Positions 1-64,000 of a stretch of DNA of 64,000 nucleotides are shown in pieces. The notes under the pieces are model-generated. The model ran no database searches. It had not been told where the DNA came from and was given only the letters and a program-made list of their open reading frames with translations. The stretch is taken from NCBI RefSeq assembly GCF_014898055.3, contig NW_023601104.1, positions 39,124,210-39,188,209 of the forward strand, in the 5' to 3' direction. The stretch comes from Talpa occidentalis. Lineage: Eukaryota > Chordata > Mammalia > Eulipotyphla > Talpidae. Position 1 is the first letter of the stretch. The number at the start of each line of letters is the position of its first letter. A program made the translations under genes and the position numbers.

Positions 1-70
1 GATGCTCCTGGGGGGAGTCCCAGAGTTCCATCCCTAGATGGAGTGAGGCAGGAGAATTCGGGTTATCTTT

Positions 71-349
71 TTTTTTTTTTTTAAAAAAAAAGAAAAAGAT
101 TTACTTATTTTTACAGGCACTGGGGTAGAGGCCAGATCCACGGGAGGGTGAGAGAATCCTCCAGAGACAGAGCAGGGAGCAGAACAGGCAGAAGGACTGA
201 AATACACTGCTGAGGGGAGCAGCAGGCACAACAGGAGAGGTCTGCCCCGCCATGTGGGAATCTCCCCCTGGCAGGAATCGAACCAGCATTAGGGAGGCTG
301 CGGACAGCTTCACAGCACTGTGCTCAACCCGCTGCACCACTGGAGAGGC
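71..349 (-). mobile_element. tRNA-derived SINE, antisense
   Basis: The reverse strand reads as a tRNA-like head (GGCCTCTCCAGTGGTGCAGC), a body shared with the other SINEs here, and an A-rich tail that appears as poly-T at 65-90. Target-site copies reading CGGGT(T/G)ATCTTT flank it at 59-70 and 351-362. The unit B site near 28199 has a single copy and no SINE, so it is the empty paralogous site. Confidence 0.85.
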
Positions 350-354
350 CCGGG

Positions 355-606
355 TGATCTTTTTATTATTGTATCAGCGACTAAACCCACACTTTAGTCA
401 GATTTCCTCACTGTCACTCGTGTCTCTGCTCCAGGGCTCCATCCAGTAAACCACTTTACACAGAGTTGTCCTGTCTCCTTCGGGTCTTCTCAGCTATGAC
501 AATTTCTCCAACTGTCCCGGTTTTTCATGACACCAAAAATTTTATGAATAACTGGTGAGGCATTTAGTAAAATGTGATTTTGGGGGTTTTAATACAAATT
601 TTCATT
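355..606. other. Duplicated intergenic DNA, no gene seen
   Basis: This segment reappears at 28199-28920, where a solo LTR splits it. It has no convincing reading frame or RNA gene. It serves as the pre-insertion reference for that LTR. Confidence 0.6.
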
Positions 607-619
607 CTAATAGGCATAA

Positions 620-1475
620 TTTTTTTTACAATGAAATATTTATTTTTAAAATTTATTTGTATATATTTAACATCATTTTTCATTTTTTTACAAGTTTGCT
701 TTCTTTTCTCAGGTGTAGTCCCCATAGAATTTCCACTATCAGTTTGTGCACCATCACCATAGTCCCTTGTGCTCTTCCTTCTCTCGTTTTGATACCTCTC
801 CCTCCCCCTCCCCCGCCTAATGTCTCTGATTTATAGTTGTCTGTTTATTTTTGTTTTGTTTTGTTATGTTTTTTATTGTTATTGTTTTCCCCCCTAATGC
901 CTTATTTGATTCCCCTATGTCCCTCCTATAAGTGAAACCATCCGATATTTTTCCTTTTCTTTCTGACTTACTTCACTGAGCATAATTCCTTCTGGCTCCA
1001 TCCACGTTGCTGCAAATGGCGTCAGTTTATCTTTTTTTGATTGCTGAATAGTATTCCATTGTGTATATATACCACATCTTCTTAATCCGGTCATCTATTT
1101 TTGGGCATTTGGGTTGTTTCCAAGTCTTACCTGTTATAAATAGTGCTGCAATAAACATAGGGTTACAGGTATTCTTTTGAATTAGTGTTTTTGTGTGCTT
1201 TGGGTATATCCCTAGATATGGGATTGCTGGGTCATCTGGTAGCTCCATTGTTAGTAGTCTGAGGAACCTCCATATAGCGTTCCATAGTGGCTGGACCAGT
1301 TTGCATTCCTACCACAAGCAGGAGAGTTTCTTTTTCACCACATCCTCACCAATATTTGTTGTTGCTGTTTTTTTTAATGTGTGCCATTCTTACTGGTGTC
1401 AGGTGATATCTCATTGTGGTTTTTGATTTGCATTTCCCTAATTTTGAGGGATGTTAAGGGTTTTTTTTTCACATA
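620..1475 (-). mobile_element. 5'-truncated L1, antisense 3' end
   Basis: The minus strand gives the end of an L1 ORF2 (for example [20 protein letters not shown] on minus at 1200-1248) followed by the usual 3' UTR. The poly-A tail appears as T-rich sequence near 620-690. A perfect 13-bp target-site duplication, CTAATAGGCATAA, flanks it at 607-619 and 1476-1488. Unit B near 28935 shows the empty site, so the insertion is younger than the duplication. Confidence 0.9.
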
Positions 1476-1488
1476 CTAATAGGCATAA

Positions 1489-2140
1489 ATTGTTAAGCCC
1501 AGGAATGTCACTCTCCTGTAGGTGAGGAGCCAGGGGGCATGTAGTTGACTATTGTGTTGGTGGCAGTGTAGAAATAACCAGAAATGTTTTTGGAGATGGG
1601 ATTTTAATACATTTAAGAGGGACATTTAATACTTGCTTCTCAACAGGGATAGTGCCCTTTGTGGAAAACAGTTAGTTATTGGGTGGCAAAATAATTTTGA
1701 ATAGTATGCTTTTTTGCTTTTCAAAGTTAAACTTACTTTGCAAAACCTTGTGCCTTAATTTTATTTCATGAAGAAGGGAGTGTGGTTTCGAAAGAAATAT
1801 CTAAAAGGGAAGAAAATTGAGATTGAATGATTTGGTAAAAACAAGAAGGGAACAACTGGACTGGGCATTATCTTCACCTGTACTAGAAACATTTCATGAG
1901 CATTTGTAGATTATAGCGTTCACATAATCTTTCCAATTAGAATACAAAGTACTTGGGGAACTAGATTATGCTTCATTTGCTTGTGTCTTGGTAGCACATA
2001 AAGGTGTTTCTCATAAAGACCGTACAATAACAGCTTGTGTGTATGAAGATTGGTGGTCTCCAGGTATTTGGGTGGGAGGAGGTTATAAAGGGATATTACA
2101 GGAGGATTTGGGAGGTGACGGAAGTGCTCTGTGTTGTGTT
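1489..2140. other. Duplicated intergenic DNA, no gene seen
   Basis: This stretch is shared with unit B (28970-29570) and unit D (61500-61980). No coding or RNA gene is recognisable. It shows that unit D matches A and B outside the L1 as well. Confidence 0.6.
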
Positions 2141-3228
2141 CTCATTGTGATAATACTTATGATGAAAAGGACAGAACCTATATCATCAAATAATGATGAG
2201 TCCATTCCATTGCAAAAAAATATTTTAGATACAGAAAGTTTGATAGAAATCTCATGGCAAAAATCGTCTGGAGCAGAGAGTCTTAGAAGTAAAGGTTAAG
2301 TTACTGAGAAAAAGAACTTTGGAAATAAAAAGACAGAAAAAGCAACAGCAGTAAAAGAAAATAACCAGAAAACAAAAGTCAGAATAGAGGTAATTAAGGC
2401 CCTTATATCAAGAATCACCCTAAATGTGAACAGTCTGAATGCACAATCAACAGAGTATGGTTGGATAAAAAGCAGGATCCATTTTTATTATGCAAACAAG
2501 AAACTCAGATCAAATCTAAAGACATTATCTCATAGTCAAAAGCTGGAGCAAGTGATTTCAAGCCAATAATTCAGAGAAAAGAACAGACACTGCTAGTTGA
2601 ATATCTGGCAAGATAAGCTGTTAGTAAAAAATAGCAATAATTGACTAAGAGGGGCACTGTGTTGTGATAAAGGGGGTCCAATACAAAGATATAACTGTCA
2701 TTATACTTGTGCACCCAGCACATTTGCACCTGATGTGGAAAACACTTATTAGCAAAAAGAAACAAGACCTTGACCACAATACACTGATCGTGCGTATCCT
2801 GACACCACTTGTATCAACGGATTGATCAGAAAGAAAACAAAGAAATAGTGACTTTAGATGAAATAATTGATTTTGTGGACTAAATAGACAGATACAGGTG
2901 GTGTCCTCAAGGACAGATTCTATGTAGGGACATAAACAAGCCTCAATAAAAATATGAAGGCTGTAATCTTAGCAAGCATCTCATCTGACCACAAAAGTCT
3001 GAACCTGGAGATTAACCACAAAGAGAAAACCGTGAAAGACTCCAACATGTGGAGAGTAAATAAAATGCATTGGAGTAACTCTTGGGTCAAGTCCAGGGTA
3101 AATTAAAAGTGGTCTGGCAACCAATGAAAATGAAGAGATCAGCTATGAGATCCCACTGCCTGCAGAGTGATATTAAAAGGAAAATTTATAGCAATACAGG
3201 ACCACCACAATAAATAACACAGCAGTAC
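2141..3228 (+). mobile_element. Decayed L1 ORF2 fragment (5' region), unit A
   Basis: The plus strand resembles the start of L1 ORF2 (endonuclease part), with many stops and indels. The same fragment sits at the same relative place in units B and D, so it was present before the duplications. In units A and B it breaks off near 3228, while in unit D it runs on to about 63600. Confidence 0.7.
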
Positions 3229-3229
3229 A

Positions 3230-4560
3230 GTCCCTGCAGAGCAGAGACTCCAGGGTGTCCATGATTGAGGTTTCTCTCCTGATGTGCGCTGACCCTGCCA
3301 CAGCGCACATCAAGATATAACTGTCATTATACTTGTGCACCCAGCACAGGTGCCCTCCCTCCTCGCCAGGGTCCCCTACTCAGAGCACATACCTGCCCCA
3401 CAGGCTCTCTGCAGGGCTGTGCCTGGACCAGTGTCCTCCCAACCCTGGATCCCCAGATGGAGGCTTCCAGAGATCCTGAGGTGAGCACCAGAAAGAGAGC
3501 AGGTGAATGTGAGACTGAGATGCAGACAAATTCAACCTGAGTGTGCTTACACCCCCTCTACAGAGCCCCCTTAGCAGGAGGGAAATGTGAGGAGTTTGGG
3601 ATTTGGTGGAAGAGTAAGATTAACTCAAGAATAATTCTGGGCAAAGGAAATACATGTAGACACATGAGGTTTCCTTTGAACACAGAAGCCCCACCCTCCA
3701 ACACATCCCCCGCATCCTATTTAAGGAAGGAGAAACCCATTTCCGCATCCAGGGATCCCTGTCCCTCTCATGTGCAGGCCTTCTGTCTCAAACAGAAGCC
3801 CCCAGGGCTAAGGATTCATTTTACTAAATAAGAAAAGCACAGTCACAACATTCACAAATGCTAAAGACAAAAACAGAACTGGTCCAGCTGACTGAATGGC
3901 CTGTCTCTCTCCAGGGGCAACTGTAAACAGAGTCAAGGGAAATGAAGAATTGCACACAGGAGAGTTCAGTCTTCTCAGTGCCTGTAGAGAAGGGCTGCCA
4001 AGAAGGGAGCAGAATGGCCACAGGCTCACAGGCTGGGTCAGGGGGAAGAGGCGCCAGGGAGCTCAGAAAGCAGACAGACCCCACAGCCCAGGGAAGGAGG
4101 GAGACAGGGGAATTCCCTTCTGGGGCCCCAGCAGCAAGAAGAGCAATGGCCGTGGCCCTGGCAGTGCAGAGACGAGCAGTGGGGCAGAGCAGGGCACGGC
4201 CCCGTCTGAGGCTCCAAAGGCTCCTGAGTCAGAGGTGGGGGTGACCTCAGACCAGGGATGACAGCAGGTGGCACATTTTCCCCCCACTCTGGTGCCCCTC
4301 CCCAGAGGTGACTGTTCAAGCACCCCCCTCCTCAGATGTGCATCTGGGGCACTCCAGGTTGGGACTGCCAGTTAAAGCAGGTGCACAAGCTGGAACCCAC
4401 TTCCCCACAATCTGATGGTCTCACAGTCCCTTCTGCTCCTACATGTGATGTTTGACTTTTCAAGCAATGATAGGGACTAGGGAGGACAAATAATACCTAG
4501 TATAGAAAACTGCACACATATACACACACGTGCGCGCACACACACACACAACATAGGCTA
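3230..4560. other. Duplicated intergenic segment, GC-rich, no gene recognised
   Basis: Copies lie at 30720-31870 and 36351-37545. The segment has several short open frames, but none keeps its frame across the three copies and I recognise no protein in them. A CA-rich microsatellite lies at about 4508-4550. It sits downstream of the minus-strand RNase gene. Confidence 0.55.
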
Positions 4561-5000
4561 CATGAAAACACCATGTGATTAACAATGTGTTTTCTTTGAC
4601 CTAAACTCTTGTTTTGAACTGGGAGTCCTACGCCAGTGATGACTGAAGATGAGTCTGACACTGACACCATCAGAAAAACAGGATGTTTTTCCCAGGAAAA
4701 GGAAAACAGGATATACCTGAGTCAAGACGGCCACAACAAACTCTGGGGACATGTCGAAGACCAGGGCCCCAACCATGATGGGCTGTTGTGGTGGGAGATT
4801 GATTCTGGTTAACTGTCTTTGTTTAGTTCACTAGAAAAACGCCAGCTTGAGATGGTATGTAGAACAGGCTTTTGGGGTAAAACAGCTCTGTTTTCTCAGC
4901 CGGTTTTCTGATATTAATGTGCATGTTTCAGATCCAATTCCTATCTCTGTTCATTTAGTGTGAGTTGCAACAGCTGCCTGACATTTTCCAGTTACAGAGA
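4470..5000. repeat. LTR-like repeat segment, copy 1
   Basis: The segment recurs at 8030-8530 and 32147-32600 in the same orientation. It ends with an AATAAA-like stretch and a CTGTCTCTG motif, suggesting a solo LTR of an old endogenous retrovirus. I cannot place clean TG and CA ends, so the class is uncertain. Unit C lacks it: 37545 joins directly to sequence matching position 4995. Confidence 0.45.
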
Positions 5001-5229
5001 GACGTCACATTCTTCTGGTTTAGTACTAGCTCACTTGAAGAAAAAGGAAAGCAGAGATTTAGGATCAGAACTTCACAGATTCCTCCCCGCTACGCTGAAG
5101 CTGAGCAGAGTCCCCTGAGGTCCTGCTGTTCTTTCCAGTCCTGGAATATTGCACTTGAGCTTCACCCTATGTCAGGATACCAAGTGGGACAGTGTCCCAG
5201 GTTGCAGTTCCATTTTTGTTTTTTGTTTT

Positions 5230-5500
5230 TTTAATTGAACCACTGTTTATTTTTTTTTTTTATTGCAATGACATTGGTTTCCAACACCACATGTGAGTCT
5301 CGGTACAAGGTCACACCTCTTTAGATGTATGTTACCAACCACACCCCCAACCAGGACACCCACAGACCCATAACTCCCTTCTATCTAAAACAGCCCACAC
5401 TTAAAATTTCATCCTGGCTTCAAAGAATCTCTAAGAAAGGATTCTCTCAGATCACTGAAAACAAGAGTCAGAAGAGCAGGCACTTGATTTCTCCCCATGC
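5230..5500. other. Intergenic DNA with old L1-like piece
   Basis: A T-rich tract at 5245-5265 is followed by sequence resembling an antisense L1 3' end. The matching stretch in unit B is 32815-33080. No gene is seen. Confidence 0.4.
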
Positions 5501-5594
5501 TGCTCACCAGAACTCTCCAAAACCCTGCTCAGCTCTGCAGGGAGGCATCACACAGACAGGCCCTGGCTGGGGCAGCTTCAGGTTGCAAGTATGT

Positions 5595-5600
5595 TTTATT
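5595..5600 (-). promoter_or_regulatory. Polyadenylation signal of unit A RNase gene
   Basis: TTTATT on plus reads AATAAA on minus, about 200 bases past the stop codon at 5798. The same signal sits at the matching place in units B (33168-33173) and C (37882-37887). Confidence 0.75.
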
Positions 5601-5797
5601 AAAAGAAGCAGTGAGGAGGTTAACATGCAAGCCTGTCCCACCCCCCAAAGCCACGTGGTACAAGCCTCAGGCAGGGATGCTGGTGTGGGATGGCCAGGAG
5701 CCCAACTTGAGTTATTCTCATTGGGGCAAAGAGGAAAAAGCTCAGGAGAGAAGGGGCCATGATGATAAGTAGGGGTGAGGTACATCTCTATTCAGGC

Positions 5798-6238
5798 TCA
5801 GCTGGATCCCTTTTCGGAACCCTCATAGTGGACAGGTTCACGTTTACTGTTGCAGGCAATGGTGATGTGTCTCATTTTGTTAATGGCGTTGTAATTGTGG
5901 GTCCCTTGTTTCTTGTTATAGTCTGTGATGCTCATTGGGGATCTGCTCTTGTGGCAGTTCTTCTGTCCCTGCTTGCAGAGGATGTTTGACTCACGGCAGA
6001 TGGCCTGCACAGACACCAGGGGCTGGTGCACAAATGTGTTGAACTCCTTGTCTAAAATATTCTGGTGCTTCATCATCTGGTCACCGTAGTTGCTGTCGAA
6101 GAGGCCATTTCCAGGGTCCACATGCTGTCGCTTGAATTTTTCCACCTCAGACTCCCTCAGCTGGGAAGCCTGGGCTCCCTCAAGCACCAGCAGCACCAGG
6201 ACCAGCAGTGAGAACAGGACAAGGGACTTCAGAGCCAT
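5798..6238 (-). CDS. RNase A family protein, RNASE1-like, two disulfides missing
   Basis: This encodes a secreted RNase A superfamily protein of 146 residues: a 27-residue signal peptide ([20 protein letters not shown] start) and a mature part of about 119 residues. I chose the ATG at 6238 because it matches the unit B start and has a good context (ACAATGG); the frame stays open slightly further upstream but has no other ATG. By RNase A numbering the catalytic triad is kept: His12 in KRQHVD, Lys41 in DKEFNTF, His119 in EPVHYE. Cysteines 58, 65, 72 and 110 are present, so bonds 58-110 and 65-72 can form. Positions 26 (Gly), 40 (Asp or deleted), 84 (Tyr) and 95 (Asn) are not cysteine, which removes bonds 26-84 and 40-95 completely. 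Mature length is about 9 residues below the usual 128, with shortening around residues 37-39 and 85-95. Promoter, splice sites and polyA signal look intact. It may be an active, altered RNase or a gene early in decay; expression is unknown. Confidence 0.85.
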   Translation of the reverse strand: MALKSLVLFSLLVLVLLVLEGAQASQLRESEVEKFKRQHVDPGNGLFDSNYGDQMMKHQNILDKEFNTFVHQPLVSVQAICRESNILCKQGQKNCHKSRSPMSITDYNKKQGTHNYNAINKMRHITIACNSKREPVHYEGSEKGSS

Positions 6239-6266
6239 TGTGGCCACGATCCCCTGGAGGCCCCAC
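6239..6266 (-). other. 5' UTR start of RNase coding exon and splice acceptor, unit A
   Basis: On the minus strand a pyrimidine-rich tract ends in CTCTCCCAG at 6267-6275, directly before GTGGGGCC. The coding exon therefore starts at 6266 and carries a short 5' UTR. The same acceptor is conserved in unit B (exon start 33872) and unit C (38554). Confidence 0.75.
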
Positions 6267-6887
6267 CTGGGAGAGGAGAGAGGAGGAAAAGACGCCCCTT
6301 AGGAGAAGGACCCCGCTCCCATCGCTGGGCTCTGGGTTACAGGTTCCCCTTAGATCAGCAAGAAATCACACTCTTCCTGAGATCTGCCAAGTTATCAGAC
6401 ACTATTGTTCTCGAGAGCATTTTCTCCTGCTTGCTAGAGACACTCCATCCTCCCCTCTGTGGTTGAGCGCCAAAGTGACCAAACCCTGGCAGTCCTGTCT
6501 GTGACTACTGAGCTGTTTTGATGTCAAATACATGTGTACCCAGTACTCAACCACTTCATTAGAGGATCCTTTCCGATAAACCATGAGCTTCCCTGACACA
6601 GGATCAGGCTGGCAGGCCCTGCTGTCCTCCAGCTCAGGACACTCAACCCAGTGCCTGACATTGGCCTCAGGGAGAGACGCCACATGCTCCACAGAGAGAT
6701 ACTCACCTCCCTCACCCTGAAACTGCTCCTTCCCCAGCCCCATGGGGTCTCTTTGCAGCTGGCAAGCTCTTTCTGGCCCCCGGCTCTGCCTGGCCCAAGC
6801 TGTCTCAGTGCTGGCCTCTCCCCTCTTGCTCCTGCCTCTCCACCCTCAAGCAGAAGCAGCTCCAAAGACCACCTGATGGGCACTCAC

Positions 6888-6935
6888 CTGGGCGTCTAGT
6901 TTGGTCTCTGGAGAGTGGAGGCCAGTTTCTGCAAA
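6888..6935 (-). other. Non-coding exon 1 of unit A RNase gene
   Basis: On minus the exon ends CGCCCAG at 6888 and is followed by the donor GTGAGT. The 5' end is inferred as about 25-30 bases past the TATA box. RNASE1 genes typically have one non-coding exon followed by one coding exon, and the layout here fits. The intron is about 620 bases. Confidence 0.6.
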
Positions 6936-6958
6936 TCCGGGGTCCTTTGGGTACAGAT

Positions 6959-6965
6959 CTTATAG
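6959..6965 (-). promoter_or_regulatory. TATA box of unit A RNase gene
   Basis: CTATAAG on minus lies about 70 bases upstream of the exon 1 donor. The matching sites are 34581-34587 (CTATAAG) in unit B and 39244-39250 (CTATAAA) in unit C. Confidence 0.65.
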
Positions 6966-7217
6966 GGAGTACAAAAGGGTGTGACTTCCAAGAAGGGGAG
7001 AGTGGGAGGAGCATCAAAGTTTCAGTCCAGAAAGAGGAGGACAATGTGAGGAAGAGGGGTTTTGTCCAGGCTTCCCTCTGCTGGGAGGGGCCTCTCTCCT
7101 ATTTGGAGTCACCTGTTTGCTGGTTCACCATGAGTAACAGGGAAGATCATACAACACAGATGCCTGAACCGTAACCTAGTCCTGGTTTTCTTTTGGTGAA
7201 CATTTTCAACAAATAGC

Positions 7218-7240
7218 CCTTGGAGGTTAACAAAGGGCAT
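7218..7240 (-). promoter_or_regulatory. Conserved upstream element with CTTTGTTAAC core
   Basis: GTTAAC at 7226-7231 lies about 265 bases upstream of the TATA box. The same core lies about 264 bases upstream in unit B (34848-34853) and about 263 in unit C (39510-39515). The minus-strand context CTTTGTTAAC resembles a SOX/TCF-type site and the nearby TATTTGT a forkhead-type site. The function is inference only. Confidence 0.35.
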
Positions 7241-7789
7241 AACTCGTGATCTCAGGGGAGGAAGGGATAGGAGGCCCCTTTAGTTCCCAGGAGTCCTGGA
7301 GGAGCTTGGACTGGAATCCACATCTTCCCATAGTAGTTTTCTTGGAGACAGAGGGGACATGGTAGAGAAATTTCAGTTGTTGCCAGTGGAAAGCTTCCCC
7401 ACTCTGGAGAACAAGAGCAGAGTACAGAAACTGGGAAGAGGAAGAAGCCTGTATTTTGGCCAAGCTGTCCCCAGTCCTGGCCACTTCCTGCCCACCCTTC
7501 ACTCTCACTCCAGCTGCATGGGCAGGTCTTATCTACAGTGACAACTTGTCCTGTAGGTAAGGGTTAAGTAGAGAAACTAAAGATAGACCGAATCCCCAAA
7601 TCACTTTTGGAGAAAAAAGAGAAAATTGTATTTCTTTCCTTCATATTTTCTTCCCTCCTCGAAAGAGACCTGATTTGTTTTGTGACAATTTTGGTATCTC
7701 TGGAGTGAGAATTATAAAAATAGCCGTCCATGCTCTGCATTTAAACAGACTCAGCAAAAATTCTGATGTCACACCTAAAGAGTGAGGCG

Positions 7790-7895
7790 AATTACAGAAC
7801 TTTATTTCCCTGTCCTCAGAGTTCTCATCTCTAAGATGAGGATGTTTATATGTACCACTTAGATTTCATAGTAAGACAAAATAAGGTAAGATGCA
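7790..7895 (+). repeat. MIR-like ancient SINE fragment
   Basis: The sequence resembles the MIR segment with 'cctcatctctaagatgagga'. Equivalent copies lie at 35400-35490 and 40020-40125, upstream of the other RNase genes, so it predates the duplications. Confidence 0.55.
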
Positions 7896-8029
7896 GAAGT
7901 TTAGAGTGATGCTTAGAAAGCATCAGTAATTGTTAACTGTGTGATTGTTAGCATGCACTGGAGAGAAAAACTTGATAAAATGTGAGCTGAAGTTAGCAGG
8001 TAGTTTTGGAGCTCTAGGGAGAGATGAGA

Positions 8030-8530
8030 GAAGCTGGTAGTGCTAGGAGCTGGGGGGAAGGGAAAGGCACGATACGTAGTATACTAAGAATCAGCATAGG
8101 CCACATGCAAACACTGTGTGATTAATAATCTGTTTTCTTGGAAATAAAACTCTTGTTTTGAACTGCAAGTCCTACCCCAGTGATACTTGAAGAAGTGTGA
8201 GACATCAAGCTGTTAGGCAAACAGGATGTTTTTCCCAGGCCCAGGAAAACAAGATCTACCTGGGACAAGATGACTAAGGGGGAGACACCAAACTCTGGGG
8301 ACTTTTGAAGACCAGGGCGCCAACTGTGATGGGCTTGTAGTAGGAGGTTCACTTATGATTAATTGCTTAGTTTACTAGAAAAAGGCTAGCTTGAGATGAG
8401 ATGTCAGAACTGGCTTTTGGGGTAAATAAACTCCCTTTCTCTCAGTCGTTGGCATTCTGACAATAAAGTGTGTGTTATACATTCAATTCCTGTCTCTGCT
8501 CAACTGGCTTCCAGCAGCGACAGGCAGTCC
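8030..8530. repeat. LTR-like repeat segment, copy 2
   Basis: It matches 4470-5000 in the same orientation. The unit A RNase gene thus lies between two direct copies about 3.1 kb apart. Only one copy is seen beside the unit B gene. Confidence 0.45.
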
Positions 8531-8878
8531 AAAACAGACACTGTCTAGTTACATTTATGGTCACTCAGACCAGGATGACAGTAGGACTCTCAGGGTATTT
8601 GTTACCACTGGCAGGTGTACTCTGCCTATTGCCTGGGTGAGGGGGGCCCAGATTCCAGGTGAAAAGAAAACTCCCAAGAAGCATTGCCAAATGATTTCAC
8701 TTGGGGATTTTCTGGGTGGTACTTGATACCTTTCATCATCATCATTTAAAATCTCATTGCCATATTTTGTTCTTTCCAGTTTTTCTGGTTCTGTTTCCCA
8801 GGCTAAGGGAATAGTAAAGTCAGAAAGACTTCAAATTGCCCCAGAAAGGCAGATCCAGGGAGAAAGAGAGCAGGAGAA
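8531..8878. other. Intergenic DNA, nothing recognised
   Basis: No conserved frame, RNA gene or classified repeat is seen here. It ends at the target-site copy of the next element. Confidence 0.4.
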
Positions 8879-9292
8879 TGCCGCGGACCAGCACAGCAGC
8901 AGGCAGTAGACGATGAGGCCACCTCAGGGTTGAGAGAAGCGTGCATGGTGGTCAGGGCGTCGGCGAAAGAAATGACAAACAGACACACTTCAAGAGTGAA
9001 AATCTGAGTGTAATTTTCTCTAAATTTGTGACCAGTATATATATGTTTTCCAAAAGCACAGGAATGAATATCAATGAAATTAGCTTGCTCATGGGCTCAG
9101 TCTACCACTATCAGGGAGGTGATCTACACAACAAGCAATGACCATTATGGAAGAAAGAAGGAAGTTTAGAAAGACAAATAAGGGATTAAAGTTTGTAGTT
9201 CTAGAAAGAATGGGAAAAGTTTTAGCATTCTTGTAGTGGTTCTTGGTGGTCGTTATCTATTGATAAGCTTCTGCCTTTTCAGGGAACTTCCT

Positions 9293-9334
<42 letters not shown>

Positions 9335-9495
9335 CGCGCTGGTTGCCCAGCCGGATGTGGCGAAAGCCATTCCTAAAGATCACTGCGGGGGGAGGTGCAG
9401 CAGGTAGGTTTTTGCTGTTCTTCCCCTGCGCAGTGGTTGCCAGCCGGACCTAGGGCCGGTTAGCCCTAAAGGTCACTGCAGGGGAAGGTGCAGCA
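8879..9495. mobile_element. LTR-like element with TG...CA ends, 6-bp TSD (short copy)
   Basis: The element starts TGCCGCGGACCAGCA and ends GGAGGTGCAGCA-like. Perfect 6-bp duplications GGAGAA flank it at 8873-8878 and 9496-9501, as expected for retroviral-type integration. Its right part holds a direct repeat of about 85 bp with the core GCCCAGCCGGA...CACTGCAGGGG. It matches both ends of 16519-18246 but lacks that copy's middle. I see no coding region. The likely class is a solo LTR of an endogenous retrovirus; strand is not settled. Confidence 0.6.
9295..9333 (+). repeat. Poly-C tract, 39 C
   Basis: This is an uninterrupted run of 39 C. The other copy of the element has only a short CCCCC at the matching place. 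It may be a real expansion or a sequencing or assembly artefact. Confidence 0.9.
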
Positions 9496-10943
9496 GGAGA
9501 AGCACATGCAGCCAGACCAGCAGAGCTGCAAGCCCAGCTCCCAAACTACCTGCTGAGGAATCTGCTTGCCTCACCTCCCACCCCTGTATCTGGGGCCAGA
9601 CACAATGCTAGGAAAAATGGAGGTGAGGAAAGGTCTGGCATGGTGTTCTTCTCTCAAACCCAGGAGCATACTCATTTTGGTGGCGGTGTTGCCCAACCCC
9701 CAGTAGGGCACCACCCATTACGAAAACTCTCCTTGGAGTAAAGGAACAACAGTCAGCAGGATAAGGCTAGAGAGGAGGGAGGAAAATCCAGATGGGGCTC
9801 TTCCTCTTGAAACTGCTGTCCTACATACTGAGTCAAATTGGGACCCCGTGGAAATGGACTACCACAATTAGGAGATCCATTCTAGAGGGTCTCAAAAAGG
9901 TGTGTCAAAACAACAAGTTTGAACATGGTTCAGGTGGTCCAGCAAAAAGCTAGCAAGGACCCATCTGAGTTCCTGGAACAGATCTATCAAGCATTTTGAA
10001 AATACACTGATATTGATCCCCAAGCCCCTGATAATATCAGAATGGCAAACACAACTTACATGTCTCAAAGCACCCCAGACATTTGAAAGAAATTAAAGTG
10101 TGGAAGGGAACTTTGGGATGAATCCCTCTCAATTGGTAGACATGGTATTCAAAGTATTCAACAACAGAGAATGCTGTAAGTCATAGTCGACCACAATCTT
10201 CTTGGAGCAGGCATTAAGGGTCAAATACAGGGGAGAAGCAGCTATAAGGAACTGGAAATAGATCAGTCTTCTTATTATAAGGGAATGTGGCACTGAAAAA
10301 AATGTATGCCCAAAGAGGAAGCAGGGTCAAAAGTGGAGGGAAAAGGAGGAATCAAGAGTCATGTTGGCTCAAGATGCAGGGAATGAGGAGGATTGAAGAG
10401 GCCCAGCGGCTCCCCAGCTCAACTAGCTGATCAAAGTTATCCCCCAAGGAGAGTCAGGTTAAACAGTGAGGGGTCAAACATTTGATTTCTTGATAGATAC
10501 AAGGGCTACGTACTCGGTACTAAACAAACCAAATACAACAACATCAAAATAAACTGTGACAGTAAAAGATATTTCTGGAAATCCAAAAAGTCAATATTTC
10601 TCAATCTTCTGGAATGGTTGATAGGGAACAGGACCCTCATTCATAAATTCCTTTACATCCCTGACTGTCCAATACCACTCTTTGGGAGAGACTTGTTAAC
10701 TAAACTATAGTCACAGATTGTCTTTCTTCCAGAAAAACAGCAGCTTCATTTATAAGTCCCCCTGGAACATGCCTGGCAGCATCTCTTGAAATTGTGGGAA
10801 GAAGAGGTAACCTGTGCTTCCTGATCTGAAGAAATGCTGGCTAAGGTAGACACAGCTGTGTAGGCATCCAGGGAGTCTGGGAGGGCCAAAAGAGCATCCC
10901 CAATAAAAACCCAACAAAAGGATGCATCCAGGGTCCCTAATAA

Positions 10944-11373
10944 AAACCCAAATGCCCCAAAATAGATGACTGGATCAAGAAAATATGGAATGGTACATAC
11001 ACACAATGGAATATTACTCAGCAATCAAAATAGATAAACTCATGCAATTTGCAGCAACATAGATGGAGCTGGAAGGGATCATGCTCAGCGAAATAAGCCA
11101 GAAAGAAAAAGAAAAATACTGAATGGTCTCTCTCATAGAAGGAATTTAGAAAACCAAAATAAAGGACCAGGAAAAAGACTAATTATAATAAAGTAAAAAT
11201 CAAAACCAACAAGCAACTATAAACCAGAGACACAGTACTGGGAGGGGGGAGGGGAGGGAATAGGATCAATACAAGGGGAGTGGGAATTGTATGGGGACTA
11301 TAACCAAGATGAAAATACATACATTGTGCAAAAATGAAAAATTTTGTAAAAAAATATATAAAATAAAATAAAA
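10944..11373 (+). mobile_element. 5'-truncated L1 3' end inside old provirus
   Basis: The sequence from AACCCAAATGCCCC through the GGATGGAGCTGG-like block to an A-rich tail matches the L1 3' end seen at 51480-51900. It interrupts the old pol between protease and RT. Confidence 0.8.
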
Positions 11374-13552
11374 ATGCTCCGAAAAATGCTCTATGAAAGG
11401 AAGCCCTAGAAGGTATCAAACCAGTAATGAAAAGTTTCAAAAATTAATGGGCTCATTAGATCCTCCCAGTATCCCTGTAACACAACTATATTACCAGTTG
11501 AAAAACCACACTGAAGAATACAGAGTCTTCATTAATAGCTGAGAACTTCATACAAGCCCTGCAGGCAATCAATGACATTATACAAGATATAGACCTTATT
11601 CTTCCTAATCCATATACTCTGATAAATGTCATTCCAAGAAACAGTTTGTGATTCTCAGTGTTGGATTTCTTCTGCATTTTGATTGACACAGAGACACAGC
11701 CTCTGCCTATGAAAGGCAAGACCAAAGCAAAGACACAAGGTTGCCGGATAGTACTACTGCCTGAGGGATTTAAAAACTCTCTGGCTATTTTTGGGCCAGG
11801 ACCTAAAGGACTGAATACTTCAAGGAGGGATTGCTGTAGTATGTGGATAATTTATGAATCACTGGAAACTCCTTTAAACAGTGCCTATGCCACAGACAGC
11901 CAGTGAAGTTCTCAGCTGTTAACGAAGACTCAGAGTCCAAATGAATTTGCAGCAGGGAGAGGCTGGGCAGAGTGCCTTTCACTCCCCCAGGCCAAGCTTT
12001 TACTAAAGTTATGAACAAAGGAACAAGAAAATAACATGCAATTGTGTTTGTGCTTATACAGATTAATAAGTTACTGCTGGAACAAGTTTTTCTAGTTAGA
12101 GGGAACAAGCATACAAGTATGTCCTCAGAGAGCAAGAATCAATTCTGGGAAGTTCTGTTTGTAGAACTTCTAACCTCCTGAAACTCCATATGCAGAGAAA
12201 ACAAGCACTCTCAGAAAACTCCAGCTTCCTTTAGAGCAGCAGGCTCCCAACCAGCCTAACTAACACTATGGAGACTCTGAATCATTTTGCCACCTGTGGT
12301 ACAAGATGTCAGCACCAAAGGCCCAAATTTGCCAGCAAAAAGGTAAAATTTTGGGATTTCCTCCTTGAAACAGGAAAGTGGAGTCTTATTGAAGACCGGA
12401 AAAACATTATCCCCTAAATTAGGACCCCTGAAAACCACAGACAATTAAGGGGATTCCTCGGTATGGCAGGTTACTGCAGAATCTGGATCCCAAATTTTGG
12501 CTTTACAGCCAAGGCCCTTTATGAAGCTTTAAAGGGATAATAATGGGACCCATTTGAATGGACTTAGGAGTGCTCATTCATTTCTGAGACCCTAAAAAAA
12601 GACTTGGTATATGTCCCCACCTTAGGGAACCCAAACTTGTTGAAACTCTTGCAGTTTTATGTACATGAAAGACAAAGAATCACACTGGAAGTTCTGACTC
12701 AATGGTTGGGGATGTGACTCAACCAGTAGCCTATCTATTAAAGAAACTGCACAATACTGTTTTGAGGTGGCCAGCCTGTTTATAAGCAGTCACCTATGAA
12801 CTCCTGCAAGAGGCAGAAAAATTTTCCTAAAGCCAACCCACAATGATATATGTGCCCCATCAAGAACTTATTCTCTTAGAGCAAAAAGGAATCCTGCCAC
12901 CCTCCTTCCAGACCCACAATGGGACAATCATTGCATGTATACACTGAATAGATAGATGAGGTCTGTTCCAGAAGACCAAATTTAAAAGACCAGCCTCTAG
13001 AAGGCTTATTGGCCCCTATACACTGGTAGAAGCAGCTATGTTTACCAAGGCAACCAAAAAGCCAGGTATGCTGTGGTCTCTTTAGAAGAAGCCATCGAGG
13101 CCAGCACGTTGCCACCAGGGATATTGGCCCCCAAAACTGAACTCTTTGCACTAACATGAGCACTCAAGCTATTGGTAGGGAAGAAGGCAAATGTCTACAT
13201 CTTTTCCAGGTATACTTTTAAAATTTTACATATGCTTGGTTCAATTTGGAAAGAGAGGGGACTGCTTACTTCCAAAAAAAAAAAAGGAAATCAAATATGC
13301 AACAGAAATTCTCAGGCTATTAGAAGTAGTACAAGCTCCAGAGCAGGTAGAAGTGATGCATTGTTTAGAACATCAGAATGGCAGTACTGAATCAATTAAA
13401 GGTAACAACTTGGGTGACAAGCTGCCAAGGAGCTCAACTTGTCTGAAATTAAACAACATTATTTTGATGACTTAGAAAAAGCTGTCAGGTGGGGATTCAC
13501 AGAGACTGCATCAGATAACTGACAAAGAAACAAAAAGAGGACAATAGAGGCA

Positions 13553-13712
13553 GACCTCTCCTGTCTTGCCCAATGATCCCCTCAGCAGTGTATTTCAGTC
13601 ATTCTGCCTGTTCTGTCTCTGGTGATCCTCTCAGCCCCCTGCACCTCTGGCCTGTACCCCAGCTCTTGTATGCATAAATAAATAAATAAATCTTCAAAAG
13701 AAAAAAAAAAAA
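13553..13712 (+). mobile_element. 5'-truncated tRNA-derived SINE
   Basis: Only the body and tail are present: a GACCTCTCCTGTCT block, CAGCAGTGTATTTCAGTC, and a TAAATAAATAAATC plus A tail. It inserted into the old integrase region. Confidence 0.8.
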
Positions 13713-14700
13713 AACAGAGGACAATATTCCTTCCTGCCCATGTAGTGGGGCTAATTATTAAGCAAATAGATGAGTGAGCTCATTTCAGAAGAGATGCTTT
13801 AGGTGACTATCAGGCTGTGGATTATAGGTCTGGGGACTGTCTGAGGCTGTCCATAGAGCAATAGCCCACTGTGTAGTTTGTCAGAAAAACAATCCAAAAA
13901 TGGACTTAAAACAATATCCGGGATAGTATCCCTTTGAGGCAGGTGGACTTTAGTCTGTGTGGACACCTTCTTGGGCTGGGTAGACACGTTACCCACCTGA
14001 AGTAAAAGAATCGCAGAGAAAAGTGTCAACAGTTTGCTAGAGGACATCATCCATCAGTATAGACCGCCTGGCAGTATACAAGTGACAAAGGACCTGCTTG
14101 CCTCTGAAGAACATAGGTTGGGGTGGGGAGTAAGCAAACAACTGGGAAACTGAGACTCAAATGGAGGCTGCATACCACCTGGACACCTCAATCATCAGAT
14201 AAAGCGGGAAAGCTGAATCACACTTTGAATGAAACCATTGCAATATTATACAAGGAAACACACCTTCACAGGGACCGATCTTTTCCTATTGACTTAGGAT
14301 AACGATGGTCTCCAAAGTAGGCTCAGTTTCGGTCCATGTGAGATTGTATATGGGTGACTATTACAGACCATACTCAAACTGGATGACACAGTGATAGACC
14401 AATAATTAAAAATTAAAAATTATGCATGTCACCTTGGTCAATTTCTTGACATAACTAAAGCCCATGCATCTGTTGGAAACTCTACTCTCCCAGGCCCTGT
14501 GCATTCCTTCTGGCTGGGAGATCAGGTTCTGCTGAAAACTTGGGAAAACATGAATGCCAGAAGATCAACTAAAGGTGGACTGACCCATGGGAAGTAATCC
14601 TAGTGACACCAACAGCAGTGAAGCCTGCTGGAATCAAGACTCGTATCAACTAGGCCAAAACCAAGAAGTCACCTGAGAAACCATAGACATCCAAGGAAAA

Positions 14701-16513
14701 GGGACTTAAAACTGACTTTAACTAACTTCAAAAAACACAAGTGTTTATTTTCATACTAATCTTCTTGTTACCCAAGAAGACCTCATATCATTCAGATAGG
14801 ATGTAACCATCTGGGTATATCTGGCCAAAAATAAACTGAGTATCTCTGATTTTTGTCTTACAGGAGAAACATACATTGAACAGACTTTGACATCATGCAT
14901 TGTAAGGGTATGTACACCCCCTTGAGAGTTTATGAAATTAGTGTTCAAGCATTTTGACAAAACCTTGACTTACCTTGATATTTATAACTAATTATCAAGT
15001 AACTTAAAAAGAGAGGGAAATGTTTACTTTGAAATTAACAAGCATCTCACCTACTAATGAATGAATTACTTTCTCAGAGTATAAGAGAGCTTGTTTTGAC
15101 TTAACTGAGGGAATAACATGATCTGCAACATTATCACCCATGTGTCTCATGCAGTGGCGCACTTAAAAACTGCCAGCAGGTTGGTTTCTGTTGTGTGATA
15201 GATTGGCCCTAACTTCTGTAGCCACAAATAGCACAGGAGGACCTTGCACTCACATGGTGCATAGATGCTCATCTCACTTGCTTCTTCTTTCTTAAATATA
15301 ACCTGCTGGTGGAGGCTGACAATCCACCCCCCACTCCCCCTCCTTGCCAGTCAGTCATGAATACTCAGCATCGAATTGCACAAATCAGCTTCCAGGAGTC
15401 CTTTTTGGGGCATAGAAGATAGAATTAGAGTCAGAACTGTGCTTACATTGGCCAGTGGGGTCTCTGCTCTGGCCCACAATTCAGGGACCCCCTCACACTT
15501 ACAGCACCCAGTCTCCTGGATCTCCATGCAGTGACTGGATCCGCCAGTGCAGTTTCTGGACAGAGGTCACACAGGCTCCCACCCTGCATCTCCCCTTTGA
15601 GGTTTTCCCTGACGCTCTGCCTCCCTCCCTGCTCAGGCATCATTTTCACAGGAAAAACTTCAAATTCCATTATCTACAGAGTCACCTGGGGGACGAGGAC
15701 TGGCTCCACAAGGCTTAGACCTGATAAGAGTTACCCCAGTTCCTAGGAAATGAACTAAGTAAACTAATTAATGCATGTCCCATGCATGTTTGCACACAGT
15801 GTGCAAACAGAATGTGGGTATCAGGTCCCATCATGGCATTCTGATAGAACAAAGGAACATGCATGTGGCCTAGAGGGTGTGGAGCCAGTAAACGCATCGG
15901 GATACTCACTTAGCATTAAAACCACTCCTCAGACAAAGTTGTCAGTGGGTTCTTGGAAACTGCCTTTAACAGAAGCAACATTTTACAAAACCAGATCCCA
16001 ATAATGTCATTTAGTTCAGTGCAGGCTGGGATTTCACTTCATCATGATAAAGACATGATATTGAACAAAATGCCATTATTCTGGGACCTGCTGTGCTTAA
16101 GGCCTTAGATGGAACTTTACAAGGAGTTTATCAGAAAAGTGTGCACTCTAAAACTGCAACTCTTGATTGTCATGATACTGTGAATCATTTTCTTTAAATG
16201 ATTTTTTTAAATGTAAATTTCATTTTGAAAACACAAACCTACCTTGACAGTGCTAATGAAAGCAGAGATTTGCTGTTTGCCCACCTTTGAGACAAGCTTA
16301 CAAAGCACAGCTGGGGGTGGGGGCAGCAGAAGCAGGGTCAAGAGTCTCCCTGAATCAGAGAAGCAGAAGCTTATGAGGATCAGATTCTGGGACTTTTCAT
16401 ACTTCTTGATAGAAATGACAATGTCCTTCCCTGTCCCTCTCCAATGGACTAATTTCTGTTAATGTGATTGTTCACTTTTCCAAAAAATTAACAATGTAGA
16501 TGAATACACAACC
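14701..16513. other. Intergenic DNA, no gene recognised
   Basis: The left part may still belong to the old provirus. An 87-codon plus-strand frame starting at 15455 matches nothing I know and overlaps another frame of similar length. I see nothing firm. Confidence 0.4.
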
Positions 16514-16518
16514 CACAA

Positions 16519-18246
16519 TGCCGCGGACCAGCACCGCAGTGAACGATGAGGCAGTCTCAGGGTTGAGAGATTGCGCAGGGTGGTCAGGGATTCGGTTAAA
16601 GAAATGACAAACAGACACACTTCAAGAGAGTGTATAAATCTGAGTGTAATTTAATTTGAGTTGGTGACCAGTATATATATGTTTTCTAAAAGCATAGGAA
16701 TGGCGAACATCAGTGAAGAAATCAGCTTGCTTATAGGTTTAGCTTATCATTGACAGGGCAGTGATTTACATCTGGACCCAGGCGCATTCCTAAGTAGTTA
16801 GGCTATTAATTTTTCTTTTTGTTTTATATTTACTTTTTGTTTTAACTACTCACTACCACTAAATTACTATTAATTAACATGGGTGAATTTTACTTTTCAC
16901 AATGTAATATTTTTATCATTAAGATTAATGCTAACAAGGCTAAGCATGCAACAGAGAAATTATTAAGCTAACAGTTCTATTAATACACAGAGTTTAGTAA
17001 CGTTTCATTTGAATTAGCCTAGTTTTTAGATTTCGTATTTTTAATCAGCAAACCAATGACCTTTTAGACAGAGAAAGAGAAAAGATTTTAGAGAGAAAGA
17101 AAAGATTTTAGAGAGACAGTTGTATTAGAATAAAGTTTATGGGCCTTGAGAAGGCGAGATAAGTTTCCGAGAGGACAGCATTCCTGTAGTGGCTCCTGGT
17201 GGTCGTTATCTTTCAACAGGCTTCCGTCTTATCTATGTCTTCAGGGGGTTTTGCTGTTCTCCCCCTGCGCGCTGGTTCCTTGCCTGCTGCAGGAGGCCTT
17301 GTTGCTCCAGCCCGATAGGATACTGACAAGCAGCTAAGAGAAAAGGCCTCACACCGCGGGGCTGAAGATCTGGCATTCCTTTGCTTTTTGTTCTTGGTCA
17401 TAGAGAGAGAAAAATTTATCAGAAAAGTACATTAGGCTATAAATTATATGTATCAGCAGACTGCAAGCAATTGGCACAGAAAATTACCTGTTTAGAAATT
17501 AGTTACTACACAATTCGGCCCAATTATCAATAGGAGACAATTTATTGTATATATCTGACAAGCAATCCAGCATAACAATTATAGTATATCCTTGTTTTGA
17601 TTTTTAGAAGTTTCCTTTTTATTTAGAAGTTTCTTAGGAAAGTTTTTAAATGAAGTTAACTGTGTTAAGAAGTTTGTAGGTAAAAAAAGTTCTGATAACT
17701 GAGCAGCAGCTGGTCTCCGGCTGAAGGTCATGTGAATAGAATAGTCCTTTGATGCTTAGGCTTTAGCTGATAGGGATGCACTGGCGGTTATTCACTGTTT
17801 TAAATAATTGTCTAAATGAAAAAATAAGTAGCTTTAATGTTAGGTCTGGTTTATTATCTATTAACCTTGAAAGCTGCCGTCTAGCTGAGACCTGTAGGGG
17901 CCAGTAGTCTATGGGAAACATAATATATTAATTGTTTTTGCTTTACACATGATAATGTATTTCCTTATTATTATTACTAATAATAAATAAAAAAAGACCT
18001 GCTGAGTCTCTCGGCAGAAGATACTAGCACCTCACCAAGTGTCAGTGTCTCCTCATTCTACCTCATCCCCTTCCCCTCAGCCCCTAAGTTTCAGATCTTT
18101 CGTTTTCGCCGACGCCGTCTCATCCTTTCAGGAACCCCTGACATGACATTTTGCCGGAGGCTGGTCCCCGGCACTTGCCCAGCCGGACCTAGGGACGGTG
18201 GCGAAAGCCATTAGCCCTAAAGGTCGCTGCAGGGGGAGGTGCAGCA
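16519..18246. mobile_element. LTR-like element with TG...CA ends, 5-bp TSD (long copy)
   Basis: It starts TGCCGCGGACCAGCA and ends GGGGGAGGTGCAGCA, flanked by CACAA at 16514-16518 and 18247-18251. Both ends match the element at 8879-9495. The 1.73-kb body is AT-rich in the middle and has a TAATAAATAAA stretch near 17980. Near 18153-18174 lies TGCCGGAGGCTGGTCCCCGGC, partly an inverted copy of the left terminus, which suggests a nested or composite structure. No protein is encoded. It is probably an LTR or non-autonomous LTR element; strand is unresolved. Confidence 0.55.
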
Positions 18247-18251
18247 CACAA

Positions 18252-19164
18252 AATAAATATTGGCTTGCATTTGCTTAAAAGCATTAAAAGAAATTATAAA
18301 AACATTGGAGCTCTTTTAATTGCTCTCTTCACCCTAAAGTACAGGACAATCAGCTGGCAATGCAGAGTCGCTAGGCCTGAGGAAAACCTCCACACATTGT
18401 ATCTAGTGTTAGAATCATAGCTGGCTCATGTCACACACCAGCAAGAAACAGGCCATTGCCATTTGATGGCAAATGTGCTTATATGCAGACAGTGCATTTC
18501 ATCAGTAATTGGCACAAAAATTTGCTGAATCATGATTGTGTGTCAGATTGCAGATGGGTGTTATCAATTAAAGGACAAAGTCGTATCTGCAATTTCATGG
18601 AACTTAGAGCCTATTGGGGGAAATGGATGTTAACCAAATAACCACCCAATCTGATGTATGATTAAAGACTAAATGAATGCCGGGAAGGAGGGGCATCCAG
18701 AGACATGAGAGGGGCTAACAAGGACTAGAGTGTGAGACGTCAGGATGACTCCCCTGAGGAAATGCTGCTGCTGGTTTGGGCACCAACACCAAGGATAGCA
18801 GCTGTTATAGTCAGTTTAGAGATGAAGAAACTGAGGACCAGAGAGGAATTTGCCCATGGACAAAATTTATAAGGCAGCCTCATCACAGGAAACCTGATTT
18901 GACTGAATTACAAACTTTTCCCTCATTTATACCAAAATACCCCAAAACAGGGAAATTTCACACACAAATCTTAGAAGGGAAATGTTGACCAGCAAGAACC
19001 AGCTTCCCTCCTTCCCATAAATGGAGAAACATTCTCTTCTTTCCTCCTAGAGCTCTTGTTCTCACAGTTAACTAGAGAAGGTGGACTTGGCACTGGCTAC
19101 ACCTCAGCCCAGAGGCTGCTGCTCAGCTTCTGGAATCCACCAACACCAGGTCCAAATGTGGTTC
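18252..19164. other. Intergenic DNA with a MIR-like piece
   Basis: Positions 18795-18865 resemble an antisense MIR (GATGAAGAAACTGAGGACC). Nothing else is recognised. The DNA at 19161-19164 (GTTC) is the left flank of the provirus. Confidence 0.5.
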
Positions 19165-19604
19165 CCATACAGGCTTTGTGGACTCCACCCCCACCCCAGG
19201 TCAAAGCCAAAGACACTGGGAACTCCAAATCCCATCACCACCAAAGGGAAGGTGGCTGGGACCTGAGGGTGGGGTTAAGCAGCCAGGTGGATACAAAAGG
19301 CAGACATGTGGGCTTTGGGGGGCTCTCCATTTTGGGGCCCTCGGCCAGCTCGCGGCGTCCGTCTAGCTCTGAGAGTGACTTTGGGGTTTCCAGGTCGTCG
19401 GATCGGGTAGGACGCATTAAAGACTTTATTTCCCTATTTTCTCCCTGAGTTGTACATTTTCCTTATTTCTTTTTCTCTTGTAAATAAACCTTTTATTAAC
19501 CCTTTTGCGTGTGTCTGTAGTAGAGTATTCATAAGTCCCTTTAAAGCGCGCGGGTGAGGACCCACAGCCAGGAACCCGTTTAATATCGGGGTTGCTCTAT
19601 AACA
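19165..19604 (+). repeat. 5' LTR of young provirus, truncated at its start
   Basis: It matches 27689-28131 almost perfectly. The first 33 bases of the LTR (27656-27688 in the 3' copy) are absent. A TATA-like GATACAAAAG lies near 19290 and AATAAA is at 19483-19488. It ends TATAACA at 19604. Confidence 0.92.
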
Positions 19605-19607
19605 GCT

Positions 19608-19625
19608 TGGCGTCCAACGTGGTTT
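19608..19625 (+). promoter_or_regulatory. Primer binding site, closest to tRNA-Lys type
   Basis: TGGCGTCCAACGTGG starts four bases past the LTR. It differs at one position from the first 15 bases of the classic tRNA-Lys(1,2) primer site, and it does not resemble the tRNA-Pro site common in gammaretroviruses. The match weakens after base 15. The tRNA assignment is from memory of the known sites. Confidence 0.55.
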
Positions 19626-19803
19626 GCGTTTCACCCGTGGTTGACCAGCCCAAAGTAATTTTTCTTGCGTTGGTCACCATAAAAGCGCATTAGGTCTGCA
19701 GGACTCGCAGTGAAACTCTTTGTTTCACGTCTTGAAAAGTTTTTTTTTTCTCCGCACATAAGGCCGTTGTGGGTGTGGTTTTGACCCAAACGCGGCCTCA
19801 ACC
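19626..19803 (+). other. Provirus 5' leader
   Basis: This is untranslated RNA leader between the primer site and gag. It contains no ATG, so scanning would reach the gag ATG at 19804 first. The packaging signal presumably lies here, but no motif is recognised. Confidence 0.6.
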
Positions 19804-22026
19804 ATGAATTTCAGCAGTTTAATCCCTAACTTGAGTTCTTTCAGTTTTTTTCCGGCCTTGAATTTAAGTAGCCTTTTTCCATTAAATATTACCACCAGTT
19901 TGATAAGTGTAAATAATTGGATTAGACCTAGCTTATGGCACGTGATTTTAATTCTGTATACATATGTGAATGGTTTCCAAGCCATCCCTTTGCAGTCTGT
20001 GCTTCTAGGTGTTTTTTTGGTAATGTGCATAGGCGCCATGTGCTACATTTTTGTTTCTATGAGAAGTAGTGGTTGTACTTCACATACTGAGAATGTGCTG
20101 CAACAAATTCAAGCTCTTAACTTAGCGATGAAACAACAAAATCAGGCTTTTGAGTCAGCTTTTCAAAGCGTGCAGCATCAAGTGCAACGACAAAATCAGA
20201 CTTTTGAGTCAGCTTTTCAAAGCATGCAGGATCAAGTGCAACGACAAAATCAGACTTTTGAGTCAGCTTTGCAACGACAAAATCAGACTTTTGAGTCAGC
20301 TTTTCAAAGCATGCAGGATCAAGTGCAACGACAAAATCAGGCTTTTGATTCAGCTATTGGCAGTGTGAGGGACGAAAATCGTAACGTTTTTGAGTCCGCC
20401 TTTAAAAGTGTGCAGGACCAGATACAGGCCGCCCTCCATGAATGGGATATGACACAGAAAAAGGCTAGAATAATGGTGCAGAGAAGAGATAAATGTTCTC
20501 CTTCCCATGAGGACTGCAGAAGGGCAGAGTTAGAAGAGGAAGAGATTCATATGCTAAATACCTTAAACTCGTCAGGACAAAGGCTTTCTCCACGTGACCA
20601 GGCCCCTCCTGAGGCCCCTCCCGCACAGACTCCTGAGGCTTCAGGACAAGGGCCTTCTCCACGTGACCAGGCCCCTCCTGAGGCCCCTCCCGTACAGATT
20701 CCTGAGGCTTCACAGCCTCCATTGCCCTCCAGGGAGGTAGATATCGTGGTGTCTCCTCCCCACACTAGGAGCGGCACCCATTTTGGCAGTAACGACCGCT
20801 CTGTGGCAGGACAGTTTCCTCTTCGCCAGCTGCCGATAGGTGGCGTGAATGAAGAGGGGAAACCTGCTGGGTACTTTTGGTCGCACCATCCTTTTAGCAC
20901 CGGGGACCTCCTAACTTGGAGGAACTCTGTTCCCTCGTACCGGCAGGCTCCTAAGAGGATGGCGAACTTGTTTGCCTCCGTTTTTCTCTCCCACTGCCCT
21001 AACTGGGCAGATATACAGATGATGTTACATGTTTTACTAGGTTTAGATGAGCGGAGGATAGTAGTGAGGAAAGCCAGGGAAGAGGCTGCACGTCTCCACC
21101 AACAGGATAGCCAAAACCCGAAGCCAGAGATTGCTGTCCCAGAGGTAGATCCTCAATGGGACCCCAACAATGGAGGACTGGCGAAGTTGGATCTCTATAA
21201 AAAATGTTTATTGGCAGGACTGGAGCAGGGAATCCCCAAACAAAAAAATTTTAATAAAATATTGGAACTTACACAAGGGGCTAATGAGGATCCATCTGAA
21301 TTCCTTGAGAGGATTATTCAGACGTATTCAGACCACACGGATTTAAATCCAGATGCCCCAGAAAATGCTCGTGTGCTCACTGTGGCGTTCATCACAAATA
21401 GTGCTCCAGACATAAGGAGAAAGCTAGCAAAGATAGACGGCGTCACAGAGATGAGTCCGTCCCAGGTAGTGGACTTAGCATTTAAGGTTTATAATAATAG
21501 AGAGAACAGGAGAGAGGACAGGAGACCGAAACCTGCGACTGTTTTTGTACAAAGAGAGCACAGGCCAGAGTTTCGGGATAACAGTAATGGACAGAGACGT
21601 GAACCCCTAGGAAGAGATCAGTGTGCTTTCTGTAGGGAAGAGGGACATTGGAAGGACAGTTGTCCCAGGTTACAGGACAGAGGCAGACGCAGTAATTCCA
21701 GCAGACAGGATAGAAGACCGAGGACACCACGACAGGATGATTCACGTAGGGGTTACAGGAGGGAATATAGGAGGAGTACACAGAACCAGGAACCAAGGAG
21801 AGAGGAAAGAGCACAGAGTAGAGGCTCAGATGAAGATAGGAGGGAATATAGACAGAGTAGAAGGAATCGAGAGCCCAGCACAGAGGACAGGAGACCAGTG
21901 ATAGCACAGAGTAGGGTCTCAGGTGAAGATAGGAGGGAATATAGACAGAGTAGAAGGAATCGGGAGCCAAGTGTGGAGGAAAGGAGACAAATGATAGTTC
22001 ATGGAGAAGGTTCAGATGAAGAATAG
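19804..22026 (+). CDS. gag: Gag polyprotein with membrane-anchor N-terminus
   Basis: This is a structural polyprotein of 740 residues. The start is the first ATG of the leader, with A at -3. Residues 43-56 are hydrophobic and 62-86 form a clear transmembrane-length segment (ends VMCIGAMCYIFVSM). Residues 97-215 are a glutamine-rich repetitive coiled coil built on an RQNQTFESAFQSMQDQV unit. Residues 255-310 are proline-rich with a tandem repeat. A gammaretroviral capsid follows (about 355-560, starting GYFWSHHPFS), then one zinc knuckle CAFCREEGHWKDSC (607-620) and an Arg-rich repetitive tail of about 120 residues. Residue 2 is Asn, so the usual N-myristoyl glycine is absent and no matrix domain is recognised. 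I find no PPxY or PTAP late-budding motif. No stop interrupts it. The inferred role is a Gag that inserts into a cell membrane instead of binding it by myristate. Confidence 0.88.
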   Translation: MNFSSLIPNLSSFSFFPALNLSSLFPLNITTSLISVNNWIRPSLWHVILILYTYVNGFQAIPLQSVLLGVFLVMCIGAMCYIFVSMRSSGCTSHTENVLQQIQALNLAMKQQNQAFESAFQSVQHQVQRQNQTFESAFQSMQDQVQRQNQTFESALQRQNQTFESAFQSMQDQVQRQNQAFDSAIGSVRDENRNVFESAFKSVQDQIQAALHEWDMTQKKARIMVQRRDKCSPSHEDCRRAELEEEEIHMLNTLNSSGQRLSPRDQAPPEAPPAQTPEASGQGPSPRDQAPPEAPPVQIPEASQPPLPSREVDIVVSPPHTRSGTHFGSNDRSVAGQFPLRQLPIGGVNEEGKPAGYFWSHHPFSTGDLLTWRNSVPSYRQAPKRMANLFASVFLSHCPNWADIQMMLHVLLGLDERRIVVRKAREEAARLHQQDSQNPKPEIAVPEVDPQWDPNNGGLAKLDLYKKCLLAGLEQGIPKQKNFNKILELTQGANEDPSEFLERIIQTYSDHTDLNPDAPENARVLTVAFITNSAPDIRRKLAKIDGVTEMSPSQVVDLAFKVYNNRENRREDRRPKPATVFVQREHRPEFRDNSNGQRREPLGRDQCAFCREEGHWKDSCPRLQDRGRRSNSSRQDRRPRTPRQDDSRRGYRREYRRSTQNQEPRREERAQSRGSDEDRREYRQSRRNREPSTEDRRPVIAQSRVSGEDRREYRQSRRNREPSVEERRQMIVHGEGSDEE
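20136..20380 (+). repeat. Tandem repeat in gag coding the coiled coil
   Basis: Units of about 54 bp containing CGACAAAATCAGACTTTTGA repeat several times, with one shortened unit. They stay in frame, giving repeated RQNQTFESAF blocks. Such repeats can change length by slippage, so copy number may vary among proviruses. Confidence 0.85.
21830..21975 (+). repeat. Tandem repeat in gag coding the Arg-rich tail
   Basis: A unit of about 90 bp containing GGAGGGAATATAGACAGAGT appears twice, with a more diverged earlier copy near 21755. It encodes RREYRQSRRNREPS-type blocks after the zinc knuckle, probably adding to nucleic-acid binding. Confidence 0.75.
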
Positions 22027-22055
22027 GGGTGCCCAGGGGTTCCACTAGATCTTAA

Positions 22056-25000
22056 ACCCATCAAAATAACCCCCTCAGAGCCCCGGTAACCCTCGCTGTG
22101 GGGGATCGCCTGATTGATTTCTTGGTGGACACTGGAGCAACATACTCAGTTTTGAATTCGAAATTAACTAAAATGAGCAAAAAGACTGCAGCAGTCATTG
22201 GGGTTACAGGGAAGTCACAACAGACACCCTTCCTGCAACCTTTGGAGTGCCGGCTAGGCACCACACAGCTCCAGCACAGCTTCCTGTACATGGAAGAGTG
22301 TCCAATCCCTCTCCTTGGCCGTGACCTTTTAAGTAAGCTCAATGCACGAATTATATTCTCACCCAAAAATCAGAGGCTTCACCTACAGGTTCCTCCAGAG
22401 CATGCTCTGCGGTTCCAGATGTTGCTTACTCAAGATGCTCCACCAAAAAGTGAAATTTTACCTCCAGAAATTGTTGAAAGAGTAAGTAAAGGGGTATGGG
22501 CTGATGGAACCCCAGGACGTGCGAAAAATGCGGAGCCTGTAAAGATAGAAGTGATAGAGGGGAGCAAAACCCCGAGAAGGAAACAATACCCCTTAAGGGA
22601 GGAGGCCTTGAGAGGAATTGAGCCAGTATTGAAAAGGTTCCTTCAATCTGGACTCATTCGGCCCTGTCGCTCACCGTACAATACTCCAATTCTGCCAGTG
22701 AAGAAACCCCATACAGGCGAGTATCGTTTTGTCCAAGATTTAAGGGCTATTAATGACATTGTTCAGGATTTACATCCCACTGTGCCTAATCCGTACACCC
22801 TATTAACTGCCATACCTGGTGACTATGGGTGGTTTTCAGTATTAGACCTGAAGGATGCCTTTTTCTGTATTCCAATTGATGTCCAGGATCAACTGCTTTT
22901 TGCCTTTGAGTGGCAGGACCCTAAGTCCAAGAGCACTCTCCAGTATTGCTGGACCGTGCTTCCACAGGGATTTAAGAACTCCCCAACTATTTTTGGGGAA
23001 ATACTGGCCAGGGATCTCAGGAAGGTTCAACTAAACCAGGGTGTCTTATTGCAATATGTAGATGATTTATTGATTGCAAGTCCAGACTACGAATCCTGTC
23101 TGGAAAATACCATAGTGGTACTGAACCACCTGGAAAAATGTGGCTACAAGGTGTCACCTAACAAGGCACAGATATGCAAACAAACTGTGACGTATTTGGG
23201 GTTTGAAATCAAGAAAGGCAGACGGAGCCTGATGACGGAAAGAAAACAGGTAATTTCAGCCCTTAGAATCCCCAGTAACCGGCGACAGTTGCGCGGATTT
23301 TTGGGTATGGCTGGGTTTTGTAGGATTTGGATTCCTAATTTTGGACTAATAGCAAAACCTTTATATGATGCTCTCAAAGGCCTGGACTCTGAACCTTTGT
23401 CTTGGACTCCGGAATGTCAAAAGGCTTTTGATGAAATAAAAGTAAAGTTGATTTCAGCACCAGCATTAGGACTTCCGGATCTTAGGAAGCCATTCAGACT
23501 TTATGTACATGAGAGACAGGGGGTTGCCCTAGGAGTGCTGATCCAATTGTTGGGACCAGAAATGCAGCCCGTTGCATATCTGTCCAAACAGTTGGACCAC
23601 ACCACTAAGGGATGGCCTTCATGCTTGCGTGCTGTGGCTGCCACTTGTGACCTCCTACACGAGGCAGAGAAGTTTACATTGGGTCAGCCCATCACTGTGT
23701 GTGTGCCACATCAGGTCTTGACATTGCTGGAGCAGAAGGGTGGACTTTGGTTAACCGCTGGGCAAATGGGAAAGTATCAAGCAGCTCTGTTGGACAATCC
23801 TAATGTGAAACTGCAGGTTTCTAATTCCCTGAATCCTGCCACACTGCTTCCAAGCAATGCAGACGGACTTGAGGATGACACTTTAATCCATAACTGTTTA
23901 GAAACCATAGACACAGTGTATGCCAGCCGACCAGATCTAACGGACCAGCCTCTGCCGGATCCAGAGTGGGAGCTATTTACAGATGGCAGCAGCTTTATGG
24001 ATCAAGGCCGTCGATGTGCTGGATATGCAGTGGTGACACTCCAGAACACCGTGGAAGCCAAGGCCCTTCCGACAGGTACATCAGCACAGAAAGCCGAATT
24101 AATAGCCCTGACCCGTGCCTTGGAACTCTCAAAAGGTAAAAGAGTCAATATATTTACCGACTCAAAATACTCTTTTATGATTCTCCACATGCATGGGGCC
24201 ATTTGGAAGGAGCGGGGACTTCTTACGGCTAGCAACAAGGATGTCAAACACCCATTAGAAATCCTGGCCTTGTTAAAGGCAGTAGCTTTACCATCAGCTG
24301 TCGCTGTGATGCACTGTCCCGGCCACCAAAAGGGTGGGTCTGACTTGGCAAAGGGCAACAGGGCAGCTGATCGGGCAGCTAAGGCCGCTGCCCGTTCTGC
24401 CCTCCAGGGTGCACTCATCCCTCTTGTGGACCTGACTCAGTATGCTCCTGAATACACCGAGCGGGATGAGGAGAGAGCTCGTGCATGGGGATTTACTGAG
24501 TTTGACCCCAGCTCTACTTGGAGAGTAAACTCCCATGGGATGATACTCCTCCCGGAGGCCCTGGTATATCCGGTGCTAAAACATCTTCACGAAGGATCCC
24601 ACTATGGGAGAGATGCCTTATTAGAAACTGTACGCCCATATTTGAAGGGACCATATTTGCATAGAATAGCACAACGGATCACCCGAGGTTGTCAACTATG
24701 TGCCAGGAATAACCCCAAGACTGACTCCCACCCCAAAGCCGTTGGGGTTCAATATCGAGGCAAGTGCCCTTTTGAGGACTGGCAGGTGGACTTTACACAA
24801 ATGCCTAGAACAACAGGCAACTTCAAATACCTGTTGGTTTTTGTGGATACGTTCTCGGGATGGGTGGAAGCATTTCCCACAAAGACGGAAAAAGCTTCTG
24901 AGGTTGCAAAACAGCTGCTAAAGGAGATAATTCCTCGCTTTGGGTTGCCGGATTCTATCCAGAGTGATAATGGGCCAGCATTTGTCTCTGATGTTACTCA

Positions 25001-25643
25001 TGCAGTAAGCAGTGCGTTACAGATCAACTGGAAATTGCATGCTGCATGGAGACCGCAGTCTTCTGGGCAAACAGAAAAGATGAACCACACCTTGAAGAAA
25101 ACCTTGGCGAAACTGTGCCAAGAAACACAGCTTCGTTGGGACCAGGTACTATCCCTTGCCCTCCTCCGCATAAGAGTGGCACCTAGAAGTGGGCTACAAT
25201 TAAGCCCCTTTGAAATTGTGTTTGGAAGACCCTTCCAGGCCTCAGTTCTGAAAGCCAGTCCGGAAATAGCTCAAGATTGCCGGATCACACAATATGTGAA
25301 ACACATCCAGGAGGTTCTGACAGTAATTCATAACTTTGCAACCTCGAGAATCTCTATGCCTCCTGATCAACCATTGCATCCCTTCAAACCTGGAGATCAG
25401 GTCTTACTGAAGACCTGGCAGAGTGGGGATGCCCAAAACCAGTTGTCAGAAAAATGGACTGGTCCATATGATGTTTTGCTAAGCACACATACTTCTCTGA
25501 AACTTGCAGGAATAAAACCCTGGGTACATCATTCCAGAGTTAAGAAAGCGCCAGAAGGAACGGACCCAGAGACGAAGTCCCATTGGTCTTGTGAACCCAT
25601 TGAAGACTTGAGATATTTATTTAAGAAACAGAAAGAAACTTGA
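22056..25643 (+). CDS. pol: Pro-Pol polyprotein (protease, RT, RNase H, integrase)
   Basis: The frame opens after a TAA at 22053-22055 and has no ATG at its head, so it is not translated on its own; residue numbers below count from the GTG at 22098. Protease has the active-site DTG at 11-13 and LLGRDLL near 72-78. Reverse transcriptase has catalytic D250 and the YVDD box (320-323). RNase H keeps D629, E667, D688 and D758. Integrase has a zinc-binding H831, H835, C865, C868 set and catalytic D898, D957 and E993 with the canonical 35-residue spacing, then a C-terminal GPYDV box. All 1181 codons from 22098 are open. Gag ends at 22026 in a different frame: the gag frame beyond its UAG meets a second stop at 22087-22089, and the pol frame is closed before 22056. 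Simple stop readthrough therefore would not reach pol in this copy. A single-base change or sequencing error near the junction is the likely cause. Confidence 0.9.
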   Translation, partial: THQNNPLRAPVTLAVGDRLIDFLVDTGATYSVLNSKLTKMSKKTAAVIGVTGKSQQTPFLQPLECRLGTTQLQHSFLYMEECPIPLLGRDLLSKLNARIIFSPKNQRLHLQVPPEHALRFQMLLTQDAPPKSEILPPEIVERVSKGVWADGTPGRAKNAEPVKIEVIEGSKTPRRKQYPLREEALRGIEPVLKRFLQSGLIRPCRSPYNTPILPVKKPHTGEYRFVQDLRAINDIVQDLHPTVPNPYTLLTAIPGDYGWFSVLDLKDAFFCIPIDVQDQLLFAFEWQDPKSKSTLQYCWTVLPQGFKNSPTIFGEILARDLRKVQLNQGVLLQYVDDLLIASPDYESCLENTIVVLNHLEKCGYKVSPNKAQICKQTVTYLGFEIKKGRRSLMTERKQVISALRIPSNRRQLRGFLGMAGFCRIWIPNFGLIAKPLYDALKGLDSEPLSWTPECQKAFDEIKVKLISAPALGLPDLRKPFRLYVHERQGVALGVLIQLLGPEMQPVAYLSKQLDHTTKGWPSCLRAVAATCDLLHEAEKFTLGQPITVCVPHQVLTLLEQKGGLWLTAGQMGKYQAALLDNPNVKLQVSNSLNPATLLPSNADGLEDDTLIHNCLETIDTVYASRPDLTDQPLPDPEWELFTDGSSFMDQGRRCAGYAVVTLQNTVEAKALPTGTSAQKAELIALTRALELSKGKRVNIFTDSKYSFMILHMHGAIWKERGLLTASNKDVKHPLEILALLKAVALPSAVAVMHCPGHQKGGSDLAKGNRAADRAAKAAARSALQGALIPLVDLTQYAPEYTERDEERARAWGFTEFDPSSTWRVNSHGMILLPEALVYPVLKHLHEGSHYGRDALLETVRPYLKGPYLHRIAQRITRGCQLCARNNPKTDSHPKAVGVQYRGKCPFEDWQVDFTQMPRTTGNFKYLLVFVDTFSGWVEAFPTKTEKASEVAKQLLKEIIPRFGLPDSIQSDNGPAFVSDVTHAVSSALQINWKLHAAWRPQSSGQTEKMNHTLKKTLAKLCQETQLRWDQVLSLALLRIRVAPRSGLQLSPFEIVFGRPFQASVLKASPEIAQDCRITQYVKHIQEVLTVIHNFATSRISMPPDQPLHPFKPGDQVLLKTWQSGDAQNQLSEKWTGPYDVLLSTHTSLKLAGIKPWVHHSRVKKAPEGTDPETKSHWSCEPIEDLRYLFKKQKET

Positions 25644-27634
25644 ATGTTACTGACTTCTTTTTCCAGTTATTGTTGCAGGATACCCAAGAACTCGTTTTTT
25701 TTTTCTGAAGAAACCCTGAGAAGAAAAAAACTACCATGCTCTAACCAATCTCTTTCCTTGCAAAGTTTAGGAGATGTGAAATGACATCTAGGATCATGCA
25801 TATGCTGACAGTATTTTTTTTCTTTCATACAAAGGTTTTTAATCTTGATTTTGTTATTTCCTATCAACTTTTGTTTTTTTTTCTTTGAAGTTTTTTTGTT
25901 AACCCTGCTTGTTTTTTTATTATTACTTTGGCCTATCAGACAAACTGCAGTTGCACGGGATATCCCACGCGTGATGAATGGTAACTAAAGAGCTCTTTGT
26001 GTCTGTATGTTGTCTGTCTGTATGTCCTTGTGTCTAACCGTCTTGACCTCCAGTGATCGACAAATTGGTATACATGGTGCCTGTATAAGTTGAAAAAAAG
26101 AGTCTCCAGTTATGAGAAAAACAAAAAGTTATGGTTTGATTGTCAACATTGTGCTACTGAACTAAGCCGGTGCCTTCATAGAGATTGAATATTGTTGTTT
26201 CTGTTACTTTTCTGATATTTATGGCAAAGCTTCCCAGAAATCTAAATTCAAGTACAAATTTGGTGGCCTGTCATTTGACTGATGCAAGGAAATTTTGTGG
26301 AACCTCAGTAGAGCTCCTGAGACACTCCACGAAGTTTCTCCTTTTCCTCCTGGGAAAGCATTACATAAATTTGTTCTATTTGGCTTTTACCTAATGAAGT
26401 AAAACTGGAAGGGAAGCATTGTCACTTGGGAAAATGGTAAAAAACTTTGGTATGTCCAATATGTTAACAGTAGTATCGGGTATGTATGTAAATTGTCAGT
26501 GGTGATTGTCACCTTGTAATATTGTATAATTCAATTGTTTCACATCTACAGAAATTGTTTCTGGAAATATAGGGAGAAAAGGTCTCAACAGATTCCTATT
26601 GATGGAACTGTTGAGAGTAAAACTTTCTTACAAAGGACTCAATAGACCTGGAAATACACCTGACATTTACTAAGGTTTCTTTGACATAATACTGGAACTT
26701 TTTTTTTATGCATTCTGTCCTGAATCCACGAAATTTTTGTTTTGTTTTGTTTTGTTTTGACTAACCAGGATCTGCAGAAAGGTTGTAATTTTTTTCCAGC
26801 AAAGCTAACTTGTCACATTTTCTCTCCCCTTGATACCAACACAGCATACAAATAGTGGTAGTAATTTTTGCTACTTATTTCAGAGTCTGTTTTTGCATAA
26901 CTTCCATAGGGATTTTGTCTGTTTTAACGAAAATTGGACGTGAGTTTGATTGTGTGGCTTTGTGTGGAGTTCTTCCAGAAAGTTGAAAAAGAGCTGAACC
27001 AAGAAGAGGAGAACCTGTTTGCCTTGTTTGTAGGGTTCCAGAGACCTCCAAAGAAGGTGAGGAAGCTTGCCTCCATTGGCAGGACTGGACAACCCGGCCA
27101 ACGAAAATGCCCTGGTACCCTCGAGAAGAGGAAAGCCCAGGTGGAGTCTGATGAGACCAACTTTATACCTGAAGCCTGCATCGACCAGATGCCAACGGTT
27201 CGCTCTGATCCTGTATGGAATATTTCAACAAAGCCAGCTAAAATTGCTGTTAGTTATTTCTACTCTGTGATTTTATGCAAAAATAGAAAAATGGTTTAAA
27301 AGTAGATCTAGTTTGCAAACTTTTGCTTTGCTGTTAAAAGTTTGGGATCAAGGTTGAGAAAATTTGTGTTTTTACATCAGTTGAACCATTTTAAGATTTT
27401 TTTTTTCCTGAAATTTTTACATATCTGCTGACTTGTTTTGGCTAACGCCTCCAGATTTTTTTTTGGCTTAAACTGATGAACTATTTTTTCCTGGAGTGGA
27501 GGACTTTTGCTTTCCACAATGGACAAATACCTGGAGAGACTGGTTTTCTTTCACACTGGAACCTGACAAAACGTTCATCTGAGACTGCATCCCAACCTCC
27601 ATATATTTGATCTTCATCACCATGGAAATGGTGG
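25644..27634 (+). other. Env position of provirus, no env recognised
   Basis: About 2 kb of T-rich DNA lies between pol and the polypurine tract. I find no signal peptide, no surface/transmembrane cleavage site and no disulfide-motif region typical of gammaretroviral Env. The longest frame, 26937-27299, has no ATG near its start and encodes a lysine-rich stretch (for example KVEKELNQEEENLFALF) I do not recognise. The element thus appears env-less, or its env was replaced by non-coding DNA. Confidence 0.7.
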
Positions 27635-27653
27635 CAAAAAGTGAAAGGGGGGA
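27635..27653 (+). promoter_or_regulatory. Polypurine tract
   Basis: AAAAAGTGAAAGGGGGGAA sits two to three bases before the 3' LTR start TGTTAGG. It is the expected primer site for plus-strand DNA synthesis. Confidence 0.8.
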
Positions 27654-27655
27654 AT

Positions 27656-28131
27656 TGTTAGGGGGAAAAGGCAGTCCCAAAGCAAATTCCATACAGGCTT
27701 TGTGGACTCCACCCCCACCCCAGGCCAAAGCCAAAGACACTGGGAACTCCAAATCCCATCACCACCAAAGGGAAGGTGGCTGGGACCTGAGGGTGGGGTT
27801 AAGCAGCCAGGTGGATACAAAAGGCAGACACGTGGGCTTTGGGGGCTCTCTCTCCATTTTGGGGCCCTCGGCCAGCTCGCGGCGTCCGTCTAGCTCTGAG
27901 AGTGACTTTGGGGTTTCCAGGTCGTCGGATCGGGTAGGACGCATTAAAGACTTTATTTCCCTATTTTCTCCCTGAGTTGTACATTTTCCTTATTTCTTTT
28001 TCTCTTGTAAATAAACCTTTTATTAACCCTTTTGCGTGTGTCTGTAGTAGAGTATTCATAAGTCCCTTTAAAGCGCGCGGGTGAGGACCCACAGCCAGGA
28101 ACCCGTTTAATATCGGGGTTGCTCTATAACA
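27656..28131 (+). repeat. 3' LTR of young provirus
   Basis: This is a complete 476-bp LTR from TGTTAGGGGG to TATAACA. Its AATAAA lies near 28010. It is nearly identical to the 5' LTR and clearly related to three solo LTRs in the window. Its right end abuts the start of duplication unit B within about 8 bases. Confidence 0.93.
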
Positions 28132-28237
28132 GTTCTACCCAAGGTGCCCCTGGGGGAGTCCCTGAGTGTCCATCCCTGGGTGGAGCAAGACGGGAGAATT
28201 CGGGTGATCTTTTTATCACTGTATCAGCAATTAAAAT

Positions 28238-28715
28238 TGTTAGGGGGAAAAGGATGTCCTAAAGCTAATTCCATACAGGCTTTGTAGACTCCACCCCCGA
28301 CTCCAGACCAAAGCCAAAAGACACTGGGAACTCCAAATCCCATCCCCACCAAAGGGAAGGTGGCTGGGACCTGAGGGTGGGGTTAAGCAGCCAGGTGTGG
28401 TATAAAGCCAGACACTTGGGCTTTGGAGAGGATCCCCCATTTTGGCTCTCTGCCAGCTCGCAGTACCTGGCCAGCTCTGAGAGTGCCTTTGGATTTCCAG
28501 GTCATCGGATCAGGTAGGACGCATTAAAGACTTTATTTCCCTATTTTCTCCCTGAGTTGTACATTTTCTTAATTCCTCTTCCCTTGTAAATAAACCTTTT
28601 ATTAACCTTTTGCATGTGCCTGTAGTGGGGTATTAATAAGTCCCTTTTAAGCGCGCTGGTGAGGACCCATAGCCAGGCAACCCGTTTTATTTTATATCGA
28701 GGTTGCCCTATAACA
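28238..28715 (+). mobile_element. Solo LTR, same family as young provirus
   Basis: It runs from TGTTAGGGGGAAAAGGATGT to CCCTATAACA. It has a TATA box (GGTATAAAGC) and AATAAA. The flanks are AAAT and AAAC, an imperfect 4-bp duplication. The unit A sequence near 380-390 is the empty site, so the LTR inserted after the units diverged, and internal recombination left only one LTR. Confidence 0.88.
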
Positions 28716-29569
28716 AAACCACACCTTAGTCAGATTTCCTCACTGTCACTCATGTCTCTGCTCCAGGGCTCCATCCAGCAAACCACTTTACAATGAATTG
28801 TCCCGTCTCCTTCAGCATCTCTCAGCTGTGACAATTTATCCAACTGTCCTGGTTTTTGACGACTCTGCCATTTTTATGGTAACTGGTGAGGTATTTTGTT
28901 AAATGTGATTATTTGTTTTTAAACCAATTCCTCTTTCCAATAGGCAAAATTTTTAGGCCCATGCATATTACTCTGCTGTAGGTGAGGGGCCAGGGGGATA
29001 TGTTAGCTATTGTGTTAAGTAGTGTAGTAGCAATAAATAAGGGAAGTTTCTAGGAGGTGGGTTTTTAACATATTTAAGAGTGTCATTCAATACATGCTTC
29101 TCAGCAGGAGCAACAGTGCCCCTAGTGGGCAAAAATAGTCATTGGGTGGCAAAATAATTTTGAAGCGTATGTTCTATGGCTCTTCAAATTCAACCATATT
29201 CTACAAAATATTATGCCTTAATTTTTATTTCATGGAGCAGACAGTGTGTTGGGAAAGAATTGTCTACAAGGGAAGAAAAATGAGGTTGATAGATTTTGTA
29301 TAAATTACATTGAATGACTGGACTAGGCATTATCTTCATCAGTTTTTACCAACTTTTCACAAGCATTTGTACTACAGTAGCTTGCACAAACATCTTCCCA
29401 GAGAGAATACAAAGTACTTAGGAAATTAGGTTATGTTTCATTCATTTTGTATTGGTAGCACATAAAGGTGTTTTTCATAATAACCATACAATAACAGCTC
29501 ATTGTGTGTATGAAGACTGGTGTTTCCCAGGTGTTTGGGTGAGAGGAAGGTGTAAAGGGATAACACAGA

Positions 29570-30718
29570 AGGATTTGGGGGGATAGTGTTCTGCTTCATG
29601 GTTGTGATAATGATTATGATGAAAACGACAGAATCTGTTAGTAAAATAATGATGAATCTATTCCAACACCAAAAAAGACTCTTTATAAATAAAAAGTTTA
29701 ATACAAATCTCATGGCAACCACAAAACAGAGTCTGGAGCAGAGACACTTAGAAGTAAAAATGAAGTCACTGAGAGAAAGAATTATGGAAATAGAAAGAAA
29801 GAAACACATAGAAAAAGCAACAGCAAAAATAGAAAATAACCAAAAAACAAAAGTCAGAATGGCAGTAATTAAGCCACATATACCAATAATCACCCTAAAG
29901 GTGAGCAGTCTAAACTTACCAATCAAACAACACAGTTTGGTTGGGTGGATAAAAAGTAGGATCCTTTTATATTATGAAAACAAAAAATTCACATCAAATC
30001 TAAAGACATCATAGACTCATAGTGAAACGCTGGAGCAAGGGATTTCAAGCCAATAACTCAGAGAAAAGAACAGAAGCTGCTATTTAATATCTGATAACAT
30101 AAACTGCTTGCAAAAAATGGCAATAATTGACATAGAGGGAATTATACAATGATAAAGCAGGTGATCCATAAGAAAATATAGCTATCATTATATTTATGAG
30201 CCTAGCACATCTGCAGCTGATACAGAAAACACCTATTATTAGACCTGAACAGATCTTGACCACAGTACACTGATAGTGAGGATCCTGACACACCATTTAT
30301 GTTAATGGCAGATCAGAAAGCAAACAAAGAAATAATAACTTTAGATGAGATAATTGATCACATGGAATAAACAGACAGATACAGAAATTTCCTTCCTACA
30401 GAAATGAATACATAATGCACTGTTAGCATCCTCAAGGACACAAATAGGTTGGGACAGGAATCAAATCTCAATCAAAGGTCAAAATCACATTAGACATCTT
30501 TTCTGACCACAAATGTCTGAACCTAGAAATCAACCACAAAAAGTAAACTGTGAAAGACTTCAACATGGGGAGAGTAAACAAAATGCTTTGGAGCAACTCT
30601 TGGGTCAAGTGAAAGGACAAATAAAAGCATGATGTGGTAACCAAAGAAAATAAAGAGACCATCTATCAAATCCTGCAGGATGCAAACTGATAGTAAAAGG
30701 GAAGTTCACAGCAAAACA
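29570..30718 (+). mobile_element. Decayed L1 ORF2 fragment, unit B
   Basis: It is the counterpart of 2141-3228 with the same breakpoint at its 3' side. A 142-codon open stretch at 29586-30014 is part of this relic, not a gene. Confidence 0.7.
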
Positions 30719-31870
30719 GGCCACAACAACAAATAAAAAAGCAGCTCAGTCCCCACAGAGCAGAGACTCCAGAGTGTCCATGACTGAGTTTTCTCTCCTG
30801 GTGTGCGCTGACCCCGCCAGGACAGGTGCCCTCTCCCCTCTGCCAGGGTCCCCTACTTAGAGCACATCCCCGCCCCACGGGCTCTCTGGTGTGCAGGGCT
30901 GAGACTGGACCAGCGTCCTCCCAACTACTGGATCCCCAGATGGAGGCCCCCAGCAATCCTGAGGTGAGGATCACAGAACCAGAATAGGTGAATGTGGGAC
31001 CTAAAGGCAGCAAAACTCTGTGAGCATGCACTTCATGTGCCCCCTTAGCAAAAGGGAAAATTGAAGAGTTTTGGATTTGGTAGAAAAGTAAGAATATCTT
31101 TTCTTACTGAGGGAAGACTGAGGGAAATCCATCTAGACACTTGAGATTTCCTGCAAACACACAAGGCCCACCTTCCGAACTTCCGCTCCCATCCTAACTA
31201 AGGAATGAGATCCCCATTTCCACGTCCAGGGGTCCCAGCCCCTCTCACCTGCAGGCCTTCTCCTCACAGACACCCCCTAGGGATAAGGATTCACTTCACT
31301 AAATAAGAAAAGCACAGTCATAACATTCATAAATGATAAAGACAAGGACAGAACTGGTCCAACTGGTTAAAAGCAGGGCCTTTCTCTACTCCTGTGGTCC
31401 TGTCTCTCTCCAGGGGCAACTGTAAACAGGGTCAAGGGAAATGAAGAAGTGATGACAGTTGAGTCCAGTCTTCTCAGTGTCTGCAAAGAAGGGCTGCCAA
31501 GAAGGGAGCAGGCCCATAGGCTGGGTCATGGGGAAGAGGGCACGGGGCCTGTCTGAGGCTCCAGTGGCTCCTATGTCAGAGGCAGGGGTGACCTCAGACA
31601 GAGTTGGTCAGTGGGTGGCATATTCTGCCCCCACTCTGGTGCCCCCAGGAGGCAACTAACTGTTTAAGCACCTCCCTCCTCTGACATGCATCTGGGGCAC
31701 TGCAGGCCAGGGCTGCCAGTTAGAGCAGGTGCACAAGCTGGAATCCACTTGCCCTCAATCTGATGGTCTCAATGTCCCTTCTAACTCCTACATTTAATGT
31801 TTGACTTTTCAATAAATGATAAGGACCAGGGAAGAAGGAACCTGCACACACACAGAGCATAGGCTGCTTG
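30719..31870. other. Duplicated intergenic segment, unit B
   Basis: This is the counterpart of 3230-4560 and 36351-37545. No gene is recognised. Confidence 0.55.
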
Positions 31871-31883
31871 AGAACATGACATG

Positions 31884-32150
31884 GGCCTCCCTGGTGGCGC
31901 AAGGGGTTAAACCCAGCACTGTGAAGCTAACCACAACCTCTGCAGCTCCAGTTCCATGCCCAGCCAGACAGGGAGATACCCACATGGCGCAGCAGACCTC
32001 TCCTGTCTCGCCTACTTCTCCCGTCAGTAGTGTATTTCAGTCAGCCTGCCTGTTCTGTTTTCTACTCTGTCTCTGGTGAATCCTCTCACCCTCACACCTC
32101 TGGCCAGTACCCCAGTTCTTGTATGCATAAATAAATATTTTTTTAAAAAG
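31884..32150 (+). mobile_element. tRNA-derived SINE (older type)
   Basis: It starts GGCCTCCCTGGTGGCGCAAG and ends with TATGCATAAATAAATA plus an A-rich tail. Unit A lacks it at the matching point near 4572. CATG flanks both sides, a weak target-site copy. Confidence 0.85.
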
Positions 32151-32600
32151 CCATGTGATTAATGATGTGTTTTCTTTGACATAAAACTCTCATTTTGAAC
32201 TGAGAGTCTTACACCAGTGATGCCTGAAGAAGTGTTGGACATTGATGTCATCTGAAAATCAGGATGTTTTTCCCAGGAAAGCAGCATCTACTAAGGTCAA
32301 GATGAGCAAGGAAACCACAACAAACTCTGGGACACAACGATGACCAGGGCCCCAATTGTGACAGGGTGTTGTGGCGAGAGGTTCACTTATGGATAACTGT
32401 CTTTGTTTAGTTCACCAGAAAAAGACTGGCTTGAGATGAGATGTCAGAACAGGCTTTTGGGGTAAAATAACCCTGTTCTCTCAAATCACCAGTTTTCTGA
32501 CATTAAAGTGCATGTTACAGATCCAATCCCTGTCTCTGTTAAATGGGCTTCTGGTGGCAGCAGGCAGCCCAACCCCAACATTTTCCAGTTACAAAACGAT
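32151..32600. repeat. LTR-like repeat segment, copy 3
   Basis: This matches 4560-5000 and 8100-8530 in the same orientation. Class uncertain. Confidence 0.45.
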
Positions 32601-33167
32601 ATTCCACTACTTTGATTTAGTACTAGCTCACTCAAAGAAAAATGAAAGTGGGCATTTAGGATCATAACTTCACAGAGTCCTCCTCCCTATCCTGAAGATG
32701 AGCAGGGTCTCCTGAGGTCTTGCTGTTCTTCTTGGTCAAGGGAAATTTTAGTCTGAGCCTCACCCTGTGTCAGGTCACCCAGTGGGACAGTGTCCCAGAT
32801 TGTATCTCATTTAAAATTTTTTTATTAAGTTTTAATCAGATGACATTGGTTTCCAACACCACATATGATTCTTGGCATAGGGTCACCCCTCTTCAGATGT
32901 ATGTTACCAACCATACCCCTCACCAGGACACCCACAGTCCCATAGTTCCTAATATATAAAATGGCCCACAATTAAAAATTTCATCACGTGTTCAAAGAAT
33001 CTATAGAAAAGAATTCTCCCAAGTCACTGAAAACAATAGTCAGAAGAGCAGGCACTTGATTTCTTCCCATGCTGCTCACCAGAGGTCCCCGATTCCCGGC
33101 TCTCAGCCCTGCAGGAGGCATCACAAAGACAGGCCCTGGCTGGGGCAGCTTCAGGTTGCAAGTGAGT

Positions 33168-33173
33168 TTTATT
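33168..33173 (-). promoter_or_regulatory. Polyadenylation signal of unit B RNASE1
   Basis: TTTATT on plus is AATAAA on minus, about 205 bases past the stop codon. Confidence 0.75.
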
Positions 33174-33376
33174 AAAAAAAGCAGTGAGGAGGTTAACATG
33201 GGGCCCCATATAAGCCTGTCTCACCCCCCAAACCACATGTGCAAGCCTCAGGCAGGGATGCTAGTGTGGGATAGCCAGGAGCCCAACTTGAATTATTCCC
33301 ATCAGGGCCAAGAGGGAAGAGCTCTGGAGAGTGGTGGCCACAAGAATGAGGTGTTGGGAGCATCTCTGCTCCAGCC

Positions 33377-33844
33377 TCAGGTGGAGACCTCCACAGCAGC
33401 ATCGAAGTGGACAGGCACATACGGGTTTCCCTCACAGGCCACAATAATGTATCTCTCTTTCTGGGTGGTCCGGTAGGCACAGTTGGGGTACTTGGAGCCA
33501 CCAGTCAGGCGACAGTCTGTGAGGCGCATGCTGGAGTGGCTCTGGTGGCAGTTGGGCTGCCCATTCTTGCAGGTGATGTTTCTCTCAAGACAGACTGCCT
33601 GGACGTCCACCAGGGACTCGTGCACAAAGGTGTTCACCGGCTTACAGCGCCCCTGCGTCAAATTCCGGCGCCTCATCATCAGGTTGCAGTAGGTGGGGTT
33701 GCTTTCAGGGAAATTGCCTGGGTCCATGTGCTGCCGCTGGAACCTGTGGTACCGAGATTCCTTCCCCAGGGAAGGCTGGACACCCCCCAGCACCAGCAGC
33801 ACCAGGACCAGCAGTGAGAACAGGACGAGGGACTTCAGAGCCAT
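33377..33844 (-). CDS. RNASE1: Pancreatic-type ribonuclease (RNASE1), canonical copy
   Basis: This is a secreted endoribonuclease that cuts RNA after pyrimidines. It has 155 residues: a 27-residue signal peptide and a 128-residue mature enzyme that aligns with RNase A numbering without a gap. Catalytic residues are His12 (QRQHMD), Lys41 (RCKPVNTF) and His119 (VPVHFD). All eight cysteines, 26, 40, 58, 65, 72, 84, 95 and 110, are present, giving the four standard disulfides. N-glycosylation sequons sit at Asn34 (NLT) and Asn62 (NIT). The ATG lies in a strong context (ACCATGG). A single coding exon follows a conserved acceptor (exon start 33872). It is the reference copy for judging the altered copies in units A and C. 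Assignment to RNASE1 is firm; orthology to a specific species copy cannot be settled here. Confidence 0.95.
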
Positions 33845-34506
33845 GGTGGCCGCGCTCCCCTGAAGGCCCCACCTGGGAGAGGAGAGAGGAGGATAAGCCG
33901 CCTCTTAAATAACGGACCCCCTACTCCCACCGCTGGGCTCCCTGGTTTCAGTTTCACTTTACATCAGCAAGAAAGTCACCCTCTTCCTGTGAGATCTGCC
34001 AAATAATCACACGCATATGATGTTCGCAGGAACATGTTACTCCTGCTTGACAGAAGCATCATCTTCCCCTCCATGGGTGAGAGCGCCAAAGTGACCTAAA
34101 CCCTGGCAGTCCTGTCTGTGACTACTAGAGAATTTTTAATGTAAAATGCATTTGTACATAGCTCTCAACCGCTTCATTAGAGGATCCTTTCAAATAAACC
34201 ATGAGCTGCCCTGACAGAATCAGGCTGACAGACCCTGCTGTCCTCCAGCTCAAGGGACACTCAACCCAGTGCCTGACACTGGCCTCACAAAGAGATGGCA
34301 TTGTGTTCCACAGAAGGATTTTCGCCTCTCCTGTCCTGGGGGGTGCTCCTCCAGCCCCACAGGTTCCCTTTGCAGCTGGTAAGCTCTAGCCGGCCCCCAG
34401 CTTCTGCCTGGCCCAAGCTGTCTCAGTGCTGGCCTCTCCCCTCCTGCTCCTGCCTCTCCACCCTCAAGCAGAAGCAGCTCCAGAGACCACCCCGTGAGTC
34501 ACTTAC

Positions 34507-34555
34507 CTGGGTGTCTATCTGGGTCTCTGGGAGAGAGTGGAGGTCAATTTCTGCA
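34507..34555 (-). other. RNASE1: Non-coding exon 1 of unit B RNASE1
   Basis: The exon ends at 34507 (CACCCAG) before the donor GTAAGT. The 5' end is inferred from the TATA box at 34581-34587. The intron to the coding exon at 33872 is about 630 bases. Confidence 0.6.
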
Positions 34556-34580
34556 ATTATGGGGTCCCTGGGGTGCAGAT

Positions 34581-34587
34581 CTTATAG
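34581..34587 (-). promoter_or_regulatory. RNASE1: TATA box of unit B RNASE1
   Basis: CTATAAG on minus, in the same surroundings as 6959-6965. A conserved CTTTGTTAAC element lies about 264 bases upstream (34848-34853 core). Confidence 0.65.
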
Positions 34588-35500
34588 CGAGTACAAGGGG
34601 TGTGGCTTTCAAAAGAGAAGAGTGGGTGGAGCATCAGAGTTTCATTCCAAAGGAAAGGAGCACAATATGAGGAAGGGGTGGAATTTGTCCAGGCTTCCCT
34701 CTGCTGGGAGGAGCCTCTCTCCCATGAGGATCATCTGTTTGCTGCTTCACTAGGAGGAACAGAGAACATCATACAGCACAGATGCCTGAGCCCCAACCTA
34801 GTCCTGTTTTCCCTTTGGAGGCCATACTCAACAAATAGCCCTTGGAGGTTAACAAAGGGCATGTAACTTGTGACCCCAGGGGAGGGAAGGATAGAGGCCC
34901 CTTCAGTTCCCAGGAGTCCTGGAGCAGCTTGGACTGGAATCCACATCTCCCAGTAGTAGCTTCCCAGAGACAAAGGAGGTGGGGGAGAGAGGTGTCAAGC
35001 TGTGCCCAGCTGGAAGGCTTCCCCACTTTGGAGAAAAAGGGGACGGTGACAGAACCAGGAAAAGAGGGAAGTCTCTATTTTGGCAAGAAGCCTCCCCAGT
35101 CCAGGCCACTTCCTGCCCACCCTAATGAGCATGTGACAGGTCTCATCTACAGTGACAACGTGTTCTGTGGGGAAGGGTTAAGTAGATGAGCTAAAGATAG
35201 AACAAACCCTAAATCCCTTTTGGAGAAACAATAGAAAAGATCATATTTCTTCCATTCTAGAAGGAGACCTGGTTTTATTTTTGGTTTTTTTTTTTTTTTT
35301 GGTTTTGATACATCTGGAGGGAGAATTATAAAAATATCCCTCCATGCTCTGGATTTACACTCACTTCAAATTCTGAAGCAGCTCCTAAGAGCAGGGGAAA
35401 TTACAGAATTTTATTTCCCTGTTCTCAGTTGCCTCACCTCTAAGATAAGGATGTTCATATGTACCTCTTAGATTTCTTACTAGGACAAAATAGGACAAGG

Positions 35501-35804
35501 GCTTGATGCAAGTATCATTCATTCTGTTGATGGAAGGACACATTTTAGGTGTGGATGACTTCTGTTTTGAGGTGGGGTATAGCTGGGTAGAGGAACCACT
35601 GACTGCTAGAATGGACGGGAGAACTTATCGTAGAGAGATGCAGCAGGGGATGGAGGATCACAAGGTTAAGAGAGGCAGAAGACATTAAAAATATGGACAC
35701 ACTTAGAGCCTCAGGGCTGAGGAGGAGCTGAGATGCAGACTGAGTTTACTTGTCCGCTGAGAATGCAGAATCTTGAAGCTTTCTTGGTTTGTCAGATCTT
35801 CTGT
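35501..35804. other. Intergenic DNA, nothing recognised
   Basis: This short stretch after unit B has no match to units A or C that I can see, and no gene. Confidence 0.4.
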
Positions 35805-36230
35805 AGATGCGGTATATTTACACAACAGAATACTCAGGGATGAAAAAGGATAAACTCATGCCATTTGCAGCAAGATGGAGGGAGCTGGAAGGGATTTTGC
35901 TAATTGAAATGAGTCAAAAGGAAAAGAAAAATATTGGATGGATTCGCTCACAGTTAGAATATGGGGAAACTGAACAAAGGGTCAGGGAAAAAGAAAAACC
36001 TGCATCTGACCATAGACCTGAAGCATCCAGCAGGGAAGAGGGGAAGGAGAGGGGAAAAAACAGTGTCTCCTTCCAGTTTGGAGGGGAGGGAAGATCAAAT
36101 GCATATGGTGATGGTTCATGGTGCTATGTAGTTGGCAAACTATAGGGACTACACCTGGGAGAAGCAATCAAATACTGTACAAAGATGAACAATGATGTGA
36201 GAAGATAAATTTATTATAAAAAAGAAATAT
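35805..36230 (+). mobile_element. L1 3' end, older subfamily
   Basis: It contains the typical 3' region (GATAAACTCATGCCATTTGC, then GGAGCTGGAAGGGATTTTGC) and a purine-rich UTR. It is diverged from the younger L1 at 49-52 kb. Confidence 0.7.
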
Positions 36231-37881
36231 CTTCTGAACATTATACTTTTATTAAAAAATCACCAGATATGATCAAGTTAGTGATCAAGATAGCACTCAA
36301 TTTTAAGATTTATCTCCTGAGTGGGTTAGCAATCCTGATATGTGGATAGAGGCCCCACACAGCAGAGACCTCCAGAGTGTCCATGACTGAGGTTTCTTTC
36401 CTGGTGTGCTCTGACCCTGCCAGGACAGGCGCCCTCTCCCTCTGCCAGGGTCCCCTACTCAGAGCACGTCCCCGCCCCACAGGCTCTCTGGTGTGCAGGG
36501 CGGTGCCTGGACCAGCATCCTCCCCAGCACTGGATCACCAGATGGAGGCTCCCAATGATCCCGAGGTGAGGACAGAAAGATAACCAGTGAATGTGAGTCC
36601 TACATGCAGCCAAACTCCACCTGAGCATGCGTACACCCTGCTACACTGTCCCCTTAGCTGGAGGGAAAATGAGGAGATAGGGATTTGGAAAGAAGAGTAA
36701 GATGAACTGAGAGTAATTCTGGGTAAAGGAAATACAACTAGACACTTGAGTTTCCTGCACACACACACACTTACACACTCTCCATCACCCACCCCCATCC
36801 TAAATAAAGAACAAGATCCCCATTTCCACACCCAGGAAATCCCAGGCCCTCTCACCTGCAGGCCTTCTCCTCACACGGATTCCCTCAGAGCTAGGGATTC
36901 ATGTTACTAAATAAGAAAAACACAGTCACAACGTTCATGAATGATAAAGACAAAGAACTGGCCCAGCTGTTTGAGCAGGGCCTTTTCTCCTTCTATGACT
37001 ATCTAGAGCCAGGGGCAACTGTAAACAGGATCAAGGGAAATGAAGAAGTGATGACAGTTGAGTCCAGTCTTCTCAGTGCCTGTAGAGAAGGGTTGCCAAG
37101 AAGGGTGGGTCATGGGGAAGAGGCACCAGGGAGCTCAGGGAGCAGCCAGACCCCACAGCCCAGGGAAGGAGGGAGGCACGGGAATTCCCTTCTGGGGCCC
37201 CAGCAGCAAGAAGAGCAATGGTTGGGCAGCCGTGGCCCTGGCGGTGCTGAGACCAGCAGTGGGGCAGGGGCAGGGCACGGGCCCATCTGAGGCTCCAGAG
37301 GCTCTTGAGTCAGAGGCAGGGGTGACCTCAGACCAGGGATGGGCAGCAGGTGGCACATTCTCCCCACACTCAGGTGCCCTTCCCAGAGGCCACTGTTCAA
37401 GCACCTCCCTCCTCAGACATGCGTCTGGGGCACTGCAGGCTGGGGCTGCCAGTTAGAGCAGGTGCAAAAGCTGGAACCCACTTGCCCTCTATCTGATGGT
37501 CTCACAGTCCCTTCTAACTCTTACATTTGATGTTTGACTTTTCAAGAAAAAAATGTCCCTTTTTTCTGACCTAGTAACTGCTCACTCAAAGAAAAACAAA
37601 GTGGAAATTTAGGACCATAACTTTATAGATCCCTCCTTCCTACCCTGAAACTGAGCAGGGTCCCCTGAGGTCCTGCTGTTCTTCCTGAATGGGAATTTTG
37701 TACTTGAGCTTCACCCTGTGTCATATCACTCAGCAGAAAGTGACCAGACTGTAGTTCTGTTTGTTAAAATGTTGAATTATTTATTTTTGTTGTTGTCATA
37801 CCTGATTCCTGGCTCTCAGCCCTGCAGGGAGGTATCACACAGACAGTCCCTGGCTGGGGCAGCTTCAGGTTGCAAGTGCGT

Positions 37882-37887
37882 TTTATT
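37882..37887 (-). promoter_or_regulatory. Relic polyadenylation signal, unit C
   Basis: AATAAA on minus at the position conserved in units A and B. Confidence 0.6.
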
Positions 37888-38005
37888 GAAAGCAGTGTGG
37901 AGGTTGGCATAGGGCCCCATGCAAGCCTGTCCTACCCCCCCAAATCACGTGGTGCAAGTTTCAGATAGGGATGCTGGTGTGGGGTGGTCAGGAGCCCAAC
38001 TTGGG

Positions 38006-38526
38006 TTATTCGTGTTGGGGCCAAGAGGGAAAAACTCGGGGGAGTGAGACCATGCAGATGTCTCCGGATCGCAATGCGTCCAGCAATTCAGGCCAGGAAT
38101 CATCAAAGTGGATGGGCTCAAGCATCTCGGAACAGGCAATGGTGATAAATTTATTGCTGCTATTGGTCTTGTAGTCAGGGGTTTGGGCCTCAGGTGACTG
38201 ACTACACTCGGTGATGCTCACTGGGGCCTTGCTCTTGTGGCAGTTGATCTGCCTACCATCCCGGCAGAGGATGGTAGGCTCGAGGCAGATGTCCTGGACA
38301 TCTTTCCAGGGTGCATGCACAAAGGTGTTGAATTTCCTCTTTAAGAGTTTCCGGTCCCTCATCATGTCGTTGCAGTAATTGGAACTGATGGAACCATTAC
38401 GGGTGTCCATGTGCCTCTCCTAGAAACGCTGAACTGGAGAAGATTTGCTGGGGGAAGGCTGGGCACTACACTGACCACACATCACCACAACAGCAGTGAG
38501 AACAAGATGAGGGACTTCAGAGTCAA
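38006..38526 (-). pseudogene. RNase A family pseudogene, RNASE1-like
   Basis: On minus the start codon position (38524-38526) reads TTG instead of ATG. A TGA stop follows within the signal peptide, the signal and mature parts are out of frame, and a TAG stands at residue 9-10, just before His12. From the ATG at 38410 the frame is open to 38006, but that Met lies past His12, so the product would lack a catalytic residue. Cysteines 26, 58, 65, 72, 84 and 110 remain; 40 and 95 are gone. Lys41 appears to read Arg, if its loop aligns with the unit A copy. His119 remains (EPIHFD). The C-terminus runs about 20 residues past the usual end. The loop shortening near residues 37-39 is shared with the unit A gene, which points to a common ancestor. 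Promoter and splice sites are still recognisable. Confidence 0.9.
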
Positions 38527-39181
38527 GGTGGCCTCACTTCCCTGGAGGCCCCACCTGGGGAGGCAGAGAGGAGGAAAAGCTGCCCCTTAGGAAAAGGACC
38601 CCGCTCCCCCCATTGGGCTCCCTGGTTTCAGTTTCACCTTATGTCAGTAAGAAAGTAACCCTCTTCCTGTGAGATCTCCAAGTAGCAAATGCTATTCTGT
38701 TCTCAAGAGCATTTTACCCCTGCTTCCTAGAGAAGAGCCTCCTCCCCTCTGTGGGTGAGCGCCAAAGTGACCTACACCTTGGCAGTCCTGCCTGTGACTA
38801 CTGAGGTGTTTTGATGCAAACTACAGGTGTTGCCCATGCTCAACCGCCTCATTAGCGGATCCTTTAGAATAAACCATGAGCTACTGTGACATTCAGATTA
38901 GGCTGGCAGAGCTGCTGTCCCCCAGCTCAAGGGAAACTCAACAGATGCTTGACACTGGCCTCAGAGACAGATGCCATGCGTTCCACAGAGAGACGCTCAC
39001 CTCCCCCACCCTGGGGCTGCTCCTTCTCCAGCCCCACGGGGTCTCTTTGCAGCTGGCAAGCTCTTCCTGGCCCCCAGCTCTGCCTGGCGCAAGCTGTCTC
39101 AGCACTGGGCTCTCCCCTCCTGCTCCTGCCTCTCCACCCTCAAGCAGAAGCAGCCCCAGAAACCACACAGGGGTCACTCAC

Positions 39182-39250
39182 CTGGGTGTTTAGCTGGGTC
39201 TCTGAGAGAGTGGAGGAGAGTTTCTGCTATCTTGGGGTACAGATTTATAG
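39182..39250 (-). promoter_or_regulatory. Relic promoter and exon 1 of unit C pseudogene
   Basis: A TATA box (CTATAAA on minus, 39244-39250) and exon 1 donor (CACCCAG before GTGAGT, exon end 39182) are conserved. Transcription could still occur even though the coding region is broken. Confidence 0.55.
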
Positions 39251-40194
39251 AGAATACAAAATGGTATGGTTTCCAAGAAGATAAGACTGGGGGGGACATC
39301 AGAGGTTCAGTCCAAAAGTAGCGGAAGAGAATGTGAAAGTGAAATTTGTCCAGGCTTCCCTCTGCTGGGAGGAACCTCTCTCCCATGTGGAGTCACATGT
39401 TTACTGGTTCACCAAGAGGAACAGGGAAGATCATACAGCACTGATGCCTGAACCCTAACCTAGTCCTGTCTTTCTTTTTGGAGGCCATTTTCAACAAATA
39501 ACCTTTGGAGTTAACAAAGGCCATGTAACTTGTCATCTCAGAGGAGGGGAGGAAAGAAGACCCTCTCTCCACATCTATGAACAGCAGCTTTTGAGGGATG
39601 CAGGAGGGGAGGTATCCAGCTGTGCCCAGGTGAAGGCTTCCTACTAGGGAAGAACAACAGGAGTGCCTGAACCTGAAAGAGCAGGAAGCCTCCATTTTGA
39701 TCAAGTCTCCCCAGTCCTGGACACTTCCCGCCCCACCCTTCACCCCACTGTGAGGGCTTAAAAATGAGCGTGTGGCAGGTTTATCTACAGTTTATCCACA
39801 GTGACAGTCGTGTGGGTGGGCTTAAGTAGAGGAACTAAAGATAGAACAAAACCCTTCCACTTTTGGAGAACAAACAGAGAACATCGTATTTCTTCCTCCT
39901 AGAAAGAGCCCTGCCTTGTTGGATGACAATTTTGATATCTCAGGAGCGAGAATTATAAAAAAATCCCTCCATGCTCTGCATTTAGACCATCTCAGCTCAA
40001 ATTTCTATTAGCACCTTAACAGCTGGACCCATTGCAGAACTTTATTTCCCTGTTCCTCAATTTCCTCATCTCTAAAATGGGGATGTTCGTGTTTACCTCT
40101 TAGATTTCTTATTAGGACAAAATCAGGTAAGGTGCAGAAGGATAGAATGGTGCTGAAAGCATCAATCACTGTTAACTCTGTGAGTGGGAATTGA

Positions 40195-41239
40195 GTCTGG
40201 CATTTGGGAACCAGACTCCAAGGCCAAGTGGTCCTCAGTCCTACTCTGGGCGTTGCAAGAATTCAATGTGGTGCCCAGAGTTAAGCAGAAGAGAAAGATT
40301 TACTGTCAGGTAAGGAGAAGGACAGGAAAGCACTCTGAGCAGAGAGGGGTCGCGTGGGCAGCCACTTAGACGGCAAGAGCAGGGGCTCATATTTTTAAAT
40401 GGAATGAAGGGGAGTGGTGACTCTGCGATGTGTCTTTTTCAAACTGGCTGAGTTCCAATACAGATTTTTCTCTGATTGGTTTCACCATTGGGTTTCACTA
40501 TCTATTGGGGCTCAGGTCTCCATGGCTACATGAGTCTGGTTCTTGGAATGTGCAAACACTAACTGCTAGTTAACACAGGTGTTTGCTCTCAGGGTGGCCC
40601 AACCTATGGAGTTTTCTGTTTTCTAGGGTCTCCTTGACCGGATGGTATCTGTTTCCAGGAATGGCAAGCAGTGCTCATGCTGCCCAACATGTATGTTTAC
40701 CCTGGAGGTGGGCTGGCAACAGGCACAGATTTTTAACCCAATATGACACAATGATGTGGGTGTGAGCCCACCAGTGTGATGTACAGCCTGTTCTCCGGGA
40801 GATGGGCCCCGGTTCCTGTCTTCACAACCTATCACTCTCCTCTTCAGCTCCATGGACAACAAATGCCTTTTTCACCCAAGTATGGACCCTGGATCTTTCT
40901 TTTTCTTTCTTTCTTTTTTTTTTTTTTGGATAATCAGTGGTTAGTCCGCAAGCACCTAGTGGATTTTTAAAGTGAGACAGGTACATAGGTAACCAACCTA
41001 TAGTTTGCTTGGTGACTCGTCACCAAATGTTTAACAGACAATGGCACAGGGGTACACCCCTTATTCCTTTGACCCAAACAGCTTTGTTGAGCCTGATGTG
41101 GGGGTGCACATCTGGACACCCATCTCCTTCACAGGGAATCTCCAGATCTCTCTGAGTGCTGAGGGTCACGCTCCTTGAATCCCACTCCACATGTGCCCGG
41201 TGATGGTCAGTTCTCTGCTCAGCACCTCTTTGCTGGCAG
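40195..41239. repeat. ERV/LTR-like block, left part
   Basis: The sequence has the look of an LTR (for example ATTCAATGTGGTGCCCAGAG and a TTTACTGTCAGG stretch) but no clear ends. A T-rich tract lies at 40903-40928. No protein is recognised. A solo LTR cuts it at 41240. Confidence 0.35.
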
Positions 41240-41719
41240 TGTTAGGGGGAAAAGGATGTCCTAAAGCTAATTCCATATGGGCTTTGTGGACTCCACCCCC
41301 ACTCCAGACCAAAGCCATCAGGACATTGGGAAAGACAAATCCCATCACCACCAAAGGGAAGGTTGCTGGAACCTGAGGGTGGAGTTAAGCAGCCAGGTTT
41401 GGTATAAAACCAGACACGTGGGCTTTGGAGGGCCAGGGGGAATTCCCTTTTTGGCTCTCAGCCAGCTTGCAGCTCTCAGCCAGCTCTCAGAGGGCCATTG
41501 GGTTTCCAGGTCGGCGGATCGGGTAGGACGCATTAAAGACTTTATTTCCCTATTTTCTCCCTGAGTTATACATTTTCCTTATTTCCTTTTTCCTTGTAAA
41601 TAAACTTTTATTAACCTTTTATATATGCCTGTAGTGGAGTATTAATAAGTCCCTTTTAAGCGCGCGGGTGAGGACCCACAGCCAGGCAACCCGTTCAATA
41701 TCAGGGCTGCTCTATGACA
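41240..41719 (+). mobile_element. Solo LTR, same family as young provirus
   Basis: It runs from TGTTAGGGGGAAAAGGATGT to CTCTATGACA, with a GGTATAAAAC TATA box and AATAAA. The flanks are GCAG on the left and AGGA on the right, so there is no target-site duplication. This suggests a rearrangement or recombination between elements. Confidence 0.85.
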
Positions 41720-42394
41720 AGGAGACGCAGACATCATCCTGCTGAGGGTCTCAGCAGCCCTTTATTTATACATTTCAAACAAACTGTGAGAGTGCATAAG
41801 CATGTGCATTAAGGCAAGAAGATAACAATCATCACATCTATCTCAAGAACAGCCAAGGGTCTATTTGCCCTCCTGCAGAGGTCGTGACATTTATTACACT
41901 TTGTTTTAAAGAAGGCACAGATACTAAACAAAAGTGTTCTTAGAATAGTCATTAACCTTAAACAGTCATTTTATTACTAGCAAAAAAACTTACATGGCTG
42001 AAACTAACATTTCTATTTTTTTAATAGTGAACAATTAACTAAGGGCTAGGGGAAACAAAGGACAGGAAGTTACCTGGGGGAAGGAAGATGCATTGACTTT
42101 TCCCTAGCCCCAAGCTCTCAATTAAGGGAGGAATTTACCTAATCTAACAAGAGTTTTTCTACCTATTACTCCTATACTTATCTCGTCAGCCCTAGTTTCC
42201 GTATCCAACTTTAAGATCAAGGGAAAATTCCTTTTTCTATAAGATTGCTGATTGTTGTTTTAAGGAACTACAAATATTTCATCAGAGACAGGGCCGGAGA
42301 TGGTTATAGCTTTTGGTTCTCAGAATGGTTAATACGTGACATATCAGTTGTGGTAACATTGACTATTTCCAAGTGCATTATTTGTGCTGCCGTG
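41720..42394. repeat. ERV/LTR-like block, right part
   Basis: It starts GGAGACGCAGACATCATCCT followed by CCTTTATTTATACA, resembling an antisense LTR polyA region. No gene is seen. Confidence 0.35.
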
Positions 42395-42399
42395 GTTAT

Positions 42400-42755
42400 T
42401 GAAAAGTCGATGCAGGGGCCAGGAATGAGGAAGCCCACATAGAAAAAGACAAGATGGCCCTCACACCAGAACCACTGATACCATCAAATCGAAACTGAAG
42501 CCATAAACAGGAGAAAAATAACTCGGCTCCACGAAAAACAACTTTGTTCCACCTAAACCTGTCCCCCGCCTGCCAACCCAATTTTCCTGCCTAACCTCTC
42601 CTCACCCTATAAAAGGGACATCTCTCCTCACAACGCGCCCGGCTTCACGGACCCTCACCTTGGGTCCGTGAGTTCCGCCCGGGGCGCAATAAATTTTCCC
42701 TTCCTTTGAGAAATTTAGCCTGGCTCTCCTTTTCTTTACCCTGCCGAACCTTTCA
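42400..42755 (+). mobile_element. Solo LTR of a different ERV1-type family
   Basis: The 356-bp element starts TGAAAAG and ends CTTTCA. It has a TATA box (CTATAAAAGGG near 42608) and AATAAA near 42688. Perfect 5-bp duplications GTTAT flank it at 42395-42399 and 42756-42760. Confidence 0.85.
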
Positions 42756-42760
42756 GTTAT

Positions 42761-44939
42761 TAGCTCAACCAGTCACAAAATTGTTGTTGACTTATTCTTG
42801 AATGCGTACTCTAATAGCTACCATACCAACTGTCACATCCAGGAGAAGCAGCCCTGAACAAACAGGAAGAATTAACAGGAGCTGGCTATGGCTCCTCCTG
42901 GCTTATCAGGAATTTTCTTACACTTGGAGCATGGCTCGCATCTGCCACCCAACTGCTATCTTTAAAGTGAAAGAATTTCCTTCTCCATTTAGCCCTTGCC
43001 TCAAAAGACCATATATCCATATTAAAGACTTGGCTTTGTTTACAGCCTTTTGTTCCTGGAAGTTTTTCACTTGTTAATGTAAGGCCAAATGTTGAATTAC
43101 TGCCTTTTGGCAGAGAATTACTAATTTTATTAAAAATGTAATATTTGTATCACGCAGTGCCATTTGCCATCAAATTGGTTATTCAGTAATTGATCAAACA
43201 GCATTTGCAGTTTTATTTTTAAATGCACATTTTAACGATGGTAGAAATTAGCCATAAACAAATGAGAAGAATCTAGCAGGAGTCAGCTAACAAGATTCCT
43301 GATTTTCAGGAATCTGCCCCATGCCCGGACCTTTGTCAGACAACATGAGTAGCATGGCTCCCAACAGGGTAGGACCCCATGAATGGGGATCCTTGGGACA
43401 CACATTCAAGGGGTACCTCTCTCCCCTCCCGCCGCAGATGTCCCTTTAGATTCCCCCAGCTCTTCCTGCTGTGGTGGGAGAAGGTGGAGATGCCTGCCTT
43501 GACCCCACCCATGATGATAGGGGTCTGGGGACTCACACTGAGATACAGTTCATAGCACTGCTCCATTGGACAGGCAGATGATGGCAGAAAATACAGGCAG
43601 GCATGAGTGGGTCAGGGCTCCCGGCTCTGCTGGTTCTGTGGGGGACCCTGGAGGAAAGGGAGCCTGTTTAGGTGGAACAGGCCACCAGAAGGACAGTTAC
43701 TCCGAGCAGCAACTCCCTCTCTGAAGAAGTATCCCATGATCCCTCCATCACAGATGCAAGGTCTTCTTTGAAGTAAGCCATTTGCTTAGAATTGAGTCAG
43801 TCACATGTCTTCCAGCTCCTGTTTTTCTCCTTGTGTTAGTCATCAGTGACAAGGAACAAAACAGTTCCATTCCCTCAGGGGAGATATTGTCAAGGTACAA
43901 GCAACATAAATGGGGAAGTGAGAACAGTGAGGTCATATCCCTTGGAGGTGCCAATTTCACATCTACTTAAGTGAGGCCTTTTATAAAGTCACCAAGTCTT
44001 GCCCTCTGACCTGCTGGCTGTGAGGTTTGGAAAAATGCCTTCCTTCATCGGAATCAGATCTGCCTGGGTACTCTCTCCCTAACCATAGTTCTCACTTCTC
44101 CAGAAACACCATTTCTCAATCTTTTTGTTCTGCCAGAAACTATACTTTTTTTTTAGTACTTTTATCTCCCATAGAGGATCTGCATATTGAGACCTCTGTG
44201 AGACTTTATTGAGGTTTTACGGTGCTTAACATAGGTATGGGAGGGAATGTGTGAGTGTCAGACACAGCGCTCCCCTCCCTAGCTGGCCAGAGGCCCTGGC
44301 AGTAGATGATGCAACACCTGCAGCCAAGCCATGGGCGCTCTCTGGTTCTCAGTGTTGTGTTCTGAGATGAAAGAGTGAAGAAAGGCAGTCCCAGTGACAA
44401 CATTATTTTATTTTTAGCATTTTCTTCTTCTAAAGATTTTCCTTTTTATACCTCCCAAGAAAAAGGTCGGATGTCAACATTAAATCTGTTTCGTGAAGAC
44501 TTTTATGCTTTTCATAGAAGTGGTTGTGACTGTCTTCACTAATTGCCTTTCATAACAGAAAAACAAAACCAATTACACACTTGAGTTCAAAAACACAGAT
44601 ACACAGTCAAGGAAAAGAATGTGCTTCCCTCTACTCTCTTCCTTGATGCTCCCAAATTCCTGTTAAAGACCAGCAAGAAACAGATTTTTGAGCCCAAGAT
44701 GGATTTTCTATATTTCACATAAAATAAGACATTCAAACCCCTTTTTTTGTATGAAAAAAGGTAAATATCTTCAGTGTATTCACACTTGAGGAAGTTTAAA
44801 ACTAATTGTACAATGGTGGTGACATAAAGATAAAGCATTGCCAATTAATATGTAATTTATTACTCTTGATTTCTTTAGTAGGAAGAAATAAAGGTCTGTC
44901 TGTGGTTTCACCATTAATTCCTAGGTCAATAGGCTATTT
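42761..44939. other. Intergenic DNA, no gene recognised
   Basis: Several short frames occur (for example 43336-43566 on minus), but none resembles a known protein. Stretches at 42845-42920 and 43245-43310 resemble each other weakly, possibly old LTR pieces. Confidence 0.4.
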
Positions 44940-44954
44940 CAGGAATAGAATCTT

Positions 44955-45203
44955 TTTTTTTTTTTTAAAGATTTATTTATTTATTTATGTAAGCACTGGG
45001 TACAGTCAGAAGCATGGGAGGGTGAGAGAATTCACCAGAGCCAGAGCAGGGAGCAGAACAGGCAGACTGATGAAATACACTGCTGAGGGGAGCAGCAAGC
45101 ACGCCATGTGGGACCCTCGCCGGCCAGCCAAGGATTCAACCAGTGCTGCAGAGGCAGACAACTTCGCAGCCCAGCGCTTAACCGCTGCGCCACCGGGTGG
45201 GCC
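44955..45203 (-). mobile_element. tRNA-derived SINE, antisense
   Basis: The poly-T side is at 44953-44967 and the tRNA-like head at the right. A perfect duplication CAGGAATAGAATCTT flanks it at 44940-44954 and 45204-45218. Confidence 0.92.
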
Positions 45204-45218
45204 CAGGAATAGAATCTT

Positions 45219-45531
45219 ATCAAAGACCCAGGAATTAGACAAAAATCTAGTATTAGAGCTCATAAAACAGAATTGGATTAATTTGGGGAACAAGTCAGTA
45301 GTCACTATATACTAATCAGGATGTTCCAGTATTTATTTTCTAAGTTACTGAATAGGCTGGATGTTAATTGTTGAAAAAAGATACAAATATTAACAATTTC
45401 TGATAAATAAGTAGAATTCTATTACTTGAATTTTTCATCACCTAAGAAAACATTGTTAACATTTTAGTGCATAATTCTCCATATTTGTCTTTGCTCCATA
45501 TATGTTTTTATAAAATATGGGACACTCTATG
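45219..45531. other. AT-rich intergenic DNA
   Basis: Nothing is recognised. The last bases TATG form the target-site copy of the next LTR. Confidence 0.4.
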
Positions 45532-46009
45532 TGTTAGGGGGAAAAGGATGTCCTAAAGCTAATTCCATGCAGGCTTTGTGGACTCCACCACCACTCCAGA
45601 CCAAAGCCAAAAGACACTGGGAACTCCAAATCCCATCACCACCAAAGGGAAGGTGGCTGGGACCTGAGGGTGGGGTTAAGCAGCCAGGTGTGGTATAAAG
45701 CCAGACACGTGGGCTTTGGAGGGGATCCCCCATTTTTGGCTCCCCACCAGCTCGCAGCGTTCGGCCAGCTCTGAGAGTGCCTTTGGGTTTCCAGGTCGGC
45801 GGATCAGGTAGGACGCATTAAAGACTTTATTTCCCTATTTTCTCCCTGAGTTGTACATTTCCTTAATTCCCTTTCCCTTGTAAATAAACCTTTTATTAAC
45901 CTTTTGTGTGTCCCTGTAGTGGAGTATTAATAAGTCCCTTTTAAGCGAGGGGGTGAGGACCCATAGCCAGGCAACCCGTTTTATTTTATATCGGGGTTGC
46001 CCGATAACA
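45532..46009 (+). mobile_element. Solo LTR, same family as young provirus
   Basis: It runs from TGTTAGGGGGAAAAGGATGT to CCGATAACA. A perfect 4-bp duplication TATG flanks it (45528-45531, 46010-46013), as expected for a gammaretroviral integrase. It has a GGTATAAAGC TATA box. Confidence 0.92.
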
Positions 46010-46013
46010 TATG

Positions 46014-48944
46014 GACTGCTTCAGATTCTTTTTTTTTCCTTCAAGTGCATGTGGGTTCAGGTAATATTTGATTTCTAATGCCTGGGTAGTGGTGAAAAGG
46101 ATGTGTTCATTTTTGGTTTATTTATTATGCTATATAGTGTGGTTTATATATTTTTCTGCACATAAGTTACATTTCAGCATGGAATGATTTCTTAAAATAA
46201 TGCATCCTAAACATTTATTCCAAATCACAAACAAACATCTACATTATTCTGAATGGGTCTATAGTATTTGATGTTATGACTACATCATGGTCCATTAAAC
46301 AAATTTCCTATTGTTGGATATTACAACTTTTTATGTGTACACTTCCAAAAAATAAAAATCCTGGTTAAAATAAGCCCTTTTCTTAAAATAAAAACTTTTC
46401 CAAAAATAAAAATCCTTCAATACTTGCATTCATATTCTTGAGTTGTAAGTCAGATTCCCCGGCAAGCAGATGCTGAAATATAGATTTGCATTAGAAGCTT
46501 AGTGGGAAGTGGCTTTGAGGTTACCACCTATAGAGTGAGTGAAGGAATCATGATGGAGCAGAAGGAGGGGTTGAACTTTAAAAGCAGTCACAACAAAGAT
46601 TTCAGCCAATTCCACAGGAGTTCTAGACTATTCAAAGATGTCTTGAATTCCGTTAAAGGTTGCAGGTCTCCATACCCCCATATTGACCATTCACTGGATG
46701 AGGACGCCCCTAGGAGGAGGTTTTACCTTAGGCAGGACATCTCTCTGCCACTGTAGGCAATTCCCTGAAAGGTCCCTGAGCTGAGAGCCGTCTAAAACCA
46801 CCAACTGGGGAATGAACATCTTAGCGTTGAAGTGGGGCCCACACCACAGCCCCACTGTGCCTCTCTCATCATTGTTTCCTTCTTATGATTTCCTATATGT
46901 GCTAATAGGCCATGGACTTTTCATGAGGCTTCAGATATTATCAATTGTCCTTTTGGGGCTTTTAATATTTCAATTGTAATTGAAGACCAAGAGAACACTT
47001 TTCAGCTAGGCCAAATAACAACACATTACATGTACTGCACTCACCTTGCTGCTCCTTTATCTGCTGTTCCAAGTATCTCAGCCATATAGGAAATTATAAG
47101 AAGGAAGCAATGAGATAAGGCATTAGGAAGCCTCATAAGCACATCATTCTAGCAAAAAAAGCAAATTCCTCCTGCAGCATTTCATTTGGAACCTGTCTGT
47201 ATAAAAATCCCTCCTCTCAAAATGTGAAAGATTTTTAGTCTGAGGGGTTTGGGGGAGAGGAGGAGGAGTGATGGTATCTTTTTTCTTATCTTTTACTTTA
47301 CAGCGATTGTGGTCAGATGGAATTTCAGATATTTTTGACCACTTCAGGTTCAGAGTTTTGTAGGGAATTTGGGACCTCACTTTGAAGAGCTCAGAATACT
47401 TAACTCACATGTGCTGGAGGCTTCTGGTTTTCCCCTGAAAGGTCACACATAAAATTTGGCAAAAATAAGGCTGGTGATTAGCAGAGGAATTCTAAAATGA
47501 TGAACTGGGAAAACAAACAGGGTGGTTTAGGAGAGTAAGGTCTTAGATCTTGCAGGAAGTTGCAACTGACAGGAAGCCATGAAGAGGACTCCCACCCCTA
47601 CCCCTCAGCCCCTCATCTACTCCCCACTGCTCTTGACCAGTTCCTGAGGCCTCTAGGGCCCTGACCCACAGGGTGTGTTTCCTTGCTAGGACCCAAGGGC
47701 CAAGAGGGGACCAGAATCTTTCTCTATAGTCATAGTAGCTAGTCTCACCCAGGCTGAATCTTTCCAAAGACTGCTAGCACTACTGAGAAAACAGCATGTG
47801 ATAAGCATAGTGGATATCATGGGCATACCTGCTAGCTCACAAAAGTCAAAGGTTTGAGCTTGCAGTGGCTAAATGGCCCCATACACTTTAGTTAATTTCA
47901 CCTGTTACCTGGATGTATCGACCTTGTAATAGACCCCAAAGAGGAAAAATATGAGGATCACCTAGTGTTCTCATGCTTTACACACCCTACAAAACCTGGG
48001 CTGAGGATCATGTTTCTGGCTTAACAGTGGAAAATTTGAAACCCAGATGGATCTAATTGCTTATACTAGTAGTTACACAGCTAGTAATGGACAGGATTGG
48101 GAGTTATTTCTTTACTTGCTACAGTGTCAAACCATTTCCACACAAGTTGGTGTGTGGAAATTATGCTTTCTAGGTATCTTACTCATCTAGGTTTCTTAAT
48201 TATAAACCACTAGCTAGCAGCCATGTGCCAGGAGATAGCTCACAGATCCTGAGGACCTCCAGCATCACCTACTCCCAGCAGTCAAATCGACTCCTATTCC
48301 TTTCCATCAATGTCTTCTTCTCTGCCCTCTTAGTTCACACAAGAGGACACTCTGCCCAGGAGATACATTTCCTCATAAAAATTGCTCAGTTGTTTTATCT
48401 TCATGAAAGAAACAGGGCAAACCCCAGAGGCCCAATTTAGATGCTCAAATAGAAACCAGCAATGTATTGACAGATTTTTTTTAAGACTTGTTAAGATTCA
48501 AAATATGTTAATTTATTTTCAAGAATAAAAATATTTCTCTAACATGAGAAGGGTATCTAGATCTAGATAACTGGTGGATTCTTTGGTAAGCCCAATCTAA
48601 AATGTTGGGGCAATTACCTTTGCTTTGGGACCATCAGGTATATTACAAAAAAGAGCAGAAAGGGGCATTAAATACTTACCGACGCTTATCTATCTGGACA
48701 CTTATCTGGACACTTATCTATCTGTCTTTCCCAAGTTAGAAGCAGCTACTGGTACCAGCACTACTTATTATTATGTGATATTGTTTTAGAAGAAAGGCCT
48801 AGTCAAATCACTAAGAAATGAAAGAAAATGGCTAGTAATTTTAATACAAAGGAACTACTATAGCATTATCTTTAAGTGATAATTTTAAGTAGGGGAAATT
48901 GTTTAATTTAAAACTTAGAGCAGGAATATAGGTGAACCAAATAA
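46014..48944. other. Intergenic DNA, no gene recognised
   Basis: This is mostly AT-rich unique sequence. Short frames such as 46502-46756 on plus and 47543-47767 on minus match nothing I know. Confidence 0.4.
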
Positions 48945-49200
48945 GGGATCAGGAAAAAAAAATAATAAATAAATAAATAAAACTAACAGGCAACTATGAA
49001 TCAGAGACATTCTGCAGGGGTGGGGGAGAGAGAGGGAACAAAACAGAGATGGGAAGAGCGCAAGGGACTATGGTGATGGTGCACGCATGAAATGGTGGTG
49101 GGATTGTACAGGGACTACTCCTGAGAGGAGAAAGCAAACATTGTATGAAAATGAACAATGATGTAAAAATAAATAAATAAATATTAAACTGTAAAAAAAA
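48945..49200 (+). mobile_element. L1 3' UTR fragment, older subfamily
   Basis: It resembles the end of 35805-36230: GGGGAGAGAGAGGGAAC, then GGACTACTCCTGAGAGGAG and an A-rich tail. It abuts the next L1. Confidence 0.6.
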
Positions 49201-49218
49201 AACCCTATAGAATTATAA

Positions 49219-50174
49219 GATAATTCACCATGACCAAGTAGGATTCATTCCAAGGACACAAGGATGGTTCAACATCTGAAAATCGATCAACGTTATCCAA
49301 CACATCAACAAAAAGAAATATAAAAACCATATGATAATATCAATAGATGCCGAGAAAGCTTTCGACAAAGTGCAACACCCATTCATGATAAAAGCCCTTG
49401 AAATTCTTGGGATACAAGGAATATACCTCAACATCATAAAGGCCATATATGACAAGCCAACAACCAGTATCATTCTCAATGGTGAAAAGCTAAAAGCATT
49501 TCCATTAAGATCTGGAACAAGACAAGGATGTTCACTCTCACCACTGCTTTTCAATATAATACTGGAAGTCCTAGCCAGAGCAATAAGATAAGAGAAAGAC
49601 ATACAAGGAATCCAAATAGGAAAAGAAGTCAAACTATCACTATTTGCAGATGATATGATACTATACATAGAGAACCCCAAAAACTCCACAGAAAAACTAA
49701 TTCAACTAATCAATCAGTTCAGTAAAGTGGCAGGATACAAAATCAACACAAAAGTCAGTAGCCTTCCTATACACAAACAATAAATCTGAAGAAGAAGAAA
49801 TAAAAAAAAAATCCATTTTATTATCAAAACAAAAAAAAAATCAAATACTTGGGAATAAATCTAACAAAAGAAGTAAAGGGCCTATACAAAGAAAACTATA
49901 AAACACTGTTAAAAGAAATAGAAGAAGGGCCTCCCCGGTGGCACAGAGGTTGAGCGCTGGGTTGCGAAGATGCCTGCAGCTTCTATAGCTCTGGATCGAT
50001 CCCCCGCTGCTCCCCGGCCACCGGAGGAGGGGCCCACATGGCGCGCAGACCTCTCCTGCCACCCACTGCTCCCCTCAGCAGTGTACTTCGGTCCTTCTGC
50101 CTGCTCTGTTCCCTGCTCTGACTCTGGTGAATTCTCTCACCCTCCCGCGCTTCTGACTGTACCCAGTGCTTGTA

Positions 50175-50221
<47 letters not shown>

Positions 50222-51904
50222 ATCTTAAAAAAAAATAGAAGAAGTCACAAAGAAATGGAAAGACATGCCCTGCTCATGGATTGGAAGAATAAATATTATT
50301 AAAATGGCCATCCTATCAAAAGCAATATACAGATTCAATGCTATTCCAATCAAAATTTCAATGTCATTCTTCAAAGAAATAGAACAATTATTGATGAAAT
50401 TCATATGGAATCACCAAAAACCCCGAATAGCCAAAGCTCTCCTGAAAAAAAAAAAAAAGGGAATGGAGGCATCACACTCCCAGACTTCAAACTATACTAC
50501 AAAGCCATAATCATCAAAACTGCATGGTGTTGGAACAAGAACAGACACACAGACCAATGGAATCGAATAGAAAATCCAGAAATAAACCCACAGATTTATG
50601 GTCAACTAATCTTTGACAAAGGAGCAAAGACTATGCATTGGAGCAAAGAAAGTTTGTTCAATAAATGGTGCTGGGAAAACTGGGTCGCTACATGCAAAAG
50701 AATGAAGCTTGACTACTACCTAACACCATACACAAAAACCAACTCAAAATGGATTAAAGAACTGGACATAAGACCTGAAACCATAAAATACATAGAAGGA
50801 AATATAGGTGAAACACTACATGATATGCACATCAAAGACATCTTTACAGACACATCACCCAAAGCAGTGATAATGAAGGCAAAGATAAACAGCTGGGACT
50901 ACATCAAATTAAAGAGCTTCTGCACAGAAAAAGAGACAATAACAAAAACAAAGAGAAACCCCACCGACTGGGAGAACATTTTTGCACACAACACTAATGA
51001 TAAAGGACTGATCACAAAAATCTACAAAGAGCTGATGAGACTCAACAAAAACAAAGAAAATAATCCAGTCAAAAAATGGGCAGAAGAGCTAAAAAGAAAC
51101 TTCTCTGAAGAGGAAATGCAAATGGCCAACAGGTATATGAAAAAATGTTCAACATCACTTGTCATCAGGGAAATGCAAATCAAAACTACAATGAGATACC
51201 ATCTTACACCAGTGAGAATAGCACATATTAAAAAAACTAGCAACAACAAATATTGGCGAGGTTGTGGAGAAAAAGGAACTCTCTTGCACTGTTGGTGGGA
51301 GTGCAAACTGTTCCAACCACTATGGAAAGCTGTGTGGAGATTTCTGGACCTACTAAACATAGAGCTTCCATATGATCCAGCAATTCCACTCCTAGGTATT
51401 TACCCAAAGGACACAGAAACATCAATTCCAAAGAGCACCTGCACCCCTATGTTTATAGCAGCACAATTTACAATAGCTAAGCTTGGAAACAACCCAAATG
51501 CCCAAAAATAGATGACTGGGTCAAGAAGATGTGGTGCATATATACCATGGAATATTACTCAGCATTCAAAAAAGATAAACTCATGCAATTTGCAGCAACA
51601 TGGATGGAGCTGGAAGGGATCATGCTCAGCAAAATAAGCCAGAAAGAAAAAGAAAAATACTGGATGGTCTCACTCATAGCAGGAATCTAGAAAACTTAAA
51701 TAAGGGACCAGGAAAAAGAATAACTATAAGAAAGAAAATATCAAATTCAACAAACAACTATGAACCAGAGACACTCTATGGGGAGTGGGGGGGGGCGGGG
51801 AAAGGAGGGATTGGGGTCAAAATAAGGGGGTTGCAATTGTATGGGGAATATAAAAATAAAATAAATAAATAAAAGATAGTAAATAAAAAAATAAATAAAT
51901 AAAA
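49219..51904 (+). mobile_element. 5'-truncated L1 with ORF2 3' half
   Basis: It encodes the RT and C-terminal parts of L1 ORF2 in two open stretches. The first (49331-49591) starts [19 protein letters not shown], and FADDMILY, the RT active site, follows just after it at 49645-49668. The second (50405-51511) runs through the Cys-containing C-terminal domain to NPNAQK. Between them lie frameshifts and a SINE (49928-50235). The 3' UTR has a G-rich tract near 51781-51800 and an A-rich tail. Flanking copies TATAGAATTATA (left, near 49205) and TATGGAATTATA (right, near 51906) fit a target-site duplication. It cannot move on its own. Confidence 0.88.
49928..50235 (+). mobile_element. tRNA-derived SINE (younger type) inside L1
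   Basis: Pol III box A-like TGGCACAGAGGTTGAG and box B-like GGATCGATCCC are visible. A TAAATAAA array of over 50 bases forms the tail. AATAGAAGAAG duplications flank it. It is younger than the L1 it interrupts. Confidence 0.92.
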
Positions 51905-51918
51905 CTTATGGAATTATA

Positions 51919-53340
51919 GTAAGCATTTGGAACTAGACAAAAACAAATGTGTATATGTTTGTAAATACACCTTCATTTGAAATAGCTATACTTAAATTAG
52001 ATAACAGTGTTGACAGAAGGGTTAATACACACACGTATATACACCTAATGTGACTATGTTATAAAAATAACATTCTTGGGAAATTGCTAGTTGCAATTTT
52101 TGAAATTCCAATTGTTTGAAATCAAGTAAGATGAGGGTGGCAACAGAAAATGCTTGCTGACATGGTGCTTAGAATACAATCTAGCATTTGTCTTGGTGAA
52201 TTCATTACACATTTTGGCCCCCAGTCCCCGTGTTTGTTGACTCAAAGCTCAAATTTTTTTTCAGGAGGAAAAAAGTAAATAAAAGCAGAATCATAAATTA
52301 TACAGATATAACCCAAAATGCTATTTTCTAATATCTAAAAGACAATATAATTGCCACACTTCCTGAAATGCAGATGTCAGCTGAACTACTATACTCTAAA
52401 GAGGATAGATTTTAATTTAATTGTCTGGTGGGCATAGAATTTGAGAGAAAGGAGTAGACTGAACATTTGAAATGTTGATGGACATGAGGCAATAATATGG
52501 ATCTACAGGTGAAATAGTTGGGTCTAGTCACGGCATCCATTGGATTCACAGGCAATTCTGCAGATTTGGATTCTTGTTTCACATTAACTACTGACACTCC
52601 TTACCATACCTCAACCAGATTCATACATTTTTAAATGTGTCTAACAAAGGTTTCTAAAAAAGTTTACGCTAAGATTTAGACAATACAGCTCTGATAACCT
52701 ACAAAGATGCCATCTTGCAAGAAGGACTGAGGACACCCTTGAAAATAACACATATTGAGGAAAGTCGAACACAAGGGCTTGACATGGAAACTTCTGGGTC
52801 TTTGGAGAGGGAGAGGATCTCTGAGGAGCACAGGCAGCGTTGTTGGTGGGAATCCACTGTATGGCTTCACGCCTGAATCTCTTGAATAGGTAAAGCAATG
52901 AGTATAAAGCCAAGAATCTCTTTCGCCCAAAATTTTATATAACTCAGGCGCACAAGACTTATAGCATTGAAACCTGTTTTCCAGATAATCAAAAACCAAG
53001 ACATGGGTTGGAGGTGCCCCTGCCCCAAGTAACTGCTCCCCTGCTTTGGTACCCACTGGGAGATGGTAGCAGGGCTTGGTGGAGACAGTTGTACCTCCCC
53101 GGTTCCCCCAGGTCTTCTTCTGGTATCTATCAGCAACCTCCAGCTCCACTGACTCAGTCGATTCATATTTCTGGGGTGAGACATCCACACATCACTGGTG
53201 ACTGTGTTAATTGCTAAGATGCTTTTTGAAAGAAAGTAACATTATGTATTGGGTACTATAAAATGTTCATGAGGGGATAGCCCACCTGTGCCTATGCTTC
53301 TCTTTTCCTAATTAATAAACCTGTCCTTTTCAAATGATTT
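51919..53340. other. Intergenic DNA with an unexplained open frame
   Basis: On minus, 52676-53188 is open for 170 codons but has no ATG near its start (the first codon is GTG). The protein (for example VFDYLENRFQCYKSCAPELY) is not one I recognise. It may be part of an old pseudogene or repeat, or chance. Confidence 0.3.
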
Positions 53341-53344
53341 TTTT

Positions 53345-53609
53345 AAAGATTTTATTTATTTATACAAGTACTGGGTATAGTCAGAAGCGCGGGAGGGCGA
53401 GAGAATTCACCAGAGCCAGAGCGGGGAGCAGAGCAGGCAGAAGGACCGAAGTACACTGCTGAGGGGAGCAGCGGGTGGCAGGAGAGGTCTGCCCGCCATG
53501 TGGGACCCTCACCCGGCAGCTGGGGAGCAGCCGGGGATCGAACCGGCGCTGCAGAGGCTGCGGGCATCTTCGCAACTCAGCGCTCAACCTCTGCGCCACT
53601 GGGGAGGCC
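53345..53609 (-). mobile_element. tRNA-derived SINE (younger type), antisense
   Basis: The head is at the right (GGCCTCCCCAGTGGCGCAGA on minus) and the tail at the left. TCAAATGATTTTTT duplications flank it. Confidence 0.92.
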
Positions 53610-53619
53610 CTCAAATGAT

Positions 53620-54244
53620 TTTTTAAAAAGATTTTTCTTTACATTTGTAGACACAGTGACTGGGGGCAAGAGGACTGTGACTTAAACAGATTAACAGGAG
53701 AAAATGCATACAATCTGTTACTGTTTAATTTTACATGCTGGAGGACATAATAAAAAGAAATAAATACCCAACGAAATGGTGATATTTAAGAGATCATATT
53801 ACCATCTTAATTAGGGATAGGAAGGAGGGAAGAGTCCACTTGTAGGAGAGCAAATGATATTTAGGAAATTTAGGGAAGATAAACGAGCCCCTGAGAGACA
53901 TTGATAGTCTATGACAATGTCTGTCTGGGTGGTGCTGACATTTCTTCTCATCTCCCCCCTGTGGTAAGACTGACATCTTCCTTGGCTGGTGAAATCCAAT
54001 GTCTCCTCCTGTGTAGATTCTCAAATGTCGTCAGTTCAATTATCCTTGTGCCATTGTGACACATCCTGGACCCATTTGTGGATTTATCAAAGAAATAATT
54101 ATTTTAAGAAAAATTGAATCAGCTTTTTCATTCAGGAGAAGAGAGTTACAAATGTGGAAGGTGAGACAAGTAGAAAGAAACTTGTGGTGTTTGAAACAAG
54201 GTGACAGTATAAGTCATAGTGTTTAACAGTGACATAAAATAGAG

Positions 54245-54288
<44 letters not shown>

Positions 54289-55467
54289 ATGTGTTCCTTA
54301 ACCTGTTCACTAAAAGAGCCTGACAGTCACAGCAACTCAATGGCAACAAATACACTTAGCACCCAGAAATTGGCTTTTGAATATCAACTAATAAAGTGAA
54401 AATGGAAAAGCAACTCCATGGGCTGCTTAAAGAAATAGCTGATGCCAGGCCTTGGGAAGTGCGCAAGGTGAAGCTAAACTACATTTTTATGCCACAAAGC
54501 AAGGATGTACCCAAAGAACAAAGGTTCATGTCAAAGGACACAGAATCGAGTAAAGGGGTTCCCACAGGCTAAATCTGTGAAAAGTTGAGCATCAAAATAA
54601 ATAATGGTAATAACAGATTAGTATCTACTGAAAAAATAAGAACACATGGAGCCACACTGATGTAATAAATAAATGAACAAATTGAAAGTTTGATGAGGAA
54701 CAAAGATATTTACTGGTTTCCAAGAACTACCTTCTTCCAATGCTTATCAATCACCAAGGAGTAGGGTAAACTTACACTGGAGAAGCTTGGCAAACATTAT
54801 CTTAATAAATGATCAAAGTTAATCATATAGATAACCTGGTAAGTTTAAATATTATGTGTCACCTAATATGACACATGAACATAGCGTCACTTCCCTTATA
54901 GCATCACTTCCCCTTTCAAAAATACACAACTAGAATTTGATCCTCGGAAATATGAGGCAAATGCAAATTGAAGATATGCTACAAAATAATATCAAAGTCA
55001 TTCAAGTCCAGAAAAATCGAGAATTTCTGCCCATTGACAGAAAATAGACATGCCAACTAAAAGCCAAATGTGATTCTGAACTGGAAACTTTTGTTATAAA
55101 AGATTATTATTAAGGAAACTGGTGAAGCTTGAATGGGATGTGAGGATTAGAGGACAGTAATGTATCATGGTTCACTTTCTGGTTTTGGTGGCTGTTTGAT
55201 AATTGTGATTAAGTAGGAGAATGTCCCCTTTGCATGAAACACACAGTCGTGTTTTTGGCAGACCTAGGGACTGGTAGGAGGTGACAGGCATCTTATCTTC
55301 AGTTTGGGTTCTGTCCCCGTTGGTTCAAGTAAGAGAAATATCTTGGAACTCTACTTACAAATCTATGCAAATTTGAATTTTTTCAAGTTGAAAATAAATC
55401 ATACATAAAATATATATCACTGTGGAAATATCCAGACAGAGGACTTCTAAGAGGACCTGAGTCAAAA
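53620..55467. other. Intergenic DNA with a GT microsatellite
   Basis: A (GT)n run lies at 54248-54284. No gene or classified repeat is recognised elsewhere in it. Confidence 0.5.
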
Positions 55468-55480
55468 TTGCAAATGCAAG

Positions 55481-55732
55481 GGGTCTCCCTGGTGGCACAA
55501 GGGTAGCCTCTGCAGCATGAGTTTGATCCCTGGCCAGGGAGATACCCATATGGCGCAGAAGACCTCTCCTGACTCACCCACTGCTCCCCTCCCCTCAGCA
55601 GTGTACTTTGGTCATTCCGCCTGTTCTGTTCCCCACTCTGTCTCTGGTGAATCCTCTCATCCCCTCCCACCCACACACACCTCTGGCCTGTACCCCAGTT
55701 CTTGTATGCATAAATAAATAAATCTTTAAAAA
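55481..55732 (+). mobile_element. tRNA-derived SINE (older type)
   Basis: It starts GGGTCTCCCTGGTGGCACAA and ends with a TGCATAAATAAATAAATC tail. AATTGCAAATGCAA flanks both sides. Confidence 0.9.
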
Positions 55733-55744
55733 AATTGCAAATGC

Positions 55745-58700
55745 AAAATATTCTCATGTTTTGCATGTGAGTGTGAGCTCATGAGAATGAGCACAAGGAC
55801 ATGTGGGCTGCAAGGGTATGATTGGGATGGTCTTGAGTTGTCATCTCAGGTACCTGTGAGGACAGGTGGGGATAAGATACCTGGTGGTCTGCTCTGTTAA
55901 TGGGCCAGAGGAAGTGAAGACAAAACAGAAATGGAGACCAGAAACAATATGCTTATTCCAAGAAACATTCCAACAAGGCTCATAAAGCTCTGATGGACTG
56001 GACTTGAAATGAAAAGGACATGAACAGCAGTCAACATTATTCGTGGGAAAATCCCATGGGGCTGATCTCATCTCCTGCCTTGACGAGGCAGAATTAGGAA
56101 ACAGAATATTTTTCATCTTTACTGCAACAAGGCATTGGAAGCTCTCTCCAAACAGTGGCTGCCTCCTAACTGGATACACCAGGTTCTTGTGATGCTGCAA
56201 CTGCAGCTGCCTCCTCTGGCCTCTTTTTCATCGTGTTTACAAATGATGTGGATGCAGGTTCCAAATCTCATCACAACAGATGGCATGACAGGCAGATGGC
56301 AGAGGGAGAAAATAATGTAGATGAGAAAATGCAGATCCAGAAAGCTCTATATCAACCAAAGCATTGGATCATGTTCATTCCAATAAATGATAAAATTTCA
56401 CAGGTATGAATTTTTGCCCTTGGGAGAGAAAAAAAATTGCATAAGTCCAGAATGGAGGTGGGGTGATGGCGAGTAGCTTATTGGCAATACCTTTATTCAC
56501 ACCACGTCATTGAGTACTTGTCCGGTGCGGGGCTGTGCTAGGCACTGCAGGACCAGAGAGACTCAGAGCTCCTGCCTGTGACCTTGCAGTCTAGTGGGAG
56601 ACATAAACAAGGAAACAGGAAATCAAAATACTGTGTGATGAAGACTGCTAGCACTAAAGAGGACAGAAGAGGAGCTTTTAGGCTACTCTTGTGGGATTAG
56701 AGAATGTTTCCCAGAGCAAGTTACAGTTGAATGGGGACCCAAAAAACCAGTAGGAATAATGTGATGTTGAGGGAAAGGGTCTTTCAGGCAAATGCCGCAG
56801 CAATTCCAAGACACGTAGATGAGAAAGTTTCTGGCTATTGAACTTTGAATGACCTGGAAGACCTGTGTGGCAGAAACATGGTTAGAGAGCTAGAGAAGTT
56901 AGCAGGAAGGACCAGATCAAGAAGGGGATGAGGGGTTTCACCATAGAAGAAGAGATGTGAAATTATGGCATGGGAGAGCAACGCAGGGGAGGAAGTGGCT
57001 TTTTCTTCTCCCCACTTAGGCTCGGTGACTGGGAACCTACAAACCAAACTGATCAAAGTTAGATGGATCAGCAAGACTAAAGACATCCACCTATGCATAT
57101 ATACACCACACGAAGAGTGAATCCCATGTATTCACTATGGACTTGAGTCATTATGTGTGTCGGGTCATCCGCTGTACCAGATGTGCCACCCTAGTGTGAT
57201 GTTGATAGCGGGGAAGGCTGTTCACGTGGCACAGGTGGCAAAGGGCAAAAGGCTACTCTATTCCTGCATAATTTTGCTGTGAGCCCAAAACTGCTCTGGA
57301 AAATGAAGTCTATTTCCAAGAAAAAATTCAAATTAGATACTTAATTCTTCAAGAATTTTGAAGACCTAAAAGACAAAGAAAGATTGTGAAAATGTTACAG
57401 ATTAAAGATAGCTAAAACCCATACAATTAAATGCAACATCTAACATTAGGCTGGAATCAGTACTAGAGGGGAAAACATGCCGTCCAGGACACTGAGCCAG
57501 TGACAATTCTGTGTATAAACAGTTTCCATATAAGTATTGCAACAGGGTCAAATTTGTCAATTTGCCATTGTCTGAATTGTCCACCTGATTCACTCACCAA
57601 TCCAATACAGAGTATTTTTGCCCTTTTATTTACATCCTATCCACTTTCAGACATCAACTATAGACCTCATGATCACCCATAAAGCTTAGCCATTCTTTAA
57701 GCTCTGGGTGAGCTAGTTTTCCGCTGAACTTAACCTGTTTCTGCACTGTGTACAGAGTGCTTGCTTTTCCAGTTGTCTTCCTCTATAAATACGAGATATC
57801 TTTCTAGCTGAACTGAAAGCAAACTAACTTGGAAATGCTGCCTTATGCTTCCTTTTACTTCATAGAGCTTTCTTCTAATAGGTCTTCACTGTAATTAATT
57901 TGACTATTATTTATTAAACATCTACTGTATACTAGTCATTGCTAATACAAAGATGAGGAAGACAGATCCCTGCCCACAAGGGACTTACAGTTTAAATATG
58001 CAAGGAACAAAAGGAAAGCCTAGGAATGAGTCCAAGAAAGGTTCCATGAAGTAACTGACACTTGAGAGTTGAAATGTTAAATCTCACTCCATTCTCTGCC
58101 ATTAAATTACCCTGTACCATGTGTGACAATTCTTCAAGTGGCACCAGCAAGCAGTGTGCACTGTGGTCTCCACGGACAGCCGCTGCATTGGGAAAGCATG
58201 TGTAGGAAGATGTTGACAGTTGGCATCTCCCTATCAGCAAGTTAAGGGCAGACATTGCAGAGAACTGTGTGCTGAAGAAATTGCAAGCATTGGACCTCAC
58301 ATTTTTGCAGGGTGCCTTGTAAAAGACAGTGATCAATACTGAGGTCTCATGGTGGGCTCTTAGTTGTGTTTATCACAGCAACAGAAGTCTTTTCCTGGCA
58401 CTACATCAGACAATGCTCCCAGATTTCAAAATGTGACCCACTAACACAACAGCATAATTCTAGTTATTCCTCTCAGTGGAAGCCTGGATCAGGTCCTGGG
58501 ATGACCACTCAATTGGGCGGCCAGGGAGGTTATGCTAATGAAAGAAAGAGCCCACGAGTAGTGGCTTTTGCCTATTAAAGCCAAAATCATGCTGAAATTG
58601 CAATGTCTACATCCTGGAGGAGGCAGGTTTATATCTAAATTCTTTACATAACAATCTATTAAGGGGCTATACTAATGGGAAGGGAAAAAAAGAACTAAGG

Positions 58701-60038
58701 AGAAAGATAAAAAGGCCCATCTTGGCTCCCAAAACCCAAGGAATAACATAAAAACACTCTCAAGTTGCCACAGAAGGACCCAGAACTTTTGTGACTAGAT
58801 TACTACTATCACTCCCTCTGGAGGAGTGAGACTAAGGAAAATAGCCTCATCCAGAAGCAGAGGAAGCTAATGTTGGGAGATGCTGCTGGGTGCATAGTGG
58901 ACTGGGAAAGCAGATGGCGCTTCAGTTGTTTTCTGCTGCATAACCCATCACCTGAGAACCTAGTGGCTTAAAGTAGTAATGGCTCTTCATAAAGTATATT
59001 GTTGGACTCAGCTGGGTTCCTCAACTCTAGACAACCCTAGTGTTGTCAGCCAGGGTCCCTTTTGTGAGTCAGTGACTTCACCAACCTATGGAGCCTTCTG
59101 ATGGGATAACTGGCCATCGTGGTGTTTCTCTCGTCTTGTTCATTAACCTCTTTTTCCACATGGTCTGCTAGCAAGATAGCTGAACTCTTTTATTCAATGC
59201 TCAAAGGTCCAGAAAGATCCACAGAAGCAGAGAGGGGCCAGGAAGCAGGATGAAGGGGCACCATGCGGAGTTTAGGAATCTGCACATAGACACGTTGTTT
59301 GACCCGTGACCTCTTGGCTCTGAGTTAGCTTCCCAGTCCAGGAGGCACCTGGAAGAGTGATGGATGCCATTTCTGTCAGAGAGTGAATCATTCCAGAAGG
59401 AGTCCAGCCTCTATCCAGGTGCCAGCTGCTAGGGACTCCAGACACCATAAAACTCCCAAAAGTTACAAACCACCTGGAGTGAAGGTCACTCACTGATAAT
59501 TAACTGACTTGTTTATCTCACTATGAAACAGCCGCCAGGTAGAGAGGTGGTATGAGAACGGTTTCTTTGGAACGTGATGCACAGTAGTTCTCAGATTAGC
59601 TGGCTCATCTAATAAAAGCCCATATTAAAGTGTCAATCCCTGTCCTTTGCATTTTGGTTTCAGTCATTGCGGCAGTGAGCAAAGACTCTGGTATTTCCTC
59701 ACAAAAAGTTACAAGGCCCACCTTGGAAGCTACATGTGACCACCTTCCTTTAACCATAGCAAGTTGCAAGGCCAGCCCAGAGCCACTGTGGGAGAGGATG
59801 ATGCCAGGCCATGTGTGTGCTGTGCTGACTGGGGCTATCCTTCAGCAGCTGTGGTGGGGGGGGGGGTGGTCACAGAGGGTGCCTCAAGAGCCCCACCCAC
59901 ACAGAATTTACTGGGACATCCCAATTTAGGTGCCCACAGCGGTTCTCTTATCACTGGAACACCTTCCCCCTGCCACGCTTTTACATCTCACATGTAGTAG
60001 GTGGCTCCTTCTGGAGCCACTGAGGAGCTCCTGCTATT
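55745..60038. other. Intergenic DNA with ancient L2-like pieces
   Basis: Positions 56495-56610 (ATTGAGTACTTGTCCGGTGC onward) and 57905-57995 (TTATTAAACATCTACTGTAT onward) resemble the antisense L2 3' end. No gene is recognised. A run of G at 59857-59868 is present. Confidence 0.4.
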
Positions 60039-60048
60039 GAAAATTCCA

Positions 60049-60368
60049 GGGCCTCCCCGGTGGCGCAGCGGTTGAGCGCTGGGTTGCGAAGCTGCCCGCA
60101 GCCTCTGCTGTGCCGGTTCGATCCCCAGCTGCTCCCCGGCCACCGGAGGAGGGTCCCACATGGCGCGCAGACCTCTCCTGCCGCCCGCTGCTCCCCTCAG
60201 CAGTGTACTTCATCAGTCTGCCTGTTCTGCTCCCCACTCTGGCTCTGGTGAATTCTCTCACCCTCCCGCGCTTCTGACTGTACCCAGTGCTTATAAATAA
60301 ATAAATAAATAAAAATAAATCTTAAAAAAAAAAAAAAACTACAGCCTCTTTAAAAAAAAAAAAAAAAA
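60049..60368 (+). mobile_element. tRNA-derived SINE (younger type)
   Basis: Well-preserved box A (TGGCGCAGCGGTTGAG) and box B (GGTTCGATCCC) are present. It has a double A-rich tail. GAAAATTCCA duplications lie at 60039-60048 and 60369-60378. Confidence 0.93.
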
Positions 60369-60378
60369 AGAAAATTCC

Positions 60379-60907
60379 AACAGGGCTTGTGCACACACAA
60401 AAGGAATATTGAAGACTAGACCGTGCCCCAGTTGGAATGGTGGGACACCCGAGTTCTCTTTCCTCATGACCTTTCATCCTATGGTCTCCCCGGTAATGAA
60501 GAACTATATAAGGGCTTATAAAGTTCGTTTTCATGTTTGCTAAGGACAGGACAATGACAAAACTATTTGAATGCCTACAAATTTTTCAATTTCCTATGTG
60601 CAATAAAAGAAAAAGAAAGCTTCACATAAGATGGGAATCTGATGAGTGTTCACCATATAGGTTTAAAGTCTTAGACAACTTAGTAAACACTGAAAAAAAA
60701 AAATCTCCTGGAAAAAACCTTATTGACTCCTTAATGCAATGACTCCATTCTGCATCTCAAGGAAAGTCATCGATGAAGTGATCAAACCACATGTTAGTGC
60801 TGACTGCTCAGCTCCAACAAAATCCTCTTCCCACTGCCTTGGATAAAGCTGGACCATGGGGAACCAGGTTTGGAAGTTTAGTCTCAGAAAGTGGCAAGGC
60901 AAGGCCT
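60379..60907. other. Intergenic DNA, nothing recognised
   Basis: No conserved frame or classified repeat is seen between the two SINEs. Confidence 0.4.
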
Positions 60908-61174
60908 CTCTGGTGGTGCAAGGGGTTAAGACGCAACCTATGAAGCTATCAGCAGCCACTGAGCACGAGTTCAATCCCCGGCCAGGGAATTACCCACATG
61001 GTGCAGCAGACCTCTCCTGACTCACCCGCTGCTCCCCTCAGCAGTGTATTTCAGTCAATCTGCCTGTTCTGCTCCCCACTCTGTCTCTGGTGAATCCTCT
61101 CACCCCCCCCACACACACCTCTGGCCTGTACCCCAGTTCTTCTATGCATAAATAAATAAATCTTAAAAAAAAAA
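60908..61174 (+). mobile_element. tRNA-derived SINE (older type)
   Basis: It starts GGCCTCTCTGGTGGTGCAAG and ends TGCATAAATAAATAAATC plus A. The flanks GTGGCAAGGCAA and GTGGTAAGGCAG are a degenerate duplication, fitting an older insertion. Confidence 0.85.
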
Positions 61175-61984
61175 GGGTGGTAAGGCAGAGAAGCCGTTGT
61201 AGGGAAGGTATAAACTCAGGTGCCAGATGGAGCAAATCCCTCCCTTCTGCCTAAATACACGATGCTACATAACACTAGCATGCTGCATAATATTTCCAAC
61301 CCCAATGAAAATGCACACTCACATGAAAATGAATGGGAGGAGCTAACTAGGAATTGAATATAAAGTGTTTTTGTAGCAGCACCACCATTAAACCAGGTAC
61401 ACAGAAGTGCTACAGAGCAACTATTACATATTGTGATCAATATAAGTGGACAAACGTAACATACTAGTTTATTTCGTATGTTCTAAAAGCCTAGGGTTCA
61501 CAGGCAAGGACATGACAGGGGCCCTTGTAGATGTAAGGGGCCCTTACAATTGGTTATTGAATAACAAAAATCTTGGATAGTAGAATGATTTTTGGCTCTT
61601 AAAACTCAACGCAATTCAATAAAACAGTATGCCTGTTTTTATTTCATGGGGCAGGGAGTGTAGTTAGGAAAGTACTATCTAAAGGGAACAAAATTCAGAT
61701 TGACTGATTTGGTAGAAACAGGAAGGCAACGACTGGGCTAGGCATTATCTTCATCTATATTTAGAAATTTTCATGAGGATTTGTGCCACACAAACTTGAA
61801 TACACATCTTTCCAATTAGGAAAAAAATACTTAGAGGACTAGATTAACTTAATTCACTTTAGTATTGGCAGCACACAAAGATATGTGCTTCTCATAATGA
61901 CCATACAAGAACAGCTTGTTGTGTTTATGAAGATTCCCAGTTGTTTGGGTAGGAGAAGGGTATAAAGGGATAGATTAGGAGGAT

Positions 61985-63600
61985 TTGGGGTGATGGAACT
62001 GTGCTGTGACCTGCTTGTGATCATTACTATGATAAAATGGACAGTGATGATGAGTTGATTCCAGGGCAAAAAAAAAAAAAAAAGACTATTTCAGACATCA
62101 AAAGTTTGAAACAAATCTCATGGCAATCACAAAACAAAAGAAATAAAAGTAAAGTACTGAGAGAAAGAACTATGGAAATAGAAAGACAGAAACATAGTTT
62201 TCATGTGTTTCTATGTCTAAATAGAAAATAACCAGAAAATAAAAATGAAAATGACAGCAATTAAGCCGCATGTAACAATAATGACCCTAAAGTTGAACAA
62301 TCTGAATTTAGCAATCAAAGACACAGTGTGGTTGGAAGGATTAAAAAGTAGGATTCATTATATTATGGAAATAAGAAACTCACATCAAATAGAAAGACAA
62401 ATGCAGTGAAAAATTGGAGCAAGAGTTTTCTGGATTTTTAGAGAAAAAACTAGAAACTGATATTTTAATATCTGATTAGTTAAACTGTTAACTAGTTCAC
62501 TAAGTTAAACTGTTAGTGAAAAAGGTAATAATTGCACTGATGGGCAATATATACTGACAAAAGGGGTGTTCCAATAAGATATTAACTGTCATTATGTTTA
62601 TGAACCCAGCCCATGTGCAGCTGGGACAGAAAACACTTATGAACAAAACTGACAGACGGTGACCGCAGTACACTGATAGTGGGGACCCTGACTCAGCATT
62701 TACATCAGAGGACAGATCAGAAAGCAAACAAAGAGGTAATGACATTAGGTGAAATAATTGATCACACCAATTAAATAGATGGAGAGCAATTTCCATCCCA
62801 AAAGTAATGAACACATAATGCACATGTACCATCCTCAAGGTCAGATCCTACCCTGGGATATAAAAAAACCCTCCATGAAACTGTGAAGGTGGAAATCATA
62901 TCACTTTTTCTGACAACAATGGTATGAACCTAAAAATCAACCACAAAAAGAAAACTGTAAAAGACTCAAATATGTGGCAATTAAAATTAACCCTTCAGAG
63001 TAATTCTTGGGTCAGGACAGAGGATAATTGGCAACCAATGAAAAGAAGAGAGCAGCTCTCAGATCCTGCAGGATGCAGAGTGACATTGAAAGGGCGGGTC
63101 ACAGCAATACATACTCTGGTTCCTTACATTGGAAGGAACCAGAAAACAAAAAAAGGAAACCAATAGTAGTAGAAGAAAGGAAACAGTAAAAGCAAAGTAG
63201 AAATAAATGAAATAGAAACAAAAGATGATTCAAGAGATCAATGAAACCAAGAGCTGTTTTTTTTTTTTTTAAGGATAAGCCTCTTCTCAGCTCTCAAGGA
63301 TAAGCCTCTTCTCAGCCTCTTCTCAAACCTCTTCTCAGCTCACTAAGAGAAAACCCTAATAAAAAGAGTCAGAAATGAAAGAGGTGAAGTCACAACAGAT
63401 ACTTAAGAAATACACAGGATCATATGAAACTACTATGAACATCATTATGCAAACAAACTAGACAAGGAAGAAAAAATACACACATTTTTAGAAACATAAA
63501 ACCTTCCAAGACTCAGCCAGGAAGGAATAGACACCTTGAACAGACCACACCAATACAGAATCGAATCAGTAATCAAATCTCCACAAGGACACGAGCTGAG
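61985..63600 (+). mobile_element. Decayed L1 ORF2 fragment, unit D (longer)
   Basis: It is the counterpart of 2141-3228 but continues about 490 bases further into ORF2 sequence. A small local repeat of CTCTTCTCAGC lies at 63280-63340. Many stops occur. Confidence 0.7.
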
Positions 63601-63726
63601 GGCCATATGCCTTTGTGACAGGATTGTCGCTTCCCTGGATGGGTGACAGGGAGGTATTGTCATGGCCATGGGAATGGGCTCCATTTTTCATGCCCCTCTT
63701 CCATACAACTAAATCTCAGAGGCGGG

Positions 63727-64000
63727 CCTCCCCAGTGGCGCAGCGGTTGAGTGCTGGGTTGCAAAGATGCCCACAGCTGGTTCAATGCAGCGCCGGTTCA
63801 ATCCCCGGCTGTTCCCCGGCCACTGGAGGAGGGTCCCACATGGCACACAGACCTCTCCTGCAGCCCGCTGCTCCCCTCAGCAGTGTACTTCAGTCCTTCT
63901 GCCTGCTCTGCTCCCCACTTTGGCTCTGGTGAATTCTCTCACCGTCCCGCGCTTCTGACTGTACCCAATGCTTGTATAAATAAATAAATAAATCTTAAAA
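63727..64000 (+). mobile_element. tRNA-derived SINE (younger type), reaches window end
   Basis: It starts GGCCTCCCCAGTGGCGCAGC with box B GGTTCAATCCC, and its TAAATAAATAAATC tail runs to the last base. Its right flank is outside the window. Confidence 0.9.

Follow-up and report, generated by a model that had tools for sequence, protein, structure and literature searches.

Gag of a gammaretrovirus-like endogenous element in the mole Talpa occidentalis carries a predicted membrane anchor and helical rod in place of a matrix domain

An endogenous retrovirus of the mole Talpa occidentalis encodes a Gag protein in which a predicted membrane anchor and helical rod stand in place of the matrix domain, and this domain replacement is real and present in all three copies seen. 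The best reading of these sequences, which we hold at slightly better than even confidence, is that Gag is anchored in a membrane with its capsid in the cytosol and assembles on an internal membrane; we infer both the topology and the compartment. A more detailed version is tentative, and we rate its chances somewhat below even: the lineage would have given up the matrix domain altogether in favour of a membrane hairpin and a rod of variable length, giving an integral-membrane Gag that assembles internally and whose rod is tuned by repeats of 11 and 18 residues.

Results

Structure, age and class of the provirus

The provirus occupies positions 19165–28131 of the window, by which we mean the whole 64,000-nt stretch of DNA analysed, and its gag ORF (19804–22026) is a single open frame of 740 amino acids. 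Its features are as follows.

19165–19604, plus strand: 5′ LTR, lacking the counterpart of nt 1–33 of the 3′ LTR
19605–19803, plus strand: leader of 199 nt, ATG absent
19804–20478, plus strand: Gag residues 1–225, comprising a nearly uncharged tail, helix 42–56, a predicted span at ~63–88 and helix 93–224
20132–20355, plus strand: in-frame tandem repeats that extend the long helix of Gag, with units of 54, 33 and 87 nt (18, 11 and 29 aa)
20479–20817, plus strand: acidic and then Pro-rich linker, placed like p12 and containing a 69-nt duplication (20572–20712)
20818–22026, plus strand: capsid, followed by a CCHC zinc knuckle and an Arg-rich tail containing 93-nt repeats, ending in the stop codon TAG
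22098–25643, plus strand: pro-pol frame (protease, RT, integrase) with RVP, RVT_1, rve and MLVIN_C (Pfam, two pieces); the start codon at 22098 is a mechanical assignment
25644–27655, plus strand: 2 kb after pol with no recognisable env in a Pfam scan of plus-strand ORFs
27656–28131, plus strand: 3′ LTR of 476 nt, with ends TGTTA and TAACA

The 5′ and 3′ LTRs are identical at 437 of 440 aligned bases, with 3 additional gap columns. Taking mammalian neutral rates as the basis for converting LTR divergence to age, the element is young, roughly one to two million years old. The 33-nt deficit of the 5′ LTR (window 19130–19165) exists despite 99% identity of the remaining LTR to the 3′ LTR. A stretch resembling a primer-binding site lies in the leader at 19608 and resembles tRNA-Lys, a primer that is uncommon among gammaretroviral elements. 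BLAST comparisons within the 64-kb window revealed three more LTRs of the same family (28238–28715, 41240–41719 and 45532–46009), which are 84.7–88.0% identical to the 3′ LTR, and no second match to the leader, gag or post-pol part. Four LTR-bearing insertions of this family in 64 kb thus fit a multiplying family and repeated insertion in the region. The surrounding window also contains, on the minus strand, three RNase A family frames (PF00074) at 5798–6247 (4e-23), 33377–33844 (4.1e-44) and 38006–38410 (2.8e-24), apparently a duplicated cluster of pancreatic-type ribonucleases with LTR insertions in between. A 368-codon open frame at 50405–51511 resembles a LINE-1 ORF2 fragment.

By sequence, the element is classed as a gammaretroviral-type (class I) endogenous retrovirus, a membership that rests on capsid and pol. 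The capsid matches Gag_p30 (Pfam, 3.2e-36), and the best solved chains for 20791–21663 are gag/capsid entries (6.7e-36). The single CCHC zinc knuckle has the spacing C-x2-C-x4-H-x4-C; its Pfam zf-CCHC match (0.038) is below cut-off, and a p10 nucleocapsid chain matches the gag region at 3e-05. For the RT piece at 22500–23201, the best chain scored 2.4e-73 and the MMLV RT chain 2.7e-73; among the best 60 of 205 matches, the top group, which includes MMLV RT, spans 2.4e-73 to 2.5e-72 and the next group begins at 1.4e-25. The integrase C-terminus matches MLVIN_C (Pfam, 1.5e-12). Because Gag_p30, MLVIN_C and MMLV-like RT all match, capsid and pol are assigned as gammaretroviral, and the description of capsid, zinc knuckle and pol as gammaretrovirus-like in a first-pass annotation of this DNA stands. 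Gammaretroviral gag and pol share one frame across a stop codon. In the window copy, the gag TAG is followed by 20 in-frame codons and the protease lies in a different frame from gag; we read the copy as probably disrupted at this junction, in what looks like a damaged read-through layout, and an alternative is that the junction may reflect a different translation strategy.

Gag begins with a predicted membrane span

Residue 2 of Gag is Asn rather than Gly, confirming that there is no N-terminal glycine for myristoylation. The highest 19-residue Kyte–Doolittle window of Gag has a value of 2.70 (residues 66–84). When the whole of Gag was shuffled, 1 of 2000 sequences reached this value, and when residues 1–95 were shuffled, 46 of 2000 did; in this copy, every window above 1.6 is centred at 66–80. 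AlphaFold2 prediction for residues 1–225 (three sequences) gave helices at 42–56, 64–88 and 93–224 and no globular matrix-like bundle, with 10-residue mean pLDDT values of 82–95 over residues 101–220, 48–60 over 41–90 and below 50 for 1–40; a model of full-length Gag showed the same helices at low confidence (mean pLDDT 43). Ahead of the span, the only charges are R41 and H46, and R87 lies at the span end. The tail before the span has four sequons, at residues 2, 9, 20 and 28. Insertion of residues 63–88 into a membrane is very likely. Thus, hydropathy and AlphaFold2 both bear out the membrane-spanning stretch first placed at 62–86, and its limits are better set at 63–88. The segment at 43–56, also singled out earlier, is indeed hydrophobic and is predicted to form helix 42–56, yet it is weak, with no window above 1.6.

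No known domain was recognised in this region. For residues 1–338, Pfam listed 12 families at E 0.2 or less, none of which reached its curated cut-off and none of which was Gag_MA, and no retroviral family for the Gag N-terminus was present among the best 25 of 34 matches listed. Spore_III_AB (2.8e-05) and Pex24p (8.4e-05) also scored below their curated cut-offs and were set aside as coiled-coil or hydrophobic look-alikes. A search of solved structures with the N-terminus returned 3 weak matches only, the best at 0.019.

A matrix domain has ~100 residues or more. The gag frame is open only from 19762, 14 codons ahead of the start, and these 14 codons together with a 199-nt leader devoid of ATG are too short to accommodate a matrix domain ahead of gag, and such a domain is thereby ruled out. 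The lack of a matrix domain reported at first pass is therefore upheld, as none was found upstream and no Gag_MA was listed. The same leader bears on a very improbable alternative, namely that particles form from a Gag that is initiated at an internal Met or is cleaved, with the anchored form being accessory. In-frame Met codons do occur at residues 74, 79, 86 and 109, but with no ATG in the leader the gag ATG is the first to be met, and a Gag begun further in would be left without a recognised membrane-binding part.

Two relatives share the anchor and inherited it with the element

The first-pass annotation had suggested a search for the N-terminus elsewhere, and this search, which covered proteins of ~407–1295 aa, found relatives, so the N-terminus is not private to the window copy. 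Among 3548 candidates, only two reached E 0.001 or less, and both are Talpa occidentalis proteins: P0001 (66% identity over 100% of the query) and P0002 (56% over 82%). A profile search, which scored the 7990 candidates with the most words in common, returned only the same two. In both, the anchor N-terminus precedes a gammaretroviral capsid; the P0001 sequence ends within the capsid and that of P0002 short of the zinc knuckle, and neither is a full Gag. Host capture in the window copy alone is ruled out by the presence of the N-terminus in these two proteins. In IMG/VR, two N-terminal patterns matched 65 stretches and six capsid patterns matched 6, none of which was confirmed in either case, in a collection from which records of the window's genome were possibly left out. 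A capsid search added P0003, a 465-aa protein that is 52% identical over the capsid piece and stands for a 38-member protein cluster in ENA whose capsid is gammaretroviral. The N-terminus of P0003 is Pro-rich and possibly incomplete and is thus uninformative about the ancestral state.

The span recurs at the equivalent position in P0001 (KD19 2.62) and P0002 (2.52). Across the three copies, 16 positions of residues 43–90 vary, and none of these changes brings a charged residue into 43–88; position 89, directly after the span, becomes Arg in P0002. Residue 41 is Arg in the window copy and Lys in P0001 and P0002, and the sequon at residue 28 is common to all three. The start Met of P0002 lies four residues upstream, and Leu occupies the position of Met1; the family therefore does not share a single start site.

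To compare divergence along Gag, repeat residues 116–180 were left out and the capsid was taken as residues 339–490 only. On this basis, identity to the window copy was 143/161 in the N-terminus versus 135/152 in the capsid for P0001 (p=1), and 116/159 versus 118/151 for P0002 (p=0.30). The N-terminus thus diverges like the capsid, indicating that it was inherited with the element. Its identity did not exceed the value for the Pro-rich linker (Fisher p of 0.70 in P0001 and 1 in P0002); being no more conserved than the linker, it yields numbers that do not show selection on the anchor.

These comparisons also frame the idea that an ancestor of the family acquired the N-terminus in a single capture of host or foreign sequence, which we consider improbable. 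Such a capture would accord with an N-terminus common to the three copies seen, with Pfam matches that stay below cut-off and include no retroviral family among the best 25 of 34 listed, and with solved-structure matches that are weak only. Against it, no donor was found among proteins of ~407–1295 aa, a size range that a donor of other length would escape.

A predicted helical rod of variable length follows the span

The predicted helix at 93–224 is ~130 residues long, and hydrophobicity in residues 92–222 has a period of 3.62, a periodicity reached by 0 of 1000 shuffles and, when repeat block 116–180 is removed, by 31 of 1000. The tandem repeats have units of 18, 11 and 29 residues. As 18 residues in five turns give 3.60 residues per turn, close to the measured 3.62, units of 18 and 11 residues keep both the reading frame and the helix phase.

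The expansion is peculiar to the window copy: of residues 116–180, 47 are missing in P0001 and all 65 in P0002. Rod periodicity was reached by 18 of 1000 shuffles for P0001; for P0002 it was not above chance (458 of 1000 shuffles), and the segment contains two prolines. Because the repeats are mostly missing in one relative and wholly missing in the other, members of the family do not consistently have a long coiled coil. The repeated coiled coil proposed at first pass therefore holds for the window copy, where the helix extends to ~224, is weakly supported in P0001 and finds no support in P0002.

Elsewhere in the window gag, tandem repeats of 69 nt occur in the Pro-rich linker (20572–20712) and of 93 nt in the Arg-rich tail (21757–22027). 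Duplication seems to have enlarged the protein at three places, with unit lengths that keep the frame.

No recognisable env and no late-budding motif of three kinds

Of 22 plus-strand ORFs of at least 35 aa that overlap 25650–27650, the Pfam scan for env covered 20; the other two lie mostly in the LTR, and a further 23 ORFs are on the minus strand. None of the 20 matched env, at a sensitivity that a decayed short env could escape, and the post-pol plus-strand ORFs gave two weak non-env Pfam matches, both below cut-off. A motif search of Gag found no PPxY, P(T/S)AP or YPxL. These results agree with the earlier claims that the element has no env and that Gag contains neither PPxY nor PTAP, and extend the latter to YPxL. 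In the env position, a 123-codon plus-strand frame (window 26928–27299) has no Pfam match and might be captured or a product of chance.

Predicted topology and a proposed route of assembly

By the positive-inside rule, Arg87, which closes the span, and Arg/Lys41, which precedes the short helix, favour a cytosolic location for the C-terminal side of Gag. This orientation is compatible either with a hairpin or with a single span whose tail is in the lumen. In our judgement, a cytosolic C-terminal side is about twice as likely as the reverse, and the chance that the compartment is an internal membrane is about even.

Assembly of the mole Gag on an internal membrane is plausible and could proceed as follows. 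The first ~90 residues, nearly uncharged, would take translating ribosomes to the ER, where the span at 63–88, perhaps as a hairpin with 42–56, would hold Gag in the membrane so that its C-terminal side faces the cytosol. Helix 93–224 would bundle Gag molecules and set the distance between membrane and capsid, and capsid and RNA would then assemble on the cytosolic face of the internal membrane. With neither env nor a late-budding motif, the element would multiply inside its own cell lineage and spread within the germ line.

Discussion

Among the matches listed in a literature search that mostly did not extend to subscription journals, we found no account of the mole element or of any class I Gag that spans a membrane and lacks a matrix domain. 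Novelty is nevertheless tempered by a gammaretroviral precedent for a membrane-spanning Gag that the first-pass annotation overlooked, the glycoGag (gPr80gag) of MLV, which is the nearest precedent found. This form carries 88 additional residues at its N-terminus and enters the ER (PMC3423011, PMC11908239); one of these papers predicts its span at the junction of leader and matrix (PMC11908239), and the other places all 88 leader residues in the cytosol (PMC3423011). As described there, glycoGag resembles the mole Gag in having an N-terminal membrane span at a roughly equal distance from the start, and differs in keeping the matrix, in starting at CUG, in being made beside ordinary Gag and in being described mostly as type II. 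The mole protein, in contrast, starts at an ATG, and no other Gag start was seen; it has no matrix, and its C-terminal side is predicted to be cytosolic.

The anchor of the mole Gag could derive from such a leader rather than having arisen anew, the possibility raised at first pass. A serious alternative to our reading, though one that we regard as unlikely, holds that the N-terminus arose from a glycoGag-type leader, an upstream-initiated membrane-spanning extension that became the sole form of Gag after loss of the matrix; in that event the protein might be type II and have its capsid side in the lumen. The rough likeness between the 88 extra residues of MLV glycoGag and the end of the predicted mole span at 88 speaks for this origin, and this positional match suggests a glycoGag-like form minus the matrix. 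On the other side, Arg87 at the span end favours a cytosolic C-terminal side, and a particle-forming capsid placed in the lumen would presumably be cut off from cytosolic RNA. Moreover, the topology of glycoGag is itself disputed, with type I also reported (PMC11908239). A cytosolic capsid on an internal membrane is the reading we prefer.

If that reading is true, the gammaretroviral matrix domain is dispensable and can be replaced by an integral membrane anchor, and the mole element would offer a natural and recent case for how retroviruses become intracellular retrotransposons. The transition may also link to glycoGag, the topology of which is still disputed.

Other elements without env provide further points of reference. 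Mouse IAP elements have a betaretroviral-type pol and MuERV-L belongs to class III; unlike IAP, the mole element has an MLV-like pol, RT included, and an MLV-like capsid. Mouse IAP lost env and gained an ER-targeting signal (PMC4643047). The mole element likewise has no recognisable env, and its Gag would share the ER direction if its N-terminus acts as we propose. MuERV-L, also without env, accumulates particles in the ER (PMC5930517). MLERV1_3 and FcERV_gamma6 are env-less families thought to spread by retrotransposition, and they keep a coding-intact matrix domain that is faster-evolving (PMC4643047). As these two families keep the matrix domain, its lack in the mole element, where none was detected, is unusual. 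If the more detailed version of our reading, with a hairpin and a rod tuned by repeats, is true, the mole element took a further route, beside those of IAP and MuERV-L, to life as an intracellular genomic parasite.
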